Part shown: in pieces, positions 1 to 64,000 of the stretch
Layout: each line of letters starts with the position of its first letter
Numbering within the stretch: position 1 is the stretch's first letter
Origin: Pseudoxanthomonas spadix
GTDB taxonomy: Bacteria > Pseudomonadota > Gammaproteobacteria > Xanthomonadales > Xanthomonadaceae
NCBI RefSeq assembly: GCF_003703395.1
Contig: NZ_RDQN01000005.1
Location: 186,001 to 250,000, forward strand
Length of the DNA: 64,000 nucleotides
Direction: 5' to 3'
Notes under the pieces: generated by a model
What the model saw: only the letters and a program-made list of their open reading frames with translations
The model's database searches: none
What the model was told of the DNA's origin: nothing
Made by a program: the position numbers and the translations under genes

Positions 1-135
1 GAGTCCGAGGAGAAACGGGCCGCCGCGCTGCTGCTGCTGCGCCACTCCTTCAAGCTCGATACCAGGCCCTGGCGCGGGCCCGGTGGCGGCGTTCGGGAAA
101 GCGCGCAGTCCCGCCAGTGCGTGTCAGGATCGTGA
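1..135 (+). CDS. possible 3' end of a truncated upstream gene
   Basis: The first frame is open from the window edge to a TGA at 133-135 and gives 44 residues that begin ESEEKRAAALLLLRHSFKLD. The leucine-rich, charged start looks like a real protein tail, but the end is proline/glycine/arginine-rich and I do not recognise a family. The other two forward frames are also open here, so the assignment is weak. The stretch from 136 to 206 holds no gene. Confidence 0.25.
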   Translation, partial: ESEEKRAAALLLLRHSFKLDTRPWRGPGGGVRESAQSRQCVSGS

Positions 136-206
136 ATCCTGCAGCTTTCCCCCCCGCAACCGCGCGCTGATCCGTTGGTCAGTGCCCAGCCTGTCGGATA
201 TCGAAG

Positions 207-473
207 ATGACCCTTGAAGACAGCATCGGCTGGCTGGCGTCGGCCCTGCTGATTTGCACGTTGGCCCACCAGATTCATACCCAGCTCAAGGCGCCGAACG
301 CCAAGGCCGTCTCGCACTGGCTGTTCATCGGCCAATCCCTGTCCTCGGTGGGCTTCCTCGTCTACAGCGCGCTGCTCGGCAACTGGGTCTTCATCGTCAC
401 CAATGCGCTGATCCTGCTCACCGCCGTCATTGGCCAGATCGTGCTGGTTTTGCGCGAAAGGCGCGGTCGCTGA
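207..473 (+). CDS. SemiSWEET/PQ-loop family small membrane protein
   Basis: This 88-residue protein has three predicted membrane helices (about 6-24, 37-57 and 62-82) and a short basic tail, the size and topology of bacterial SemiSWEET sugar transporters, which work as dimers. Near the end of helix 1 the usual PQ is replaced by HQ (LAHQIHTQLK), followed by the AK..S loop and the VYSALLGNW and TNALILL segments that match SemiSWEET spacing. The substrate cannot be read from sequence. It stands alone, upstream of the pyruvate-kinase-like gene and on the same strand. The family call is by pattern similarity; a related PQ-loop protein is the alternative. Confidence 0.6.
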   Translation: MTLEDSIGWLASALLICTLAHQIHTQLKAPNAKAVSHWLFIGQSLSSVGFLVYSALLGNWVFIVTNALILLTAVIGQIVLVLRERRGR

Positions 474-595
474 TCTTGGGGGAAGCGGTCTGACACGCGG
501 GGCAGGGTTCGGTCTGAAGCGCCCTGGGTAACGAAACCACGACACGGCGACGTCACCGGACTGTGATACTCAGGTCAGCCTGTGTTGACCAGACC

Positions 596-2155
596 ATGCA
601 GACCCATGGCGCCATGACCCAGCCCGTCGAAACCCTCCGCCCCGCCGCCGAACTCCTCGCCGAGCTGCACCAGGTGCGCCACGCCGTCGCCGCCGAGGGA
701 CGCACGCTGTGGCAGCGCTGGGACATCGGCCACGGCCGGCGCAGGTTCCGGGTCAGCGCCTTGAACTTCGCCCAGTACCTGGCGCTGCGGCGACGCGACC
801 TGCGCGCCCTGCAGACCGACCTGATGCCCTACGGACTGTCCTCGCTGGGCCGCTCGGAAGGGCGGGTGCTGGCCAACCTCGACGCGGTGATCGGCGCCCT
901 GTCGGCCCTGGCCGGGGGCCCGCACAAGCATTACCCGAGGCCGCACGCCTTCTTCCGCGGCGAGCGCCTGCTGCGCGCCAACATGGAGGAACTGTTCGGC
1001 CCGGTGGCGCAAGGCACGCGGACGGCGCGGATCATGGTGACCCTGCCGACCGAAGCGGCCGACGATCCGGCCCTGCTGGCCACCCTGCTGCGCAACGGGA
1101 CCAACGTGGTGCGGATCAATTGCGCCCACGACGGGCCCTCGGTCTGGGCGGCGATGATCGCCAACCTGCGCGCGGCGGAAAAGGCCACCGGCTGCCGCGC
1201 CCGGATCCTGGCCGACCTGGGTGGTCCGAAGGTGCGCACCGGGCAGGTCCAGGGCGCCGGGCACCAGGGCCGGATCCATGAGGGCGATCAGATCCTGCTC
1301 ACCGCCGGCGGATTCGCCGATCCAACAGACCATCCCTGGCAGGCCGAATGCGAACCGGCCAGCATCGTCCAGCGCCTGGCCGTGGGCGATCCGGTGTTCA
1401 TCGACGACGGCAAGCTCGCCGCCCGGGTCGAGCGGTGCGCGCATGAAGGCGTCATCATCCAGGCCACCCACACAGGTCCCAAGGGCTTCAAGCTCAAACC
1501 GCAGAAGGGCCTGAATTTTCCCTCGACCGACCTGGGTCTGCTGGCGCTGACCGACCAGGATCACCGCAGCCTGGATTTCATCGCGCGCGAGGTCGACATG
1601 ATCGGCTATTCCTTCGTCCACAGCGCCGCCGACGTGCGCCTGCTGCAGCAGGAGCTGGCGGCGCGGCGGCCGCAGGACTGGCAGCGGATCGGCCTGATCG
1701 CCAAGATCGAGACCCAGCGGGCGGTCCACAACCTGCCCGAGATCATCGTCCAGGCCGCCTCCAACCAGCCCTTCGGGGTGATGATCGCGCGCGGCGACCT
1801 GGCGGTGGAAATCGGCTTCGAGCGCCTGGCCGAGATGCAGGAAGAACTGCTGTGGCTGTGCGAGGCCGCGCACGTGCCGGTGATCTGGGCGACCCAGGTG
1901 CTGGAAAGCCTGGTCAAGAAGGGCCTGCCGACCCGCGGCGACATGACCGACGCGGCGATGTCCGCCCGTGCCGAATGCGTGATGCTCAACAAGGGCCCCT
2001 ACGTCGCCGAGGCCGTGGCGGCCCTGGACCGCCTGCTCACGCGCATGGCCGAGAACCAGTCCAAGAAGACGCCCAAGCTGCGCGCGCTGCGCAGCTGGGA
2101 CACGTCGGTGGGCCCGGTGCCGGGCGCCGGCGATTCGGCAGGCGCGCACGCCTGA
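596..2155 (+). CDS. pyruvate-kinase-like protein with N-terminal helical extension, no C-terminal domain
   Basis: The catalytic barrel of pyruvate kinase is present after an N-terminal helical region of about 130 residues (PAAELLAELHQVRHAV through ALSALAGG). Visible motifs are NVVRINCAHD (for NVxRLNFSHG), LADLGGPKVRTG (for LDTKGPEIR), the lysine of AKIET, IARGDLAVEIG (for MARGDLGVE) and ATQVLESLVKKG. The usual GE(T/S)A after VML is changed to NKGPY. The protein ends soon after the barrel, so the allosteric C-terminal domain is missing. GTG 563, ATG 596 and ATG 614 are all possible starts and none has a clear Shine-Dalgarno; ATG 596 is a compromise. It may be a real pyruvate kinase, or a relative acting on another phospho-enol or keto acid. 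Confidence 0.75.
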   Translation: MQTHGAMTQPVETLRPAAELLAELHQVRHAVAAEGRTLWQRWDIGHGRRRFRVSALNFAQYLALRRRDLRALQTDLMPYGLSSLGRSEGRVLANLDAVIGALSALAGGPHKHYPRPHAFFRGERLLRANMEELFGPVAQGTRTARIMVTLPTEAADDPALLATLLRNGTNVVRINCAHDGPSVWAAMIANLRAAEKATGCRARILADLGGPKVRTGQVQGAGHQGRIHEGDQILLTAGGFADPTDHPWQAECEPASIVQRLAVGDPVFIDDGKLAARVERCAHEGVIIQATHTGPKGFKLKPQKGLNFPSTDLGLLALTDQDHRSLDFIAREVDMIGYSFVHSAADVRLLQQELAARRPQDWQRIGLIAKIETQRAVHNLPEIIVQAASNQPFGVMIARGDLAVEIGFERLAEMQEELLWLCEAAHVPVIWATQVLESLVKKGLPTRGDMTDAAMSARAECVMLNKGPYVAEAVAALDRLLTRMAENQSKKTPKLRALRSWDTSVGPVPGAGDSAGAHA

Positions 2156-2218
2156 CAGCGCACTGCCCCGGGCGCGGGCGCTCGCTCTGGATCGGTGTGG
2201 CCTTGCCCCCAAAACGGA

Positions 2219-2245
2219 ACCCGGGCCGCAGTGCGCGGCCCGGGT
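2219..2245 (-). terminator. perfect 11-bp GC hairpin between pyk-like and cysK genes
   Basis: ACCCGGGCCGC at 2219-2229 pairs perfectly with GCGGCCCGGGT at 2235-2245 around a 5-nt loop. Read leftward, the stem is followed by TCCGTTTTGGGG, so it best fits a terminator for the leftward cysG-cysK transcript. It could also stop the rightward pyk-like transcript, although no T-run follows on that side. Confidence 0.5.
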
Positions 2246-2276
2246 GTGCTGGACGGCGGGCGTTGCAGCGCGCGCC

Positions 2277-2442
2277 TAGGAGGCTGTCGGGCTTTGGCGG
2301 TCGAGGCGAAAATTCGGCTGCGCGAGGACAGATTTTCGGCGATTCGCCGCCCCATAGTGGTTCTATGGGGCAAGAAGCGACGGAAAGATGGACCGCACAG
2401 CCGGATTTGCAGCCCGGCCGGCCAAAGTCCGACAGGCTCCTA
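2277..2442. repeat. 166-bp element with 22-bp imperfect terminal inverted repeats (MITE-like)
   Basis: The left end TAGGAGGCTGTCGGGCTTTG(GC) at 2277-2298 is repeated in inverse at 2421-2442 with two mismatches in 22 bases. The interior holds the hairpin CCCCATAG/CTATGGGG (2350-2370) and no gene. The structure resembles non-autonomous miniature repeats found between genes in this family of bacteria. The right tip contains the TAG stop of cysK (2440-2442 read leftward), so the element abuts the gene exactly. Copy number cannot be judged from one window. Confidence 0.6.
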
Positions 2443-3399
2443 CGGCAGGCCGGCCAGCCAGTCGTCGTCGCTGCCTTCGTTGATGTCGGCAAACAGCGGG
2501 GTGGAGAAGTAGCGCTCGCCGGTGTCGGGCAGCATCGCCAGGATGACCGAGCCGGGCACGGCCTTTTCGGCCACGTCCAGGGCGGTGGCCACGGTGGCGC
2601 CGGCGGAGATGCCGACGAAGATGCCTTCCTCGGCGGCCAGCCTGCGCGAGGTCTCGATGGCGCGGGTGTCGTCGATGGTGAACAGCTCGTCGTAGACCTG
2701 GCGGTTCAAGACCTCCGGGATGAAATCCGGGGTCCAGCCCTGGATCTTGTGCGGCTTCCACTCATCGCCCTTGAGCAGCGCCGCGCCCGCCGGCTCGGTG
2801 GCGATGATCCTGGTTTCCGGGCGCGCCACTTTCAGCACCTCGCCCACACCGGTCAGAGTGCCGCCGGTGCCCCAGCCGGTGACGAAGAAATCCAGCCGCT
2901 TGCCGGCGAAGTCGCGCAGGATCTCCGGTGCGGTGGTGTTGCGGTGATAGGCCGGGTTGGCCGGGTTGCCGAACTGGTTGGCCAGGAACCAGCCATGCTG
3001 CTCGGCCAGTTCCCTGGCCTTGCGCACCATCCCGCTGCCGCGCTCGGCGGCCGGGGTCAGGATCACCTTGGCGCCATAGGCGCGCATCAGCTTGCGGCGT
3101 TCGATGGAGAAGGTTTCCACCATGGTCGCCACGAACCTGTAGCCGCGCGCGGCGCAGACCATCGCCAGCGCCACGCCGGTGTTGCCCGAGGTCGCTTCGA
3201 CCACGGTGTCGCCGGGCTTGAGCAGCCCGCGCGCCTCGGCATCCAGGATGATGGCCAGCGCCAGGCGGTCCTTGACCGAGCCGCCGGGATTGAACGACTC
3301 GACCTTGGCATACACGGTGGTGTGCGCAGGGGCGATGCGGTTGAGCCTGACCACCGGGGTGTGGCCGATGGTGTCCAGGATGTTGTCGTAGATAGCCAT
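2440..3399 (-). CDS. cysK: cysteine synthase A (O-acetylserine sulfhydrylase)
   Basis: This PLP enzyme converts O-acetylserine and sulfide to cysteine, the last step of the pathway encoded around it. The 319 residues have the family length. Visible motifs are the PLP-lysine segment ESFNPGGSVKDRLAL (about 40-55), the substrate loop TSGNTGVALAMV, the phosphate-binding GTGGTLTGVG, and SAGATVATAL near the end. ATG 3399 is preceded by GGAG at good spacing; a longer frame upstream has no start signal. It lies 31 bp downstream of cysG on the same strand, giving a cysG-cysK operon. Its stop codon lies inside the tip of the repeat at 2277-2442. Confidence 0.95.
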   Translation of the reverse strand: MAIYDNILDTIGHTPVVRLNRIAPAHTTVYAKVESFNPGGSVKDRLALAIILDAEARGLLKPGDTVVEATSGNTGVALAMVCAARGYRFVATMVETFSIERRKLMRAYGAKVILTPAAERGSGMVRKARELAEQHGWFLANQFGNPANPAYHRNTTAPEILRDFAGKRLDFFVTGWGTGGTLTGVGEVLKVARPETRIIATEPAGAALLKGDEWKPHKIQGWTPDFIPEVLNRQVYDELFTIDDTRAIETSRRLAAEEGIFVGISAGATVATALDVAEKAVPGSVILAMLPDTGERYFSTPLFADINEGSDDDWLAGLP

Positions 3400-3430
3400 G
3401 CGAACAAGGTCTCCGTTGCGAAGCGTTGGA

Positions 3431-4882
3431 TCAGGCGGCGCGCGACAGGTTAGGCGCGGTGACGTTGGATGGGCGTGTGGGTGCGGCCAGCGGTGCGGCG
3501 CCATACCAGTGCAGCGCATGGGCCAGCGCGGCCACTTCGCCCACGATCAGCAGGGCCGGCGAGCGCACTTCAAAGCAATGCGCGGTTTCGGCCAGGTCGG
3601 CCAGGGTGCCGGTGATGACGCGCTGCTCGCGTCGGGCGCCGTTTTCCACCAGCGCGAAGGGCGTGTGCGCGGCGCGGCCGTGGGCGATGAGCTGGTCGCG
3701 GAAGGTTTCCAGCGAGGCCACGCCCATGTACACGGCCAGGGTCTGGCGCTCCTGGGCCAGGGCCTGCCAGTCCAGGGTGTCCATCGAGTCCTTGCAGTGC
3801 GCGGTGACCAGGCGCAGGCCCTGCGCATGGTCGCGGTGGGTGAGCGGAATGCCCGAGTAGGCCGCGCACGCCAGCGCCGCGGTGATGCCGGGCACGACCT
3901 CGAAGGCGATGCCGTGGGCCTTGAGCATTTCCAGCTCCTCGCCGCCACGGCCAAATACGAACGGGTCGCCGCCCTTGAGCCGCACCACCCGCTTGCCGGC
4001 GCGGGCGTGTTCGAGCATCAGCGCGTGGATGTCCTGCTGGCGGGTGCTGTGGCCCTGGGCGGACTTGCCGACCTCGATGCGGGTGGCGTCGCGGCGGGCC
4101 ATCGCCAGCACCTCGGCGCTGACCAGACGGTCGTGCAGGATCACGTCGGCCTGGTTCATCGCCCGCAGCGCGTTGAGCGTGAGCAGGCCGGCATCGCCGG
4201 GACCTGCGCCGACCAGGGTGACGGTGCCGGCGGCCGCGGCCTGGGGGCCGAGCGAAAGCGCGCGCTGCAGTTCGGCTTCGGCAGCCTGGTCCTGGCGCTG
4301 GCGCAGCAGGCGCGGCACCGCCCCGGCCAGCAGCTGTTCGAAGAAGCGGCGGCGCTGGCCCATCTCGGGGAACCGCGCGCGGATGCGCGCGCGCTGGCGA
4401 CCGAGCAGGCCGACCAGCGCGCCCCAGGAATCGTCCAGCAGGGTTTCCAGCTGGCGCCGCAGGTGGCGCGCGACCATCGGCGCATGGCCGCCGCTGGAAA
4501 TGGCGATCTGCAGCTGGCCGCGTTCGACGATGGCCGGCACCTGGAAGCTGGACAGCGCGGCATCATCGACCACGTTGGCCAGCAGCCGGCGGCTGTCGGC
4601 CTCGGCGGCGACGGCGCGGTTGACTGCGTCATCGTCGGTGGCGGCAATCACCAGCCAGACCCCGTCCAGCCATTGCGGGACGAAAAATCCGGCATCCCAG
4701 CTGATCCGGCCTTCGTCAGCCCACCGGGCCAGGCGCGCGCTCAGCGCCGGCGCGCCCACGCGCGGCAGGGCGCCGGCATGCAGCAGGGCCTCGACCTTGC
4801 GTTCGGCCACCGCGCCGCCGCCGACCACGCGCACGGCACGGCCACGCAGGTCGGCGAACAAGGGGAACAGGGCAGCGCTCAC
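3431..4882 (-). CDS. cysG: siroheme synthase (multifunctional CysG)
   Basis: CysG makes siroheme, the cofactor of sulfite reductase, from uroporphyrinogen III. The 483 residues carry the N-terminal dehydrogenase/ferrochelatase module with the NAD-binding [16 protein letters not shown] (about 18-34) and [12 protein letters not shown]. The C-terminal SAM-dependent uroporphyrinogen methyltransferase shows [18 protein letters not shown] (about 222-240), [17 protein letters not shown] and [22 protein letters not shown]. It is transcribed divergently from cysB and followed by cysK, so it is probably under CysB control with the rest of the regulon. Nothing in it looks degraded. Confidence 0.95.
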
Positions 4883-4920
4883 GGGGCGGTCCGGCAGGAG
4901 AGGGTCACGACCCTACGCGC

Positions 4921-4979
4921 CGCTTATGACCATCGGAAATGACTTGCCGCTGCGTTCAAATAACCCTAAGTTATAAGCG
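4921..4979. promoter_or_regulatory. cysG/cysB divergent control region with candidate CysB site
   Basis: The 165-bp gap between divergent cysG and cysB contains the inverted repeat ATAAC-N5-GTTAT (ATAACCCTAAGTTAT, 4960-4974), the size of a LysR-type box. CGCTTAT (4921-4927) and ATAAGCG (4973-4979) form a second, widely spaced inverted pair. The same GCTTAT/ATAAGC words recur in the cysJ/cysD divergent promoter at 16165-16200. This points to a common regulator, most simply CysB encoded next door. CysB binding is inferred from position and shared words, not from a known matrix. Confidence 0.55.
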
Positions 4980-5047
4980 CGGGGTGCGGGAGGACGTACA
5001 TTCCTTTTCTCCATAAGTCTGCCCCGGGCCTGCCAGCGACTCTGCCA

Positions 5048-6031
5048 ATGACCCTGACCCAGCTGCGCTATCTGGTCGCCATCGCCGATGCCGACTTCAA
5101 CATCACCCTGGCCGCCGGGCGCGTGCACGCCACCCAGCCGGGGCTGTCCAAGCAGCTCAAGCAGCTGGAGGACGAGCTGGGCTTCCTGCTGTTCGTGCGC
5201 AAGGGCCGCAGCCTGGATGCGGTGACCCCGGCCGGCGTGGAAGTCATCAAACGTGCCCGCGCGTTGCTGGCCGAGGCCAACAACATCCGCACCTACGCCG
5301 CCAACCAGCGCCGCGAAAGCCAGGGCCAGCTGGTGCTGGCCACCACCCACACCCAGGCGCGCTTCGTGCTGCCGCACGCGGTGGCGCAGATCAAGCGCGC
5401 CTATCCGGCGGTCAGCGTGCACCTGCAGCAGGCCGCCGAGAGCGACGCGCTGGACCTGTTGGGCCAGGGTGAGGCCGACATGGCCGTGATCAGCACCTCC
5501 GGCGACACCCCCGCCGCCGGCCTGGCGGTGCCGCTGTACCGCTGGCGGCGGATGGTGGTGGTGCCGCGCGGCCACGCCCTGGACCGCAAGGGCGCAGCGC
5601 CCGCTCTGGCGGCCCTGGCCGGCGCGCCGCTGATCAGCTATGAATCCTCCACCCGCCCGGGGTCATCGCTGCAGCGCGCCTTCAGTCAGGCCGGGCTGGA
5701 GCTCAACATCGCCCTGACCGCGCTGGACGCGGACCTGATCAAGACTTACGTGCGCACCGGCATGGGCGTGGGCCTGCTGGCCGAAATGGCGCTCGGCGCC
5801 GGCGACGAGGACCTGCGCGCCTGGCCGGCGCCGAAGGAGATCTCCGAGTGCATCGCCTGGGCGGTGCTGCCGCGCGAGCGGGTGCTGCGCGACTATGCGC
5901 TGGACCTGGTCAACGTGCTGGCCCCGCAGATCGACAAGCGCGATCTGCGCCAGGTGATGGATGGCAACCGCGAGCCGGACTGGCCGCCGCCGCCGACCTG
6001 GGAAGCGCTGACCCAGACCATCACCAACTGA
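5048..6031 (+). CDS. cysB: LysR-type regulator CysB
   Basis: A 327-residue LysR-type regulator with an N-terminal winged helix-turn-helix (MTLTQLRYLVAIAD, then HATQPGLSKQLKQLEDELGFLLF, residues 1-60) and a periplasmic-binding-fold effector domain. The VHATQPGLSKQ recognition helix, YAANQRRESQGQLVLATTHTQARF and YESSTRPGSSLQRAF are the CysB/Cbl pattern rather than that of other LysR proteins. In this family N-acetylserine or O-acetylserine activates and sulfide antagonises. It is divergent from cysG-cysK across a shared control region and probably regulates that operon and cysJIH/cysDN. Confidence 0.92.
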   Translation: MTLTQLRYLVAIADADFNITLAAGRVHATQPGLSKQLKQLEDELGFLLFVRKGRSLDAVTPAGVEVIKRARALLAEANNIRTYAANQRRESQGQLVLATTHTQARFVLPHAVAQIKRAYPAVSVHLQQAAESDALDLLGQGEADMAVISTSGDTPAAGLAVPLYRWRRMVVVPRGHALDRKGAAPALAALAGAPLISYESSTRPGSSLQRAFSQAGLELNIALTALDADLIKTYVRTGMGVGLLAEMALGAGDEDLRAWPAPKEISECIAWAVLPRERVLRDYALDLVNVLAPQIDKRDLRQVMDGNREPDWPPPPTWEALTQTITN

Positions 6032-6082
6032 CATCGCGCGCTGCGGATGCGGCAGGTTGGACCATGCTCTAGACTGCGCGCC

Positions 6083-6556
6083 GTGCTGCGCCACCATCGC
6101 TTCCTGCAGACCATGCACCGGCTCGCCCTGATGGGTGCGCTGCTGATGGCCGTGGCGCCGGTGCTGAGCCGCTGGGTGCAGTCGCACCAGGATGCCGGCC
6201 CGCTGCACCAGGTGGCCGCGCTGTGCACCAGCGGCGGCATGCAGCTGGTCGAGCTGGGTCCGGCCGGACCTACGATGTCGCACGCCGGCCACGCCACGGA
6301 CATGGTGGTGGGCATGGCGATGGGCATGGCCGGCATGGAACACGGCGATGCCGGTGGCATGCCCGCCGATCACCACGACGGCATGGCCTGCGATTACTGC
6401 CTGCTGGCCGCGCGGTTGCTGCCGTTGGGGCTGGCACTGCTGTTGCTGCCGCTGTTGCAGGCCGCGCCTGCATTGCGGCCCGTCCATCGCGCCCTGCCGC
6501 GCCTGGCGATCGCCTGGCCGGCCCACGCTGCCCGCGGCCCGCCGCTTCGCGCCTGA
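6083..6556 (+). CDS. DUF2946 family membrane-associated protein, copper context
   Basis: A small protein with an N-terminal hydrophobic segment (MGALLMAVAPVLSRW), a Met/His/Gly-rich middle (DMVVGMAMGMAGMEHGDAGGM, then HHDGMACDYC) and a second membrane helix (LLPLGLALLLLPLLQAAPAL). HxGMACDYCLLAARLLP is the signature segment of DUF2946, a family that commonly sits next to copper receptors; the Met/His/Cys richness suits a metal ligand role. GTG 6083 begins the usual VLRHHRF start; ATG 6047 and ATG 6113 are alternatives. It probably heads a copper-uptake set with the receptor and PCu(A)C chaperone downstream. Confidence 0.7.
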   Translation: MLRHHRFLQTMHRLALMGALLMAVAPVLSRWVQSHQDAGPLHQVAALCTSGGMQLVELGPAGPTMSHAGHATDMVVGMAMGMAGMEHGDAGGMPADHHDGMACDYCLLAARLLPLGLALLLLPLLQAAPALRPVHRALPRLAIAWPAHAARGPPLRA

Positions 6557-6634
6557 CGACACCACCGACCTGATCCGCCCGGCGCGCGCCTGACGCCTGC
6601 CGGTGCGCCCTGCGTGTTTGCCGGAGCGTTCTCC

Positions 6635-8692
6635 ATGAAATCCCCTTGCTGGCCGTCCATTCGGGCGGTGCTGTGCTGTTGTGTGTTCGTCATTTCCATC
6701 CAGGCGTGGGCCGAGGTCGTTGCTGACGACCAGGCCAAGACCCTGGACACGCTGGTGGTCACCGCCACCGCGCCGTCCACGCCGCTGACCTGGGTCACCG
6801 ATCCGCGCCTGCCCCGCCAGCCGGTGCCGGCCAGCGATGGCGCCGACTACCTGAAGACCGTGCCGGGGTTCGCGGCCATCCGCAATGGCGGCAGCAACGG
6901 CGATCCGGTGCTGCGCGGCATGTTCGGCTCGCGCCTGAACGTGCTCAGCAACGAGGGCACACTGATCGGCGCGTGCCCGGCGCGGATGGACAACCCGCTG
7001 TCCTACATCGCGCCGGAGACCTTCGACCGGTTGACCATCATCAAGGGCCCGCAATCGGTGCAGTGGGGGCCGGGCGCCTCGGCCGGCACGGTGCGCTTCG
7101 AGCGTGACACCCCGCACTTCGACGTGCCGACCCTGGAGGGCCATGCCAGCGCGTTGGCCGGTTCGAACGATCGCAATGACCAGACCATCGAAGCCACCGC
7201 CGGCAAGCGCATCGGCTACCTGCGCGCCACCGGCAACCGCTCCGAGTCGGACGACTACACCGATGGCAACGGCATGGTGGTGCCCTCGCGCTGGCGCAAG
7301 TGGAACGGCGATGCCGCGCTGGGCTGGACGCCCGATGCCGACACCGTGCTGGAAGTCTCGGCCGGCACCGGCGATGCGCTGGCGCGTTACGCCGGGCGCA
7401 GCATGGATGGGGCGCAGTTCCGCCGCACCAGCTTCGGCGCGCGCCTGGAGAAAAACAACCTGCCAGGGGCATGGGACTCGATCAGCGCCAGTGCCTACGA
7501 CAACGATGCCGACCACGTGATGGACAACTACTCGCTGCGCACGCCAAATCCCGGTTCGTCCATGCCGATGGCGATGGCGTCCAATGTCGACCGGCACACC
7601 ACCGGCGGCCGGGTCGCGGCGCAGTGGCGCTGGGCCGACATCGCCATTGTCGCCGGCCTGGACGCGCAGCACAGCCGCCACCGCGAGCGCAACGCCGCCG
7701 GCCGCGGGACGTACGCGACCCTGCCATGGAGGGTCGATGCGCGCACGCGCAACCTGGGCGCCTTCACCGAGCTCACCCTGGGCGCGCAGACGGCCAGTCG
7801 CTGGATCGGCGGGCTGCGCATCGACCGTGCGCAGGCCAAGGACGAACGCGCCAGCGCCGGCATGATCGCCAGACCCAATCCGACCGCCTTCCGCACGCGC
7901 CGCCAGGACCTGGGCAGCGGTTTTCTGCGCCACGAGCGCACGCTGGCCGGCGGCCTGACCTGGTATGCAGGGCTCGGCCATGCCAGCCGCATGCCGGACT
8001 ACTGGGAGCTGCTCTCCGCCGACAAAGGCCCGCGCGGAGCGGTCAACGCCTTCGAAGGCGTGCGTCCGGAGCGGACCACGCAGCTGGACCTGGGCCTGCA
8101 GCATCACGGCGACCGCCTCGATGCGTGGCTGTCGGCCTACGCCGGCCATGTCGCCGATTACATCCTGTTCGACTACCACGCCGGCGGGATGGTGGGCACG
8201 ACCACCACCGTGCGCAATGTCGATGCCCGCATCGCCGGGGGCGAAGCCGGCCTGGACTGGCGGCCCGCCGACGGCTGGAAGCTCGGCGGCACCCTGGCCC
8301 ATGCCTGGGGTCAGAACCGCACCGACCGCACCGCGCTGGCGCAGATGCCGCCGCTGGACGCGCGCCTGACGGCCAGCTGGCAGGGACAGCGCTGGTCGGC
8401 CGGCCTGCTGCTGCGCGCGGTCGCAGGCCAGGGCCGGGTGGCGATCGACCAGGGCAACGTGGTCGGCCGCGACCTGGGACCCAGCGCGGGTTTTGCCACG
8501 CTGGCGCTCAATGCCGGCTATCGCGCCAGCGATGCGCTGCAGGTCACCGCGGGCGTGGACAACCTGTTCGATCGTGCCTACAGCGAACATCTCAACCTGG
8601 CCGGCAGCGCCGACTTCGGCTTCCCGGCCGATCCGGTGCGGATCAACGAACCCGGCCGCACGCTCTGGCTCAAGGCCGATGTGCATTTTTGA
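6635..8692 (+). CDS. TonB-dependent copper receptor (OprC family)
   Basis: Outer-membrane receptor of 685 residues with signal peptide (to about AWA, residue 25), a TonB-box-like TLDTLVVTAT, a plug domain and a beta barrel ending in the aromatic WLKADVHF. The plug segment GACPARMDNPLSYI matches the copper-site loop of OprC-type receptors (GCPNRMDPPTSYI), and IKGPQSVQWGPGASAGTVRFERD is typical of that subgroup. ATG 6635 has GGAG 9 nt upstream and precedes a good signal peptide; the GTG at 6614 is less likely. A DUF2946 gene lies upstream and a PCu(A)C chaperone downstream, which supports copper import or acquisition. Confidence 0.85.
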   Translation: MKSPCWPSIRAVLCCCVFVISIQAWAEVVADDQAKTLDTLVVTATAPSTPLTWVTDPRLPRQPVPASDGADYLKTVPGFAAIRNGGSNGDPVLRGMFGSRLNVLSNEGTLIGACPARMDNPLSYIAPETFDRLTIIKGPQSVQWGPGASAGTVRFERDTPHFDVPTLEGHASALAGSNDRNDQTIEATAGKRIGYLRATGNRSESDDYTDGNGMVVPSRWRKWNGDAALGWTPDADTVLEVSAGTGDALARYAGRSMDGAQFRRTSFGARLEKNNLPGAWDSISASAYDNDADHVMDNYSLRTPNPGSSMPMAMASNVDRHTTGGRVAAQWRWADIAIVAGLDAQHSRHRERNAAGRGTYATLPWRVDARTRNLGAFTELTLGAQTASRWIGGLRIDRAQAKDERASAGMIARPNPTAFRTRRQDLGSGFLRHERTLAGGLTWYAGLGHASRMPDYWELLSADKGPRGAVNAFEGVRPERTTQLDLGLQHHGDRLDAWLSAYAGHVADYILFDYHAGGMVGTTTTVRNVDARIAGGEAGLDWRPADGWKLGGTLAHAWGQNRTDRTALAQMPPLDARLTASWQGQRWSAGLLLRAVAGQGRVAIDQGNVVGRDLGPSAGFATLALNAGYRASDALQVTAGVDNLFDRAYSEHLNLAGSADFGFPADPVRINEPGRTLWLKADVHF

Positions 8693-8791
8693 GGCCGCGC
8701 GCCGCGAGCCCGCCACGGCCGCGGCGTGTGTACCGTGTCGCTGTACCCCCGGCGCCATCCGCTACTGCACGCTGAAAAAGAGGATCACGCC

Positions 8792-9277
8792 ATGCTGAAG
8801 ACCTTGTGCATCGCCGCGCTGCTGTCACTGACACTGCCCGCACCTGCGGCCACGCCGGCGCCCACCGTGCAGGTGCAGCAGGCATGGATGCGCGCCAGCC
8901 CGCCGCACGCGCCCACCGCGGCCGGTTACCTGACCCTGGTCAACACCGGCACCCAGGCCGACCGGCTGCTGTCGGTCAGCAGCGAGGCGGCCGACCGGGT
9001 CGAACTGCACGGCAGCCAGGTGCAGGGCGGGGTGACGCGCATGCGCATGCTCGGCGACGGCCTGGCGCTGCCGGCCGGCGCCCGGGTGGCGCTGGCGCCC
9101 TCGGGCACGCACCTGATGTTCATCGCCCCGCGCCAGCCGCTGGTGGCCGGGCAGACGGTGCGCGCGACCCTGCACTTCGAACATGCCGCCCCGCAGGCGG
9201 TGGACTTCCAGGTGCTGCCGCTGGATGCCACTGCCGCGCCTTCCCATCACCACCACATGCCGGGCACGAAGATGTAG
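8792..9277 (+). CDS. periplasmic copper chaperone PCu(A)C
   Basis: A 161-residue secreted protein: signal peptide (MLKTLCIAALLSLTLPAPAA), then the DUF461/PCu(A)C fold. The copper-ligand frame is visible as VELHGSQVQGGVTRMRM (His, then Met 11 residues later) and GTHLMFIAP (HxM). The second Met often seen in the HEMxM stretch is Val here. The tail is HHHHMPGTKM, adding possible metal ligands. These proteins carry Cu(I) to cytochrome oxidase or periplasmic cupro-enzymes. ATG 8792 has AAAAGAGG upstream. It follows the OprC-type receptor by 100 bp on the same strand. Confidence 0.85.
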   Translation: MLKTLCIAALLSLTLPAPAATPAPTVQVQQAWMRASPPHAPTAAGYLTLVNTGTQADRLLSVSSEAADRVELHGSQVQGGVTRMRMLGDGLALPAGARVALAPSGTHLMFIAPRQPLVAGQTVRATLHFEHAAPQAVDFQVLPLDATAAPSHHHHMPGTKM

Positions 9278-9329
9278 CCGCAGCGGGCCGGCGGGCCGGC
9301 TTTCACGGGCACACGGGGAGTGCGGGGGC

Positions 9330-9695
9330 ATGAAGCGGATTTCGGTGATGATCGCGCGGCTGTACGCACCGGCGCCGGTGCTGGTGGCGGCCGGCTGGGG
9401 GCTGTCGTTTGCGGCCGAACATGCGCGCGGGCTGCTGGGTGCGCAGGGTGCACACCTGGCCGGCTCGCTGCTGGCCCTGCTGGGCACCACGCTGGGCATG
9501 GTCTGGGCGCTGCTGGCCAGCTGGCGGCTGTACCTGTGGCTGCGTGGGGTGGAACAGGGCCGCTGCCCCTGCGGCGGCCTGCTGTCGCAGCCGCGCCGCA
9601 AGCGCCACGGCCAGCCCTACCGCAAATGCCTGTCCTGCGGGCAGAAGCTGCCGCTGGTCGCAGCGTCGCTGGCCGACTCCGAAACCGGCGCCTGA
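9330..9695 (+). CDS. small membrane protein with C-terminal zinc-ribbon-like cysteines
   Basis: A 121-residue protein not tied to a named family. It has two predicted membrane helices (about 10-28 and 42-66) and a cytosolic-looking tail with CPCGG and CLSCGQ spaced by about 23 residues, a rubredoxin/zinc-ribbon knuckle pattern. Start ATG 9330 follows a purine-rich GGGAGTGCGGGGGC. Its position just after the PCu(A)C gene suggests cotranscription with the copper genes, so metal handling is possible but unproven. Confidence 0.6.
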   Translation: MKRISVMIARLYAPAPVLVAAGWGLSFAAEHARGLLGAQGAHLAGSLLALLGTTLGMVWALLASWRLYLWLRGVEQGRCPCGGLLSQPRRKRHGQPYRKCLSCGQKLPLVAASLADSETGA

Positions 9696-9708
9696 CGCCG
9701 CCGCGGCC

Positions 9709-11334
9709 TCACGCCGCCGGCGGGACCGCCCGTGCGGCTTCGGCCCGGGCCTGGTTGCGCAACAGGAACCGCTGGATCTTGCCGCTGGGGGTCTTGGGCA
9801 GTTCGTCGACGAAGGCGATCTCGCGCGGGTAGGCGTGGGCGGACAGGCGCTTCTTCACGTACTGCGCCAGTTCCTCGGCCAGCGCGTCGCTGCCGGTGGC
9901 GCCTTCGCGCAGCACCACGTAGGCCTTCACCACCTCCGTGCGTTCCGGGTCGGGCTTGCCGACCACGGCGGCCTCGATGACCTCGGGATGCTCCAGCAGG
10001 CAGCTTTCCACGTCGAACGGACCGATCCGGTAGCCAGCCGAGGTGATCACATCGTCGCTGCGGCCGACGAAGGCGATGCTGCCGTCCTCGTTGCGCTCGA
10101 CCGTGTCGCCGGTGAGGTACCAGCCATCCTTGAACGGCTGGCGTTCGGTCTTCAGGTAGCCGGTGAAGAACAGCGCCGGCGAATCGGCGATGTGCACGGC
10201 CAGCATCCCGGGCTTGCCCACCGGCTGCGGCTGGCCGGCTTCGTCCAGCACCTCGAGCCGATAACCGCGCAGCGGATAGCCGGCGCTGCCCAGCCGCACC
10301 GGATGGGCCAGCCCATGGTGGTTGCACAGGATCATGCCGGTTTCGGTCTGGCCGTAGTGGTCATGGATCACCACGCCCAGAGCCTTGTCGAACCAGCGGA
10401 TCACTTCCGGATTGAGCGGCTCGCCGGCGCTGCTGACCACGCGCAGCTGGCCCTTTATCGGCGCGGCCGCGGCCTCGCCGGCAGCCATCAGCATGCGGTA
10501 GGCGGTGGGTGCGCCGGCCAGGTTGGTCACGCCCAGCTCGGCGATCGTGCGATAGCAGCTGTCCACGGTGAACGGGCCTTCGTGGAAGGTGATTGAATGG
10601 CCCAGCGCCAGCGGCCCGACCACGCCGTAGTACAGGCCGTAGGCCCAGCCGGGATCGGCGATGTTCCAGAACACGTCGTCCGCGCGCAGGTCCACCGCCT
10701 CGCGCATGTAGGTGGCCATCACCTCCAGGCCGCGCAGCGGCACCATCAGGCCCTTGGCGGCGCCGACGGTACCGGAGGTGAACATGATCATGAACGGGTC
10801 TTCGCCGGTCAGCGGCACCGGCGCGAAGGTGGTGGGCAGGCCGTCCAGCGCCTGCCAGAAGTCCTGGTCGCCTTCGCCCTCCAGGGTGAGCACCGGCGGC
10901 GCAGCGGTGACCTGGTCCAGCTTCGGGCGCTGGTCCGGCGAGCACACCACCAGCCTGGCGCCGCTGGAAGACAGGCGGTGCTCGAGCGCCTTGGGCCCGA
11001 AGGCGGTGAACAGCGGCTGGTACACACAGCCGGCCCGCCAGGTGCCCAGGATCACGATCAGCAGTTCCAGCCGGCGCGGCAGCAGGCCGGCGACCACATC
11101 GCCGGGCTTGAGCCCGCGCGCGACCAGCAGGTGCGCGAACTGGGCCGACCAGGCATCGAGCTGTTCAAAGGTGTAGCGGCGCACCTGGCGCTGCAGGTCC
11201 ACCCAGCACAATGCTTCGCGCTGCTGGCCCAGGTGGGCGCCACAGCAGGTGATCCAGGCGTTGACCGGACCGGCCGCCGGCGCGGGCGGCAGCTGGCGGA
11301 CGTGTTCGAAATAGTCGCGGCGTTCGGTGTTCAT
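9709..11334 (-). CDS. acyl-CoA synthetase (AMP-forming), acetyl/medium-chain type
   Basis: An ANL-superfamily ligase of 541 residues that activates a carboxylic acid via an acyl-adenylate. Motifs are MFTSGTVGAAKGLMVPL (P-loop-like A3), DHYGQTETGMILCN (A5), YLTGDTVERNEDGSIAFVGRSDDVI (A7/A8 with the hinge Asp) and the catalytic-lysine end LPKTPSGKIQRFLLRN. Sequence style is closest to the acetyl-CoA-synthetase-like/medium-chain branch; the acyl substrate is not readable. ATG 11334 (MNTERRDYFEHV) is preferred over the upstream ATGs. It lies downstream of cysH by 300 bp on the same strand, and converges on the preceding membrane gene. Confidence 0.8.
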   Translation of the reverse strand: MNTERRDYFEHVRQLPPAPAAGPVNAWITCCGAHLGQQREALCWVDLQRQVRRYTFEQLDAWSAQFAHLLVARGLKPGDVVAGLLPRRLELLIVILGTWRAGCVYQPLFTAFGPKALEHRLSSSGARLVVCSPDQRPKLDQVTAAPPVLTLEGEGDQDFWQALDGLPTTFAPVPLTGEDPFMIMFTSGTVGAAKGLMVPLRGLEVMATYMREAVDLRADDVFWNIADPGWAYGLYYGVVGPLALGHSITFHEGPFTVDSCYRTIAELGVTNLAGAPTAYRMLMAAGEAAAAPIKGQLRVVSSAGEPLNPEVIRWFDKALGVVIHDHYGQTETGMILCNHHGLAHPVRLGSAGYPLRGYRLEVLDEAGQPQPVGKPGMLAVHIADSPALFFTGYLKTERQPFKDGWYLTGDTVERNEDGSIAFVGRSDDVITSAGYRIGPFDVESCLLEHPEVIEAAVVGKPDPERTEVVKAYVVLREGATGSDALAEELAQYVKKRLSAHAYPREIAFVDELPKTPSGKIQRFLLRNQARAEAARAVPPAA

Positions 11335-11634
11335 GCACAGGGTCCCGGGTTGCATGGCCAAACACTACCGCGTTCGGCAGGCAGGCCGATTGTGCCGCGC
11401 GCCATGGCCTGCCGGCAGCACGCGCCGGAGCGCACTAGACCAAAAGACCAGCCCAGGGCCGCCCGCAGGCATGAGCAAGCCAGCGCGCCGCCACACGCTG
11501 GCTGTCCCGGGCCTAGGAGCGGTGGCCGTGGCAGCGGCGTCTGGCCCGATGGACTGGCCTGCAGGATAAAGGGCAAGGTGCGACCGGGCGTGCCGATGCT
11601 GAAGTTCGATTACCACATGCTGGGCGACAGCCCG
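11335..11634. other. 300-bp gap between cysH and acyl-CoA synthetase genes
   Basis: No gene is evident here. It contains one perfect stem, AGCCAGCG (11478-11485) with CGCTGGCT (11496-11503), downstream of leftward cysH. No T-run follows it, so it is a weak terminator or mRNA-stabilising hairpin candidate. The acyl-CoA synthetase promoter should lie in the left half, but I see no convincing consensus. Confidence 0.4.
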
Positions 11635-12369
11635 CTACAACTGTTCGTGGATCCCGCATTCGCGCTTGAGCCCGAAGAAGCGCGTGTCTTCCTCGCGCAT
11701 GCCCGGTTCCAGGCGGCGGGTGGTGTGGAAGTCGCCGATCGAGACATAGCCTTCTTCCCACAGCGGGTGATACGGCAGGTCGTGGGCCTTCATGTACTGC
11801 CAGATGTCGCGGTCGGTCCAGTCGGCGATCGGGCTGACCTTCCAGCGCCCCTCACGCAGTTGCACGATCGGCGTGCCGGCGCGGCTGGTGGCCTGCTGGC
11901 GGCGCAGCCCGGTGAACCAGGTGCCCACTTCCAGCTCTTCCAGCGCCCGGCGCATCGGTTCGACCTTGCGCAGGCTGTTGTAGTGCTCGATGCCGACCAC
12001 GCCCTGCTCCCACAGCCGGCCGTGGCGCGCTTCCATCCAGGCGCGGCTGACCAGCGGGCGGTAGATCCTGATGTTGAGCTTGAGCCGCTCGATCAGCGCA
12101 TCGGCAAAGCGGTAGGTCTCCGGGAACAGGTAGCCGGTGTCGATCAGCACCACCGGGATGTCCGGTTTCTGCTGGGTCAGCAGGTGCAGCGCGACCGCCG
12201 ACTGCGCGCCGAAGCTGGACGACAGCGCGGCCTGGGCCGGGCCATGTTCCAGCGCCCAGGCGACCCGCGCTTGCGCGCTCATGGCTTCGAGTGCGGCGTT
12301 GGCTGCCTCCAGGTCGATGGCGGCCGGTGGGGCCTCGTGGAGGTCGTCGTTGGCGGGCAGGGCGGTCAT
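11635..12369 (-). CDS. cysH: phosphoadenylyl-sulfate (PAPS) reductase
   Basis: This 244-residue enzyme reduces PAPS to sulfite with thioredoxin. It shows [15 protein letters not shown] (PP-loop), [39 protein letters not shown] and the C-terminal catalytic cysteine in [10 protein letters not shown]. That is the only cysteine; the CC...CxxC cluster ligands of APS reductases are absent, so PAPS is the substrate, consistent with the fused APS kinase in this window. Its ATG overlaps the cysI stop by 4 bp (ATGA), so it is translationally coupled as the last gene of the leftward cysJIH operon. Confidence 0.95.
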
Positions 12370-14093
12370 GGGTGCAGTTCCACGTCAATGGAGCGGTGGG
12401 TCGGGTAGGGCGGCAGCTCGATCTCGCCGACGCGATGCAGGAAGTCGCCGAAACCTTCGTCGGCGGCACGCTCGGCGGCGTAGCGGCCGAACAGTGGATC
12501 GAGCGCGCCCAGGATCTGGTCCTCGGTGATGTTTTCGCGGTACAGCGTGTTCAGGCGCTGGCCGCGATGGTCGCCGCCGAGCATCAGGTTGTAGCGGCCC
12601 GGGGCCTTGCCGACCAGGGCGATCTCGGCCAGGTAGGGACGCGAGCAGCCGTTGGGGCAGCCGGAGATGCGCAGCACGATCGGGGCCTCGACCAGCGCGT
12701 GCCTTTCCAGCAGCGGCTGCAGTTTGTTGCTGAAGTCGGGCAGGTAGCGCTCGGCTTCGGCCATGGCCAGGCCGCAGGTCGGCAGCGCCACGCAGGCCAT
12801 GGCCTTGCGCGCCAGCGCGGACGGCAGCGCATTGCCGGCGTCCAGGCCGTGCTGGGCGACCAGCGCATCGATCACGGATTTCTGTGCGGCGCCGACGTTG
12901 GAGATCACCAGGTTCTGGTTGCAGGTCATGCGGAATTCGCCCCCGTCCAGCACGCGCGCGATTTCGCGCAGGCCGGTCAGAGCCTGCCCCGGACCTGATC
13001 CGGGGTGGGTCGCTTCGCCGACATCGGCGATGCGCCCGGCGCAGATCGACAGGGTCAGGTGCCAGCGGCCGTCGCTGCCTTGGGTCCAGCCGTAGCGGTC
13101 GCCGTTGTGTTCGAAGGCGAACGGCCGCGCCGGCTGGAACTGCACGCCGGCGCGCTGTTCGATCTGCGCCTTGATGAAGTCCAGGCCCTTGTCGTCGATG
13201 GTGTACTTGAAGCGCGCACGCTTGCGCACCGCGCGGTTGCCGAAGTCGCGCTGGGTGGTGACCACCGCGGTGGCCACCTCCAGCAGCTGCTCGCGGGTGA
13301 TGAAGCCGACCACGTCGGCCACGCGCGGATAGGTTTGCGCATCGCCATGGCTGGCGCCCATGCCGCCGCCCAGGCTGACGTTGTAGCCGACCACCTGGCC
13401 GTGCTCGATCACGCCGATGAAACCCAGGTCGTTGGCGAACACATCGACATCGTTGATCGGCGGCAGCGCAAAGCCGATCTTGAACTTGCGCGGCAGGTAG
13501 GTGTCGCCGTAGATCGGTTCGGGTTCCTCCCCGGCGCCGGCGACTTTCTCCTCGTCCAGCCAGATCTCGTAGTAGGCGCGGGTGTTGGGCAGCAGGTGCT
13601 CGGAGGTGGCGGCCGCATCGGCGTACAGCGTGGCGTGGGCATCGGACAGCAGCGGGTTGGCCGCGACCTGGACGTTGCGGTTGACGTCGCCGCAGGCGGC
13701 CAGCGTGTCGATCAGCGCGGCGTTGATCGCCTGCATCGTCGCCTTCAGCTCGCGCTTGATGATCCCGTGGAACTGGAACGCCTGGCGGGTGGTGATGCGC
13801 AGCGAATGGTTGCCGTATTCGGTCGCGATGGCGTCCAGCTTGAGCCACTGTTCGGGGGTGATCACCCCGCCCGGGGTGCGGGTGCGGATCATGAACTGGT
13901 AGGCCGGCTCCAGCTTCTGCCGACGGCGCTCATCGCGCAGGTCGCGGTCGTCCTGCTGGTAGCTGCCGTGGTACTTGATCAGGGTCTGGTCGTCCTCGCG
14001 CAGCGCGCCGGTGAGCGGATCGGCCAGGCTCTCCAGCAGGCTGCCGCGCAGGCGGTGGCTGTGAGCCTTGATGTCTTCGACGGAGTGGCTCAT
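12366..14093 (-). CDS. cysI: sulfite reductase (NADPH) hemoprotein beta subunit
   Basis: CysI carries siroheme and a 4Fe-4S cluster and reduces sulfite to sulfide with electrons from CysJ. The cluster ligands are visible as [21 protein letters not shown] and [19 protein letters not shown]. The N-terminal half has [15 protein letters not shown]-like and [17 protein letters not shown] segments. The start [12 protein letters not shown] at 14093 gives 575 residues, the usual length; the open frame extends 7 codons further up. It is preceded in the operon by cysJ and a 94-bp hairpin-forming gap, and overlaps cysH by 4 bp. Confidence 0.95.
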
Positions 14094-14124
14094 GGGCGGG
14101 GACGACCAGCGCAAAGGTGGGGGC

Positions 14125-14218
14125 GGGACCGGGGACCGGGGACCCGGGACCCGGGAGAAGCAAAGGCAACGGCGTACACGGCTTTTCCGGGTCCCCGGTC
14201 CCGGGTCCCGGGTCCCGG
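14125..14218. repeat. long GGGACC-rich imperfect hairpin between cysJ and cysI
   Basis: A left arm made of repeats of GGGACC/GGGACCC (14125-14160, ending GGGAGAAG) is complementary, with a few bulges, to the right arm 14182-14218 (starting CTTTTCC and followed by GGGTCCC units). The loop is about 21 bases. In cysJIH mRNA this would fold into a very stable stem between the cysJ stop and the cysI start, where it could act as processing, attenuation or 3'-end-protection site. Confidence 0.7.
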
Positions 14219-14222
14219 CACC

Positions 14223-16088
14223 TCAATAAACATCGCGCGCATAGCGTCCCTCGCTCTGCAGGGCGGTCAGGAAGTCGTGCGCGTCCTGCGCATCCAGCGC
14301 GCCGTGCTCGGCGACGATGTCCTGCAATGCTGCGTGCACGTCCTTGCCCATCGCGATCGAGCCGCACACGTACAAGTGCGCGCCCGACTGCAGCCAGTCA
14401 TAGACCTGGCGGCCGCGCTCGCGCAGGCGGTGCTGCACGTACAGCTTGTGCGCCTGGTCGCGCGAGAACGCCAGGTCCAGGCGGTCGAGCTCGCCGCGCC
14501 TGAGCGCGTCCTGCCATTCGCTCTGGTAGAGGAAGCCGCTGTTGAAGTGCTGGCTGCCGAAGAACAGCCAGTTGCGGCCGGCCGCACCGGTCTCGGCGCG
14601 TTCCTGGACAAACGCGCGGAACGGGGCCACGCCGGTCCCCGGCCCGACCATGATGATGTCGCGCGCCGGATCGGCCGGCAGCCGGAAGCGGTCGTTGGCC
14701 TCGATGTACACCGGGGCGTGGTCGCCTTCTGCCAGTGCGGCCAGATAGCCACTGGCCGAGCCCAGGCGGTCCACGCCGTGGGCCTGGTAGCGCAGGACAT
14801 CCACGGTCAGGTGCACCTCCTCGCCGACCCGGGCGCGGCTGGAGGCGATCGAATACAGCCGCGGAGCCAGCGGCCGCAGCGCAGCGAGCAGGCCTTCGGG
14901 CTCCCACTCGGCCGGCCAGCGGCGCAGCACGTCCACCAGCTGATGGCTGCCCAGCAGCGCGGACAAGTCGCTGGTCCGGCCCGGGGCCAGCAGCGCGTTG
15001 AGTTCGCTGGCCCTGGCCTGGGCGGCGTGCGCGGCCAGGAACGGGCGCGAGAGCCTGGTCAGTTCGCGATGGCCGGCCAGCCAGTCGCGCAGGCTGCGTG
15101 AATGGCCCTGGAGGCTGACCTGGGCATCGCCGTCCAGCGCCAGCGCCTCAAGCACCGGCTCGACGATGGCGGCCGGATTGCGATGGACAAAGCCCAGCGC
15201 GTCACCGGGCTGGTAGCTCAGGCCGCTGCCTTGCAGCGACAGCTCCAGGTGGCGCACCTGCTTGTCGGCCGCGCCGTGCTGGCCAAACGCGGGCCCCTTG
15301 AAGTCGCGCCCGCTGATCGACTGGTTGGCCAGCACCTCGGCCTGGAACGGCGCGGCGTGGGAATACGCCGGCGCGGCCGCGGCCGGGCGCAGCGGCGTGA
15401 CCGTGGCGGTGGGCGCGGCGCTGGCGGCCGGCTTGAGCGTCCTGCGCGCCTGTTCCAGCGCCTGCGTCCGCCATGGCCCGGCGACAGTGTCGATGTCCAG
15501 GTCGGCCTCGCCGGCAGCGAACAGGCGGGTCGCACCCAGCTCGGCCAGGCGCGCGTCCAGGCGCCTGGAGATGCCGCAGAAATCGGCATAGCTCGAATCA
15601 CCCAGGCCCAGTACGGCAAATTTCAGCTCCGGGAGCCGGGGTGCGCGGCGACCCTTGAGGAACTCGGTAAAGCCGATCGCGTCATCCGGCGGGTCGCCCT
15701 CACCCTGGGTGCTGATCACCAGGTACAGCAGGCGCTCGCTGGCCAGTTCGCGGGTGGGGTAGGCGTCGGTGCGGACCAGGCGCACTGCCAGGCCGGCTGC
15801 TTCCAGTTCGGAGGCCAGGCCCTCGGCGACCCGCCTGGCATTGCCGGTCTGGCTGCCGTAGAGCACCGTGGCGCGTTCGCCGGGCGTGGCCAGCGGGGCA
15901 CCGGTCGCGGCTGCACCCTGGAGCAGGGCCAGCTGCGGGGCCGGGTGGGCCGCCTGGGCCAGGCCGGCGGTGAATCCGGACAGCCACCACAGCGAGGCGC
16001 TGTCCAGGCCGTCGACCACCCGGGCCAGCAACGCCTTGCGCTCCTCGGGCAAGGGGCTGACGGACAACGCGGGAGGTACAGCAGACAT
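14223..16088 (-). CDS. cysJ: sulfite reductase (NADPH) flavoprotein alpha subunit
   Basis: CysJ passes electrons from NADPH through FAD and FMN to CysI. The 621 residues show a flavodoxin domain (VLYGSQTGNARRVAEGLA about 79-96, STQGEGDPPDDA, VLGLGDSSYADFCGISRRLD), an FAD-binding region (PRLYSIASSRARVGEEVHLTV) and an NADPH domain (IMVGPGTGVAPFRAFVQER, NWLFFGSQHFNSGFLYQSEW). It ends GRYARDVY, like the canonical CysJ terminus. It is the first gene of the leftward cysJIH operon, divergent from cysD. Confidence 0.95.
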   Translation of the reverse strand: MSAVPPALSVSPLPEERKALLARVVDGLDSASLWWLSGFTAGLAQAAHPAPQLALLQGAAATGAPLATPGERATVLYGSQTGNARRVAEGLASELEAAGLAVRLVRTDAYPTRELASERLLYLVISTQGEGDPPDDAIGFTEFLKGRRAPRLPELKFAVLGLGDSSYADFCGISRRLDARLAELGATRLFAAGEADLDIDTVAGPWRTQALEQARRTLKPAASAAPTATVTPLRPAAAAPAYSHAAPFQAEVLANQSISGRDFKGPAFGQHGAADKQVRHLELSLQGSGLSYQPGDALGFVHRNPAAIVEPVLEALALDGDAQVSLQGHSRSLRDWLAGHRELTRLSRPFLAAHAAQARASELNALLAPGRTSDLSALLGSHQLVDVLRRWPAEWEPEGLLAALRPLAPRLYSIASSRARVGEEVHLTVDVLRYQAHGVDRLGSASGYLAALAEGDHAPVYIEANDRFRLPADPARDIIMVGPGTGVAPFRAFVQERAETGAAGRNWLFFGSQHFNSGFLYQSEWQDALRRGELDRLDLAFSRDQAHKLYVQHRLRERGRQVYDWLQSGAHLYVCGSIAMGKDVHAALQDIVAEHGALDAQDAHDFLTALQSEGRYARDVY

Positions 16089-16164
16089 CGCAATTCCAGG
16101 CGGTTTGGCAGGCGAGCGATGCTAGGCCTGTTTCCAAGCGGCTTGAAAGGATGGGGGGTTATGG

Positions 16165-16200
16165 GCTTATGCCGCGCGCTTATTTCGCTGATGCATAAGC
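16165..16200. promoter_or_regulatory. cysJ/cysD divergent promoter with repeated GCTTAT/ATAAGC words
   Basis: The 200-bp space between divergent cysJ and cysD carries GCTTAT at 16165-16170 and 16178-16183 and the inverse ATAAGC at 16195-16200, matching the words flanking the cysG/cysB promoter box. The three copies sit about 13 and 17 bp apart, suitable for a multi-subunit LysR-type regulator on one face of the helix. CysB is the obvious candidate, by inference. Confidence 0.55.
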
Positions 16201-16288
16201 GATGCCACACTGCCGTTTCCGCCAGCAGGGCGCGGCTGAAGCGCCGCCCGCCTGCCGCCGGAGGTTCCCTTCGTCCGTGCGCCATCCA

Positions 16289-17200
16289 ATGACCGTTGCT
16301 GTTTCCCTGTCCCATCTTGACCGGCTCGAAGCCGAAAGCATCCACATCCTGCGCGAGGTCGCCGCGGCATTCCGCAACCCGGTGCTGCTGTATTCGGTGG
16401 GCAAGGACAGCTCGGTGCTGCTGCACCTGCTGCTCAAGGCCTTTGCCCCGGCGCCACCGCCGATCCCGCTGCTGCACGTGGATACGCGCTGGAAGTTCCG
16501 CGAGATGATCGCCTTCCGCGACCGGCGCGCCGCCGAGACCGGCGTGGACCTGCGCGTGCACATCAACCCGGATGGCATCGCCCAGGACATCGGCCCGTTC
16601 ACCCACGGCGCCACGGTCCACACCGACATCATGAAGACCCAGGGCCTGAAGCAGGCGCTGGAGCAGTACAGGTTCGACGCGGCCATCGGTGGTGCGCGCC
16701 GCGACGAGGAAAAATCGCGCGCCAAGGAACGGGTGTTCTCGTTCCGCAACGAGCGCCACCGCTGGGACCCCAAGAACCAGCGCCCGGAACTGTGGAACCT
16801 GTACAACGCGCGCATCCACAGCGGCCAGAGCGTGCGTGCCTTCCCCTTGAGCAACTGGACCGAGCTGGACATCTGGCTCTACATCTACCGCGAACGGATT
16901 CCGGTGGTGCCGCTGTATTTGGCCGCCGAGCGGCCGGTGGTCGAGCGCGACGGTGCGCTGATCATGGTCGACGACGAGCGCCTGCCGCTGAAGGACGGCG
17001 AGGTGCCGATGATGAAGTCAGTGCGCTTTCGCACGCTGGGCTGCTATCCGCTGACCGGCGCGGTGGAATCCAGCGCCGATACGCTGGAGAAGATCATTGC
17101 CGAGATGCTGGTGGCCACCACCTCCGAGCGCCAGGGCCGGGTGATCGACCAGGATCCGGGCGCGTCGATGGAGCAGAAGAAGCTGGAAGGGTATTTCTGA
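16289..17200 (+). CDS. cysD: sulfate adenylyltransferase small subunit
   Basis: CysD with CysN makes APS from sulfate and ATP. The 303 residues contain the PP-loop [52 protein letters not shown] and [23 protein letters not shown], then end KKLEGYF, all classic for the family. ATG 16289 ([24 protein letters not shown]) matches family starts; the frame is open 29 codons upstream without support. It is divergent from cysJ, and its stop overlaps the cysNC start (TGATG). Confidence 0.95.
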
Positions 17201-19086
17201 TGGATGGGCAGAGGCAGGTAAACACCGACATCGCCGCGTACCTGAAACAGCACGAAGCCAAGCCGCTGCTGCGCTTGATCACCTGCGGCAGCGTGGACGA
17301 TGGCAAGAGCACCCTGATCGGCCGGTTGCTGTATGACAGCAAGCGCCTGTTCGACGACCAGCTGGCGGCGTTGGAAAGCGACAGCCGCCGTCATGGCACG
17401 CAAGGGGCGGGCATCGATTACGCGCTGCTGCTCGATGGCCTGGCCGCCGAGCGTGAGCAGGGCATCACCATCGACGTGGCCTACCGCTACTTCGATACCG
17501 ACCGGCGCAAGTACATCGTCGCCGACTGCCCCGGCCACGAGCAGTACACCCGCAACATGGCCACCGGTGCCTCCACCGCGCAGGTGGCGGTGGTGCTGGT
17601 GGACGCGCGCAAGGGCCTGCTGACCCAGACCCGCCGGCACAGCTACATCGTCTCGCTGCTGGGCATCGGCCAGGTGGTGCTGGCGGTGAACAAGATGGAC
17701 CTGGTCGGCTTTGACCAGGGCGTGTTCGAGCGCATCGCAGGCGACTATCGCGCGCTGGCCGCGCAGCTGGGCATCGCTCGGGTGCAGTGCATCCCGCTGT
17801 CGGCACTGGAAGGCGACAACCTCTCCAGCCGCTCGCCCAACACCCCCTGGTATGCCGGCCCCAGCCTGCTCGAACACCTGGATACCTTGCCGCTGGACAG
17901 CGCCGATGTCGCCGGCGGCCTGCGCCTGCCGGTGCAGTACGTCAATCGGCCGCACCAGCATTTCCGCGGCTTCGCCGGCACGATCGCAGCCGGCCAGGTG
18001 CGCCCGGGCGATGTGGTGGTGGTGCTGCCTTCGGCGCGGCGCTCGACTGTGGCCAGCGTGCGCGATGCCAACGGCCAGGTGCCAGTGGCCCGCGCCGGCC
18101 AGGCCGTCACCCTCACCCTGGACGATGAGATCGACATCAGCCGCGGCGATGTGATTGCCGCTGCCGGCGACCCGCCGGAAGTGTCCGACCAGTTCGCCGC
18201 GCACGTGCTGTGGATGGACGATGCCCCGCTGCTGCCGGGCCGTCCGTACTGGTTGCAGATCGGCACGCGCACCGTGTCGGCCAGCATCAGCGAGATCAAG
18301 CACCGCATCGACGTCAACACCCAGCAGGCCATGGCCGCCAAGCGCCTGGCGCTCAACGAAGTGGGCGTGTGCAACCTGTCGCTGGACGAGCCGATCGCCT
18401 TCGAGCCCTACGCCCGCAACCGCACCCTGGGCGGCTTCATCCTGATCGACCGCCAGACCAATGCCACCGTCGGCGCCGGCACGCTGGACTTCGCCCTGCG
18501 CCGCGCCGGCAACGTGCACTGGCAGCACCTGGACGTGGACAGGGCCGCGCGCGCACGGATCAAGGGCCAGGCCCCGCGCGTGCTGTGGTTCACCGGCCTG
18601 TCCGGCGCCGGCAAGTCCACCATCGCCAACCTGGTCGAAAAGCGCCTGCACGCGCTGGGCTACCACACCTTCATCCTCGACGGCGACAACGTGCGCCATG
18701 GCCTGAACCGCGACCTGGGGTTCACCGACGCCGACCGGGTGGAGAACATCCGCCGGGTGGTGGAAGTGGCCAGGCTGATGACCGACGCCGGCTTGATCGT
18801 GCTGGTGAGCTTCATTTCCCCGTTCCGTGCCGAGCGGCAGATGGCGCGCGAGCGCTTCGCGCCGGGCGAGTTCATCGAGGTCTTCGTCGACGTGCCGCTG
18901 GCCGTGGCCGAGGCGCGCGACGTCAAGGGGCTGTACGCCAAGGCGCGCGCCGGCCAGATCCCCAACTTCACCGGCATCGACTCGCCCTATGAAGCGCCGC
19001 AGGCACCGGAGCTGCACCTGCTGGCGGCCCAGGAGTCGACCGAGCAACTGGTCGCGCGGGTGCTGGCAGCGCTGGGACTGGACTGA
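17200..19086 (+). CDS. cysNC: bifunctional sulfate adenylyltransferase subunit 1 / APS kinase
   Basis: A 628-residue fusion. The N-terminal GTPase (CysN) has [19 protein letters not shown] (P-loop), the [12 protein letters not shown] switch, DCPGHEQY and NKMD, followed by EF-Tu-like barrels. The C-terminal APS kinase (CysC, from about residue 455) has [33 protein letters not shown] and [15 protein letters not shown]. Together they convert sulfate to PAPS. The ATG overlaps the cysD stop by one base, implying translational coupling. The CysH in this window lacks APS-reductase cluster cysteines, which fits a PAPS route. Confidence 0.95.
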
Positions 19087-19105
19087 TTCGGCGCGCGGTG
19101 TGGAT

Positions 19106-19128
19106 GTGGGAGCCGCTTCAGCGGCGAT
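19106..19128. repeat. single REP-like palindrome
   Basis: GTGGGAGCCGCTTCAGCGGC with stem GCCGC-TTCA-GCGGC (19112-19125) follows the cysNC stop closely. The GTGGGAGC...GCGAT frame resembles REP elements widespread in gammaproteobacteria. It may stabilise the 3' end of the cysD-cysNC mRNA. Confidence 0.5.
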
Positions 19129-19242
19129 GGCGCTTTATCGGGAGAGCCCCCCTGCCAAGGCGGCCACAAAAGCCTGACCCGGATCTCGCCCCGCGCACGT
19201 TGCGGCACACTGCGCTCTGGTCCCGCACCAGGCCAACTTCGC

Positions 19243-19818
19243 ATGCACAGCATCCCCCATCTTGACCCCAACCACGGCGCGGCGCGCGGGCACGGCCTGC
19301 GCCTGCAGGGCCAGGGTCTGGTCCTGCGCCGCTGGCGCCCCGATGATCTGGAGGCTCTGCTGCGCCATGCCGACGATGAACGGGTCGCGGCCGGATTGAG
19401 CGACCGTTTTCCCTCGCCCTACACGCGCCAGGACGCGGAGCGATTCCTGTCCGGCCACGTGGTCGATCTGGCCGATCCGGTGCTGGCGATCGAACTGGAC
19501 GCGCAGGCCTGCGGCGGCATCGCCGCGCGCGTGGGTCGCGGTGAACGCCGGCACAGCGCCGAGCTGGGCTACTGGCTCGGGCGCGCGCACTGGGGCCAGG
19601 GCGTGATGAGCCGGGTGGTTGCCTTGTACGTGCCGTGGGTGATGGCTGAACTGGGCCTCTATCGAGTGAGCGCGCAGGTGCTGGACAGCAATCCGGCCTC
19701 GGCACAGGTCCTGCTCAAGAACGGCTTCGTCGAAGAAGGCAGGCTGCGCTGCGCGGTGGTCAAGCATGGCCGCGTGCATGATCTGCGCAGCTTCGCCCGG
19801 GTGGCGCCGCCGGGGTGA
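19243..19818 (+). CDS. GNAT-family N-acetyltransferase (RimJ/RimL-like)
   Basis: A 191-residue acetyltransferase. LRRWRPDDLEALLRHADDERVAAGLSDRFPSPYT is the usual N-terminal strand and helix pair; HSAELGYWLGRAHWGQGVMSRVVALYVPW holds the acetyl-CoA-binding Q/R-x-x-G-x-A/G region (here GQGVMS). RVSAQVLDSNPASAQVLLKNGFVEEGRLRCAV is the ribosomal-protein-acetyltransferase-like end. The acceptor is not known. It stands alone between a REP palindrome and the symporter gene. Confidence 0.8.
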   Translation: MHSIPHLDPNHGAARGHGLRLQGQGLVLRRWRPDDLEALLRHADDERVAAGLSDRFPSPYTRQDAERFLSGHVVDLADPVLAIELDAQACGGIAARVGRGERRHSAELGYWLGRAHWGQGVMSRVVALYVPWVMAELGLYRVSAQVLDSNPASAQVLLKNGFVEEGRLRCAVVKHGRVHDLRSFARVAPPG

Positions 19819-19919
19819 GTGCACCGCGGCGCAGGCGCGGCGGTGGGTTCGGGTAAGGTGTAGGGGACAGGCGCGTGTGGCCTGTGTCCCCCCCTTTCAA
19901 TGCTACGGAGCCACCGCCG

Positions 19920-21359
19920 GTGGAAAAACTTGTCTCGACCCTCAACAGCGTCATCTGGAGCCCGGCGCTGGTTTATCTGTGCCTGGGTGCCGGCCTGTAT
20001 TTCTCGGTGCGCACCCGCTTCATGCAGGTGCGCGGTTTTGCCGAGATGATCCGGTTGATGTTCAGGGGCCAGTCCTCGGCCTCGGGCGTGTCCTCGTTCC
20101 AGGCGCTGGCCATGTCGCTGTCTGGGCGCGTGGGCACCGGTAATATCGCCGGGGTGGCCACGGCGATCGCCTTCGGCGGCCCCGGCGCGGTGTTCTGGAT
20201 GTGGGTGGTGGCCTTCCTGGGGGCCTCGACGGCGTATGTGGAATCCACCCTGGGCCAGATCTACAAGGAGCGCGACCCTTCCGGCCAGTACCGCGGCGGC
20301 CCGGCCTACTACATCGAAAAGGCGATGGGCCAGAAGTGGTACGCCTGGATCTTCGCCATCGTCATGGTGATCGCCTCGGGGCTGCTGCTGCCGGGCGTGC
20401 AGGCCAACAGCATCGCCCAGGGCATGAACACCGCCTGGGGTGTGCCGACCTGGGTGAGCGCGCTGGTCGTGGCGGTGGCGCTGGGCTTCATCATCTTCGG
20501 CGGAGTCAGGCGCATCGCGCGCTTTGCCGAGTTCGTGGTGCCGTTCATGGCGGTGGGCTACATCCTGATGGCGCTGTACGTGATGGCCACCGACGTGGGC
20601 CAGGTGCCGGTGGTGTTCAGCCTGATCGTCAAGAGCGCCTTCGGCATGCAGGCCGGCTTCGGCGCGGTGCTTGGCCTGGCGGTGCAGTGGGGGGTCAAGC
20701 GCGGCATCTATTCCAACGAGGCCGGGCAGGGCACCGGCCCGCATGCGGCGGCCGCGGCCGAGGCCTCGCACCCGGCCAAGCAGGGTTACGTGCAGGCGTT
20801 CTCGGTCTACGTGGACACCCTGCTGGTGTGCTCGGCCACCGCGTTCCTGATCCTCTCCACCGGCATGTACAACGTGGAGAACCCGGCTGGTGGCTTCCTC
20901 TACCACGGGCTGCCCGGTACGGAAGTCGGGCCGTCCTACACCCAGGCCGCGGTGGAATCGGTGCTGCCCGGCTGGGGCGCCGGTTTCGTGGCGATCGCGC
21001 TGCTGTTCTTCGCCTTCACCACCATCGTCGCCTACTACTACATGGCCGAAACCAACATCGCCTACATGAACCGCACGGTGCACCGTCCGTGGCTGATCCA
21101 TGCGCTGCGTCTGGCGCAGATGGCGGCAGTGGCCTACGGCTCGGTGCGCAGTGCGCAGCTGGCCTGGGGCTTGGGCGACATTGGCGTGGGTCTGCTGGCC
21201 TGGCTGAACATCATCGCGATCCTGATCCTGCAGCGGCCGGCCCTGATCGCGCTGCGCGATTACGAGCAACAGAAGAAGGCCGGGCTGGACCCGGTGTTCG
21301 ACCCCGCAAAGCTGGGCATCCAACATGCGCAGCTGTGGAACGAGAACAAGGCGCCCTGA
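19920..21359 (+). CDS. sodium:alanine (AGCS family) symporter
   Basis: An inner-membrane amino-acid:Na+ symporter of 479 residues with about 11 hydrophobic helices. Family segments are visible: FMQVRGFAEMIRLMFRG, SSFQALAMSLSGRVGTGNIAGVATAIAFGGPGAVFWMW, GGPAYYIEKAMGQKWYAWIFA, and GVKRGIYSNEAGQGTGPHAAAAAEASHPAKQGYVQAFSVY. The start is GTG 19920, with CGGAG about 10 nt upstream and the family start EKLVSTLNSVIWSP. The next gene starts 3 bp after its stop, so the two are probably one transcript. Exact substrate (alanine, glycine or other) is inferred from family. Confidence 0.88.
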   Translation: MEKLVSTLNSVIWSPALVYLCLGAGLYFSVRTRFMQVRGFAEMIRLMFRGQSSASGVSSFQALAMSLSGRVGTGNIAGVATAIAFGGPGAVFWMWVVAFLGASTAYVESTLGQIYKERDPSGQYRGGPAYYIEKAMGQKWYAWIFAIVMVIASGLLLPGVQANSIAQGMNTAWGVPTWVSALVVAVALGFIIFGGVRRIARFAEFVVPFMAVGYILMALYVMATDVGQVPVVFSLIVKSAFGMQAGFGAVLGLAVQWGVKRGIYSNEAGQGTGPHAAAAAEASHPAKQGYVQAFSVYVDTLLVCSATAFLILSTGMYNVENPAGGFLYHGLPGTEVGPSYTQAAVESVLPGWGAGFVAIALLFFAFTTIVAYYYMAETNIAYMNRTVHRPWLIHALRLAQMAAVAYGSVRSAQLAWGLGDIGVGLLAWLNIIAILILQRPALIALRDYEQQKKAGLDPVFDPAKLGIQHAQLWNENKAP

Positions 21360-21362
21360 GCA

Positions 21363-22244
21363 ATGGCTGGACCCTGGCAGAAACTTCCCCCGCGTCGCCA
21401 AGCCGGCGTGCGTGCGCCGCGTGAACATGCTTCCGGCGAGCACGCCCCGCGCGATGCCGCAGTGGATGGCGCTGAAAGTCCGTACACGCAGGCGCCGCCG
21501 CGTCCTTCGCGTCGTGGCGAAGAAGTCCGGCTGTACGGCCTCAATGCCGTGCGGGCGCTGTTCGAATCGCGCCCCGAGGCGCTGCGCAAGCTGTACCTGA
21601 GCCAGGCCCGCGTGCCCGCGCTCAAGCCGATCCTGGCCTGGTGCGTGGCCAACCGTGTCGGTTATCGGGTGGTGGAAGAAGCCGACCTGCACAAGCTGGC
21701 CGCCAGCGCGCACCACGAAGGGGTGGTCGCCGAGGTGCTGCGGCGTGCGCCGGTGTCGCTGGCCGACTGGATCGGTGCGCTTCCGGCTGGCCCGGCACTG
21801 GCGCTGTGGCTGGATGGGGTGGGCAATCCGCACAATTTCGGCGCGATCCTGCGCTCGGCCGCGCACTTCGGCGTGGCCGGCCTGCTGCTGCCGCAGGATT
21901 GGCCGCTGGCATTGTCCGGCGCCGCCGCACGCGTGGCCGAAGGCGGTGCCGAAGCGGTGACCCTGGTCCAGGCCGGCGACAGTGCCACGGCCTTCGCACA
22001 GCTGCGCGCGGCCGGCTTCAGCCTGGCCGCCACGCTGGTGCAGGGCGGCGAAGATCTGTTTGCGACCAGGCTCCCGCAGCGCCTGGTCTACGTGCTGGGC
22101 GCCGAGGGCCAGGGCATGGACCGCGACCTGGCTGGCCAATGCGATCTGGCCCTGTCCATCCCCGGCAGCGGCCGGGTCGAGAGCCTCAACGTCGCCGCGG
22201 CCACCGCGGTGCTGCTGGCGCAGTGGGCGGGCCATCGCGCCTAG
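21363..22244 (+). CDS. TrmH/SpoU-family RNA 2'-O-methyltransferase
   Basis: A SPOUT methyltransferase of 293 residues. After a basic, low-complexity N-terminal tail of about 50 residues comes a substrate-binding domain (LYGLNAVRALFESRPEALRKLYLSQAR). The knotted catalytic domain follows with motif 1 NPHNFGAILRSAAHFGV, motif 2 YVLGAEGQGMDRDL and motif 3 IPGSGRVESLNVAAATAVLLAQW. It modifies tRNA or rRNA ribose; the site cannot be assigned, and RlmB-like or TrmH-like roles are both possible. It starts 3 bp after the symporter stop and converges with mscL. Confidence 0.85.
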   Translation: MAGPWQKLPPRRQAGVRAPREHASGEHAPRDAAVDGAESPYTQAPPRPSRRGEEVRLYGLNAVRALFESRPEALRKLYLSQARVPALKPILAWCVANRVGYRVVEEADLHKLAASAHHEGVVAEVLRRAPVSLADWIGALPAGPALALWLDGVGNPHNFGAILRSAAHFGVAGLLLPQDWPLALSGAAARVAEGGAEAVTLVQAGDSATAFAQLRAAGFSLAATLVQGGEDLFATRLPQRLVYVLGAEGQGMDRDLAGQCDLALSIPGSGRVESLNVAAATAVLLAQWAGHRA

Positions 22245-22277
22245 CCAAAGGCGATGGCACCGGTGAAGCCGTGGCGG

Positions 22278-22688
22278 TTACGACTGTTTTTTCAGCGAAT
22301 CGCGGATCTCGCGCAGCAGCAGCACGTCTTCGGGCGTGGCGGCCGGCTTGGCTTCCTGCGTCTTCTTGAAGCGGTTGAGGGTGCGCACCACCATGAAGAT
22401 GGCGAAGGCCACGATGATGAACTGGATGACCGTGTTGATGAAGCTGCCATAGGCCACCACGACCGCGGGCACTTCCTTGCCCGCCGCATCCACCGAGGCC
22501 TCCTTCAACGTGATCGCCAGCCTGGAGAAATCCACGTTGCCGACCAGCATGCCGATCGGCGGCATGATCAGGTCGTTGACCAGTGAGGTGACGATCTTGC
22601 CGAACGCGGTGCCGATCACCACACCGACGGCCAGGTCGATCACGTTGCCGCGCATGGCGAAGGTCTTGAACTCGCTCAACATGCCCAT
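22278..22688 (-). CDS. mscL: large-conductance mechanosensitive channel
   Basis: MscL opens in response to membrane tension and releases solutes on hypo-osmotic shock. The 136 residues match the family: MSEFK-like cytosolic start ([35 protein letters not shown]1), a periplasmic loop, TM2 ([22 protein letters not shown]) and the charged C-terminal bundle ending in [18 protein letters not shown] 22688 has AGAGGAAAG upstream. It lies 61 bp after the FAH-family gene on the same strand and may be cotranscribed with it. Confidence 0.95.
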
Positions 22689-22749
22689 GGGCTTTCCTCT
22701 TGGATGGGGAAGTCGCTGCCAGCCTAGCGCAGCGGCATGTGGAGGCAGG

Positions 22750-23457
22750 TCAAGCGACGATGGTGCCGCGCACCTGGGCCACGCCATCGAGGCTGCCGAC
22801 GAAGGTATCGCCTGGCTGCAACGCGGCCACGCCGGCCGGGGTGCCCATGAAGACCAGGTCGCCGGCCTTGAGCGCGTAGAGCCTGGACAGTTCGTGCAGG
22901 ATGTCCGGCACGTCCCAGATCATGTCGGTCAGCGGCGCGTGCTGGCGCACGCTGCCGTTGACGGTCAGGGTCACGGTCAACGACATCAGGTCGGCCACCT
23001 GCGCGGCGGGCACCAGTTCGCTGATCGGCGCCGAGTGGTCAAAACCCTTGGCCGTGTCCCAGGGCTGGCCGGCCTTTCTGGCCGCGTTCTGCAGGTCGCG
23101 ACGGGTCAGGTCCAGGCCGATGGCGTAGCCGTAGATCAGCGCGGCGGCGTCCTCCGCGGCCAGCACGCCGGGGGGTGCGTCGGCGCCCAGCGCAACCACC
23201 AGTTCCAGTTCGTGATGCAGGTCATTGGTGCCCGGCGGGTAGGGCACATCGGCATTGCCGGTGACGATCGCATCGGCCGGCTTGGCAAACAGGGTCGGCT
23301 CGCCGCGCTCGGCCTTCGAGGTCGCCACCTCCGAGCCCATCTCACGTGCGTGGTCGGCGTAATTGCGGCCCACGCAATAGATGCGGTGTACCGGAAAGGT
23401 GCCGCCACCACGGACGGGCACGCGCGCCTGCTGTGGCGCTGGAATCACATCGGACAT
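22750..23457 (-). CDS. fumarylacetoacetate hydrolase family protein
   Basis: A 235-residue FAH-superfamily enzyme, the compact single-domain type. [16 protein letters not shown] starts the fold; the metal-binding E-x-E is in [11 protein letters not shown], and [29 protein letters not shown] and [18 protein letters not shown] complete the active-site set. Such proteins act as acylpyruvases, oxaloacetate decarboxylases or isomerases; which one is not readable. ATG 23457 has AGGA at about 10 nt; ATG 23466 would overlap that site. Confidence 0.85.
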
Positions 23458-23513
23458 CGGGGACATTCCTGGCTGACAAGGGAATGTCAGAGTGTAATGG
23501 TCACCCACCCAAT

Positions 23514-23789
23514 TCAGTGCGAGAGCGGCAGCGCCTGCTTGCGCACGACCCGGTACTCACCTTCCACCACGTGCTGTTGCGCGGCGGGGCGCTGGCGCGG
23601 CCACAGCAGGCGATAGGCCAGGCCGGCGGCAAGCATCGTGGCACCGACAAACACGCCGAAGAACACCAGCACGCACAGCACGGCCAGACCCAGCAGGCCC
23701 ACGGCAATGCGCAGCAGCCGATGGCGGGGTTTGCGCGGGGCGAACACGGCGCGCAAGCGATGGCTGTCGAAGGAGAAGGTGCGGATCAT
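23514..23789 (-). CDS. small membrane protein, unknown function
   Basis: A 91-residue protein with an arginine-rich start (MIRTFSFDSHRLRAVFAPRKPRHRLLR), one long hydrophobic region (about 29-60, perhaps two helices with a glycine-containing turn) and a soluble tail ending RVVRKQALPLSH. I do not recognise a family. It lies 56 bp upstream of the FAH gene on the same strand and is divergent from the Rieske gene. The frame remains open far upstream, but only this part has protein-like composition. Confidence 0.6.
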   Translation of the reverse strand: MIRTFSFDSHRLRAVFAPRKPRHRLLRIAVGLLGLAVLCVLVFFGVFVGATMLAAGLAYRLLWPRQRPAAQQHVVEGEYRVVRKQALPLSH

Positions 23790-23870
23790 CGGGCTGGTGA
23801 CAGAATGTGTAGGAACCGTGACGCAGTATGGTCGCCTCTTTCGGCAGTGTGTGAAACCTTTGTTAATCCC

Positions 23871-24194
23871 ATGGATGTGATTGCCCTGGAGGCGCTGCCC
23901 GATGGCGTCCCGGCCGAGGCCGAGGCGATGATCGAGGGCAGCGCGCAATCGCTGCTGCTGGTGCGCCAGGGCCAGCAGGTGCGCGGCTGGCTCAACGTCT
24001 GCCCGCATGCGGGGCGGCGACTGGACTGGGCGCCGGGCAAGTTCCTGCTGACCAGGACCGGTGCGCTGGTCTGCGCCGCGCATGGCGCCACCTTCGAATT
24101 ACAGGATGGACAGTGCCTGTCCGGGCCATGCCGCGGGCAGTGCCTGCAGGCGGTGGCGCTGCAGGTGCGCGATGGCCAGGTGGTATTGGGGTAG
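23871..24194 (+). CDS. Rieske-type [2Fe-2S] protein
   Basis: A stand-alone Rieske protein of 107 residues. Both ligand pairs are visible: VCPHAGRRLDW (C-x-H) and VCAAHGATFELQDG (C-x2-H), followed by SGPCRGQCLQAVALQVRDGQVVLG. It lacks a membrane anchor or oxygenase domain, so it is probably a soluble electron carrier or a small assembly/oxidoreductase partner. ATG 23871 is the sensible start, though no Shine-Dalgarno is obvious. It is divergent from the small membrane protein gene. Confidence 0.8.
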   Translation: MDVIALEALPDGVPAEAEAMIEGSAQSLLLVRQGQQVRGWLNVCPHAGRRLDWAPGKFLLTRTGALVCAAHGATFELQDGQCLSGPCRGQCLQAVALQVRDGQVVLG

Positions 24195-24224
24195 AAGCGC
24201 ACCGGCAGCGACCGGGCGTTCCCG

Positions 24225-24289
24225 GTAGGGCGGGTCTCGACCCGCCGTCACGCTCTTGCCGGATAGCGGCGGGTCGAGACCCGCTCTAC
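24225..24289. repeat. GTAG-type REP inverted dimer
   Basis: Two palindromes face each other: GTAGGGCGGGTCTCGACCCG at the left and GCGGGTCGAGACCCGCTCTAC at the right, each with its own GCGGGT-TCGA-ACCCGC stem, separated by about 18 bases. The GTAG...CTAC boundaries match the GTAG (SMAG-like) REP family described in Stenotrophomonas and relatives. It sits between the convergent Rieske and ACT genes and could serve as a bidirectional mRNA end. Confidence 0.75.
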
Positions 24290-24306
24290 GGTTCCTGGCG
24301 CCGCGC

Positions 24307-24687
24307 TTATTCCTCGATGGTGTGGCCGGCCGCGCGCAACGCATCCAGGCCTGCGCCCAGCTGTGTCTGCTTGACCATCACGTAGTCGGTGTCGAAGGTC
24401 GATACCGCGAAGATGCCCACCTTTGCCTCGGCCAGCGGCTGCAGCACCTGTGCCAGGATGCCGGTCAGCTCGAAGGCGAACGGTCCACGCAGCATCAGGC
24501 TGCGCCAGCCACGTTCGCACTGCACCTCCTCCGGCACGCGGCCTTCGTCGCAGACGATGGACAGTTCCTCATCGGTCCAGCTGACATGCGAGAGCGCGCC
24601 ATGCACGAACCAGTGCGGCAACGCCGATCCGGCAGGCAGGCGGCAGATCGCGAACTGGCCTTCGAGCAATTTGAGTGTCAGTGCCAT
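24307..24687 (-). CDS. ACT domain-containing protein
   Basis: A 126-residue protein of the small ACT_7/CASTOR-like group: MALTLKLLEGQFAICRLPAGSALPHW leads into a beta-alpha-beta fold, and RGPFAFELTGILAQVLQPLAEAKVGIFAVSTFDTDYVMVKQTQLGAGLDALRAAGHTI is the ACT repeat. Such proteins bind amino acids, but no enzyme domain is present. It lies 22 bp downstream of the SLC13 permease on the same strand, which suggests cotranscription. Confidence 0.8.
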   Translation of the reverse strand: MALTLKLLEGQFAICRLPAGSALPHWFVHGALSHVSWTDEELSIVCDEGRVPEEVQCERGWRSLMLRGPFAFELTGILAQVLQPLAEAKVGIFAVSTFDTDYVMVKQTQLGAGLDALRAAGHTIEE

Positions 24688-24709
24688 GGGCGCTCCTTGC
24701 CGAGCTCGA

Positions 24710-26581
24710 TCAGACCCGGCTGCTCCACCAGAACATCAGGTTGACCATGGCCACCACCACGAAGGTGTAGATCAGCGACAACGGGCCGCCGATGCGCCAC
24801 ATCTGCCGTGCGCTGTAGTTGGCCGGGCCGGTGATCATCGACACCACCGGGTTGGAGGCGGTCATCAGGTTATTGGACGCCGACAGCGCGGTGACCAGTG
24901 CGAACGCGGTCGGGTTGCCGCCTGCGGCCAGCGCCAGGCTGATCGCCATGGGCACCATCACGATGGTCGCGCCGACGTGGCTGATCACCAGCGAGAAGGC
25001 CGTGGTCAGCAGGGCAACGGCAAGTTCCAGCACCCACACCGGCAGGCCTTCGGGCAGGCGTTCGACGGTGTGGCCGGCGACCCACGCCGCCGCGCCGCTG
25101 CTGTCCATCGCCCAGCCCAGCGGGATCAGCCCGGCCATCAGGAACACGGTTTTCCAGTTGATCGAGGCGTAGGCCTCGTCCATGCGCAGCACGCCGGTCA
25201 GCAGCATGCCGGCCACCCCGGTCATCAGGGTCAACGCCACCGGCAGGCGCGAGGTCAGCGCGATGATGATGGTCAGGGCGAAGATTGCCATGGCGATCTT
25301 GAACTTGTGCGGGCGCTGCTCGCCCTTGGGGTAGTCGGTGACCACCACGAAATCGCCATTCTTGGCCGTGGCGGCAAGATCCTGCCAGGTGCTGTGCAGC
25401 ACCAGCATGTCACCGGCGCGCAGCGGCACCTTGCGCACGTCCTCACGCATCACTTTCTTGTCGCGGTTGATCGCCAGCAGGCTGATGCCGGACTTCTTGC
25501 GCAATGAAAGCGCCGCTGCGCTCTTGCCGATGAAGCTGGAGGTCGGCGGGATCACCGCTTCGGAAATGCCGGCACGGCTGGGATTGAACAGGTCGCCGAA
25601 GTGGCGCAGGCGCGAGGACAGGCGCAGGAACTGGTTCTGGGCGAAGTCGGCGATGTCCTGGCGCTTGCCCATCACCCCGATCACGCTGCCCACCCAGATG
25701 CGCATGTCCGCCGGCGGCGCCAGGCGGGTGTCGTTGCCGGTCTGCAGCGCCAGCATCAGCGGCGCGCCGTGCAGGGCCTCGGCTTCGCCCAGGGTCATGC
25801 CGACCAATGGGCTGTCGGCGCTGACGGTCAGTTCGAACACCTCGCCCTCGATCCCGTAGGTATTGGCGAAATAGCTTTCGGTGCGCGCCGGGATGGCGCT
25901 GCTGGTGCCGGCAGTGCCGACGGCTTCTTCCTTCAGCTTGCGATCGCCGTAGAAGCGGAAATACGCCAGCGAGGCCAGCAGCAGCGCCACGCCGATCGGC
26001 AGCGGCGCGAACATGCGCAGCGGTTCCAGCGTGGCCATGCCCGAGGGCAGGTTGTTGTTGGCCGACACCAGCAGGTCGTTGAGCAGGATCAGCGGTGAGT
26101 TGCCGACCATGGTCAGCGCCCCGCCCATCACGATCGCCGCGCAGACCGGCAGCAGCAGACGCTGCAGGTTGAGCGTGGTGCGCGAGGCCAGGCGCGCGGT
26201 CACCGGCAGGTACAGGGCCATCACCGAGGGGTTCTGCATGAACGAGGAGTTGAGCCCGGCGATCGCGGTGGTCAGCAGCAGCAGGCGTTGCTCGACCCCG
26301 TGGCCGCGCCGCAGCAGCCACGAGGCCAGCCGGTTGAGCGCGCCGGTGCGTTCCAGGCCCGCGCCCAGGATGGTGGTGGCGATGATGCTGATCACCGCGT
26401 TGCCGGAAAAGCCGCCGAAGATCTCCTCCGGCGCCACCAGCCCGGTCAGGCCCAGCACCACCAGCACCACCACCGCGACCACGTCGGCGCGGATGCGTTC
26501 GAACAGGAACATCACCATCACGAAACCGACCAGCCCAAGCACCAGGCGCATGTCGTTGGTCAGGGTCAGGGCGGTATCCAT
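24710..26581 (-). CDS. SLC13/DASS-family permease with two RCK_C (TrkA-C) domains
   Basis: A 623-residue transporter with N-terminal membrane helices (to about 205), a soluble insert with two RCK_C-like modules (about 225-410: EGEVFELTVSADSPLVGMTLGEAE and VIPPTSSFIGKSAAALSLRKKSGISLLAINR), then a second membrane half. Family signs are SFMQNPSVMALYLPV and LSASNNLMTASNPVVSMITGPANYS. Such proteins move dicarboxylates, sulfate or related anions with Na+. The nearby sulfate assimilation genes make sulfate possible, but nothing here proves it. It starts 27 bp after the trmB stop. Confidence 0.85.
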   Translation of the reverse strand: MDTALTLTNDMRLVLGLVGFVMVMFLFERIRADVVAVVVLVVLGLTGLVAPEEIFGGFSGNAVISIIATTILGAGLERTGALNRLASWLLRRGHGVEQRLLLLTTAIAGLNSSFMQNPSVMALYLPVTARLASRTTLNLQRLLLPVCAAIVMGGALTMVGNSPLILLNDLLVSANNNLPSGMATLEPLRMFAPLPIGVALLLASLAYFRFYGDRKLKEEAVGTAGTSSAIPARTESYFANTYGIEGEVFELTVSADSPLVGMTLGEAEALHGAPLMLALQTGNDTRLAPPADMRIWVGSVIGVMGKRQDIADFAQNQFLRLSSRLRHFGDLFNPSRAGISEAVIPPTSSFIGKSAAALSLRKKSGISLLAINRDKKVMREDVRKVPLRAGDMLVLHSTWQDLAATAKNGDFVVVTDYPKGEQRPHKFKIAMAIFALTIIIALTSRLPVALTLMTGVAGMLLTGVLRMDEAYASINWKTVFLMAGLIPLGWAMDSSGAAAWVAGHTVERLPEGLPVWVLELAVALLTTAFSLVISHVGATIVMVPMAISLALAAGGNPTAFALVTALSASNNLMTASNPVVSMITGPANYSARQMWRIGGPLSLIYTFVVVAMVNLMFWWSSRV

Positions 26582-26608
26582 TACCTGCGATGCACTCGGC
26601 GTGGTTGC

Positions 26609-27343
26609 TCAGCAACGGTCATACAGCAGGTCCCACACGCCATGGCCGAGTTTCTGGCCGCGGGTTTCGAAGTGGGTCTGCGGGCGCCAGTCCGGGCGCG
26701 GCACCGTGCCGCGCGCGCCGGCCCGGTTGCGCAGGCCCGGCGTGGCGTCCAGCACGTCCCACATCTGCTCGGCGTAGTCCTGCCAGTCGGTGGCCGCGTG
26801 CAGGCGGCCGTCCGGCGCCAGGCGCGAGACCAGCAGCTGGGCAAACGCCGGCTGGATCAGGCGACGCTTGTTGTGGCGCTTCTTGTGCCAGGGGTCGGGG
26901 AAGTAGATGCGCACTTCGTCCAGCGCCCCTTCGGCCACTTCGTTGTGCAGCACTTCCACCGCATCGTGGTGGTAGAGGCGCACGTGGTCGGCGTCGTCCT
27001 GGTCCAGCGCGTTGAGCAGGCGGCCCACCCCGGGCGCATGGACCTCGATCCCGATGTAGTCGCGCGACCGGTCTTGGCGGGCGGCAAAGCGCAGCGCCTG
27101 CCCATTGCCGAAGCCGATTTCAAGCACCCGTCTGGCCTTGCGGCCAAAGACCGCGTCGAAATCGCGCTGCCGGCCCTGATAGTCCAGGCCGAAGCGCGGC
27201 CACTGGGTCTCGAACGCACGCTGCTGGGCTTCGGTGAAACGTCCCTGGCGCAGCACGAAGCTGCGGATCTGGCGACGGCCTTCGGTGGCGGTGAACGGCT
27301 TGGGCGGGGCCTTGGCGCCGGGGCTGGAAAACGGATCGGTCAT
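26609..27343 (-). CDS. trmB: tRNA (guanine-N7-)-methyltransferase
   Basis: TrmB makes m7G46 in tRNA. The 244 residues include the SAM-binding [34 protein letters not shown] and the substrate-binding [26 protein letters not shown], all diagnostic. ATG 27343 ([16 protein letters not shown]) is chosen; the frame is open upstream without support. It is probably the first gene of a trmB-SLC13-ACT transcript. Confidence 0.93.
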
Positions 27344-27732
27344 CGGCCGTTGATTCCAGCAGGGCCTGCCAGCAACGCGGCGGAGTGGGGGTGTTGTGGC
27401 ATGGCACGGATTATCGCCCAACTTGGCGGCACCGGCGCGTCGTCGGCGCGCGCCCTGGCGATCTCATGAAGGCAGCAGGCGGGCGAGGGATCGGGCCTGG
27501 TTGCACGCCGTGCGCCTGGTCTCAACGCCGGTCACTGCGGGGACCATCCGGCCGGCGTCCCGGCGGTGGCCCGTTCGCGGCCAGCGGAAGCGTTCGCGCA
27601 AGCCTGTGCCGCTTGCCGCGTGCCGCGTTGCAGGTGAGTTGTCCAGGGGCGCAATGAACCCACGGCGTCCCAATGCGCTGCCGCACGGACGGCGCCGTGC
27701 CTGACACCCTCCGCGACACGATGGAGCTGCAC
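27344..27732. other. 389-bp region upstream of the esterase remnant, no gene seen
   Basis: All frames here give low-complexity Arg/Pro/Ala-rich translations typical of non-coding GC-rich DNA. The leftward trmB promoter should lie at its left edge and the promoter of the original esterase gene at its right edge, but neither shows a convincing consensus. Confidence 0.4.
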
Positions 27733-27915
27733 ATGCACGCATCCCCTTGCCTGTCCAGCCTGGCTGCGGCGGTCGTCCTCGCCCTGGCGGGCGTTACCGC
27801 GCAGGTGCACGCCGAGCTGGTTTATTCGCAGACCGCGTTCTTCGGCGACAGCCTCACCGGCTCCGGCCATTTCCGCCCGGCCCTGGCGTTGCGTGCGGGG
27901 CAGGCCAGCGCATAG
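27733..27915 (+). pseudogene. N-terminal fragment of a GDSL autotransporter esterase
   Basis: ATG 27733 has GGAG 7 nt upstream and encodes a good signal peptide (MHASPCLSSLAAAVVLALAG, cut after VHA). Then ELVYSQTAFFGDSLTGSGHFRPAL matches the mature start and catalytic-serine GDSL block of EstA-type autotransporter esterases. The usual Asp after GDSLT is Gly. Homology stops after FRPAL, and the frame ends at 27915, 17 bp before tRNA-Gly. The rest of the roughly 600-residue gene is missing from the window, so this is a remnant left by rearrangement at the tRNA locus. Confidence 0.65.
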
Positions 27916-27932
27916 ACTGCCGCCTGTCCGAC

Positions 27933-28006
27933 GCGGGTGTAGCTCAATGGTAGAGCTGTAGCTTCCCAAGCTACTGACGAGGGTTCGATTCCCTTCACCC
28001 GCTCCA
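27933..28006 (+). tRNA. tRNA-Gly(CCC)
   Basis: A complete 74-nt cloverleaf with encoded CCA. The acceptor GCGGGTG (27933-27939) pairs with CACCCGC (27996-28002); the D arm is AGCTCAATGGTAGAGCT; the anticodon stem GTAGC/GCTAC holds loop TTCCCAA with anticodon CCC; the T arm is GAGGGTTCGATTCCCTTC. It borders the accessory island and looks like the integration site. Confidence 0.95.
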
Positions 28007-28020
28007 CCGCATCATTCTGC

Positions 28021-28149
28021 GGACTTGTGCAGAAGTCCAAGAGAGTCTGCAAGTCATTGCCACACAAGGACTTTTCCTCTCCTGAACGTTCTGCCGTGGT
28101 CCACTGCGATCCATCTACAGCCGGGACTTCTAAGTCCACAAACAAGTCC
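28021..28149. repeat. cluster of AAGTCC/GGACTT motifs next to tRNA-Gly (possible integrase arm sites)
   Basis: Within 129 bp just after the tRNA there are six exact copies of the hexamer in both orientations: GGACTT at 28021, 28068 and 28124, and AAGTCC at 28033, 28132 and 28144, plus AAGTCA at 28051. This density is far above chance. Its place between the tRNA 3' end and an integrase start suggests arm-type binding sites of the former tyrosine integrase (inference). Confidence 0.5.
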
Positions 28150-28245
28150 ATTTTTGCGGGCGCGGCTGATTTACGGATTGTGGATGGAGGGGCGAGGTCG
28201 ACGTGACCAGCATCTGGTTCCTGACTCATGTTCAGGAGCAAGAGC

Positions 28246-28518
28246 ATGGCACTGTCAGACCTGGCCGTTAGGCAGGCTGACCTGGATGGCCTGTCCCTGC
28301 CCGTGTCATCGCATGCCTGGCCCGCCGGCGCCCTGCAGGCATCGCCGCCGTGTTTCTGTGTAACCGATGCCTGGTCGGCTCGCGCGATCCGCCCGCCAAG
28401 CGTGCCGGCGTGCCCGTATTGGCCGGCCAGCCAATCGAAGTCGTCCGGATCGAGAAGGCGCGCATGGAGCAGTCCGATAGCGGCGCTGTGCAGGCGGTAC
28501 TCACGCTCCTTTCGGTAG
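28246..28518 (+). pseudogene. decayed tyrosine integrase N-terminus
   Basis: ATG 28246, with AGGAG upstream, encodes MALSDLAVRQA, the typical first residues of tRNA-targeting P4/ICE-type integrases. It then jumps to DLDGLSLPVS, the next conserved block (normally GDIDGLSLAVS), with about 8-10 residues lost between. After that the reading is unrelated low-complexity sequence to a stop at 28518. No arm-binding or catalytic domain follows. This marks integrative-element insertion at tRNA-Gly, with the integrase now destroyed. Confidence 0.65.
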
Positions 28519-28744
28519 CGGAAGCGGCAGGGCCTTCGCAGCGGGCCGTGCCCGACGCCAGAGGCCACCCGTCGGCTGCTCGGAGTGCGGATCGACTGCC
28601 ATTTCGTGCAGCAGGGCCGCGGAGGCAGTCAACGGTGCAATGCTGCCCGGATCGCGGGGCTGGCCGACATCCGTCGGCAGCCTGGTGTAAATGGCTAAAC
28701 TTGGTAATTGAAAGCCACGAAAGGCCAGATCGGATGGTTTCCGG
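28519..28744. other. 226-bp stretch between integrase remnant and HTH gene
   Basis: No gene is recognised. The right end should hold the promoter of the defence operon. AT-richer sequence (TAAATGGCTAAACTTGGTAA) at about 28688-28707 is the only promoter-like stretch, and I cannot assign -35 and -10 boxes with confidence. Confidence 0.35.
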
Positions 28745-28945
28745 ATGACTGAAGTCGAGAGCGAGATCCTCACGCTGGAGGAGGTCGCGGCCTACCTCAA
28801 AGCCGGGAAACGGACGGTCTATCGCCTTGCCCAGAAAGGCGAGATCCCGGCGTTCAAGCTTGGAGGTACCTGGCGCTTTCGCCGCTCGGAGCTGGATCGC
28901 TGGATCGCCGAAAGCATCAACAAGACGAAGCCGGAGGCCGAGTGA
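28745..28945 (+). CDS. excisionase/MerR-like helix-turn-helix protein
   Basis: A 66-residue DNA-binding protein of the HTH_17 (excisionase-type) family: ILTLEEVAAYLKAGKRTVYRLAQKGEIPAFKLGGTWRFRRSELDRWI spans the whole fold, with a short acidic/basic tail. It could be a relic excisionase or the regulator of the operon that starts 60 bp downstream on the same strand. The position favours control of the restriction-like operon (inference). Confidence 0.85.
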   Translation: MTEVESEILTLEEVAAYLKAGKRTVYRLAQKGEIPAFKLGGTWRFRRSELDRWIAESINKTKPEAE

Positions 28946-29005
28946 GCGCGAACCGAGCCAGCTGCCGAATCACGCTCCGCTAAGAGCTTAAGGGGAGGAT
29001 TGCCG

Positions 29006-31945
29006 TTGACCCAGCCGCTTCTGACGCCGCACCAGAGCCTGTATTACGCCTGGCTGCTGACCCGACGCGCGGCGGGCGACACGGTGGAGTCGCTGGCTTC
29101 TACCCTGGTCGATGCGCAGGTGGACCTGAACCCGCATCAGGTCGAGGCGGCGCTGTTCGCCTGCCGCAATCCCCTTTCGCGCGGCGTGATCCTGGCCGAC
29201 GAGGTCGGTCTGGGCAAGACCATCGAGGCCGGTTTGGTCATCGCGCAACGCTGGGCCGAACGGCGACGCAAGATCCTCATCATCGTGCCGGCGAACCTGC
29301 GCAAGCAGTGGCACCAGGAGTTGCAGGACAAGTTCGGCCTGCAAGGGCTGATCCTCGAAGCCAAAAGCTACAACGCGATCCGCAAGCAAGAGCGGCGCAG
29401 CCCGTTCCTGCTGGAGTCCGGCCCAATCATCTGTTCCTACCAGTTCGCGAAGGCCAAGGCCGACGACGTCAAGGGCATCGACTGGGACTTGGTCGTGCTC
29501 GACGAGGCGCATCGCCTGCGCAACGTCTACAAAACCAGCAACGTCATCGCCAAGACCCTCAAGGAGGCGCTGTCGCGCGTTCACTCCAAGGTGCTCCTGA
29601 CCGCGACGCCGTTGCAGAACTCATTGCTGGAACTCTATGGACTGGTCAGCTTCATCGATGACCGCGTGTTCGGCGACCTCGACAGCTTCCGCTCGCAGTT
29701 CACTGGCAGGGAGCAATCCGTCAGCAGTCTGCGTGACAGGCTGTCGCCCATCTGCAAGCGCACCCTGCGCAAACAGGTGCAGCCCTACGTTTCGTACACG
29801 GCGCGCAGGGCCATCGTCGAGGAGTTCACGCCATCGAGCGAAGAGCAGGAACTTTCCAGGCTCGTCGCCGATTACCTGCGCCGCCCCAACCTCAAGGCCC
29901 TGCCCGACGGGCAGCGGCAACTGATTTCACTGGTGCTGTGGAAGCTGCTGGCCTCCAGCACGCACGCAATCGCCGGCGCCTTGGAGACCATGGCCAAGCG
30001 TCTCCAGGGCGTGCTGGATGAGGCTGCCGTGGTTCCCGATCTGGCCGAAGAACTGGACGAGGACTACGAGTCGCTCGACGCCGATCTTGATGAAAGCGGC
30101 GCCGACGAACGGGAAGGCCAGGAGCCGGGCGCCAAGGCAGCGAGCCGCGCCGAGCGTGACGCCATCGCGCAGGAGATCGAGGAGCTGCGCCACTTCAAAA
30201 CGCTGGCAACCAACATCCGGGACAACGCCAAGGGCAAGGCGCTGCTCACCGCGCTGGATCGCGCGTTTGCAGAGCTGGATCGACTGGGCGCGCCCCGAAA
30301 GGCCATCATCTTCACTGAATCCAGGCGCACGCAGGAATACCTCCTCGGCTTGCTGGCCGACACGCCCTACGGCGACGGCATCGTGCTGTTCAACGGCACC
30401 AACAGCGACGCACGCGCGCAGGCCACCTACAAGGACTGGCTGAAACGCCACGCGGGCACCGACCGCATCACCGGCTCCAAGACCGCCGACACCCGCGCGG
30501 CGCTGGTCGAGCACTTCAAGGAACGCGGCAAGCTCATGATTGCCACCGAGGCCGGCGCCGAGGGCATCAACCTCCAGTTCTGCTCGCTGGTCATCAACTA
30601 CGACCTGCCGTGGAATCCGCAGCGCATCGAACAGCGCATCGGGCGCTGCCACCGCTACGGCCAGAAGTTCGACGTGGTGGTGGTCAACTTCGTCGACCGC
30701 AGCAATGAAGCGGACAAGCGCGTTTACGAACTGCTCGATCAGAAATTCCAACTTTTCGAGGGCGTGTTCGGGGCCAGCGACGAGGTGCTGGGCGCCATCG
30801 GTTCGGGTGTGGACTTCGAGCGGCGCATCGCCGACATCTACCAGAACTGCCGCGAGCCGGCGCAAATTCGCGCCAGCTTCGAGCAATTGCAGCTCGATCT
30901 GTCTGGCGAGATCAGCGAAGCGATGGTCAAGACGCGCCAACTCCTGCTGGAGAACTTCGACGAACAGGTGCAAGAAAAGCTGCGCGTGCGCGCCGAAGAC
31001 AGCCGCGCGGCACGCAGCAAGTACGAGCGCATGTTGATGGATTTGACCCGTGCGGAGCTGGCCGACTGCGCAAGCTTTGACGCGCATGGATTCGTGCTCC
31101 ATCACCTGCCCGGCGATTTGCTCCCCTCTCCCGCTTGCGGGAGAGGGGTCGGGGGAGAGGGCGAAGCCTTGACCAGGGTTTCGCTCGGCCGCTACGAACT
31201 ACCCCGGCGCAGCGGCGAGGCGCACCTGTACCGGCTCGGCCACCCGCTGGCGGAATGGGTCGTGCATCGGGCCAAAGCCCATGACCTGCCGAACGCCCGG
31301 CTGCTATTCGACTACGACGCCCACGGCACCCAGATCAGCACACTCAAAGCCTATCGCGGCCAGACCGGCTGGCTCACCCTGGCACTGCTGGAAGTCACCG
31401 CCCTGGGAAATCAGGAGCAGCACCTGTTGGTTGCAGCCAGCACCCGGAATGGTGTCGCGTTGGCGGAAGACGATCCCGAAAAGCTCCTGCGCCTGCCGGC
31501 GGCCATGGCCCCCTCGCCCCTTGGGGGAGAGGGCCGGGGTGAGGGGAAATCGACGCTGGAGCGAGACCTCGAAGCCCGCAAGGCCGCCCTGCTGCGCGAC
31601 ATCCACCAGCGCAGCCTCGGCTACTTCGAGCAGGAGGTGCAAAAGCTGGACGCTTGGGCGGACGACCTGAAGCTGGGCCTGGAGCAGGAGATCAAGGAAA
31701 GCGACCGCGAGATCAAGGAAGTGCGGCGCAGCGCCGCCATTTCGCCGACACTGGAAGAGAAGCTGTCATGGCAGAAGAAGCAGCGCGAGCTGGAAGGCAA
31801 GCGCAGCAGGCTGCGCCGCGAGCTGTTTGCCCGGCAGGATGAAGTCGAAGCGCAGCGCAACGATCTGATCACCCAGCTTGAGGCGCAGCTCCAGCAGCAG
31901 GTGGAAGAGCGCACGCTGTTCACGGTCGAATGGGAGCTGAAATGA
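29006..31945 (+). CDS. RapA-like SNF2/helicase-family ATPase
   Basis: A 979-residue superfamily 2 translocase. Motif I ILADEVGLGKTIEAGLVIAQ is at about 62-81, Ia IIVPANLRKQW, II LDEAHRLRN at about 165, III LLTATPLQNSL, and the C-terminal RecA lobe has KAIIFTESRRTQEYL, IATEAGAEGINLQFCSLVINYDLPWNP and QRIEQRIGRCHRYGQ. The last 300 residues are coiled-coil rich. TTG 29006 is preferred because GGGGAGG lies 7 nt upstream; TTG 29000 would be too close. Two palindromic repeats are inserted in frame (31123-31160 and 31509-31546), encoding LPSPACGRGVGGEGE and PSPLGGEGRGEGK. The stop overlaps the KTSC gene start. It is probably a DNA-translocating defence helicase. Confidence 0.85.
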   Translation: MTQPLLTPHQSLYYAWLLTRRAAGDTVESLASTLVDAQVDLNPHQVEAALFACRNPLSRGVILADEVGLGKTIEAGLVIAQRWAERRRKILIIVPANLRKQWHQELQDKFGLQGLILEAKSYNAIRKQERRSPFLLESGPIICSYQFAKAKADDVKGIDWDLVVLDEAHRLRNVYKTSNVIAKTLKEALSRVHSKVLLTATPLQNSLLELYGLVSFIDDRVFGDLDSFRSQFTGREQSVSSLRDRLSPICKRTLRKQVQPYVSYTARRAIVEEFTPSSEEQELSRLVADYLRRPNLKALPDGQRQLISLVLWKLLASSTHAIAGALETMAKRLQGVLDEAAVVPDLAEELDEDYESLDADLDESGADEREGQEPGAKAASRAERDAIAQEIEELRHFKTLATNIRDNAKGKALLTALDRAFAELDRLGAPRKAIIFTESRRTQEYLLGLLADTPYGDGIVLFNGTNSDARAQATYKDWLKRHAGTDRITGSKTADTRAALVEHFKERGKLMIATEAGAEGINLQFCSLVINYDLPWNPQRIEQRIGRCHRYGQKFDVVVVNFVDRSNEADKRVYELLDQKFQLFEGVFGASDEVLGAIGSGVDFERRIADIYQNCREPAQIRASFEQLQLDLSGEISEAMVKTRQLLLENFDEQVQEKLRVRAEDSRAARSKYERMLMDLTRAELADCASFDAHGFVLHHLPGDLLPSPACGRGVGGEGEALTRVSLGRYELPRRSGEAHLYRLGHPLAEWVVHRAKAHDLPNARLLFDYDAHGTQISTLKAYRGQTGWLTLALLEVTALGNQEQHLLVAASTRNGVALAEDDPEKLLRLPAAMAPSPLGGEGRGEGKSTLERDLEARKAALLRDIHQRSLGYFEQEVQKLDAWADDLKLGLEQEIKESDREIKEVRRSAAISPTLEEKLSWQKKQRELEGKRSRLRRELFARQDEVEAQRNDLITQLEAQLQQQVEERTLFTVEWELK
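31123..31160. repeat. palindromic mini-repeat inserted in frame in the SNF2 gene (copy 1)
   Basis: A perfect 12-bp stem CCCCTCTCCCGC / GCGGGAGAGGGG (31123-31148) with a 2-nt loop is followed by TCGGGGGAGAGG. It is translated as part of the helicase (PSPACGRGVGGEG) without breaking the frame. It shares sequence with the copies at 31509 and 36287. Confidence 0.8.
31509..31546. repeat. palindromic mini-repeat inserted in frame in the SNF2 gene (copy 2)
   Basis: CCCCCTCGCCCCTTGGGGGAG followed by AGGGCCGGGGTGAGGGG is a less perfect palindrome of the same family and orientation as copy 1. It encodes PSPLGGEGRGEG in the C-terminal part of the helicase. Confidence 0.7.
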
Positions 31946-32172
31946 CGCGGTATCGCAATCTCAGTGGGAATTCCAACGTCGTTACTTATGAAGTAACCGA
32001 GGATTCAATCCATGTGGTTTTCAAAAGTGGAAGGCATCGCAACTACCTTTATAACTCCGTTCGCCCCGGCCAAGTCGTTGTGGAGAGAATGAAAGCCCTG
32101 GCAGCGCAGGGCCGCGGTTTGAATTCCTACATTGTTTCAGTTGTAAAAGATCGATACGCACGCAAGTGGTGA
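31942..32172 (+). CDS. KTSC domain protein
   Basis: A 76-residue protein matching the small KTSC fold: SNVVTYEVTEDSIHVVFKSGRHRNYLYNSVRPGQVVVERMKALAAQGRGLNSYIVSVVKDRYARKW. The domain is often fused to or encoded beside DNA-processing enzymes; its biochemical role is unknown to me. ATG 31942 overlaps the helicase stop (ATGA) and has GGGAG upstream, so translation is coupled. The sequence is AT-richer than the helicase gene and marks the left edge of a lower-GC cassette. Confidence 0.75.
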   Translation: MTRYRNLSGNSNVVTYEVTEDSIHVVFKSGRHRNYLYNSVRPGQVVVERMKALAAQGRGLNSYIVSVVKDRYARKW

Positions 32173-32179
32173 GGTTCCG

Positions 32180-32356
32180 ATGACGTCGCTTTCCGAAGAA
32201 TTGGTTGAAGTAGTTGCTCCTTTGTTGATAGAGGACGGATTGTTTCTTACCAGAGATGTCGAGACGTACAAAGCGAAGCTTGCGACCGGCGCGATGAAGG
32301 CGGAAGACTGGCTCATGGCGGTGGAAAATGCATTGGCGAAGGAGGAAGCGCAATGA
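32180..32356 (+). CDS. 58-residue acidic helical protein, unknown
   Basis: ATG 32180 to TGA 32356 encodes 58 residues beginning MTSLSEELVEVVAPLLIEDG and ending LAKEEAQ. It is acidic and mostly helical, with no recognised family. It lies 7 bp after the KTSC stop, and its stop overlaps the ATG of the Rad50-like gene (ATGA), so it is almost certainly translated. The overlap on the right side and the spacing on the left argue that it is a real operon member, perhaps a partner subunit of the ATPase. Confidence 0.65.
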   Translation: MTSLSEELVEVVAPLLIEDGLFLTRDVETYKAKLATGAMKAEDWLMAVENALAKEEAQ

Positions 32357-34671
32357 CTGTTCCATCGCTCATTAGTTTGTCTATCGAGAATCTCCGAGGA
32401 TCAGTCACGCCCTTCACCTTGTCGTTCGAGAAGGGCAAAAAGCTCGTCATCATCTATGGCGAGAATGGCACGGGGAAGTCCACCGTGGCGGATGCTTTCG
32501 ACCTGCTTGGAAACGGTGAAGTAGGCTCTCTGGATACTCGCGGCTTAGGCGCCACGCGCAGGTACTGGCCGTCGATCGGAAAGAAGGCGATCGATGTCGA
32601 AGTAACTTTGGAAACGGGTTCCGGAAGCTGCAGCGTTTCCCTAGGCAAGAGCGACGTGGTGGTGAGCAATGAGGCACTGCGACCTCAGGTCGCCGTATTG
32701 CGGCGAACCCAGATTCTCCGGCTTATTGAGGCCAAGCCAGCTGATCGCTACAAGGAGATTGGCCGCTTCATCGATGTCGGTGGAGTAGAGGCGTCCGAAG
32801 GCACACTACGCAAGCTAATCCTCGACAAGCAGAACGAGTACAACACCGCGAGCACCCGCGTGTCGGAGAATAGGGCAGCGATCGATGGGTTCTGGAGGGA
32901 AGCGTCGAGTCCGGGCGCCAGCGCCATTGCTTGGGCTGAGCAGGAAGTGCAGAGGGACCAGACGCAGATCGATCTGCGCAAGGCCGTCGTCGATCGGTTG
33001 ATGGCGCTGTGGGATAAAGTCGTTTCACACCCACAGAAGGTGATTGACCTGGATAGCCAGCTCAAGAATGCCGAAGTTGCGCGTAACGCGGCACAGCAGG
33101 AACTCGCAGCGCTCGAAGGCACAATGGCCAGCGACTATCTGGAAGTGCTGGACATCTTGAAGGCGGCACAGGTGCACTTCAGGAACCACCCAGATCCGTC
33201 TGTCTGCCCTCTGTGTGAGAGCAGCGAAAACACCGAAAACTTGGTAGCTGAGGTTACCAGGCGTATCGAATCCCAAGACCAGCACAATAAGCTGGAGTCA
33301 GCAAAGCAAGCCGTCTTGGCAAAAACGAGGGCTGTAGAGCTTGCCCAACAGCGACTCGAAGACGCGAAGATGGCAGCAGCCGCTGACGTTGCTGCTTTCG
33401 AGGCGTACTGCTCCGACGGGGAAGTGCCGACGGACATCCCGGTGCCGGCGCTTCCGATGGTCGCGGATATTGCACAATGGGACAGCTGGATCGTTGCACA
33501 CCAGGACAAGCGAGGCCAGTGGGCGCTCACCGCTGAAGCCTGTGTCGCCGACAAGAAGTTTGTCGGCGCCTTACGTACCTCTCTTAGAATCCTAGAGGAA
33601 AACGAGCAGCGCGCCCAAGAGCTAGAGCTACTCGTTCCTCGCCTGAAGCAGGTACTCGAACTAATCGAACGCGAGCGCAAGAGTTTCACTGACGCTATCC
33701 TCAGCGCTATCTCCATCCGGGTAGGCGAGCTCTACGAGGCCATTCATCCAGGGGAAGGGCTGAATAAGATCGTCTTGGCGCTGGAGGAGGGAAAGCGAGC
33801 GTCACTGGAGATCGCAGCAGACTTCGGTGGCAACCCGGACTCTCCGCCGCAGGCGTACTTCAGTGACTCGCACCTCGACACGCTGGGTCTGTGCGTCTTC
33901 CTAGCACTTGCCGAGCGCGATACGCCAGAATACAAGCTGCTGGTGCTGGACGACGTGCTTGGCAGCGTGGATGAGCCGCATGTCGAACGCATTATCGAAA
34001 TGATCTACGACACAGTCGCCAAATTCCGCCACTGCATCGTGACGACGCACTACGGACCTTGGCGGCAAAAGTACCGCTGGGGGTGGCTGAAAAACGGGCA
34101 GTGCCAGTTCGTTGAGTTGTCACGCTGGTCCCTCCAACAAGGCATGTCCCACAGTCGAAACATCCCCGAAGTAGAGCGACTGCGCGCCATGCTGGGCGAA
34201 GCTGCGCCTGACCATCAGGCCATTTGCGCGAAGGCAGGCGTCATTCTGGAAGCTGTTCTGGAATTCCTAACCCTGCTCTACGAATGCAAAGTTCCCAGGA
34301 AGGCTTCCGGAACCTACGCACTGGGTGACCTCTTACCCGCCATCGACGACAAGCTGCGCAAGAGCCTGCGGGTTGAGCATCGGCATGAGGATGCTTCAGG
34401 CGCAGTCACCTATCACCCGCGCGCGCTGGAGTCTCATCTGGTTGAGCTTGCGCGGATCGCCCAGGTCCGGAACGTTACGGGTTGCCACTTCAACGCCTTG
34501 TCCTTTGACCTGCTAGATAGCGATGCCATGGCTTTCGGCGCGGAGGTGCTGGCTCTGGCGGATGCGCTAATTGATCACGAAACCGGCTGGCCCAGGAACG
34601 GCAAGTCCGGTAGCTATTGGGCCACGGCTGGCGAAACGCGCCGGTTGCACCCGCTGAAGAAGCCGAGTTGA
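32353..34671 (+). CDS. Rad50/SbcC-like SMC-type ATPase
   Basis: A 772-residue ABC/SMC-type ATPase. Walker A IIYGENGTGKSTVADAFDLL is at 34-53, a central coiled coil carries a zinc-hook-like CPLCESSENTENL at about 285-297, and the ABC-signature region is FSDSHLDTLGLCVFLAL. Walker B is KLLVLDDVLGSVDEPH at about 526-541, and VTTHYGPW follows as the switch histidine. About 170 residues beyond the ATPase (SRNIPEVERLRAMLGE, AGVILEAVLEFLTLLYE) form a helical C-terminal domain I cannot name. Codon use is visibly AT-richer than in the helicase or Res genes. It overlaps the 58-aa gene and precedes mod by 3 bp. It may sense or bridge DNA ends for the restriction module. Confidence 0.8.
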   Translation: MTVPSLISLSIENLRGSVTPFTLSFEKGKKLVIIYGENGTGKSTVADAFDLLGNGEVGSLDTRGLGATRRYWPSIGKKAIDVEVTLETGSGSCSVSLGKSDVVVSNEALRPQVAVLRRTQILRLIEAKPADRYKEIGRFIDVGGVEASEGTLRKLILDKQNEYNTASTRVSENRAAIDGFWREASSPGASAIAWAEQEVQRDQTQIDLRKAVVDRLMALWDKVVSHPQKVIDLDSQLKNAEVARNAAQQELAALEGTMASDYLEVLDILKAAQVHFRNHPDPSVCPLCESSENTENLVAEVTRRIESQDQHNKLESAKQAVLAKTRAVELAQQRLEDAKMAAAADVAAFEAYCSDGEVPTDIPVPALPMVADIAQWDSWIVAHQDKRGQWALTAEACVADKKFVGALRTSLRILEENEQRAQELELLVPRLKQVLELIERERKSFTDAILSAISIRVGELYEAIHPGEGLNKIVLALEEGKRASLEIAADFGGNPDSPPQAYFSDSHLDTLGLCVFLALAERDTPEYKLLVLDDVLGSVDEPHVERIIEMIYDTVAKFRHCIVTTHYGPWRQKYRWGWLKNGQCQFVELSRWSLQQGMSHSRNIPEVERLRAMLGEAAPDHQAICAKAGVILEAVLEFLTLLYECKVPRKASGTYALGDLLPAIDDKLRKSLRVEHRHEDASGAVTYHPRALESHLVELARIAQVRNVTGCHFNALSFDLLDSDAMAFGAEVLALADALIDHETGWPRNGKSGSYWATAGETRRLHPLKKPS

Positions 34672-34674
34672 AAG

Positions 34675-36378
34675 ATGAGTAACAAACAGAAACTCGAACT
34701 CACCTGGATCGGGAAGGAGAAGCGGCCCAAGCTGGAGCCGCGCATTCTGCTCGAAGACCGGGAGAAGTCATATCACGCCAAGCATCGGGTGACGGACAAC
34801 GACATCTTCGACAATCGGCTGATCTTTGGGGACAACCTGCTGGCGCTGAAGGCGCTGGAGCAGGAGTTCACCGGCAAGGTGAAGTGCATGTTCATCGATC
34901 CGCCCTACAACACCGGCAGCGCCTTCATGCATTACGACGACGGGCTGGAGCATTCGATCTGGCTGGGGCTGATGCGAGACCGGCTGGAGATCATCAAGCG
35001 TTTGCTGTCGGAGGATGGATCGCTTTGGATCACGATTGACGACAACGAAGGACACTACTTGAAAGTCCTATGCGACGAGGTCTTTGGGCGTTCAGCCTTC
35101 GTCACGTCGCTGGTGTGGGAGAACTTCTACGGCCGGAGTAACGCAGCGGCAATTTCTCCTGCACATAACTACGTCTTGCTGTACTCCCCGATGGGGCAAG
35201 ACTGGAAGCGTGTTCGAAATCTTCTGCCACGGGGAGAAGAGAGTGCCAGCAAGTACAAAAATCCTGACAATGATCCACGCGGGCCGTGGCGACTGGGTCC
35301 AATCTTCGCTGCAGGGGAGCGGCATGAAGGGCTCATGTACACCATAACAACGCCGTCCGGCCGCCAAGTAAGTCCCCCGAAAGGCAGCCACTGGCGGGTG
35401 TTGGAGGATCAATTCTGGAAGATGGTCAAAGAGGGGCGGATCGTATTTGGTGAAAAAGGCGATAACAACCCGGCAGTGAAGCTCTTCTTGCGAGAAGTAC
35501 AAGAAGGCTTAGTACCCAGGACCTGGTGGTCGCATACGGAAGTTGGTCACTCACAAGAGGCCAAGAGAGAGATCCAGGCGCTGTTCCCCAACGAGATTCC
35601 ATTTGACACGCCGAAGCCGGAGCGCTTGCTCAGTCACGTAATTACCATCGCATCCAACCCTGGCGACCTCGTCCTCGACTCCTTCGCCGGTTCCGGCACC
35701 ACCGGCGCGGTCGCCCACAAGATGGGGCGCCGCTGGATCATGGTGGAGCTGGGCGAGCATTGCCACACGCACATTATTCCGCGCCTGAAGAAGGTCATCG
35801 ACGGTGAGGACACGGGCGGCATCACGAAGGCCGTGGGTTGGCAGGGCGGCGGCGGTTTCCGCTACTGCCGCCTCGCGCCCACGCTGATCGTCCACGACCG
35901 CTGGGGCAATCCGGTGATCAACCCGGAGTACAACGCCGCGCAACTGGCCGAGGCGCTGGCCAAGCTGGAAGGCTTCAGCTACGCGCCTTCGGAAACCCGC
36001 TGGTGGCAGCACGGCCATTCCAGCGAGCGCGACTTCATCTACGTCACCACGCAGAACCTGGCCGCCGAGCAGTTGCAGGCCCTGTCCGACGAGGTCGGTT
36101 TCGAGCAGAGCCTGTTGGTGTGCTGCGCGGCCTTCCGTGGCGTCACGGCGGCCCGGGCGGCCGAGCGCTGGCCGAACCTGACGCTGAAGAAGATTCCGAA
36201 GATGGTGCTGGCCCGCTGCGAATGGGGCCACGACGACTACAGCCTGAACGTGGCCAATCTGCCGATGGCGGCGCCTGAAGAAGAAGCCCCCTCACCCCAA
36301 CCCTCTTCCGCGAGCGGGAGAGGGAGAAAGGCAGCACCCGTGCCCGACCTGTTTGGCGATGGGGAGTGCACGCCATGA
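34675..36378 (+). CDS. type III-like site-specific DNA (adenine-N6) methyltransferase, Mod
   Basis: A 567-residue beta-class amino-methyltransferase: the catalytic DPPY (VKCMFIDPPYNTGSAF, 71-84) precedes the SAM motif DSFAGSGTTGAVAHKMGRRW (about 335-354), with a target-recognition region between. That middle (about 35080-35640) is AT-richer and of different codon use, as expected for a swapped specificity domain. The C-terminal part includes WWQHGHSSERDFIYVTTQNL and a palindromic repeat insertion (PSPQPSSASGRGRKAA at about 36287-36324). The stop overlaps the DUF1016 start. It should methylate host DNA and give specificity to the Res protein. Confidence 0.88.
   Translation: MSNKQKLELTWIGKEKRPKLEPRILLEDREKSYHAKHRVTDNDIFDNRLIFGDNLLALKALEQEFTGKVKCMFIDPPYNTGSAFMHYDDGLEHSIWLGLMRDRLEIIKRLLSEDGSLWITIDDNEGHYLKVLCDEVFGRSAFVTSLVWENFYGRSNAAAISPAHNYVLLYSPMGQDWKRVRNLLPRGEESASKYKNPDNDPRGPWRLGPIFAAGERHEGLMYTITTPSGRQVSPPKGSHWRVLEDQFWKMVKEGRIVFGEKGDNNPAVKLFLREVQEGLVPRTWWSHTEVGHSQEAKREIQALFPNEIPFDTPKPERLLSHVITIASNPGDLVLDSFAGSGTTGAVAHKMGRRWIMVELGEHCHTHIIPRLKKVIDGEDTGGITKAVGWQGGGGFRYCRLAPTLIVHDRWGNPVINPEYNAAQLAEALAKLEGFSYAPSETRWWQHGHSSERDFIYVTTQNLAAEQLQALSDEVGFEQSLLVCCAAFRGVTAARAAERWPNLTLKKIPKMVLARCEWGHDDYSLNVANLPMAAPEEEAPSPQPSSASGRGRKAAPVPDLFGDGECTP
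36287..36324. repeat. palindromic mini-repeat inserted in frame in mod (copy 3, inverted)
   Basis: CCCCTCACCCCAACCCTCTT then CCGCGAGCGGGAGAGGG: the same repeat family as in the helicase gene, in the opposite orientation. It encodes PSPQPSSASGRGR near the C-terminus of Mod. Confidence 0.75.
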
Positions 36379-37457
36379 ACAAGAAGTTCACTGCAACCCC
36401 ACCCGAGTACGCGGACTGGTTGGCTGACATCAAGGCGCGGGTGGTGAGCGCTCGCCAGCGCGCGGCGCTGGCGGCCAATGCCGAACTGGTGATGCTGTAT
36501 TGGCAGATCGGCAATGAGATCCTGCAACGGCAGAGAACCGCAAATTGGGGTGACAAGGTGCTCGACCGGCTGGCCAGCGACCTGCGCGATGCCTTTCCGG
36601 AGATGAAGGGGTTTTCCCTCGCCAACCTGAAATTCATGCGCGCTTTAGCCCAGGCCTGGCCGGATGCCGCAATTGGGCAACAAGCTGTTAGCCAATTACC
36701 CTGGGGCCACAACGTGATTCTGCTGACCAAGCTGAAGGACCCGGCGCAGCGCCTGCAATACGCCGAACAGGCCCTCGCCGGCGGCTGGTCGCGCAGCACC
36801 CTGGAAGCCAATATCCGCGATCGACTGCTGGAGCGACACGGCAAGGCCGTCACCAATTTCAAGGCGCGGTTACCGGCGCCACAGTCGCAACTGGCGCACG
36901 ATACTCTCAAAGACCCCTATTTGTTCGACTTTCTTGGCCTTGGCAATAAAGCGCGCGAACGTGCCATCGAGACTGGCTTGGTCAGGCATGTCACCCGCTT
37001 TCTGCTGGAGCTGGGCAGTGGCTTTGCCTTCGTTGGCCGTCAGTACCGGCTGGAGGTGGAAGGCGACGAGTTCTTCATTGATTTGCTGTTCTATCACACG
37101 CGGCTGAAGTGCTATGTGGTGGTGGAGCTCAAGGCCGCCGAGTTCAAGCCCGAACACGCGGGTCAGCTGAACTTCTATCTCACAGCCGTGGACAGGCAGG
37201 TCAAGTCGCCGGACGACAAGCCCACGATCGGGCTGCTCTTGTGCAAGACCCGCAAACGCACAGTGGCCGAGTACGCGCTATCGGGTATTGACAAGCCCAT
37301 CGGCGTTGCCGAATACCGCTTGCTGCGCGATTTGCCGCAATCACTCACCACCAGCTTGCCGACGGTGGAGCAACTGGAAAGCGAATTGGGAACGGTTGAT
37401 AGCAAAAACGGCGACAAACCGAAACGGTTGCGCAGGAAAAAGGGAGATGCAGAATGA
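36375..37457 (+). CDS. DUF1016 (YhcG-like) PD-(D/E)XK nuclease family protein
   Basis: A 360-residue protein with the two-part DUF1016 architecture: an N-terminal helical domain (YADWLADIKARVVSARQRAALAANAELVMLYWQIGNEI, GFSLANLKFMRALAQAWP, LPWGHNVILLTKLKD) and a C-terminal nuclease fold. The catalytic set is visible in EGDEFFIDLLFYHTRLKCYVVVELKAAEFKPEHAGQLNFYL (D...E-x-K). ATG 36375 overlaps the mod stop (ATGA) and its own stop overlaps the next gene, so it is locked between mod and res. It is either a second nuclease of the system or a factor joining Mod and Res. Confidence 0.88.
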   Translation: MNKKFTATPPEYADWLADIKARVVSARQRAALAANAELVMLYWQIGNEILQRQRTANWGDKVLDRLASDLRDAFPEMKGFSLANLKFMRALAQAWPDAAIGQQAVSQLPWGHNVILLTKLKDPAQRLQYAEQALAGGWSRSTLEANIRDRLLERHGKAVTNFKARLPAPQSQLAHDTLKDPYLFDFLGLGNKARERAIETGLVRHVTRFLLELGSGFAFVGRQYRLEVEGDEFFIDLLFYHTRLKCYVVVELKAAEFKPEHAGQLNFYLTAVDRQVKSPDDKPTIGLLLCKTRKRTVAEYALSGIDKPIGVAEYRLLRDLPQSLTTSLPTVEQLESELGTVDSKNGDKPKRLRRKKGDAE

Positions 37458-40210
37458 GCGCCCGTGTTCAGAACCATGTGGCGGGACGGCTTTCGCTGCG
37501 GCCACCACAGGCTGAGTCGCTGGCAAAGCTCAAGCAGGCGCTGGATGCCGCGCCCGATCTGCTTGGCCACGAGCAGGACGTTGCGGCCATTCTGTCCACG
37601 CTCAAGGCGGAATTCCCCACCCTGGAGGACTTCGAGCGCGAGTTTCCGTCCCTGTGCTTCGCGCTGGCCACCGGCGTGGGCAAGACGCGGTTGATGGGGG
37701 CGTTCATCGCCTACCTGCATCTGGCGCACGGCATCCACAACTTCTTCGTCCTGGCGCCGAATCTCACGATCTACAACAAGCTCATCACGGACTTCACGCG
37801 CAACACGGCCAAGTACGTGTTCAAGGGCATCGCCGAGTTCGCGCAGCAGCCACCGCTGATCATCACCGGCGACAACTACGACCAGACCGGCGCGGCGGTG
37901 GACGAGCAGTCGATGGGCTTTGCCCACGACGTGCGCATCAACATCTTCAACATCTCCAAGATCAACTCGGAGGTGCGCGGCGGCAAGGAGCCCCGCATCA
38001 AGCGCATGCGCGAGGTGCTGGGCGACAGCTACTTCAACCATCTGGCCAATCTGACCGACCTGGTGCTGCTGATGGACGAGTCGCACCGCTACCGGGCCAG
38101 CGCCGGCGTGCGCGCCATCAACGAACTCAAGCCGCTGTTCGGCCTGGAACTGACGGCGACGCCCTTCGTGGAATCCCCCCGTGGTCCTGTGCCGTTCAAA
38201 AACGTGGTGATGGACTACCCGCTGGCACGGGCGATGGAGGACGGCTTCGTCAAGGAGCCGGCCGTGGTCACCCAGCGCAACTTCAAGGCCGGCGATCACA
38301 CGCCGGAGGAAGTGGAGAAGACCAAGCTGGAAGACGGCGTGCGCCTGCACGAGACCACCAAGGTCGAACTGCTCACCTACGCCCGCGAGAACGGCGTCAA
38401 GCCGGTCAAGCCCTTCATGCTCGTCATCGCGCGCGATACCACCCATGCGGCCCAGTTGAAGGCATTGATCGAGTCGGAAAAATTCTACGAAGGCCGCTAT
38501 GCGAACAAGGTGATCCAAGTCGATTCCAGCCGCACCGGCGCGGAGGAAGAGGAGATGATCTCGCGCCTGCTGGCCGTGGAGAGTGTGGACGAGCCGACCG
38601 AGATCGTGATTCACGTCAACATGCTCAAGGAAGGCTGGGACGTGACCAACCTCTACACGATCGTGCCGCTGCGCGCGGCGAATGCGCGCACGCTGATCGA
38701 GCAGTCCATCGGGCGCGGTCTGCGTCTGCCCTATGGCAAGCGCACCGGCGTGGCGGCCGTGGATCGGCTGAACATCGTGGCCCACGACCGCTTTCAGGAG
38801 ATCATCGACGAGGCCAACCGTAGCGATTCGCCGATCCGCCTGCAGCAGGTCGTGCTTGATACACCCAGCGCAGCCGACAGGAAGGTCAGCGTGCAGGTCG
38901 AATCGGTCGCTGCGGCGCGTCTCGGGCTGACGGATGCGCCCGTTGTGCAGACGAGCGCATCAGGTGCCGATAGTGGGCCGCCCACGACCGCCGAATTGCC
39001 CGCACCGAGTTTCTCCACCGCAGCGGAGAAGCAGGCCGCCCGCATGGTCATGGAGGTCATCGGAAAGTACGAGGTCAGGCGCGATGTTGCGCCCACACGT
39101 AGCGCGTTGCTGAAGCCGGAGGTGCAGCAGGAGATCCTGGCGGAGGTGGCGGAGCGCATGAGACCTTTGCAGGGCTCGCTGCTGGCCGGCGTGGACGAAT
39201 CGGCGCCTGCGCTCGATCTGCTGGCCGTGGTGGCCAAGACCACGGAAATCGTGGTGCAGCAAGCCATCGACATTCCGCGTATCGCCGTGGTGCCGACCGG
39301 CGAGGTCACGACGGGCTTTCGCCCATTTACTCTGGACGTGAGCCAGCTTCACCTTCAGCCGGGCGAACGCGAAATCGTCGGCCAGATGCTGCGCACCCAC
39401 GAGCAATTCACGCTGGCCGCCGAACTCGGCCTGAAGGAGCAGCGCCCGGAGGACTACATCGTCCACGCGCTGGTGGATTTCGACGACATCGACTATTTCA
39501 CCCATGCCGACCTGCTCTATGAGCTCGCGGGCCAGATGGTTCGGCACCTGCGCAGCTATCTGTCCGAGGATGCGGCCCTCGGCGTGCTGGATCGCGATCG
39601 CCGCCTGATCGCGCGGGAAATCCACGCGCAGATGATGGCCCACTTCTGGGAGGAGGCAACCGAGTACGAGGTGCAGGTCAGCCGCGGTTTCACCGCACTC
39701 AAGCCCTGCAACTACACCGCCATGGCAGGTCAGACGGCCCACCACTTCCGGGAGACCGTGCTTGATCCCAGCCGCATCAAGCAGATGCTCTTCGGCGGCT
39801 TCGCGCGTTGCCTGTATCCGCTGCAGAAGTTCGACTCGGATACCGAGCGGCGCTTCGCCATCATCCTGGAGCGTGACGCTTTGAGGTGGCTCAAGCCTGC
39901 GAAGGGGCAGTTCCAGATTTACTACAAGCTCGGCGCCGAGCAGCCGGAGTACATCCCCGACTTCGTGGCCGAGACGGACACGACCATCTTCATGGTGGAG
40001 ACCAAGGCACGGGTGGACGTCGACACTCAGGAGGTTCAGGCCAAGGCAGCTGCCGCCATGCGTTGGTGCAGGCACGCTTCCGATCACGCGGCAAACGTCG
40101 GCACCAAGCGCTGGAAGTACCTGCTGGTGCCGCATGACGAAGTCAGCGAGTCCAAACGGCTTGCCGATTACCTGCGCTTTGAGGTCAAGGGGTCGTTGAG
40201 CGCACCTTGA
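37454..40210 (+). CDS. type III restriction enzyme Res-like helicase-nuclease
   Basis: A 918-residue protein. The helicase motor has motif I FALATGVGKTRLMGAFI (69-85), II LLMDESHRYR (about 205), LELTATPF (motif III), and the second lobe IVIHVNMLKEGWDVTNLYTIVPLR and LIEQSIGRGLRLP (motif VI). The C-terminal PD-(D/E)XK endonuclease is YIPDFVAETDTTIFMVETKA (about 832-851). Length and order match Res subunits of type III systems. It overlaps the DUF1016 stop by 4 bp and is the last gene of the operon. No truncation is seen. Confidence 0.9.
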   Translation: MSARVQNHVAGRLSLRPPQAESLAKLKQALDAAPDLLGHEQDVAAILSTLKAEFPTLEDFEREFPSLCFALATGVGKTRLMGAFIAYLHLAHGIHNFFVLAPNLTIYNKLITDFTRNTAKYVFKGIAEFAQQPPLIITGDNYDQTGAAVDEQSMGFAHDVRINIFNISKINSEVRGGKEPRIKRMREVLGDSYFNHLANLTDLVLLMDESHRYRASAGVRAINELKPLFGLELTATPFVESPRGPVPFKNVVMDYPLARAMEDGFVKEPAVVTQRNFKAGDHTPEEVEKTKLEDGVRLHETTKVELLTYARENGVKPVKPFMLVIARDTTHAAQLKALIESEKFYEGRYANKVIQVDSSRTGAEEEEMISRLLAVESVDEPTEIVIHVNMLKEGWDVTNLYTIVPLRAANARTLIEQSIGRGLRLPYGKRTGVAAVDRLNIVAHDRFQEIIDEANRSDSPIRLQQVVLDTPSAADRKVSVQVESVAAARLGLTDAPVVQTSASGADSGPPTTAELPAPSFSTAAEKQAARMVMEVIGKYEVRRDVAPTRSALLKPEVQQEILAEVAERMRPLQGSLLAGVDESAPALDLLAVVAKTTEIVVQQAIDIPRIAVVPTGEVTTGFRPFTLDVSQLHLQPGEREIVGQMLRTHEQFTLAAELGLKEQRPEDYIVHALVDFDDIDYFTHADLLYELAGQMVRHLRSYLSEDAALGVLDRDRRLIAREIHAQMMAHFWEEATEYEVQVSRGFTALKPCNYTAMAGQTAHHFRETVLDPSRIKQMLFGGFARCLYPLQKFDSDTERRFAIILERDALRWLKPAKGQFQIYYKLGAEQPEYIPDFVAETDTTIFMVETKARVDVDTQEVQAKAAAAMRWCRHASDHAANVGTKRWKYLLVPHDEVSESKRLADYLRFEVKGSLSAP

Positions 40211-40372
40211 TCGACTTCGGTGCAGGCATCCAGGCGGCGGAGGATCGCCGCTTCAGGCGCATGATGAACCGGCGGGCCTGACCCGGCGCAAGGCTGCAGC
40301 TACAGGTGATTCTTGAACGCTCGCCGCCGCGATAGATGACCCCGACTCGCACCTCGCCCCGACGCGGCGGGC
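40211..40372. other. 162-bp gap between res and parE, no gene seen
   Basis: This convergent intergenic stretch shows no gene. It also has no copy of the tRNA-Gly 3' end that would mark the right boundary of an integrated element. Confidence 0.5.
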
Positions 40373-40687
40373 TCATGAACCGAAATCGTACCCGAAGCGG
40401 TCGATCCGGTGCATCCGCTCGTGCAGGATGGTCACGATGCCGATGTCGCCATTGGAGAGCCGGCGCCAGTAGACGAAGTGCCGTTGGTAGCGGAAGAAGT
40501 AGCCTTCGATGCCGAACTCGGCGGGAATGGGCCTGGACGATGTCCGGTGTGTCTGGATGCCGTCGAAGGCCTCGAACAGGCCGGTGATGTAGCGGTCGGC
40601 GTGTTCGGTGCCCCAGCGATCGCGCGTGTAGCGGTAGATCTGGTCGAGCCGCCAGGACGCCGCCTCCTGGACCAGGACCTTGGCCAC
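40373..40687 (-). CDS. parE: ParE/RelE-family toxin
   Basis: A 104-residue toxin of the ParE fold: AKVLVQEAASWRLDQIYRYTRDRWGTEHADRYITGLFEAF gives the two N-terminal helices, FFRYQRHFVYWRRLSNGDIGIVTILHERMHRIDRF the sheet and C-terminal strand. ParE proteins poison DNA gyrase; RelE-like RNases have the same fold, so the target is inferred from closer resemblance to ParE. It starts 4 bp after the antitoxin gene. Confidence 0.85.
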   Translation of the reverse strand: MAKVLVQEAASWRLDQIYRYTRDRWGTEHADRYITGLFEAFDGIQTHRTSSRPIPAEFGIEGYFFRYQRHFVYWRRLSNGDIGIVTILHERMHRIDRFGYDFGS

Positions 40688-40691
40688 GCAG

Positions 40692-40952
40692 TCAGCCTCG
40701 GTTGCGCGCGATCACGTCGGCGGCGGTCAGGGGACGGTACGAGGCCTCCGGGGAGGCAAAGGCATGGGCCAGCTCGGCCTTCAGCCGGTCGAAGGCTTCC
40801 TGCTCCTTGCGTTGCTTGTCGCGGCGGATCAGGTCGCGCATGTACTCGCTGACGTTCTCGTAGTCGCCGTGCTCGCCCACGTTGGCGGCGACGAAATCGC
40901 TGAGCGGCCCGCTGAGGCGAACCGTCATGGTCGTGGTCGTTGTCCGGGACAT
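40692..40952 (-). CDS. parD: ParD-like ribbon-helix-helix antitoxin
   Basis: An 86-residue antitoxin: [41 protein letters not shown] is the RHH DNA-binding part and [40 protein letters not shown] the disordered toxin-binding tail. It precedes the toxin in the leftward pair, as usual. It should repress its own promoter through the inverted repeat upstream. Confidence 0.85.
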
Positions 40953-40975
40953 GGCTGGCTCCTGTTGCCGTTATC

Positions 40976-41002
40976 GTATTCAATATATTCAAAAAGGAAT
41001 AC
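40976..41002 (-). promoter_or_regulatory. parDE operator/promoter
   Basis: Just upstream of parD lies AT-rich DNA with GTATTC (40976-40981) and its inverse GAATAC (40997-41002), plus an extra internal TATTC (40986-40990). Multiple short inverted half-sites in an AT-rich promoter are typical of RHH antitoxin autoregulation. The AT content stands out sharply from the surroundings. Confidence 0.55.
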
Positions 41003-41164
41003 GGAGACAAGCATCCGGCAGCCTCTTCTGTGGCCGGTGCGCGCCGATGTCAGGCGAAAAAGGAGCGCGCGCCGCGCTGCGATCCGGGCGCCCTGGCCTG
41101 CAGCGGAACGGTGAACGGCGCGTGTCATGCTAGGCGCCGTGGTTCTTCCTGCAAAAGCGGCGGC

Positions 41165-42073
41165 ATGAAACTGGCGATCCTTTCGCGCAACCCCCGGCTT
41201 TATTCGACCCGGCGGCTGGTCGAGGCCGGGCGCCAGCGCGGGCACGTGGTGCGGGTGCTGGATCCGCTGCGCTGCTACATGCGCATCGACGCCGGGCGCT
41301 TCGACCTGCGCTACAAGGGCAGGACGTTGTCCGGCTTCGACGCGGTGATCCCGCGCATCGGCGCGTCGGTGACCCGCTATGGCACCGCGGTGCTGCGCCA
41401 GTTCGAATTGATGGGCTGCCACACGCCCAATCCTTCCGATGCGATCCTGCGCGCGCGTGACAAGCTGCGTGCGCACCAGCTGCTGGCGGCCCATGGCATC
41501 GACCTGCCGGCCACGGTGTTCGGCGACAACCCCGACGACACCGCCGACCTGCTGGCGCTGCTGGGCGCACCGCCGCACGTGATCAAGCTCAACGAGGGCA
41601 GCCAGGGCGCGGGCGTGATGCTGACCGAGAAGCTGTCGGCCTCGCAGTCGGTGGTCGAGGCGCTGCGCGGGCTGTACGCCAGCTTCGTGGTGCAGGAGTT
41701 CGTGGAAGAAGCCCAGGGCGCGGACCTGCGCTGCTTCGTGGTTGGCGAGCGGGTGGTGGCAGCCATGCGCCGGCAGGCGCCGGAAGGCGACTTCCGCTCC
41801 AACCTGCACCGCGGCGGCCAGGCCGCCGCGGCCACCGCCACCGCCGAGCAAGCCGCCGTGGCGGTGCGCGCGGCGGCCACCCTGGGGCTGGCCGTGGCCG
41901 GGGTGGACCTGATCGGCTCGGCGCGCGGCCCGCTGGTGCTGGAAGTGAACTCCACGCCCGGCCTGGAAGGCATCGAACAGGTCTCCGGCGTGGACATCGC
42001 CGGGGCGATCGTGGAACTGGTGGCCTGCGGCGCGGTCAATAGGAAGCACAGTGGCCGTCGCGCCGCGCCCTGA
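41165..42073 (+). CDS. rimK: RimK-type ATP-grasp alpha-L-glutamate ligase
   Basis: RimK adds glutamates to the C-terminus of ribosomal protein S6 using ATP. The 302 residues match the family: [111 protein letters not shown] and [17 protein letters not shown] longer upstream frame has no protein-like sequence. It is the first gene right of the accessory island. Confidence 0.92.
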
Positions 42074-42208
42074 ACCCACGGGACGGACATGAACCGCCGT
42101 GCAGGGAGCCTCACTGGCGGTGTGACAGAATCGGCCACCTGAATGCGGCCGGCCAGCCCCTGCAAGCCCCGCCGCTTCTCGCTTTGCGAAGACAACCCAA
42201 GGTATCCC

Positions 42209-42277
42209 ATGACCCTCATTGCCCCGATGCGCCGCGCCTGCCGGCTGCTGGCCATCCGCCTCCAGGAGGCCTGCTGA
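42209..42277 (+). CDS. putative 22-residue leader peptide coupled to the response regulator
   Basis: ATG 42209, 6 nt after AAGG, opens a 22-codon frame (begins MTLIAPMRRACRLLAIR) whose TGA ends one base before the regulator ATG. The regulator's Shine-Dalgarno CAGGAGG lies inside this frame. The peptide is basic and amphipathic with two cysteines. The geometry fits translational coupling or a leader, but it could be chance. Confidence 0.35.
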   Translation: MTLIAPMRRACRLLAIRLQEAC

Positions 42278-42278
42278 C

Positions 42279-42956
42279 ATGCGCATTCTCGTCATCGAAG
42301 ACAACAGCGACATCGCCGCCAACCTGGGTGACTACCTGGAAGACCGCGGTCACACCGTGGATTTTGCCGCCGACGGCGTGACCGGCCTGCATCTGGCCGT
42401 GGTCCACGATTTCGACGCGATCGTGCTGGATCTCAACCTGCCGGGCATGGATGGCCTGGAGGTCTGCCGCAAGCTGCGCAACGAGGCGCGCAAGCAGACC
42501 CCGGTGCTGATGCTCACCGCGCGCGACAGCCTGGACAACAAGCTGGCCGGTTTCGACTCCGGCGCCGACGACTATCTGATCAAGCCGTTCGCCCTGCAGG
42601 AAGTGGAGGTGCGCCTCAATGCCCTCTCGCGCCGTGGCAAGGGCGTGCAGACCCGGGTGCTGGAGGTAGGCGAGCTGGAATACAACCTGGACACGCTGGA
42701 GGTGCGCCGCGGCGGCAAGCTGCTGCAGCTCAACCCGACCGCGCTGAAGATCCTGCAGTCGCTGATGGAAGCCTCCCCGGCGGTGGTCACCCGCCAGGAA
42801 CTGGAAACCCGCGTGTGGGGCGAGGAACTGCCCGACTCCGATTCGCTGCGCGTGCACATCCACGGCCTGCGTGCGGTGGTGGACAAGCCTTTCGACACCC
42901 CGTACATCCAGACCCGCCATGGCATCGGTTACCGCATCGCCGCACCCGAAGCCTGA
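42279..42956 (+). CDS. OmpR/PhoP-family response regulator
   Basis: A 225-residue two-component regulator. The receiver has the acidic pair IEDN, phospho-acceptor Asp in IVLDLNLPGMDGLEVC, the T of MLTARD and K of LIKPFAL. The DNA-binding winged helix covers about 125-222 (LNPTALKILQSLMEAS, SLRVHIHGLRAVVDKPFDTPYIQTRHGIGYRI). ATG 42279 has CAGGAGG 10 nt upstream. It overlaps its histidine kinase gene. The stimulus is not known from sequence. Confidence 0.9.
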   Translation: MRILVIEDNSDIAANLGDYLEDRGHTVDFAADGVTGLHLAVVHDFDAIVLDLNLPGMDGLEVCRKLRNEARKQTPVLMLTARDSLDNKLAGFDSGADDYLIKPFALQEVEVRLNALSRRGKGVQTRVLEVGELEYNLDTLEVRRGGKLLQLNPTALKILQSLMEASPAVVTRQELETRVWGEELPDSDSLRVHIHGLRAVVDKPFDTPYIQTRHGIGYRIAAPEA

Positions 42957-44301
42957 GACCGGCAGCGCCGCACGGCCCGGTGCGGCGCGTGCGCGCAAGT
43001 TCCGCCGGCGCCTTCGCACCCGCATCGTCTGGTCGTTCGTGCTGCTGGGCTTCTGCCTGACGGTGCTGTTCGCCTACGCCTCGATCCTGGCCCGCCAGCG
43101 GGTGGAGAACCAGCTGGTCGAAGACGTGATGAACCGCAACCTGGAAGAAACCTGGCGGCGGTTCGTCAGCAGCGGCGGCACCGAGGCCGGGGCCCCGGTC
43201 CAGCAGATGAAGGGTTTCCTGTACCGCCCGGACAAGCTGGACAGCCTGCGCCGTGATTTTCCGGACTGGGAGCACCTGGACGACGGCATCCACACCCTGT
43301 CGGGCACTGATGCCGACGGCAAGCCGTTTTCGTATCGGGTGGGCGTGCGCAAGACGCCCAACGCGTGGTTTTTCCTGACCTACGACATGGGCCAGGTCGC
43401 CCTGGGCGAAGTGCAGTTCAGGCGCACCTTGTGGGCCACGGTGGGGCTGTTCACCCTGCTCTCGCTGATCATTGGCTGGTGGTCGGCCTCGCGGGTGATG
43501 AGCCCGGTGTCCGAGCTGGCCACGCGCCTGCGCGCCTACCGCGGCAGCAGCAATCCGACCCAGCTGGGGCCGCTGTTCCCCGAGGACGAGGTGGGCGAGT
43601 TGGCGCGTGCGCTGGACGACTATTCCCAGCGCTTGACCGAAGTGGTCCAGCGCGACCGCGAGTTCAATGCCGATGTCAGCCATGAGTTGCGCACGCCGCT
43701 GGCGGTGATCCGCGGTGCCACCGAACTGCTGCTGGGCCGGCCCAACCTGGAGCCGAAGATCCAGGCGCGCCTGCTGCGCATCCAGCGTGCCGAAGCGGCC
43801 TGCACCGACCTGATCGGCTCGCTGCTGCTGCTCTCGCGCAACGAACGCGGACAGGGCAGCAGCAACGTGGCCCGGGTCGCCGACCAGCTGCTGGATGCGC
43901 ACCGCGCGCAGATCGGCGGCAAGCAGCTGGAACTGATCCAGCAGGGCAACCAGGACCTGGTCATCGATGCGCCGGAAGCCGCCTTGTCGGTGGCCCTGGG
44001 CAACCTGATCGGCAACGCGGTCAAGTACACCCACGAAGGTACGGTGGTGGTGCGCGTGCTGGACGATGCGGTGGAAGTGATCGACTCGGGCCCCGGCCTG
44101 AGCGAGGAAGACGCGGCCAAGCTGTTTCACCGCGGCTATCGCGGCACCCACGCCGGGCACTCGCAGGGCGGCGGCATCGGCCTGTCCATCGTCAGCCGCC
44201 TGTGCGAGCTCTACGGCTGGCAGGTCAGCGTGCGTCCCGGCGCGCAGCGCGGGGTGGTGGCGACGTTGCGGTTCCGCCCGGCCGACTCGGCTACAGCGTG
44301 A
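42919..44301 (+). CDS. membrane sensor histidine kinase
   Basis: Partner kinase of the upstream regulator; 460 residues. TM1 (IVWSFVLLGFCLTVLFAYASIL), a periplasmic sensor of about 110 residues, TM2 (LWATVGLFTLLSLIIGWW), HAMP, then the H-box REFNADVSHELRTPLAVIRGATELLL, N-box LGNLIGNAVKYT, G1 VIDSGPGLSEEDA and G2 GGGIGLSIVSRL. ATG 42919 (MASVTASPHPKPETG) overlaps the regulator gene by 38 bp, implying coupling. Its 3' end overlaps the convergent DUF4124 gene by 11 bp. Confidence 0.9.
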   Translation: MASVTASPHPKPETGSAARPGAARARKFRRRLRTRIVWSFVLLGFCLTVLFAYASILARQRVENQLVEDVMNRNLEETWRRFVSSGGTEAGAPVQQMKGFLYRPDKLDSLRRDFPDWEHLDDGIHTLSGTDADGKPFSYRVGVRKTPNAWFFLTYDMGQVALGEVQFRRTLWATVGLFTLLSLIIGWWSASRVMSPVSELATRLRAYRGSSNPTQLGPLFPEDEVGELARALDDYSQRLTEVVQRDREFNADVSHELRTPLAVIRGATELLLGRPNLEPKIQARLLRIQRAEAACTDLIGSLLLLSRNERGQGSSNVARVADQLLDAHRAQIGGKQLELIQQGNQDLVIDAPEAALSVALGNLIGNAVKYTHEGTVVVRVLDDAVEVIDSGPGLSEEDAAKLFHRGYRGTHAGHSQGGGIGLSIVSRLCELYGWQVSVRPGAQRGVVATLRFRPADSATA

Positions 44302-44884
44302 TCCAGAAGCAGCCATCGCTGCGGCCGATGCCCAGCACGGTGCTGGACGGCGTGCCGGTGTTGGCCAGGGTCTGCTGCAGGCGCAGGCCGACCGGGCGCT
44401 GTTTCTGCGGCGGCATCGGCTGCGGATAGAAGCCATCGGCATTGGCATCGACGACCGGCGCTGGCGTCACTTTGGGAAAGATCGGGGCGATGTCCAGCAG
44501 CGGCCGGCGCACGATGGCTTCCATCCGGTCCATCAGGCGATTGGCCGAGGCGTCGGAAATCCCGTTCCACCGGTACAGCGAGGCGAGCCGGTTGGCATCG
44601 CCGGCGTCGATCGCCGCGGTGATCCGCTGGACCAGCTCGCTCAGCCTGCGCGGACAGTCCAGGTACACCGGCGCAGCCGCCTGCCCGGTGGCGTTGACCC
44701 GTGGCCGGATCACGCGGCTGGCCGCACCCACATCCTCACAGCGACGATCGGTGAACACGCTGGTCCCGGCGCTATCGGTACAGCGATGCACGGCCTGGGC
44801 CGCGGCCGCAGGCACCCACGCCGGCGCCACCAGCGCGGTGGTCACGGCAATCATCAGCAGGCAGGGCAGGACAGGGACGCGCAT
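44291..44884 (-). CDS. DUF4124 domain secreted protein
   Basis: A 197-residue exported protein with signal peptide (MRVPVLPCLLMIAVTTALVA... to about AAAQA), then the DUF4124 segment VHRCTDSAGTSVFTDRRCEDVGAASRV with its cysteine pair, common in Xanthomonadaceae, and a C-terminal region with YLDCPRRLSELVQRITAAIDAGDANRLASLYRWNG and a final DGCFWITL. Function is unknown; an envelope protein is likely. It follows metF by 62 bp on the same strand. Confidence 0.8.
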   Translation of the reverse strand: MRVPVLPCLLMIAVTTALVAPAWVPAAAAQAVHRCTDSAGTSVFTDRRCEDVGAASRVIRPRVNATGQAAAPVYLDCPRRLSELVQRITAAIDAGDANRLASLYRWNGISDASANRLMDRMEAIVRRPLLDIAPIFPKVTPAPVVDANADGFYPQPMPPQKQRPVGLRLQQTLANTGTPSSTVLGIGRSDGCFWITL

Positions 44885-44946
44885 CGCAGCGGGCAGCCTA
44901 ACCCGGCGCGGCTGAGCCACGGCCCGCCGCCGCGGCGGCGATGGCG

Positions 44947-45777
44947 TCAGCCCAGCCCCAGACGCTTGAGCACCAGCTGGCTTGGCCTGGCCAGGTTGAG
45001 GGTGTAGAAGTGCAGCGCCGGCGCGCCGCCCTCGACCAGACGCTGGCACAGCTGCGCCACCACGTCGGCGCCGAACTCGCGGATCGCCTCGGCGTCGTCG
45101 CCATGGGCGGCCATGCGCTTGTCGATCCAGCGCGGGATCTGTGCGCCGCACTGCTCCGAAAACCGGCGCAGCTGGCTGAAGTTGGAGATCGGCATGATCC
45201 CGGGAATGATCGGGATCTGCACGCCCATCGCCCGCACCGCATCGACGAAGCTGAAATACGCATCGGCGTTGTAGAAGTACTGGGTGATGGCGGCATCGGC
45301 GCCGGCATCGACCTTGGCCTTGAAGTGCTTCAGGTCGCTCAGCGCGTCGCTGGCCTGCGGATGGGTTTCCGGATACGCACCGACTTCCAGCCGGAAGGCA
45401 TCGCCGTGCTCGGCGCGGATGAGCGCGATCAGGTCCGAGGCATGGCGCAGGTCGCCCGCATGGCCCATGCCCGAGGGCAGGTCGCCGCGCAGGGCCACGA
45501 TGCGCCTGCAGCCGATCGCCCGATAGCGCGCCAGCAGCGCGCGGATCTGCTCGCGGCTGCCGCCCACGCACGACAGATGCGGGGCGGCGTCGAAGCGATG
45601 GTGCTGCTGGAGGTGGCGCACGGTCTCGGCGGTGTAGCTCAGGGTCGAGCCACCGGCGCCGAACGTGCACGAGACGTACTCGGGCGCGTATTTCTTCAGT
45701 TTGGCCGCGGTGCGGTCCAGCTGCGCGCGCTGGTCCTCGGTCTTGGGCGGGTAGAACTCGAAGCTGACAGGGATCAT
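44947..45777 (-). CDS. metF: 5,10-methylenetetrahydrofolate reductase
   Basis: MetF makes 5-methyl-THF for methionine synthesis with FAD. The 276 residues show SFEFYPPKTEDQRAQL (catalytic Glu), VSCTFGAGGSTLSYTAETV, AHLSCVGG-like (PHLSCVGGSREQI), VALRGDLPSG, GAYPETHPQA and TQYFYNADAYFSFVDAVRAMG. Length fits bacterial MetF. It is divergent from the TonB-receptor operon across a 367-bp intergenic region. Confidence 0.94.
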   Translation of the reverse strand: MIPVSFEFYPPKTEDQRAQLDRTAAKLKKYAPEYVSCTFGAGGSTLSYTAETVRHLQQHHRFDAAPHLSCVGGSREQIRALLARYRAIGCRRIVALRGDLPSGMGHAGDLRHASDLIALIRAEHGDAFRLEVGAYPETHPQASDALSDLKHFKAKVDAGADAAITQYFYNADAYFSFVDAVRAMGVQIPIIPGIMPISNFSQLRRFSEQCGAQIPRWIDKRMAAHGDDAEAIREFGADVVAQLCQRLVEGGAPALHFYTLNLARPSQLVLKRLGLG

Positions 45778-45806
45778 CGCGGAGCGTTCGACGGCGTGGG
45801 AGAGGG

Positions 45807-45827
45807 ATTGTATCGCTTCATCGCGAT
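45807..45827 (-). promoter_or_regulatory. candidate metF promoter with inverted repeat
   Basis: Read leftward, GATACAAT (45807-45814) gives a -10-like TACAAT 30 bp ahead of the metF ATG. It overlaps the inverted repeat ATCGC-N6-GCGAT (45812-45827). A repressor of methionine metabolism binding across the -10 is plausible. The family of that regulator cannot be named from this site. Confidence 0.35.
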
Positions 45828-46053
45828 GGATTTGATGCCAGCGCGCGGCACCGCCGCAAAAGGACTGCTTACGGCCGCCGCGCCGTGAACCAGGAGCCGG
45901 CGCGAGGGCGGCTCGTGCGATGGCAGGCGGACGGACCGATAGATCAGCCGGGGCGTCCGGTTGGCATCAGGGCCGCCGCCGCATTGCCGGACCCTATTTG
46001 TGTCAATAAAAGGACAGGGCAGGGATGGCATATCCCCACTCGATGGTGCCCGG
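45828..46053. other. remainder of the metF/TonB-receptor intergenic region
   Basis: No gene is seen in this part of the intergenic region. I looked for a conserved S-adenosylhomocysteine riboswitch in front of metF and could not fold one. Confidence 0.4.
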
Positions 46054-46089
46054 TCATTACGCAGGCCTGTAATGAGCGCTCCTGATAAT
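46054..46089 (+). promoter_or_regulatory. palindromic operator and -10 ahead of the TonB-receptor operon
   Basis: TCATTAC-N8-GTAATGA (46054-46060 and 46069-46075) is a perfect 7-bp inverted repeat centred on AGGCCT, followed by GATAAT at 46084-46089 as a likely -10. The palindrome covers the -35 position, where a repressor or activator dimer would act. Transcription would begin near 46096, after the ATG at 46088, which supports the start at 46145. Confidence 0.55.
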
Positions 46090-46144
46090 GCACAACGCTC
46101 GTTTCGACGACGTTGGTGTTCTCACTCATAAGGGGTCAGTGTTT

Positions 46145-48676
46145 ATGCACGGTCTTAGGACTACATATAATCGCGCTGCGGTGGCAGTTGCGATTGCCTT
46201 GGCTGCTCCCATGGTATCAGTCGCGCAAGAAGCGGCAGAAAATCCGCCTGCGCCGAAGCAAACGCCCCCTTCCGAGAAACGCGAGAAAGTCAGCGATCTG
46301 GGTGCGGTCGTGGTGACCGGCGCGGCGCGTACCCAGCGTCGTTTCGACGCATCGTATGCGGTCAACTCCCTGACCGGGGAGGAAATCCAGAAGCTGGCGC
46401 CCAAGAGCTATGCGGACCTGCTGGCCAACGTGCCCGGCATCCATGTCGAATCGACTGGCGGCGAAGTGCAGAACATCACCCGCCTGCGCGGCATCCCGAC
46501 CGACCGCGGCTTCATCATCTTCCAGCAGGATGGTCTGCCGCTGTTCCATGAAATCGACGGGCACTTCTTCAACTCCGGTGAGGGCATGCACCGCTTGGAC
46601 CTCATGAACCAGCGGGTCGAGGTCGTGCGCGGCGGCCCGGCGCCGATCTACGCCAGCGGTGGCGCGGCCATCGTCAACAACATCCTGGCTGAGGGCGGCG
46701 ACCAGACCCAGGGCAAGGCCCAGCTCACGTTGGGCGATACCGGGCTCTACCGCGCCGAAGCCTACCAGTCCGGCGCCCTCTCGGGACAGACCTACTATGC
46801 GGTGGGCGGCTTTCTGCGCGAACACGATGGCTACCGCGACAACGGCTTTCCCAACGACAAGGGTGGCCAGCTGCGCGCCAATCTCAAACATTACCTGGAT
46901 GATGGCTGGGTCAAGGTCAGCGGCACCTTCGTTGACGACCACAACGTCTTCTATCTGCCGATCCCGGTCGCTGATCCGCGCAACCCGTCGGTCTCGCTGG
47001 ATCCGTTCATCGACTACTTCACCGGCACCATGAATTCGCCGTCGCTGCGCAACGTGTCGCTCAAGTACCTGGATTCGTCCAACGTGCTGAAGAGCCTGCA
47101 CCGAGACCTGGCGGACGGCCGCCACATGCGCTTTGGTAACGTCGGCTTCCAGTACGAAAACAACGTAGGCGACTGGGTCGTCTCGCTCAAGTCCGGATAC
47201 ACCAAGGGCGAGGTGAGCTTCGATGCGCTCTATTCCACGACCAATCCGGCCGATGCAAACATCTTTGCCAACAGCTACCTGGGAACGGCGCAGAGGGCTT
47301 TCGGTACCGGAGTCGCATCGATGGGCTATGCCCTGGCCGGCACGAATGGCGCGACGGCTTATGACCCGTATGCGGCTTCCGGCCTGGTGATTTCGGCGCA
47401 GTATCGGGCGATCGAGTCGGATTTTTATTCGACCCAGGCGGACCTGAGCGCAGCCCGACGGTTCGAAGCGGGCTCCGGCGCGCACGATCTGAATATCGGC
47501 ATCTATGCTTCGTTCTACGGAACCACGGCCTTCACTGCCTACCAGGACATGTTGCTTGAGGTCAAGGGAAAGCCCAGGACCCTTGATCTGGTCGCCTACT
47601 CAGCCCAGGGAACTCCACTGGGATACGTCACTGACAATGGTGTTCTGCGCTACACGACCACGCTCAACGCGGGCGAGGTCGATGCGAAGATGTTTGCGCT
47701 ATACGTCAACGATACGTGGGAGTTGACCGACAAGCTCAAGCTCGACGCTGGCATCCGACACGAACGGTATGACTACGAAGGCTATGCCGAAGGCACCGCC
47801 AGCGCCAACCTCGGAGATGCCAACACCCTGGCCGACGACACCACCCGACGCTTCAGTGGCACAACCCAGACGCACGACCTCGATCCGTCCGCCACCAACT
47901 GGACCGTGGGGGCAAATTACGACTTCAACGCTAACTTCGGCACCTATGGCCGTGCTTCCCACGTGGAGATCGTGCCGCAGTCCAACGTGGCGCGCAGCAT
48001 CGATCCAACCATCATCAAGACCAAGACCGACCAGTACGAGTTGGGCGTGAAGGCTGCATTCGGCCGTTCCTACGTTTACCTGACCGCCTTCTACACCAAG
48101 TTCGACCCACTGAACGCGTCGTTCGTGGCTTACAACCCGGTTACCGGACGCAACGACCAGTCGGTGCCGTTCATTGGTACCGCTGTGTCGAAAGGGATCG
48201 AAGTCGATGGCCTGTTCAGGGCGAACGAGTGGTTTGCGCTCGCCGGCGCGGTGACATTGAGCGACCCGCAGTACGATGAACTGCAGAACAGCGCCGGCGC
48301 CGATCCGGCCGCAGTGAACGGTAACCAGATCGTCCGCGAGCCGAAAGTTTACGGGAATATCCGTCCGACTTTCAGCTTCATGACTGGCGATAGCGAGATC
48401 GAAGCGTACCTTCGCTACGATTTTGTAGGAAAGTCCTATGTCGATCTGTTCAACCGTACCGCGTTACCCTCCTACCAGACGCTGGGCCTGGGGCTATCGT
48501 GGAAACGCGGCCCATGGGGCGTGCAACTGGTGGGAGATAACCTGACCGAAGAGGAAGGCCTTACCGAGGGAAATACCCGCACTGACGCACTGGCGGGCCA
48601 GGGTTCGGGCGAGGCGATTTATGGGCGTCCGCTATTTGGCCGCAACTTCCGTCTGGTCCTGAGCAGGAGCTGGTGA
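46145..48676 (+). CDS. TonB-dependent outer-membrane receptor
   Basis: A receptor of 843 residues. MHGLRTTYNRAAVAVAIALAAPMVSVAQ is a signal peptide, DLGAVVVTGAARTQRRFDAS a TonB-box-like and plug start, and ADLLANVPGIHVESTGGEVQNITRLRGIPTDRGFIIFQQDG, then RVEVVRGGPAPIYASGGAAIVNNI, the plug. The barrel ends FGRNFRLVLSRSW. ATG 46145 follows AAGGGG at about 9 nt; ATG 46088 is upstream of the predicted transcription start. The substrate is unknown. The stop overlaps the YdcF-like gene (TGATG), and an S1/P1-like enzyme follows. Confidence 0.88.
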   Translation: MHGLRTTYNRAAVAVAIALAAPMVSVAQEAAENPPAPKQTPPSEKREKVSDLGAVVVTGAARTQRRFDASYAVNSLTGEEIQKLAPKSYADLLANVPGIHVESTGGEVQNITRLRGIPTDRGFIIFQQDGLPLFHEIDGHFFNSGEGMHRLDLMNQRVEVVRGGPAPIYASGGAAIVNNILAEGGDQTQGKAQLTLGDTGLYRAEAYQSGALSGQTYYAVGGFLREHDGYRDNGFPNDKGGQLRANLKHYLDDGWVKVSGTFVDDHNVFYLPIPVADPRNPSVSLDPFIDYFTGTMNSPSLRNVSLKYLDSSNVLKSLHRDLADGRHMRFGNVGFQYENNVGDWVVSLKSGYTKGEVSFDALYSTTNPADANIFANSYLGTAQRAFGTGVASMGYALAGTNGATAYDPYAASGLVISAQYRAIESDFYSTQADLSAARRFEAGSGAHDLNIGIYASFYGTTAFTAYQDMLLEVKGKPRTLDLVAYSAQGTPLGYVTDNGVLRYTTTLNAGEVDAKMFALYVNDTWELTDKLKLDAGIRHERYDYEGYAEGTASANLGDANTLADDTTRRFSGTTQTHDLDPSATNWTVGANYDFNANFGTYGRASHVEIVPQSNVARSIDPTIIKTKTDQYELGVKAAFGRSYVYLTAFYTKFDPLNASFVAYNPVTGRNDQSVPFIGTAVSKGIEVDGLFRANEWFALAGAVTLSDPQYDELQNSAGADPAAVNGNQIVREPKVYGNIRPTFSFMTGDSEIEAYLRYDFVGKSYVDLFNRTALPSYQTLGLGLSWKRGPWGVQLVGDNLTEEEGLTEGNTRTDALAGQGSGEAIYGRPLFGRNFRLVLSRSW

Positions 48677-49809
48677 TGCGCCTGGCGCTACTCGTGTGTA
48701 TGGCCGTTGCCGCGATCCAGCCGGCATTGGCCAGGACAGGGGAAGATCAGGTAATCGCCGCGCTCGGCAAGCGCCTGTTTCCGGTGGTTGCCGCGATGGA
48801 CAGGGCCGGGGTGCCATCGGAAGTTCGTTCGATGCTGGAACAGCGGGACCGTCGTCTGGCGACATGCGCCGATGATGCGCCGTGCAAGGTCAATGTATCG
48901 CTGTGGAGTAACAGCGAGATCGAACTGGTATCGGCGATGGCCGCGGCCGATGGTCCGTCTGCCGAGAACCGGGATCGCGCAAATGCGGCGCATCGCGAGC
49001 TGCTGGGACTCAACACCATCCTTGACGTCTACGGCAGGGGTAGCGCACCGCGTTATCCCCGGATTGACGGACCGATTGGCGAGCAGGATCGCGTTCGGAT
49101 CGCGGAAGATTGCGTCGTGGCGGCCGCTATTGCCGAGGCGGGTCGCGATGAGGCGCCTGCAGGGTTCGACTTCAGCATCGGCTTGGCGTTGGCGCTCCTT
49201 GACGTCAACGAACGACTGGATGCCATTGCCTTCCAGCCGCTTGACGGCGGGCTCAATTCGGACGCTTTCCAACATGCCAGGGGACTGGACTGGTCGCGCT
49301 ATCGCTACACCTCGATCATCGTGCTTGGTGCGGGACCGAAGGACCTGCTGACGCCACTGAGCGCCCGGGGCAAGTTGCACGTCAAGATCGCGGCGCAGCG
49401 TTATTTCAGTGGTCTGGCGCCCTTTATCATCGTAAGCGGCGCTGCCGTGCATCCACGCGGGACACGCTTCGTCGAAGCGGTCGAAATGCGCCGTGCACTG
49501 ATCGAAAGGTACGCAGTGCCGGCGCACGCCATTGTGATCGAGCCTCACGCAAGGCATACGACGACCAACCTGCGCAACTCCGCACGATTGCTGATGTCGA
49601 TGAAGGCACCGATGGACCGCGATGCGCTGGTTCTCAGCGACCCCCCGCACATCGACGCAGTGCAGAGTGCCGAGTTCGTCGAACGCAACCAGCGCGAACT
49701 GGGCTACCAGCCCGGCAGGGTCGGCGCACGTACTTCACCCTTTGATATCGTGTTCCGGCCGTCCGCGGCTTCCGCGAAGGTCGATCCGCTCGACCCACTT
49801 GATCCTTGA
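48676..49809 (+). CDS. exported YdcF/DUF218-family protein
   Basis: A 377-residue protein with signal peptide (MRLALLVCMAVAAIQPALA). The C-terminal half is a DUF218 fold: SIIVLGAGPKDLLTPLSARGKLHVKIAAQRYFSGLAPFIIVSGAAVHPRG, VEAVEMRRALIERYAVPAHAIVIEPHARHTTTNLRNSARLL. The N-terminal 190 residues are not recognised. ElyC/SanA/YdcF relatives act in envelope metabolism, with no settled chemistry. ATG 48676 overlaps the receptor stop with GAGCAGGAG just upstream, so translation is coupled. An enzyme working in the periplasm on the receptor's ligand is a reasonable inference. Confidence 0.75.
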   Translation: MRLALLVCMAVAAIQPALARTGEDQVIAALGKRLFPVVAAMDRAGVPSEVRSMLEQRDRRLATCADDAPCKVNVSLWSNSEIELVSAMAAADGPSAENRDRANAAHRELLGLNTILDVYGRGSAPRYPRIDGPIGEQDRVRIAEDCVVAAAIAEAGRDEAPAGFDFSIGLALALLDVNERLDAIAFQPLDGGLNSDAFQHARGLDWSRYRYTSIIVLGAGPKDLLTPLSARGKLHVKIAAQRYFSGLAPFIIVSGAAVHPRGTRFVEAVEMRRALIERYAVPAHAIVIEPHARHTTTNLRNSARLLMSMKAPMDRDALVLSDPPHIDAVQSAEFVERNQRELGYQPGRVGARTSPFDIVFRPSAASAKVDPLDPLDP

Positions 49810-49826
49810 ATAGTCGGGAGCCATCC

Positions 49827-50837
49827 ATGCCCAATGTTCGAACTGCAGTCATTTTTTTCGGAGTATCACTTGCCGTCGCGTTCGCTGTTGCGCCGGGTCA
49901 GGCGTGGGCCTGGGGAAAGCGTGCACACGCAGTCATCAACCGGACCGCGATCGCCAGCCTTCCCGGGGATGGCCCGGTCTTCCTGCGCAAGTACATGGAT
50001 TACATCGGTGACACCTCGACAGTTCCGGATACTTGGCGCTCGGTTTCCGAACCGTTCTCCAAGATACAAGAGGACCCCAACCATGGTTGGTTCCGCGAAC
50101 AGTTCGCGTTCATCGATCCGATCCCCCGTTCGCGCTATGAGTTCATCCTGGCGCTGCACCGCGAGTATCTGCGGATCAAGGACACCGATCCGGAAACGGC
50201 GCAGCGCACCAATGTGCGCTGGACGGGCACGCTGCCTTATGCGGCGATGGAATCCTATGGCCGGCTGATCGCAGGAATGCGTCTTCTGCGCAAGGCGGAG
50301 GCCGAAGGCACCGATACGCGGTTTCTTGAACAGGTATGCGCCTTCCATGTCTCCCAGCTGGGGCATTACGTCGGTGATGGCGCGCAACCACTGCATGGAT
50401 CCATACACAGCGACGGCTGGCGAGGCGACAATCCGAAAGGATATACGCGCGACAAGGCCATCCATGGTCGCGTCGAGTCGCAGTTCGTCGATGCCATCGG
50501 CCTCGAGGACGCCAGAATTCTGCCGCACATTCCGGCGGTCAGGCGCCAGCGGGGCGATCTTTTCGAGTCGGTCCTGACCTATCTGGACGAATCCGGCAGC
50601 CATGTGGAAACCATTTACCAGTTGGACCAGCGCAATGCGTTCGGCAACCCACAGGATGAGCCGGCAAATGCGCTGATTGTTCAGCAGGTCGCTGCCGGTG
50701 CGGCCATGTTGCGCGACATGGTCCAGCGCGCATGGGTGGAAAGCGGACAGGTGCCGCGCGAAGATTTGCCCAACCCGCTCGATCCAAAAAATCCTGCCTA
50801 CAACCCGGAGACAGGCTCGGCACCCGCACTGCGTTGA
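49827..50837 (+). CDS. S1/P1-nuclease / zinc phospholipase C-like secreted enzyme
   Basis: A 336-residue secreted protein. The signal peptide ends at QAWA so that mature protein would start with Trp (WGKRAHAVINRTAIASL), as in P1 nuclease and Bacillus phospholipase C where the N-terminal Trp binds zinc. Further metal ligands are seen in CAFHVSQLGHYVGDGAQPLHGSIHSDGW and KAIHGRVESQFVD. Targets could be single-stranded nucleic acid or phospholipid. ATG 49827 has CGGGAG 6 nt upstream and lies 17 bp after the YdcF-like stop. As the last gene of the receptor operon, it may release phosphate or nucleosides from polymers at the surface. Confidence 0.8.
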   Translation: MPNVRTAVIFFGVSLAVAFAVAPGQAWAWGKRAHAVINRTAIASLPGDGPVFLRKYMDYIGDTSTVPDTWRSVSEPFSKIQEDPNHGWFREQFAFIDPIPRSRYEFILALHREYLRIKDTDPETAQRTNVRWTGTLPYAAMESYGRLIAGMRLLRKAEAEGTDTRFLEQVCAFHVSQLGHYVGDGAQPLHGSIHSDGWRGDNPKGYTRDKAIHGRVESQFVDAIGLEDARILPHIPAVRRQRGDLFESVLTYLDESGSHVETIYQLDQRNAFGNPQDEPANALIVQQVAAGAAMLRDMVQRAWVESGQVPREDLPNPLDPKNPAYNPETGSAPALR

Positions 50838-51030
50838 GACACGGGCGGCAGCCGGGCAATGGTTGGTACGTCAACTCGCGAGCTGCGCGGGATTCACCGC
50901 TTTACTAGGGAATGCTGCGCATCACCGGATCAGGTGGGGGTCATGAGCGGGCAAGTCCCCCGGTCAGGTGTACAACCCGATATCTCTCATCCCCGGAAGG
51001 CGACGTTCCCCACCCGGAACGGTGAAGCGC

Positions 51031-51117
51031 CACATCCTTGACCGGCACGCCGGCGCCGGACTGCTTGAAGATCGAGACGATCTGCGTCTCGGTGAACTTC
51101 GAGGCCTTGATCGGCAC
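51031..51117 (-). pseudogene. IS3-family transposase OrfA remnant
   Basis: Read leftward from 51117 the sequence encodes VPIKASKFTETQIVSIFKQS then GAGVPVKDV, the conserved first residues of OrfA from the IS3 family (usually MKxSKFTETQIVxILKQxDAG). Homology ends there. No terminal inverted repeats or OrfB are present. The rest of the gap (50838-51030 and 51118-51286) shows no gene. Confidence 0.7.
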
Positions 51118-51286
51118 CTGGTGACGGGAACAGGCCGGAAAGTTCTACTTTCAGCTTCTGTGTCAGGCGGGGAAGCTTGCCGAACCGCACCGGCGGCGCG
51201 TTGGGTTTGCAGAAACGTCCGGCATTCGTGCGTGGCTGATTCCAGCCGTGATCTGGCGCAGGCCATCGGCATCGAAGACGGCGCAA

Positions 51287-51327
51287 TTGATCTGCATCAA
51301 TGCCTGGGTGTGGCGGGAGGACATAGT
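51287..51327 (+). promoter_or_regulatory. FNR/ANR-type box and -10 of the ferric-reductase-like gene
   Basis: TTGATCTGCATCAA (51287-51300) is a perfect match to the FNR/ANR consensus TTGAT-N4-ATCAA. The hexamer CATAGT at 51322-51327 is a -10 candidate, and the box centre would be at -41.5 for a start at 51335, the class II activator position. That would make the mRNA almost leaderless, with ATG at 51336. Confidence 0.65.
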
Positions 51328-51335
51328 TTGCGGGC

Positions 51336-52601
51336 ATGCACCCCAAGCCTTGGCATACCGTTGCCTTTCTGGTCCTGGCCAGCGCGGCGCTCACGGCACT
51401 CGAACTGCCGGCTGGCACGCGCATGGGCGTGCCAGCCGCCAGCCTCGCTTCGGGGGTGGCGGCGCTGTCGCTGATGGCGGCTGCGGCGGTTCTCGGCGCA
51501 CGCTGGAGGTTCGTCGAATCGATCTTCGGTGGCCTGGACCGTGTGTACGTCGTGCACAAATGGCTGGGCATCTGGGCGCTGGGGCTGGCTTCGTTCCACC
51601 TGACGTTCAAGGCCGGCATGTCCGGCTGGGAGACTGCCGTCATCCTGCCGTTGCCGGAGGGCTGGCCGCGATTCATTCGCCAGCTCTCCTTCGTCGGCCT
51701 GATGTTCATCGTGCTGCTGGCGTTGAACCGCAACATCCCCTACAGCGTATGGCGTTGGTGGCACAAGCTGTCCGGGCCGTTGCTGGTGGTGGTGGTGCTG
51801 CACTGGCTAAGCTTCAAGCAGCCGATCGCCTTGGACAGCCCGGCCGGCATCTGGCTGGCTTTTTTGTCGGCGGCAGGCGTGGCGGGCGCGTTCTACAAAC
51901 TGCTGCTGTATCCGTTGGTGTCCAGGCATGCCGAGTACCAGGTGGTCGGGGTTCGTCCCGGCGCTGCAGCGATGCATCTGGAATTGGAGCCGGTGCGCGA
52001 TGGCATCGATTTCCAGGCCGGCCAGTTCGGCTTCCTGCGCATGAACGTGCAGGGCATGCGCGAGCCGCATCCGTTCACCATCGCATCGGGCAGCGGCGGG
52101 AAGGGCCGGGTCTGCTTCGAGATCCGCAGCCTGGGTGATTTCACCGGCAGGTTGATTGCCACGGCGAGCGTCGGGATGCGCGCGGACATCTACGCGCCCT
52201 ACGGGCGGTTCCTGCGTCGGAAAGAGGCACGGCGCGAGGTCTGGATCGGCGGCGGAGTGGGCATCTCCGCTTTCATTGCCTGGCTTCAGGATCCTCGCGC
52301 AGGAAGTTTCGACAAGGTCACGCTGTTCTATTTCTTCACGCCCGGCCGCGATTTCCCGGAAGTCCCGGTGATGGCCTCCATGGCACGCGAGCGCGGGGCG
52401 GAACTGGTGCCGGTTGCGGGGGGAGCGTCGGATCCGGCGTTCGTCGATCGCATCGGCGTCATCTGCCGGGAAGCTGTTCCGGCGCAAATCGACGTGGCGT
52501 TTTGCGGCCCGAGCGGCCTGCTGGCGCAGGTCAGTCGGACCCTGCAGGCAAATGGTGTGCCTGAGGCCAATTTGCGCCATGAATTCTTTGAATTCCGGTG
52601 A
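51336..52601 (+). CDS. ferric-reductase-like transmembrane flavocytochrome
   Basis: A 421-residue membrane oxidoreductase. The N-terminal half has six hydrophobic helices with heme-ligand candidates (YVVHKWLGIWALGLASFHLTFK, WWHKLSGPLLVVVVLHWLSF). The C-terminal half is an FNR-type FAD/NAD module: FQAGQFGFLRMN and EPHPFTIASGSGGKGRVCFEIRSLGDFT for FAD, and EVWIGGGVGISAFIAWL, VTLFYFFTPGRDF and VAFCGPSGLLAQVSR for the nucleotide. It moves electrons from NAD(P)H across the membrane; the acceptor is unknown. The FNR-type box just upstream points to induction when oxygen is low. Confidence 0.82.
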   Translation: MHPKPWHTVAFLVLASAALTALELPAGTRMGVPAASLASGVAALSLMAAAAVLGARWRFVESIFGGLDRVYVVHKWLGIWALGLASFHLTFKAGMSGWETAVILPLPEGWPRFIRQLSFVGLMFIVLLALNRNIPYSVWRWWHKLSGPLLVVVVLHWLSFKQPIALDSPAGIWLAFLSAAGVAGAFYKLLLYPLVSRHAEYQVVGVRPGAAAMHLELEPVRDGIDFQAGQFGFLRMNVQGMREPHPFTIASGSGGKGRVCFEIRSLGDFTGRLIATASVGMRADIYAPYGRFLRRKEARREVWIGGGVGISAFIAWLQDPRAGSFDKVTLFYFFTPGRDFPEVPVMASMARERGAELVPVAGGASDPAFVDRIGVICREAVPAQIDVAFCGPSGLLAQVSRTLQANGVPEANLRHEFFEFR

Positions 52602-52803
52602 CGATGATTGATTGCGTCAACCTTCGTTGCAGCTGCCTTTTGACCTGCGCCCGGGCCAGCGCGAAGGCGGCAACGGCCGACTCGGCCTGCATCTCGCCTT
52701 CGCCGTAGGGCGTGGGCGGACGATCAGGCGTGCCGGGGGGCGATGCAGCGGGGCGTCCGGCGGCCACCGCGTGTCCATGGCGGCTGCCGGGCCGCGCACG
52801 CTT

Positions 52804-53157
52804 TCAGGGCAGCAGCTGGATCCCGAACGGTCGCACCGCCAGCGCGAACAGCCAGAAGCACAGCACCGTCAGCGCCGCGCTGGTGCCCAGCGTCCACCAG
52901 AAGCCCAGCCGCGGCAGCAGCCACGGCAACACCACGAACATCGGCAGCGTCGGCACCACGTACCAGAAGGTGTACCAGGCGTGGTTGGCAATTTTCGCCG
53001 GCGGTTGGCGCTCCAGGTACAGCCACACCAGCGTGAGCACCGTCACCAGGGGCAGCGCGGCCAGCAGGCCGCCGAGCCGGTCGCTGCGCTTGGCCGCTTC
53101 GGAGACCACCACCACGACCAGCGCGGTGAGGGCGTATTTGGTGATGATCCAGGTCAT
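52804..53157 (-). CDS. DUF3147 family membrane protein
   Basis: A 117-residue protein with four predicted helices: MTWIITKYALTALVVVVVSEAAKRSDRLGGLLAALPLVTVLTLVWLYLE is the conserved DUF3147 start, and HAWYTFWYVVPTLPMFVVLPWLLPRLGFWWTLGTSAALTVLCFWLFAL the remainder. Function is unknown. The 200-bp gap to its left (52602-52803) holds nothing recognisable. It lies 51 bp downstream of the DUF1456 gene on the same strand. Confidence 0.8.
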   Translation of the reverse strand: MTWIITKYALTALVVVVVSEAAKRSDRLGGLLAALPLVTVLTLVWLYLERQPPAKIANHAWYTFWYVVPTLPMFVVLPWLLPRLGFWWTLGTSAALTVLCFWLFALAVRPFGIQLLP

Positions 53158-53208
53158 GGCGGTGCCTGCGTGGGGAGGCGCCAGTCTAGCGGCCAGACAG
53201 CGGGGCGA

Positions 53209-53682
53209 TCAGGCGTTGGGGCGCAGCCGCAGGGTCAGCCCCTTGAGGAAATTGCGCAGCAGCTGGTCGCCGCAGGGGCGATAGTTCTTGTGCTCGGGCT
53301 GGCGGAACAGCGCCGACAGCTCCGGCTTGGAGACCGGGAAGCCGGCCGCGTCGAAGATCGCATGCATGTCCACATCCTTCAGCTCGAAGGCCACGCGCAG
53401 CTTCTTGAGCACCACGTTGTTGGTCACCCGCGTTTCCACCGGGCGCGGCGGCACGGATTCATCGCGGCCGCGGTACTGCACGATCAGGCCGTCCAGCAGG
53501 TGCGCCAGCAGCGCGTCCGGGCACGGCGCGAACCCGTCTTCATCCTCCTTCTTCAGCGCCGCCTGCACCTGGGCCCGGTCGATGCTGAAGCCAGGGTCGG
53601 CCAGCTGCGCGATCTCGATGATCTTCGGTTCGCTCAGGTCCAGCATGTAGCGGATGCTGCGCAGGACGTCGTTGGTGATCAT
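53209..53682 (-). CDS. DUF1456 (YehS-like) protein
   Basis: A 157-residue cytosolic protein made of two DUF1456 repeats: MITNDVLRSIRYMLDLSEPKIIEIAQLAD and NNVVLKKLRVAFELKDVDMHAIFDAAGFPVSKPELSALFRQPEHKNYRPCGDQLLRNFLKGLTLRLR. The repeat and length match YehS. The function is unknown. It is divergent from the quinone oxidoreductase gene. Confidence 0.88.
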   Translation of the reverse strand: MITNDVLRSIRYMLDLSEPKIIEIAQLADPGFSIDRAQVQAALKKEDEDGFAPCPDALLAHLLDGLIVQYRGRDESVPPRPVETRVTNNVVLKKLRVAFELKDVDMHAIFDAAGFPVSKPELSALFRQPEHKNYRPCGDQLLRNFLKGLTLRLRPNA

Positions 53683-53820
53683 GGGGCTTCATCGGCACGA
53701 GGCGGCGGCAAGGCCGCAATCGCACAGTTTAGCCCGCCTTGCCACGGTGACCCACGTGCTTGTTTTCACCCGGCCGCGCCTAACATGACGCTCTTCCTTT
53801 TGTATGCAGGAGCGTGCCGC

Positions 53821-54801
53821 ATGGACCAGCAGACGATGACCGCGATCGCCATCGGCGGCGACAAGGGCGCGGCCGATGCGCTGCATCCGGTGCAGGTGCC
53901 GCGCCCGGTGCCGGCCGCTGGGCAGGTGCTGATCCGGGTGCGTGCTGCCGGGGTCAACCGCCCGGACCTGCTGCAGCGCCAGGGCCTGTATCCGCCGCCG
54001 CCCGGCGCGCCGGACACGCTGGGCCTGGAGGTGGCCGGCGAGATCGTGCAGGGTGGCGGGCGCTGGCAGCCCGGCGACCGGGTCTGCGCGCTGCTCGGCG
54101 GTGGCGGCTATGCGCAGTACGTGGCAGTCGATGCGCGCCATGTGCTGCCGGTTCCCGATGGATGGGACTTCATCCAGGCTGCGGCCTTGCCGGAGACTGC
54201 GTTCACCGTGTTTGCCAACCTGTTCGAACACGGCCAGCTCAAGGCCGGCGAACGCCTGCTGCTGCACGGCGCCACCTCCGGTATCGGGGTGATGGCGATC
54301 CAGATGGCCAAGGCCGCCGGCGCGCAGGTGCTGGCCACCGCGCGCGCGGCGGACAAGGCGGCGCAGGCCAGGTCGCTGGGCGCCGACGTGGCGGTGGACA
54401 CCTCCTGCGAGTCCTTCGTCGAGGCGGCCAGGGCCGCCGGTGGCGTGGACGTGGCACTGGACATGGTCGGCGCCAGCGTGTTTGCCGACACGCTCTCGGT
54501 GCTCAACCTGCGCGGGCGCATCGTCTACATCGCCGCGCTGGGCGGCGGCATGCTGGAAGTGCCGGTTTTCGACATCATGCGCCGCCAGGCGGTGCTGACC
54601 GGATCCACCCTGCGCACGCGCTCGGCCGATGAAAAGGCGCGCCTGGCCGCGCAGGTCGAGCAACGGGTATGGCCATGGATTGCCACCGGCCAGGTGCGCG
54701 CGGTGGTCGACCGTCGTTTCCCGCTGGAGCAGGCCGGGCAGGCCCACGCTTACCTGGAAGCCGGCCATCACCTGGGCAAGGTGGTGCTCGAGGTAGCTTG
54801 A
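53821..54801 (+). CDS. zinc-independent NAD(P)H-quinone oxidoreductase (PIG3/QOR type)
   Basis: A medium-chain dehydrogenase/reductase of 326 residues: VRAAGVNRPDLLQRQGLYPPPPGAPDTLGLEVAG, LLGGGGYAQYVAVDARHVLPVP, AAALPETAFTVFANLF and the cofactor loop HGATSGIGVMAIQMAKAAGAQVLATARAADKAAQARSLGAD, with no structural zinc cysteines. ATG 53821 has GGAG about 11 nt upstream. It probably reduces quinones with NADPH. Confidence 0.88.
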   Translation: MDQQTMTAIAIGGDKGAADALHPVQVPRPVPAAGQVLIRVRAAGVNRPDLLQRQGLYPPPPGAPDTLGLEVAGEIVQGGGRWQPGDRVCALLGGGGYAQYVAVDARHVLPVPDGWDFIQAAALPETAFTVFANLFEHGQLKAGERLLLHGATSGIGVMAIQMAKAAGAQVLATARAADKAAQARSLGADVAVDTSCESFVEAARAAGGVDVALDMVGASVFADTLSVLNLRGRIVYIAALGGGMLEVPVFDIMRRQAVLTGSTLRTRSADEKARLAAQVEQRVWPWIATGQVRAVVDRRFPLEQAGQAHAYLEAGHHLGKVVLEVA

Positions 54802-54823
54802 GCGCGCGCCCGGGGAGCGTGGC

Positions 54824-56035
54824 TCAGGCCGGTGCTGGTGCCGGCGCGCGCGTGCCCGGCGTGGCGGGCATGCGCAGCACGAAGCGTGTGCCGGCGCCCT
54901 TGATCGAACGCACGCTGAGGGTGATGCCCAGGCTGGCGGCGGTCTTCTGCACGATCCACAAGCCCAGGCCCAGACCGTCGCTGCTGTGCTCGCCCTGGCG
55001 GAATGCACTGAACATGGTGTCCACCTGGTCCTTGGCGATGCCCGGTCCGTTGTCGATCACTTCGATGTCCACATGCGCGTCGCGCCTGCGGCAGCCCACC
55101 AGCACCGCGCCACCCCTGGCGGTGTACTTGACCGCGTTGGCGACCAGGTTGCCGATCAGGGTTTCCAGCTGGCGCGCGTTGCTGATCGCGGTGCAACTGG
55201 TGCGGGCCACGCGCAGGCGGATGCTGCGCCGGCGCGCGGCGGTGGCATGGGTTGTGGCGACGTGGGCCAGCACGGTGTTCAGGTCGGTCGGCACCAGCGC
55301 TTCGGGTTCGAAGGTGCGCTCGCCGCTGGCCACCGAGAGCATGCGGGTCAGGCCATTGTCCACGTTCTGCAGGGCTTCCTGGCCCATGCGCACGACCCGG
55401 TCCAGCTTTTCCGGCCCCGCATGGCGGGCCAGGTCGAAGGCGAGCATCGCGGTGGTCATCGGCGTGCGGAAGTCGTGCCCGGCCGAGGCCAGCAGGCTGG
55501 CCCGGTACTGGCTGACCCGTTCGCTGCGGGCCAGCATCCGGCGCAGTTCCAGCTGCGCCATCACCTGCCGCGCCAGCGCCAGCAGGCTCTGGCCCTGGGC
55601 CTGGTTCAAGTCTCGGCTGACCGTATCGAGCACGCACACCGCGCCGATCGGCAGGCCTTCGGGCGTCTTGAGCAACGCCCCGGCGTAGAAGCGGATATGT
55701 GGTGGACCTGTGACCAGCGGGCCCTGGGCGAAGCGGCTGTCGTTGTGGGTGTCGCGCACCACCAGTAACTCCTCCTGCAGGATGGCGTGGGCGCAGATCG
55801 ATTCCTCGATCGCCGTCTCGCGCACGGCCACCCCGTGCGCGGCCTTGAACCACTGGCGCTGGGTTTCCACCAGGCTGATCAGGGCCATCGGCGTTTCGCA
55901 CACAGTCGCGGCGATGCGGGTGATGTCGTCGAACACCGACTCCGGCGGCGTATCCAGCACGTCGTAGTCATGCAGGGCGAGGATCCGTCGATCTTCCAGC
56001 GCCGCGGGCAGGGCGGGAGCAGCGGATTGGGACAT
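54824..56035 (-). CDS. GAF-domain sensor histidine kinase (soluble)
   Basis: A 403-residue kinase without membrane helices. The GAF domain (about 18-165) contains RILALHDYDVLDTPPESVFDDITRIAATVCETPMALISLVE and GALLKTPEGLPIGAVCVLDT. The kinase core has the H-box LLASAGHDFRTPMTTAMLAF, N-box IGNLVANAVKYTARGG, G1 VIDNGPGIAKDQVD and G2 GLGLGLWIVQKTAASLG. No cognate regulator is adjacent, so it is an orphan kinase or acts on a distant partner. Confidence 0.88.
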   Translation of the reverse strand: MSQSAAPALPAALEDRRILALHDYDVLDTPPESVFDDITRIAATVCETPMALISLVETQRQWFKAAHGVAVRETAIEESICAHAILQEELLVVRDTHNDSRFAQGPLVTGPPHIRFYAGALLKTPEGLPIGAVCVLDTVSRDLNQAQGQSLLALARQVMAQLELRRMLARSERVSQYRASLLASAGHDFRTPMTTAMLAFDLARHAGPEKLDRVVRMGQEALQNVDNGLTRMLSVASGERTFEPEALVPTDLNTVLAHVATTHATAARRRSIRLRVARTSCTAISNARQLETLIGNLVANAVKYTARGGAVLVGCRRRDAHVDIEVIDNGPGIAKDQVDTMFSAFRQGEHSSDGLGLGLWIVQKTAASLGITLSVRSIKGAGTRFVLRMPATPGTRAPAPAPA

Positions 56036-56379
56036 GGTGGCTGGACGGCAGGAGATGCGCGCACGGTCCCACAGCCTGCGTGCGCGCAGGGTGAGATTTG
56101 GCGAAGGCCAAGCGGGCAGTGCCCGCGCGTGGGAGCAGCATGGTTTTCGTGTCTTGACGGGTCGACATCGTCATCGCGGGTGCTGTGGCAACAACGATGA
56201 ATGCAGGTTCATGCATGCGCGGAGCAGGTGAGGAAAATCGCCGCAGCACTCACGGAAGGCTGACGAACCGGCGTGCACCGTGTTCCAACAACGCTGCGAT
56301 TTGCAGCCTCCATTCCGCCCAGTTGCGGCCGTCTCTTCAAGGCACCGCCACACCAGGGCCTATCAACAAGGAGTTACAC
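56036..56379. other. 344-bp intergenic region upstream of the DUF2383 gene
   Basis: No gene is seen. It must hold the divergent promoters of the GAF kinase and the DUF2383 gene. Several short palindromic words occur (for example near 56160-56220), but none forms a site I can name. Confidence 0.35.
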
Positions 56380-56835
56380 ATGAATACCCAGACCAGGACG
56401 ACCCACAGCCTCAACGACCTGATTGCCAGCGCCCGCGATGGCGAGCACTTCTATACCGAAGCGGCCAGGAAGGTCGACAACGTCGAACTCAGTGCGCTGT
56501 TCACTCGCATCGCCGGGGTCAAGCAGAACATCGCGCGCGATCTCAGTGCCGTGGTCACCTCCGCCGGTGGCGAGCCGGCCACCCATGGCACGGTCGTCGG
56601 CACCATGCAGGAGTTCTACGGCAAGGTTCGTGCCGCGCTCGGCGACAAGCAGTACGGCTACGTGGCTGAACTGGAGGAATCGGAAGATCGCCTGCTGAAA
56701 GCCTTCACCGAGGCCGCCTCGGACAACGACGTGCCGGCAACGGCGCGCGAGGCGGTGACACGCCTGCTGCCAGAGGTGCGCGAGTGCCACAACGTCATGC
56801 GCGAGCGCAAGCACGCGATGAAGAACGCCGCGTAA
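56380..56835 (+). CDS. DUF2383 (PA2169-type) four-helix-bundle protein
   Basis: A 151-residue ferritin-like helical protein: HSLNDLIASARDGEHFYTEAARKVDNVELSALFTRIAGVKQNIARDL and EFYGKVRAALGDKQYGYVAELEESEDRLLKAFTEAA belong to the DUF2383 bundle, and a histidine in the last helix (EVRECHNVMRERKHAM) completes the look. Such proteins are stress-associated with unknown activity. AAGGAG lies 7 nt before ATG 56380, and a terminator follows, so the gene is monocistronic. Confidence 0.85.
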   Translation: MNTQTRTTHSLNDLIASARDGEHFYTEAARKVDNVELSALFTRIAGVKQNIARDLSAVVTSAGGEPATHGTVVGTMQEFYGKVRAALGDKQYGYVAELEESEDRLLKAFTEAASDNDVPATAREAVTRLLPEVRECHNVMRERKHAMKNAA

Positions 56836-56884
56836 GCAGGCGCGTCCGATGCGCCAGGCAGCGCAGGAAAACAGCCAAACCCAG

Positions 56885-56914
56885 ACCCGGCCGGTGCCAA
56901 TCGGTCGGGTTTTT
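56885..56914 (+). terminator. intrinsic terminator of the DUF2383 gene
   Basis: ACCCGGCCG (56885-56893) pairs with CGGTCGGGT (56902-56910), with one G-U, around an 8-nt loop, and is followed by a T-run (56910-56914). It lies 50 bp after the stop codon. Confidence 0.75.
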
Positions 56915-57017
56915 GTCGCCTGGGATTCAACCGCTGCGCGGCGTGATGCCCTTGGGGGTTGCCGACCACGACGTGCATCGGCCACCTTGGACCTCTGTCG
57001 TGTCCACACAGGTCCCC

Positions 57018-57974
57018 ATGCGCACGCTGTATCCGCCGATCGCTCCCTATGCCGAACAGCGGCTGGCCGTCGACGACTTGCACACGCTGCAGCTCCAGCA
57101 GTGCGGCAATCCCGACGGCATTGCGGTGGTGTTCCTGCATGGCGGGCCGGGCGGCGGCGTGGTGCCCGAGCATCGCCGCTTCTTCGATCCGCAGCGCTGG
57201 CGCGTGGTGCTGTTCGACCAGCGCGGCTGCGGCCGTTCCACTCCGCTGGGTGAAGTGCACAACAACACCACCGCGCACCTGGTGGCCGACATCGAGGCGA
57301 TCCGGACGCAGCTGGGGATCGCGCGCTGGGCGGTGTTCGGCGGCTCGTGGGGTTCGACCCTGGCCCTGGCCTATGCCCAGGCTCATCCGGATCGGGTGAC
57401 CGGGCTGGTGCTGCGCGGCATCTTCCTGGGCCGGCCCGAGGAGCTGCACTGGAGCCACGAAGCCGATGGCGGCGCGCGCATGGTCTTCCCCGAAGGCTGG
57501 GCGCGCTACCAGGCGCACATCCCGCCGGCCGAGCGCGGGCACATGATCGAGGCCTACTGGCGCCGCCTGGACAGCGACGACGCGCAGGTGCGCCAGGCCG
57601 CGGCCGATGCGTGGAATGAATGGGAGGACGGCTCGTCCACGCTGGTCCACGACAGTGCGCCGCCGCCGCCGGAAGACGACGCCCAGGCGGCGCTGGCGGT
57701 GGCCAGGATCGAAGCGCACTACTTCCGCCATGGCTGCTTCCTGCAGCCAGACCAGCTGCTGCGCGACATCGGCCGCATCGGCCACCTGCCCGGCACCATC
57801 GTGCAGGGGCGGTATGACATGCTGTGCCCGGCCAAGGCCGCCTGTGAGCTGAGCCAGGCCTGGCCCGAGGCGAAGCTGGAGATGGTCCTGGCCGGGCACA
57901 GCGCCTTCGACCCGGCCATCACCGATGCGCTGGTGCGGGCGACTGACGCGCTGGCCGCCACGCTGCAGGCGTGA
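57018..57974 (+). CDS. pip: proline iminopeptidase
   Basis: An alpha/beta-hydrolase of 318 residues that removes N-terminal proline from peptides. Diagnostic pieces are the oxyanion-hole HGGPGGGVVPEHRRFFDP, VLFDQRGCGRSTPLGEVHNNTTAHLVADIEAIR and the nucleophile elbow FGGSWGSTLALAYAQAHPDRV. RGIFLGRPEELHW, the GRYDMLCP Asp and the AGHSAFDP histidine complete the triad. The length and the spacing fit S33 family prolyl aminopeptidases. ATG 57018 begins MRTLYPPIAPY, the usual start. Confidence 0.93.
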   Translation: MRTLYPPIAPYAEQRLAVDDLHTLQLQQCGNPDGIAVVFLHGGPGGGVVPEHRRFFDPQRWRVVLFDQRGCGRSTPLGEVHNNTTAHLVADIEAIRTQLGIARWAVFGGSWGSTLALAYAQAHPDRVTGLVLRGIFLGRPEELHWSHEADGGARMVFPEGWARYQAHIPPAERGHMIEAYWRRLDSDDAQVRQAAADAWNEWEDGSSTLVHDSAPPPPEDDAQAALAVARIEAHYFRHGCFLQPDQLLRDIGRIGHLPGTIVQGRYDMLCPAKAACELSQAWPEAKLEMVLAGHSAFDPAITDALVRATDALAATLQA

Positions 57975-58122
57975 ACTGGCGCGTCGAACTGCCGGGGTAT
58001 CGGCCTGTCACCGACGCCGCTTGCTGGGCATGGGGTCGATGCGCGAAACCGGCCACCGCGCCAAGGGATGGCCCGCTGGCACCAGCTGCCCCTGCATCAC
58101 CATCTGCCCAGCAGGCGTGGCT

Positions 58123-59760
58123 TCAACCCTGCGGCTGGCCGGACAGCACCACCCGCTCGCGGCCGGCGCGCTTGGCCGCATACATCGCCGCATCGGCCCG
58201 CTGCAGCAGTGGGCCGATTTCCACGTCGTCGGCTTCCACTCCGGTGACCCCGGCGCTCAGGGTCACGCGCAGTTCGGGAAGCCGCAGCGTGTGGCCGATC
58301 GTGGCCAGCAGTGGGGACAGCGATTCGATCCGGGCCTTGGCCTGTTCCGGGCTGGCCCCCGGCAGCACCACCAGGAACTCCTCGCCACCCATGCGCGCCA
58401 CGTAGTCGGCACCGCGGAAGGTGCTGCGCAGGATGCGGGCGAAGGCGCGCAGCACCTGGTCGCCCACTTCGTGCCCATGCACGTCATTGATGTCCTTGAA
58501 GTGGTCGATGTCCAGGAAGCCCACCGCCGCCGGTTGGCCGCTGCGGCGCGCGCTGACGCTGATCGCGGACAGCTGCTCCAGCGCGGCGCGGCGATTGGGC
58601 AGCCCAGTCAGGGCATCGGTCTGGGCCAGCACGCGCATCTCGTCGCGCTGGCGGCGCAGGCTGCCCAGGCGCAGGGTCAGGGCCATGCTGGCGGTCAGCG
58701 CCAGCCAGCAGCCGGACAGCAGCATGGCTTCGACCTTCCACGACGCCAGGCGCTCGGGCATGGCCACTTCCATCAGGCCCACGCCCAGAAACGGCGCCAC
58801 GCAGGTCAACGCGGTCGCCCCGCCCGGTTCGCCACGCCACATCGTCACCAGCGCCATCCCGGCCATCGCCAGGCACAGCAGGTAAAAGCCAAGCTCGCTG
58901 CCCAGCGAGGCCACCGCCAGCCAGTGCTCGGGCACCAGCACGATCATCGCGGCCAGCCCGAGGCCGCACAGCGCCAGCCAGTCCGCGCCGCGCCGCACCC
59001 GTCCGGCCAGCGCACGCGGCGCGGCGTGGTAGGCGAGCATGCGCACGGTCAGGGCGCTCAACACGGCCGGCAGCGCGCCCACCAGTCGCAGCGACAGCTC
59101 GCCCAGGGCAAACCACGGCCGCGGATACGCCCACAGCCCGGACAGCAAGGCCATCCACAGCGCGAACAGCGACGCGCCCAGGGCGTAGGACAGAAAAGCC
59201 CGCTCGCGCGTGCTCATGAAGGTCAGCAGCGCCGACACCACCAGCGCCAGCATGACCGCCACCGAGGCGACCCGCAGCGCGAAGCGCAGGGTGTCCTGGC
59301 GCTGCACCGAGGCCGGCTCGCCCAGTCGCACCAGCGGCCGCCACAACGGCATCGGGCTGGGTTCGAACTCCACCTCGATCGGGCGCTGGTTGCCCTTGTC
59401 CGGCACCAGCACCGTGCCCATCCCGGACAGGAACCGCGAATCCAGCGTACGCGCGTCCTGCAACACACCGCAGCGCTCGCGCGCCCCGTGGCGGATCTTC
59501 ACCTCGCCGCGGAACGCGTTCATCACCACCACTGCCTGCGGCGCTCCCGACCAGCCGCCGGCCGGCGGCGACAGCAGTACCCGTTGACGCCCCGGTAGCT
59601 GCGCATGCAGGCAGGGCGGCTGGGCTTCCCCACGCGTGGCGGGCAGGCCGGTGACCACGTAGGCTTCCGGCGCGGACGTGCGCGTGCAGGCGGTCAGTCC
59701 CAGCAGGAACAGCCACAGGCACCACCATCGAAAGACCGGCTGGACCGGGGCGAACGTCAT
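58123..59760 (-). CDS. membrane diguanylate cyclase (GGDEF) with lipobox-like N-terminus
   Basis: A 545-residue protein that should make cyclic di-GMP. The N-terminus MTFAPVQPVFRWWCLWLFLLGLTAC contains a lipobox-like LTAC, then a periplasmic domain of about 140 residues and seven predicted helices (about 190-370, a 7TMR-DISM-like layout). The GGDEF domain shows LTGLPNRRAALEQL, DIDHFKDINDVHGHEVGDQVL and the active-site RMGGEEFLVVLPGA, with an RxxD inhibitory I-site (RGAD) five residues upstream. Both signature and I-site are intact. It follows the EEP remnant on the same strand. Confidence 0.88.
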   Translation of the reverse strand: MTFAPVQPVFRWWCLWLFLLGLTACTRTSAPEAYVVTGLPATRGEAQPPCLHAQLPGRQRVLLSPPAGGWSGAPQAVVVMNAFRGEVKIRHGARERCGVLQDARTLDSRFLSGMGTVLVPDKGNQRPIEVEFEPSPMPLWRPLVRLGEPASVQRQDTLRFALRVASVAVMLALVVSALLTFMSTRERAFLSYALGASLFALWMALLSGLWAYPRPWFALGELSLRLVGALPAVLSALTVRMLAYHAAPRALAGRVRRGADWLALCGLGLAAMIVLVPEHWLAVASLGSELGFYLLCLAMAGMALVTMWRGEPGGATALTCVAPFLGVGLMEVAMPERLASWKVEAMLLSGCWLALTASMALTLRLGSLRRQRDEMRVLAQTDALTGLPNRRAALEQLSAISVSARRSGQPAAVGFLDIDHFKDINDVHGHEVGDQVLRAFARILRSTFRGADYVARMGGEEFLVVLPGASPEQAKARIESLSPLLATIGHTLRLPELRVTLSAGVTGVEADDVEIGPLLQRADAAMYAAKRAGRERVVLSGQPQG

Positions 59761-59864
59761 GGACCGTATGGGCGGCGTCGAAACGGCCGCGCGCAATGCA
59801 CGGTCCTCGCCCATGGTATCGGCCGCCGGGCCTGGAACTGGAGCAGGGGCCGGTCCGCCGATCG

Positions 59865-60332
59865 TCAGTGCGTGCAGGTGTGGCTGGCCGGCAGGTCGAA
59901 CACGGCCACCACCGGGAAATGGTCGGACGGATAGCGCGGCCCGGCATGGGTCTCCACGGTGCGGACCGAGCGCAGCGTCAGCCCACGAAAGAGGATCCGT
60001 TCCGGGGTGCCGGTGAAGTCGTGGAAGGTCTTTTCCGGGCCGCTGCGTGGCCCACCGGCCAGCCAAGCATCGGTCAGCACCGCGGCCAGCACGGCACGGG
60101 CCGGGTCGGCTTCGGTGCGGATCACCCGCGCCATCAGGTCGCGGCGGTTGTCCCAGCGGTTGTCGTTGCTGTCTCCAGGCGTGCGCACGTTGAAGCTCAT
60201 GACCTTCAGCGGCATCGCCTGGGCAAGCGCGAAGCTGGCCGGCATCGTCATCAGGATCAACAGCAGCAGGCGGATGCGTCGGCGGCGTGCGCGCGATGCG
60301 AACACGCCAGGCCACAGGCGGGACAGGAACAT
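59865..60332 (-). pseudogene. EEP-superfamily nuclease/phosphatase with internal in-frame deletion
   Basis: A signal-like N-terminus (RIRLLLLILMTMPASFALAQA) leads to LKVMSFNVRTPGDSNDNRWDNRRDLMARVIR, the normal start of endonuclease/exonuclease/phosphatase proteins. The sequence then jumps directly to TEADPARAVLAAVLTDAWL and runs to TFHDFTGTPERILFRG and the final SDHFPVVAVFDL. About 120-140 residues with the catalytic Glu and the NTHLDH-type His are missing while the frame is kept. It is 155 residues instead of roughly 280. It is inactive as a phosphodiesterase by this reading. Confidence 0.7.
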
Positions 60333-60759
60333 GGGCAATCCGGGGGACCGTTCAGGCGGGACCCATGGTCCGCCAAACCGTGCCGCTCCGAAACGCGGCG
60401 AAAGTCGCAGATGAACGGAACCACCTGGGCGTTCCGCGGTCAAATATGTACATCCGGTCACATCTTAGGGATGCGATGCGCGCTCGGCGCCGCATCGAAT
60501 CTCCGTCGGCGCCAAGGCCGGGGAAGACCAGGAAACGACGCCATGTTGACAGCCTGCATGCGAGCCTTGCCCAAGCAGCGAGCGAATGCACCCGGATTTT
60601 CAGTCAGGGCATTCGAAGGGAAATGCAGTGCAGTTTTGGCGGGTGTTTCCAAAGATGAATGCAATAAAACAGGTTCCTGAGGGTTGTTCTCCTGGCAGAA
60701 CGCAGGGAACCATCCCAGGCCTTAGCAGTCAAACCCCCCACATTGCTAATATTGCTGCC
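60333..60759. promoter_or_regulatory. 427-bp upstream region of rpoH
   Basis: No gene is seen. The region is AT-richer near 60440-60465 and 60660-60755, where rpoH promoters and a structured leader would be expected. An inverted repeat GTTCT-N6-AGAAC (60686-60701) lies 60 bp ahead of the rpoH ATG. I cannot place -35/-10 boxes with certainty. Confidence 0.35.
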
Positions 60760-61638
60760 ATGACCCAGATCTCCGCCGCCGCCCCCATGGTGGCCAACAA
60801 CCTCCCGATTCCCAGCCCGCTCGGCTCGCTGGACGCCTATATCGGCGCCGTGCACCAGATCCCGGTGCTCACCGTCGATGAGGAGCAGGAGCTGGCGCAC
60901 CGTTTCCGCGACGACAACGACCTGGACGCTGCCCGCGAACTGGTCCACTCGCACCTGCGCTTCGTGGTGCATGTGGCCCGCGGCTACAGCGGCTACGGCC
61001 TGCAGCTGGGCGACCTGATCCAGGAAGGCAACATCGGCCTGATGAAGGCGGTCAAGCGCTTCGACCCGGACATGGGCGTGCGCCTGGTCAGCTTTGCCGT
61101 GCACTGGATCCGTGCCGAAATGCACGAGTTCATCCTCAAGAACTGGCGCATCGTCAAGGTCGCCACCACCAAGGCCCAGCGCAAGCTGTTCTTCAACCTG
61201 CGCAAGTCCAAGACCCGTCTGGGCTGGATGAATGCGGCCGAAGTCAGCGCCGTGGCCAAGGACCTGAACGTGTCCGAGCGCGAGGTGGTCGAGATGGAGT
61301 CGCGCCTGTCCGGCCGCGACATCGGCTTTGATGCCCCGTCCGATGAGGACGACGACCACGCCCCGCCGTCGCCGGCCAACTATCTGTCGGCCCATGAGGA
61401 AGACCCTTCCCAGGCCTACGAGCGCACCGACAGCGAGGACAATCAACTGGACCTGCTGCGAGAAGGGCTTGCCAGCTTGGACAAGCGTTCGCGCGACATC
61501 GTGAGCCGTCGCTGGCTGGATCCGGACAACAAGATCACCCTGCAGGAGCTGGCCGACGAATACGGCGTGTCGGCCGAACGCATCCGCCAGATCGAGGCCA
61601 ACGCGCTGAAGAAGATGAAGGCGCTGTTCGCGGCCTGA
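60760..61638 (+). CDS. rpoH: RNA polymerase sigma factor RpoH (sigma-32)
   Basis: The heat-shock sigma factor. The 292 residues contain region 2 ([74 protein letters not shown]) and the RpoH box-like [17 protein letters not shown]. Region 4 is [54 protein letters not shown] 60760 ([14 protein letters not shown]) is the family start; the frame is open 58 codons upstream without protein-like sequence. A strong terminator follows. Confidence 0.95.
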
Positions 61639-61667
61639 TCTGGATTGCGCGCCATTGCTTGCAAGGA

Positions 61668-61689
61668 CCCCGCCTCGGCGGGGTTTTTT
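61668..61689 (+). terminator. intrinsic terminator of rpoH
   Basis: CCCCGCC-TC-GGCGGGG followed by TTTTTT, 30 bp after the rpoH stop. It is a textbook rho-independent terminator and may also insulate the convergent priA gene. Confidence 0.9.
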
Positions 61690-61746
61690 ATGTGACGGGG
61701 TTCGTTCGGGCAACGCACGCCGCAGCCGCCGCGTGCGCTCAGCCTC

Positions 61747-63927
61747 TCAGTACAGGTCGATCGGATCCACATCCAGTGACCAGCGCACGCGGCGGGCCTC
61801 GGGCCATGCCTCGATGGCCGGCAGGGCGGTTTGCAGGGCGGCATGCAGGCGCGGGCGCTGGATGGCCGAGAGCAGCAGCTGCATGCGCTGGAAGCCGGCC
61901 CGGCGCGGCATCGGCGCGGGCATCGGCCCGTGCAGTTCCAGGTCCTGGGCGGCATTGGCCAGGGCCACGCGCGTGGCGCGCAGGAACGCCTGCACGTGCT
62001 CGAGCTGCCTGGCTTCGGCGCGGATCATGGCCAGGTGCGCGAACGGCGGAAAGCCGGCCGCCTGGCGCTGGATCAGTTCGGCATCGGCAAAGGCGCGATA
62101 GCCGCCGGACAGCAGCGTTTCCAGCAGCGGATGGCCGGGATGGTGGGTCTGCAGCCACACCTGACCCGGCCGCGCGGCGCGGCCGGCGCGGCCGGCCACC
62201 TGGATCAGCAGCTGCGCGAGCTTTTCGCCGGCGCGGAAATCGGCCGAGAACAGGCCTTCGTCCACGCCCACCACCACCACCAGGGTCAGCAGCGGCAGGT
62301 CGTGGCCCTTGGCCAGGATCTGGGTGCCGACCAGGATCCCGGGGCCTTCGCCGAGCGTGGCGAAGTGCCGTTCAAGCGCGTCCTTGCGCTGGGTGGTGCT
62401 GCGGTCGATGCGCAGCACCGGCACCTGCGCGAAGCTGTCGGCCAGCAGTTCCTCGAGCCGTTCGGTGCCTACGCCCTGCGGCTGCAGGGCCAGGCCGCCG
62501 CAGTCCGGGCAGGCCGGCGGGGCAGGCCTGCGATGGCCACAGTGATGACACTGCAGGCGGCGCCCGGCCGCGTGTACGGTCATCGGCGCGTCGCAGCGGT
62601 TGCAGTGCGCGCTCCAGCCACAGTCGTGGCACAGCAGCACCGGCGCATAGCCACGGCGGTTCTTGAACACCAGCACCTGACCGCCGGCCTGCAGCTGGGT
62701 GGCGATCACCGCCAGCGTCTCCGGGGCCAGGCCGGCGGCCAGCGCACGCTTGCGCACGTCCACCACGCGCACCGACGGTGCCTTGGCCTCGCCGGCGCGT
62801 TCGGCCAGCCGCAGGTGCGCGTAACGGCCGGCCCGGGCGTTGTGCAGCGTCTCCAGCGAGGGCGTGGCGCTCCCCAGAATCACCGGCACCTGCAGCGCCT
62901 TGCCGCGCACCAGGGCGAAATCGCGGGCGTGGTAGCGGATCCCGTCCAGCTGCTTGTAGCTGCCGTCGTGCTCCTCGTCGATCACGATCAGGCCGGCCTC
63001 GGGCAGCGGCACGAACACCGCCGAGCGCGTGCCCACGATCACCCGCGCCTGACCGCGCAGGCACGCCGCCCAGGTCAGCGCGCGTTCGTTGTCGGCCAGG
63101 CCCGAATGCAGCGCATGCACCTCCACGCCCAGGCGCGCGCGGAAGCGGGCCAGGGTCTGCGGGGTCAGGCCGATCTCCGGCACCAGCACCAGCGCCTGGC
63201 GGCCACGCGCCAGGCAGGCGGCGATGGCCTGCAGGTAGACCTCGGTCTTGCCCGAGCCGGTCACCCCTTCCAGCAGGATCGGGGCGAAGCCGTGGCCGGG
63301 AATCGCGGCGACCGCGGCCGCCTGCTCGGGATTGAGCGGGGGGCCGGACTGCATCGGCAGGACCGTGGGTGCGGCCTGCTCGGCCTGGCGCTCGGCGAAC
63401 CCGCGCTGGGCCAGGCTGCGCGCGGCGCTGCGCCAGCCGGGCTGGAGGTCGTCCAGCTGCCATTCGGCCAGGCCATCGCGGCCCAGGGCGTCGGCCAGCA
63501 GGCGCGGCTTGCTGCCGGCGCGCAGGCGATCCAGTGCGCTCATGCCGGCTTCGGTCAGGCGCCAGCGCCAGGTTTCGCGCACGGGCAATGGTTGGCCACG
63601 GCGCAGTGACCCGGGCAGGGCGGTGGCCAGCACTTCGCCCAGCGGAGCATGGGTGTAGCCGGCCAGCCACTGCAGCGAGCGGCGCAGTTCGCCGGCCAGC
63701 AGCGGGGCTTCATCCAGGATCTGCAGTGCCGCGCGCAGTTCGCTGGCGGCCGGGTCCGGTTCGGCCACGGCGACGACCACGCCGACCAGTTCGCGGTTGC
63801 CGAAGGGCACCCGGACCCGCCGGCCCACGTCCTCGGCGCCCGCCGGATGTCCGGCAGGCGGCAGATAGTCGAAGGCCTGCCGCAACGGAACCGGCACGGC
63901 GACCCGGAGAACCAAGGTGGGAGACAT
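61747..63927 (-). CDS. priA: primosomal protein N' (replication restart helicase)
   Basis: PriA restarts collapsed replication forks. The 726 residues contain the N-terminal DNA-binding domain (LRVAVPVPLRQAFDYLPP, GRRVRVPFGNRELVGVVV), helicase motif I LLEGVTGSGKTEVYLQAI, II VIDEEHDGSYKQ, LGSATPSLETL (III) and the zinc-binding cysteine set CHDCGWSAHCNRCDAP...CHHCGHRRPAPPACPDCGG. The C-lobe shows ILVGTQILAKGHDLPLLTLVVVVG and LIQVAGRAGRAARPGQV. ATG 63927 (MSPTLVLRVAVP) is the family start. The last 73 bp of the window upstream of it hold nothing else. Confidence 0.95.
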   Translation of the reverse strand: MSPTLVLRVAVPVPLRQAFDYLPPAGHPAGAEDVGRRVRVPFGNRELVGVVVAVAEPDPAASELRAALQILDEAPLLAGELRRSLQWLAGYTHAPLGEVLATALPGSLRRGQPLPVRETWRWRLTEAGMSALDRLRAGSKPRLLADALGRDGLAEWQLDDLQPGWRSAARSLAQRGFAERQAEQAAPTVLPMQSGPPLNPEQAAAVAAIPGHGFAPILLEGVTGSGKTEVYLQAIAACLARGRQALVLVPEIGLTPQTLARFRARLGVEVHALHSGLADNERALTWAACLRGQARVIVGTRSAVFVPLPEAGLIVIDEEHDGSYKQLDGIRYHARDFALVRGKALQVPVILGSATPSLETLHNARAGRYAHLRLAERAGEAKAPSVRVVDVRKRALAAGLAPETLAVIATQLQAGGQVLVFKNRRGYAPVLLCHDCGWSAHCNRCDAPMTVHAAGRRLQCHHCGHRRPAPPACPDCGGLALQPQGVGTERLEELLADSFAQVPVLRIDRSTTQRKDALERHFATLGEGPGILVGTQILAKGHDLPLLTLVVVVGVDEGLFSADFRAGEKLAQLLIQVAGRAGRAARPGQVWLQTHHPGHPLLETLLSGGYRAFADAELIQRQAAGFPPFAHLAMIRAEARQLEHVQAFLRATRVALANAAQDLELHGPMPAPMPRRAGFQRMQLLLSAIQRPRLHAALQTALPAIEAWPEARRVRWSLDVDPIDLY

Positions 63928-64000
63928 CGGGCGCAAGTGTAGGGCACCGGTCACACGGGACAGGCCGATGTGCGTTTGCGGCAGGAACCTGACCAGAGGT

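Follow-up and report, generated by a model that had tools for sequence, protein, structure and literature searches.

What holds together an operon in which a type III-like methylase (Mod) and restriction enzyme (Res) are packed with a translocase, an SMC-type ATPase and a second nuclease? The question is raised by eight genes of Pseudoxanthomonas spadix lying in the window, that is, the whole 64,000-nucleotide stretch of DNA analysed here. From comparison with related sequences we consider it probable (at roughly 0.7) that the locus is a restriction-modification chassis, SNF2–Mod–Res, with two slots for cargo genes.

Gene content and borders of the locus

The features of the locus and its borders are as follows, with the basis of each call in brackets.

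27933..28006, + strand: tRNA-Gly (CCC), marking the insertion's left border (congener comparison)
28745..28945, + strand: small HTH_17/excisionase-type DNA-binding protein, putative regulator (NF047737 MAD1, 81.8 bits)
29000..31945, + strand: SNF2/RapA-type translocase, DrmD-like, backbone gene 1 (PADLOC DrmD 4.7e-199; NCBIfam DrmD_b 667 bits, cut-off 950)
31942..32172, + strand: KTSC-like small protein, optional slot A cargo (5' of the ABC gene in 3/10 loci; no Pfam match)
32180..32356, + strand: p58, slot A cargo, small protein paired with the ABC ATPase (directly 5' of the ABC gene in 12/12 loci)
32353..34671, + strand: slot A cargo, ATPase of the ABC/SMC type bearing a CPLC zinc-hook motif and, in its C-terminal domain, a HEPN-like RN-x4-H (sequence motifs)
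34675..36378, + strand: Mod, backbone gene 2, a type III-like DNA adenine methylase of the beta class with a variable recognition region at about residues 126-320 (family models; EcoP15I Mod 1.2e-34)
36375..37457, + strand: DUF1016/YhcG PD-(D/E)XK protein (PDC-S02), slot B cargo (family models; slot B in 17/81 loci)
37454..40210, + strand: Res, SF2 helicase with a C-terminal PD-(D/E)XK motif, backbone gene 3 (family models; EcoP15I Res 3.1e-6)
40373..40952, - strand: pair of small ParE-like and ParD-like genes at the insertion's right end (by eye, sequence starts only)

All eight ORFs were found on the one strand where a preliminary description had placed them, and the four ATGA overlaps (SNF2/KTSC-like, 31942-31945; p58/ABC, 32353-32356; Mod/DUF1016, 36375-36378; DUF1016/Res, 37454-37457) and the 3-bp gap (ABC/Mod, 34672-34674) that it reported were borne out. 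Family models mostly agreed with its names (HTH_17, SNF2 with DrmD as best match, AAA_23, N6_N4 methylase of type III, YhcG/DUF1016 and ResIII); the KTSC-like ORF exists, but its name was assigned by eye and finds no Pfam match at an E value of 10. The SNF2 gene starts with TTG at 29000, while the KTSC-like and DUF1016 genes probably start at 31942 and 36375, respectively, rather than in longer frames. The DUF1016 protein gave no PDB match at 0.01.

The downstream flank sits 47-100 bp after tRNA-Gly in 7 of 12 congeners. Integration by tRNA duplication was rejected, as no second copy of at least the last 14 tRNA bases is present within the window.

SNF2, Mod and Res form a recurrent backbone

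In a set of 81 loci selected by Mod, the window counted in, SNF2 lay 5' and Res 3' of Mod in 64, so that the gene order is non-random. Two genome samples were also searched with SNF2 alone as the query. A methylase lay downstream of SNF2 in all 26 resolvable places, comprising 10 of the 12 fetched from the class sample and 16 of the 19 from the phylum sample; the remaining two and three, respectively, met a contig end. The extra translocase that the preliminary description set beside Mod and Res is a genuine recurrent partner. An SF2 helicase then followed in 22 of 23 judgeable places, and one SNF2 place (L087) had a methylase with no Res recognised. SNF2 was undetected near 16 of the 81 Mod relatives, six of which have 10 kb of upstream DNA, and a finished-looking genome (G136) retains cargo, Mod and Res without SNF2. 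Of 52 loci with full-length SNF2, 13 have a close homologue of the HTH gene in the 600 bp upstream, which rules it out as a universal first gene; an HTH gene is annotated directly upstream in five of six plasmid loci. Taken from these gene orders, the backbone in relatives is SNF2 translocase–Mod–Res, often preceded by a small HTH gene.

By both model scores and homology, Mod and Res look like a type III pair. Mod is a beta-class methylase that matches PDLC03636 (6.7e-215) and is a homologue of EcoP15I Mod, and the motifs DPPY and FxGxG are present in 80 of 80 full-length Mods. Res matches PDLC03648 (1.5e-211) and is a homologue of EcoP15I Res in its helicase part only; SF2 helicase and PD-(D/E)XK motifs are found in 68 of 68 Res proteins. 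Pairwise identities of SNF2 rise with those of Res (Spearman 0.90) and of the conserved part of Mod (0.83), and show no such rise with those of the Mod recognition region (-0.16); judged by identity, this region is swapped independently of the backbone.

These scores, and the relationship to EcoP15I, are what would be expected if the locus were a plain type III system in a defence island, in which SNF2, the ATPase and DUF1016 are functionally unlinked neighbours. DUF1016 and similar genes are indeed widespread defence candidates (PDC-S02), and the p58–ABC pair also occurs by itself. Nevertheless, SNF2 adjoins a methylase in every resolvable place of samples that were chosen without regard to a methylase, SNF2 and Res identities track one another, and the cargo genes are built into the operon, overlapping their neighbours by 4 bp; we regard unlinked neighbours as decidedly unlikely.

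The backbone is also found on plasmids. SNF2 of this type is carried by 46 plasmid records, of which 28 were typed conjugative, and the SNF2–Mod–Res order is kept in all six loci inspected out of these 46 records. Conjugative plasmids of enterobacteria are among the carriers, which, if true, bears on plasmid exclusion and on the spread of the system.

Cargo is exchanged in two slots

We define slot A as the interval between SNF2 and Mod, and slot B as that between Mod and Res. Over 64 loci the cargo fell into 38 clusters in slot A and six in slot B, with contents that vary from strain to strain; because the cargo ORFs were chosen by a greedy longest-ORF script, a few of the small ones may be spurious. 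PADLOC models were matched by 14 of 20 scanned cargo proteins, the matches including IetAS, SIR2-HerA, DSR2, Septu, PD-T4-4, Ppl and pAgo. Slot A is sometimes without recognisable cargo: no same-strand ORF of at least 80 aa lies between SNF2 and Mod in 8 of 16 methylase-bearing places of the phylum sample, while in the Mod-selected set the SNF2–Mod spacing is below 900 bp in 2 of 64 loci.

The borders of exchange are sharp. Among 66 pairs of loci with near-identical SNF2 and different cargo, 62 lose similarity no more than 30 bp from the SNF2 stop, and 57 of 64 regain it no more than 30 bp from the Mod start. The loci L015 and L026 form a natural pair, with SNF2 and Res 96-97% identical and both cargo and recognition region different. 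Inside the window, GC3 tells backbone (HTH 0.79, SNF2 0.84, Mod ends 0.83 and 0.85, Res 0.85) from cargo (KTSC-like 0.52, p58 0.59, ABC 0.69, DUF1016 0.74), the Mod recognition region standing at 0.64. Parsimony on an SNF2 tree of 52 tips with 17 slot A labels gave 31 changes, a count to be taken as supportive only, because it had no shuffled control and each label was the first cargo cluster alone. The sequences show exchange of whole gene sets in both slots, in slot A from the SNF2 stop to the Mod start.

The preliminary description had leaned towards a fixed eight-gene defence complex, all products acting together, and the tight packing and overlaps fit such a complex. It had also seen the translocase, the second nuclease and the SMC-type ATPase as locked between Mod and Res. 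However, the ATPase, DUF1016 and KTSC-like genes are exchangeable cargo: the ABC pair occupies slot A in five of 81 loci and DUF1016 occupies slot B in 17, other defence genes being found there elsewhere; relatives whose SNF2 is 82-84% identical carry IetAS, AIPR-paraMORC, SIR2-HerA or Ppl instead. Differing cargo in close relatives largely refutes the fixed complex, which we consider highly improbable. The refuting test set beforehand, a failure of the accessory genes to co-occur with Mod–Res elsewhere, thus gives a divided answer: the ATPase, DUF1016 and KTSC-like genes are not regular companions of Mod–Res, and SNF2 is.

A two-gene candidate in slot A

p58 and the ABC ATPase are paired in 12 of 12 loci, and the pair stands alone in all three Bacteroidota plasmids inspected. 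The ATPase has the Walker A motif GENGTGKST and a zinc hook, C285-P-L-C288, invariant in five of five sequences; CPxC is present in 11 of 11 aligned ABC ATPases, outgroup included. RN-x4-H (R706 and H712 in the window protein) is aligned in a single column in all 10 of 10 sequences and is absent there in the distant L101; HEPN RNases are marked by R-x4-6-H in an all-helical domain. The name Rad50/SbcC-like holds in that this is an ABC/SMC-type ATPase with a zinc hook, and falls short in that the protein has an extra C-terminal domain. Rad50 is not known to have a C-terminal domain of this kind. Given the motif, this domain may be HEPN-like and a putative RNase, although it had no Pfam match at an E value of 10; p58 likewise matched nothing in Pfam. 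A comparison of the ABC alignment with viral contigs gave 15 places, all short stretches and mostly at the Walker A end, and no phage-borne relative was found among them. The p58–ABC pair looks like an undescribed two-gene defence candidate and, if this is true, p58 with ABC-HEPN is a testable new defence pair.

A proposed model for the chassis and its cargo

We propose that Mod would mark self by methylating a site that its exchangeable recognition region specifies, and that Res together with Mod would cut unmarked DNA in the manner of EcoP15I. The DrmD-related SNF2 motor may move on invading DNA or strip it, thereby aiding recognition or blocking replication. Cargo would be co-expressed as a second line upon failure of restriction; in the window this second line would be p58 and the ABC ATPase, plus the DUF1016 nuclease. 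On meeting abnormal DNA, or a restriction complex that has stalled, the ABC ATPase, whose zinc hook is as in Rad50 and RloC, may cut RNA by means of its HEPN-like domain, with p58 as a possible regulator or silencer. Refilling of the slots probably proceeds by homologous recombination in the conserved genes on either side.

A bolder version, which we offer tentatively as a possibility on the unfavourable side of even, is that SNF2–Mod–Res is a dedicated carrier and trigger, which senses blocked or evaded restriction, switches on the module in slot A or B, and is re-armed by recombination with an effector and, separately, a recognition sequence; the window effector would then be a new two-gene p58–ABC/HEPN system.

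If the chassis is real, anything between this SNF2 and Mod becomes a defence candidate, for which the named systems in the slot provide positive controls. Pairs of the L015/L026 type are ideal for asking whether embedded modules act alone or need the host operon.

Comparison with known systems

In the open-access journal literature searched, no description of the SNF2–Mod–Res chassis or of the p58–ABC pair was found. The earlier judgement that the locus fits neither DISARM nor BREX was upheld by the models tested, and MADS was likewise not matched. In joining a DrmD-like SNF2 motor to an adenine-specific DNA methylase the locus resembles DISARM class 1, and DrmD models are the best SNF2 matches (4.7e-199; 667 bits), as they would be in a class 1 variant that had retained DrmD in place and exchanged its other components. 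However, SNF2 does not reach the 950 bits set as cut-off for DrmD_b and no drmA, drmB or drmC gene was found in the eight, the best 25 families being considered for SNF2 and for Mod, and DrmA being matched solely by the SNF2 motor itself; DISARM membership was therefore rejected, and such a variant seems unlikely. For MADS, the HTH protein reaches 81.8 bits against the mad1 model (NF047737, cut-off 80), a short and general HTH fold, and the only other matches among the eight were weak ones of the ABC ATPase to mad3 (2.4e-10) and mad8 (1.6e-4); MADS membership was rejected, the remaining mad genes being missing.

The locus shares with type III systems such as EcoP15I a beta-class Mod followed by Res (SF2 helicase, PD-(D/E)XK) and a variable recognition region in mid-Mod, but differs in its constant upstream SNF2 motor and its one or two in-operon cargo slots. 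Type III enzymes cut DNA between two unmethylated sites that lie head to head, and methylate N6-adenine on one strand. RloC is described as an ABC ATPase that combines a zinc hook of the CxxC form with a predicted RNase domain at its C-terminus and is sometimes associated with R-M loci (PMC2610378). The window ATPase resembles RloC and PrrC in its zinc hook, likewise CxxC, and its putative C-terminal RNase domain. Unlike them, it has an obligate small partner, p58, and none of the 10 ABC ATPases shares a column for the ACNase triad R-x3-E-x36-52-H, with one stray match, RN-x4-H being conserved instead; RloC membership was rejected on the triad. The best PADLOC match of the ATPase, LmuB of Lamassu, is weak (4.9e-18): both are SMC-type ATPases with a hook, but here there is no LmuA effector gene and the putative effector is fused to the ATPase.

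Embedded defence genes are an already known theme. Guilt-by-embedding cases, including Hma with embedded candidates (HEC), are reportedly those of Payne et al. 2021, 2024. As in Hma/HEC, a helicase–methylase system here houses other defence genes, and several cargo proteins of the window and its relatives match HEC and PDC models. Hma consists of the helicase HmaA, an m5C methylase and the ATPase HmaC (PMC8565338), whereas the present backbone has SNF2, an N6/N4 adenine-type methylase and Res. DarTG2 is reported from within a type I R-M locus that is headed by the regulator RptR (PMC12255303); there, as here, a regulator comes first and an R-M operon follows, its genes enclosing a defence module unrelated to them, but that locus is type I, with one module and a regulator of a different family.

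The backbone and its relatives

The operon has a backbone of an SNF2 motor, a methylase (Mod) and a helicase/nuclease (Res), with cargo genes in the gaps between SNF2 and Mod (slot A) and between Mod and Res (slot B).

28326-28550, minus strand: TraI_2 relaxase remnant (2.9e-7) within ORF 27825-28568, between tRNA-Gly and the HTH gene
28745-40210, plus strand: HTH, SNF2, KTSC-like (P0003), p58, ABC ATPase, Mod, DUF1016 and Res genes
40373-40952, minus strand: two small ParE/ParD-like genes (by eye), immediately downstream of Res

The eight ORFs and their overlaps were as the preliminary description had them, and profile searches supported HTH_17, AAA_23, a type III-like methylase, DUF1016/YhcG and a ResIII helicase; the top-scoring models for the SNF2 motor were DrmD. 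The naming of P0003 as KTSC stood only as a resemblance visible by eye, since no Pfam model matches.

A scan with Mod gave at least 587 relatives, of which the best 80, together with the window, made 81 loci (the duplicate L001 excluded). Of these Mod-selected loci, 65 have SNF2 upstream of Mod, 77 have Res downstream and 64 have both; among the 16 lacking SNF2, the available upstream sequence is shorter than 10 kb in 10 cases and 10 kb in six. As a way round selecting by Mod, SNF2 was searched for in a class and a phylum sample and was found in 16/274 and 19/398 genomes, respectively; the draws overlap in some genomes, the window's being the sole SNF2 genome common to both. Twelve of the 15 foreign class-sample places were fetched (G077, G163 and G179 were left out), and a same-strand methylase lies downstream in 10, with L090 and L091 reaching the contig end. 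The same was found for 16 of the 19 foreign phylum-sample places, L136, L139 and L146 reaching the contig end. A methylase thus follows SNF2 in all 26 judgeable places, although some are distant (Mod profile E as weak as 7e-15). A Res or other SF2 helicase was recognised downstream in 22 of the 23 places where this could be judged, in three of them from Walker A and DExH motifs alone; in L087 neither was found. L135 and L028 apparently come from a single genome.

SNF2 also occurs in 46 plasmid records, and the six loci inspected (Deinococcus, Cupriavidus, Rhizobium, Klebsiella, Salmonella and Aeromonas) all have SNF2, methylase and DEAD/DEAH helicase with assorted genes in between. Five counter-sample genomes with more distant Mods (43–53%; G097, G112, G154, G162 and G169) were absent from the SNF2 matches. 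Locus L088 has this architecture built of distant parts (SNF2, GmrSD-like, methylase at E 1e-41, RhuM and Res at E 4e-16), indicating that the chassis reaches beyond the window's type III subfamily. Locus L096 (G136) has Mod and Res together with cargo of GmrSD-like, AAA and subtilase type; SNF2 is absent upstream, and the motor may have been lost.

Cargo slots

In the 64 Mod-selected loci with the full backbone, slot A is at least 900 bp in 62 and slot B at least 600 bp in 35. Slot A is empty in 8/16 phylum-sample places, so a filled slot is common but not required. Clustering of proteins of at least 140 aa from the 64 loci gave 38 clusters in slot A and six in slot B, three of them common to both. 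Slot preference is strong: AIPR occupies slot A in 22 loci and slot B in none, RhuM slot B in 16 and slot A in none, and DUF1016 slot A in two and slot B in 17.

At the cut-offs used, 14 of 20 cargo proteins scanned with PADLOC matched a model (Ppl, SIR2, HerA, HEC-06, IetA, IetS, pAgo_II, PDC-S06 twice, PDC-S05 (RhuM), HEC-01A, Dsr2, PtuA and PD-T4-4_A), leaving AIPR, DUF2130, the GHKL-like L015 protein, PLD, zeta-like and DUF6119 without a match. Small gene pairs with an RN-x-x-x-H-G motif, resembling HepT/MNT toxin–antitoxin pairs by eye, lie in slot B of L050 and slot A of L138.

Exchange of cargo and recognition region

Ninety locus pairs have SNF2 proteins at least 80% identical; 24 have a slot A cluster in common, and the other 66, with different cargo, were compared by DNA. 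In 62/66 pairs similarity stops no more than 30 bp from the SNF2 stop codon; 64 pairs match again around the Mod start, and in 57 of them similarity restarts no more than 30 bp from that point. None of the 66 has a DNA match inside slot A. L015 and L026, for instance, share 96.3% identity over the 6.2 kb leading up to the SNF2 stop; beyond it they carry unlike cargo, and they diverge a second time in mid-Mod. Such gene-border breakpoints are expected from recombination through the flanking genes, because homology ends there, and we infer this as the route of exchange.

Pairwise SNF2 identity correlates with that of Res (Spearman 0.90) and of the conserved Mod segments (0.83) and not with that of the variable Mod recognition region (-0.16, 49 loci); for cargo the values are AIPR 0.28, Ppl 0.10, DUF1016 0.28 and RhuM -0.07. 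L026 and L041 have a recognition region in common (77–97% in windows) and different cargo, which argues that the two exchange separately. Sequence comparison shows a conserved frame with two slots whose contents are exchanged. GC3 in the window tells the same story, being 0.79–0.85 for HTH, SNF2, both Mod ends and Res and 0.52–0.74 for KTSC-like, p58, ABC, the recognition region and DUF1016 (one locus, without a test statistic).

The p58–ABC pair

Motifs recognised in the ABC ATPase are Walker A, a CPLC hook and Walker B, and its C-terminal domain carries RN-x4-H, which occupies a single alignment column in 10/10 relatives and is absent in the distant L101. The HEPN motif is R-x4-6-H, which the C-terminal motif fits. 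HEPN–ABC fusions have been named PrrC/RloC (PMC3710099); judged by the RloC catalytic triad, which is not conserved here, the ATPase is not RloC.

A small protein with a common DW directly precedes the ABC gene in 12/12 loci, including three in which the pair stands alone, on Bacteroidota plasmids. In backbone-blind genome samples at stricter cut-offs, relatives occupy the slot A position in G263, G057 (SNF2 lying off the contig), G317 and G345; a weak relative (25%) in G021 does not. The pair is thus mobile and probably able to act by itself, an argument against an obligate link to restriction. Beside the SNF2 backbone of a Rhizobium plasmid (L108, 21169-23891, minus strand), genes for a 74-aa protein and then an 832-aa AAA ATPase are possibly a further such pair.

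Insertion site

In 7/12 congeners, 47–100 bp separate tRNA-Gly from sequence that stands at a distance of 13.1 kb (28006 to 41117) in the window. The intervening DNA is ~1 kb long in one further congener and ~13 kb in two more, none of the eight genes being present in the latter two; another two gave no clear call. The operon is therefore an insertion at a variable site, and the TraI_2 remnant points to a possible origin of the insertion in an integrative conjugative element. In the congener loci L112 and L113 (G277, G282) the site is occupied by ~13 kb of different DNA, whose very large ORFs (1239–1854 aa) look secreted or surface-exposed by eye.

Comparison with known systems

No description of the SNF2–Mod–Res backbone as a two-slot chassis, or of the p58–ABC pair, was found in the portions of the literature searched. 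Reports of genes embedded in R-M operons go back to 2008 or earlier and include AIPR and GHKL proteins (PMC2292703) and HEPN, RhuM and others (PMC3710099), and such embedding has already been exploited for discovery (PMC12255303, PMC12988326).

From their families, Mod would mark self, Res would cut and SNF2 would translocate, with the cargo a putative second line of defence. RloC is reported to be activated by DNA breaks (PMC3874168) and PrrC to be released upon blocking of its R-M partner (PMC2610378); both serve as models for a trigger.
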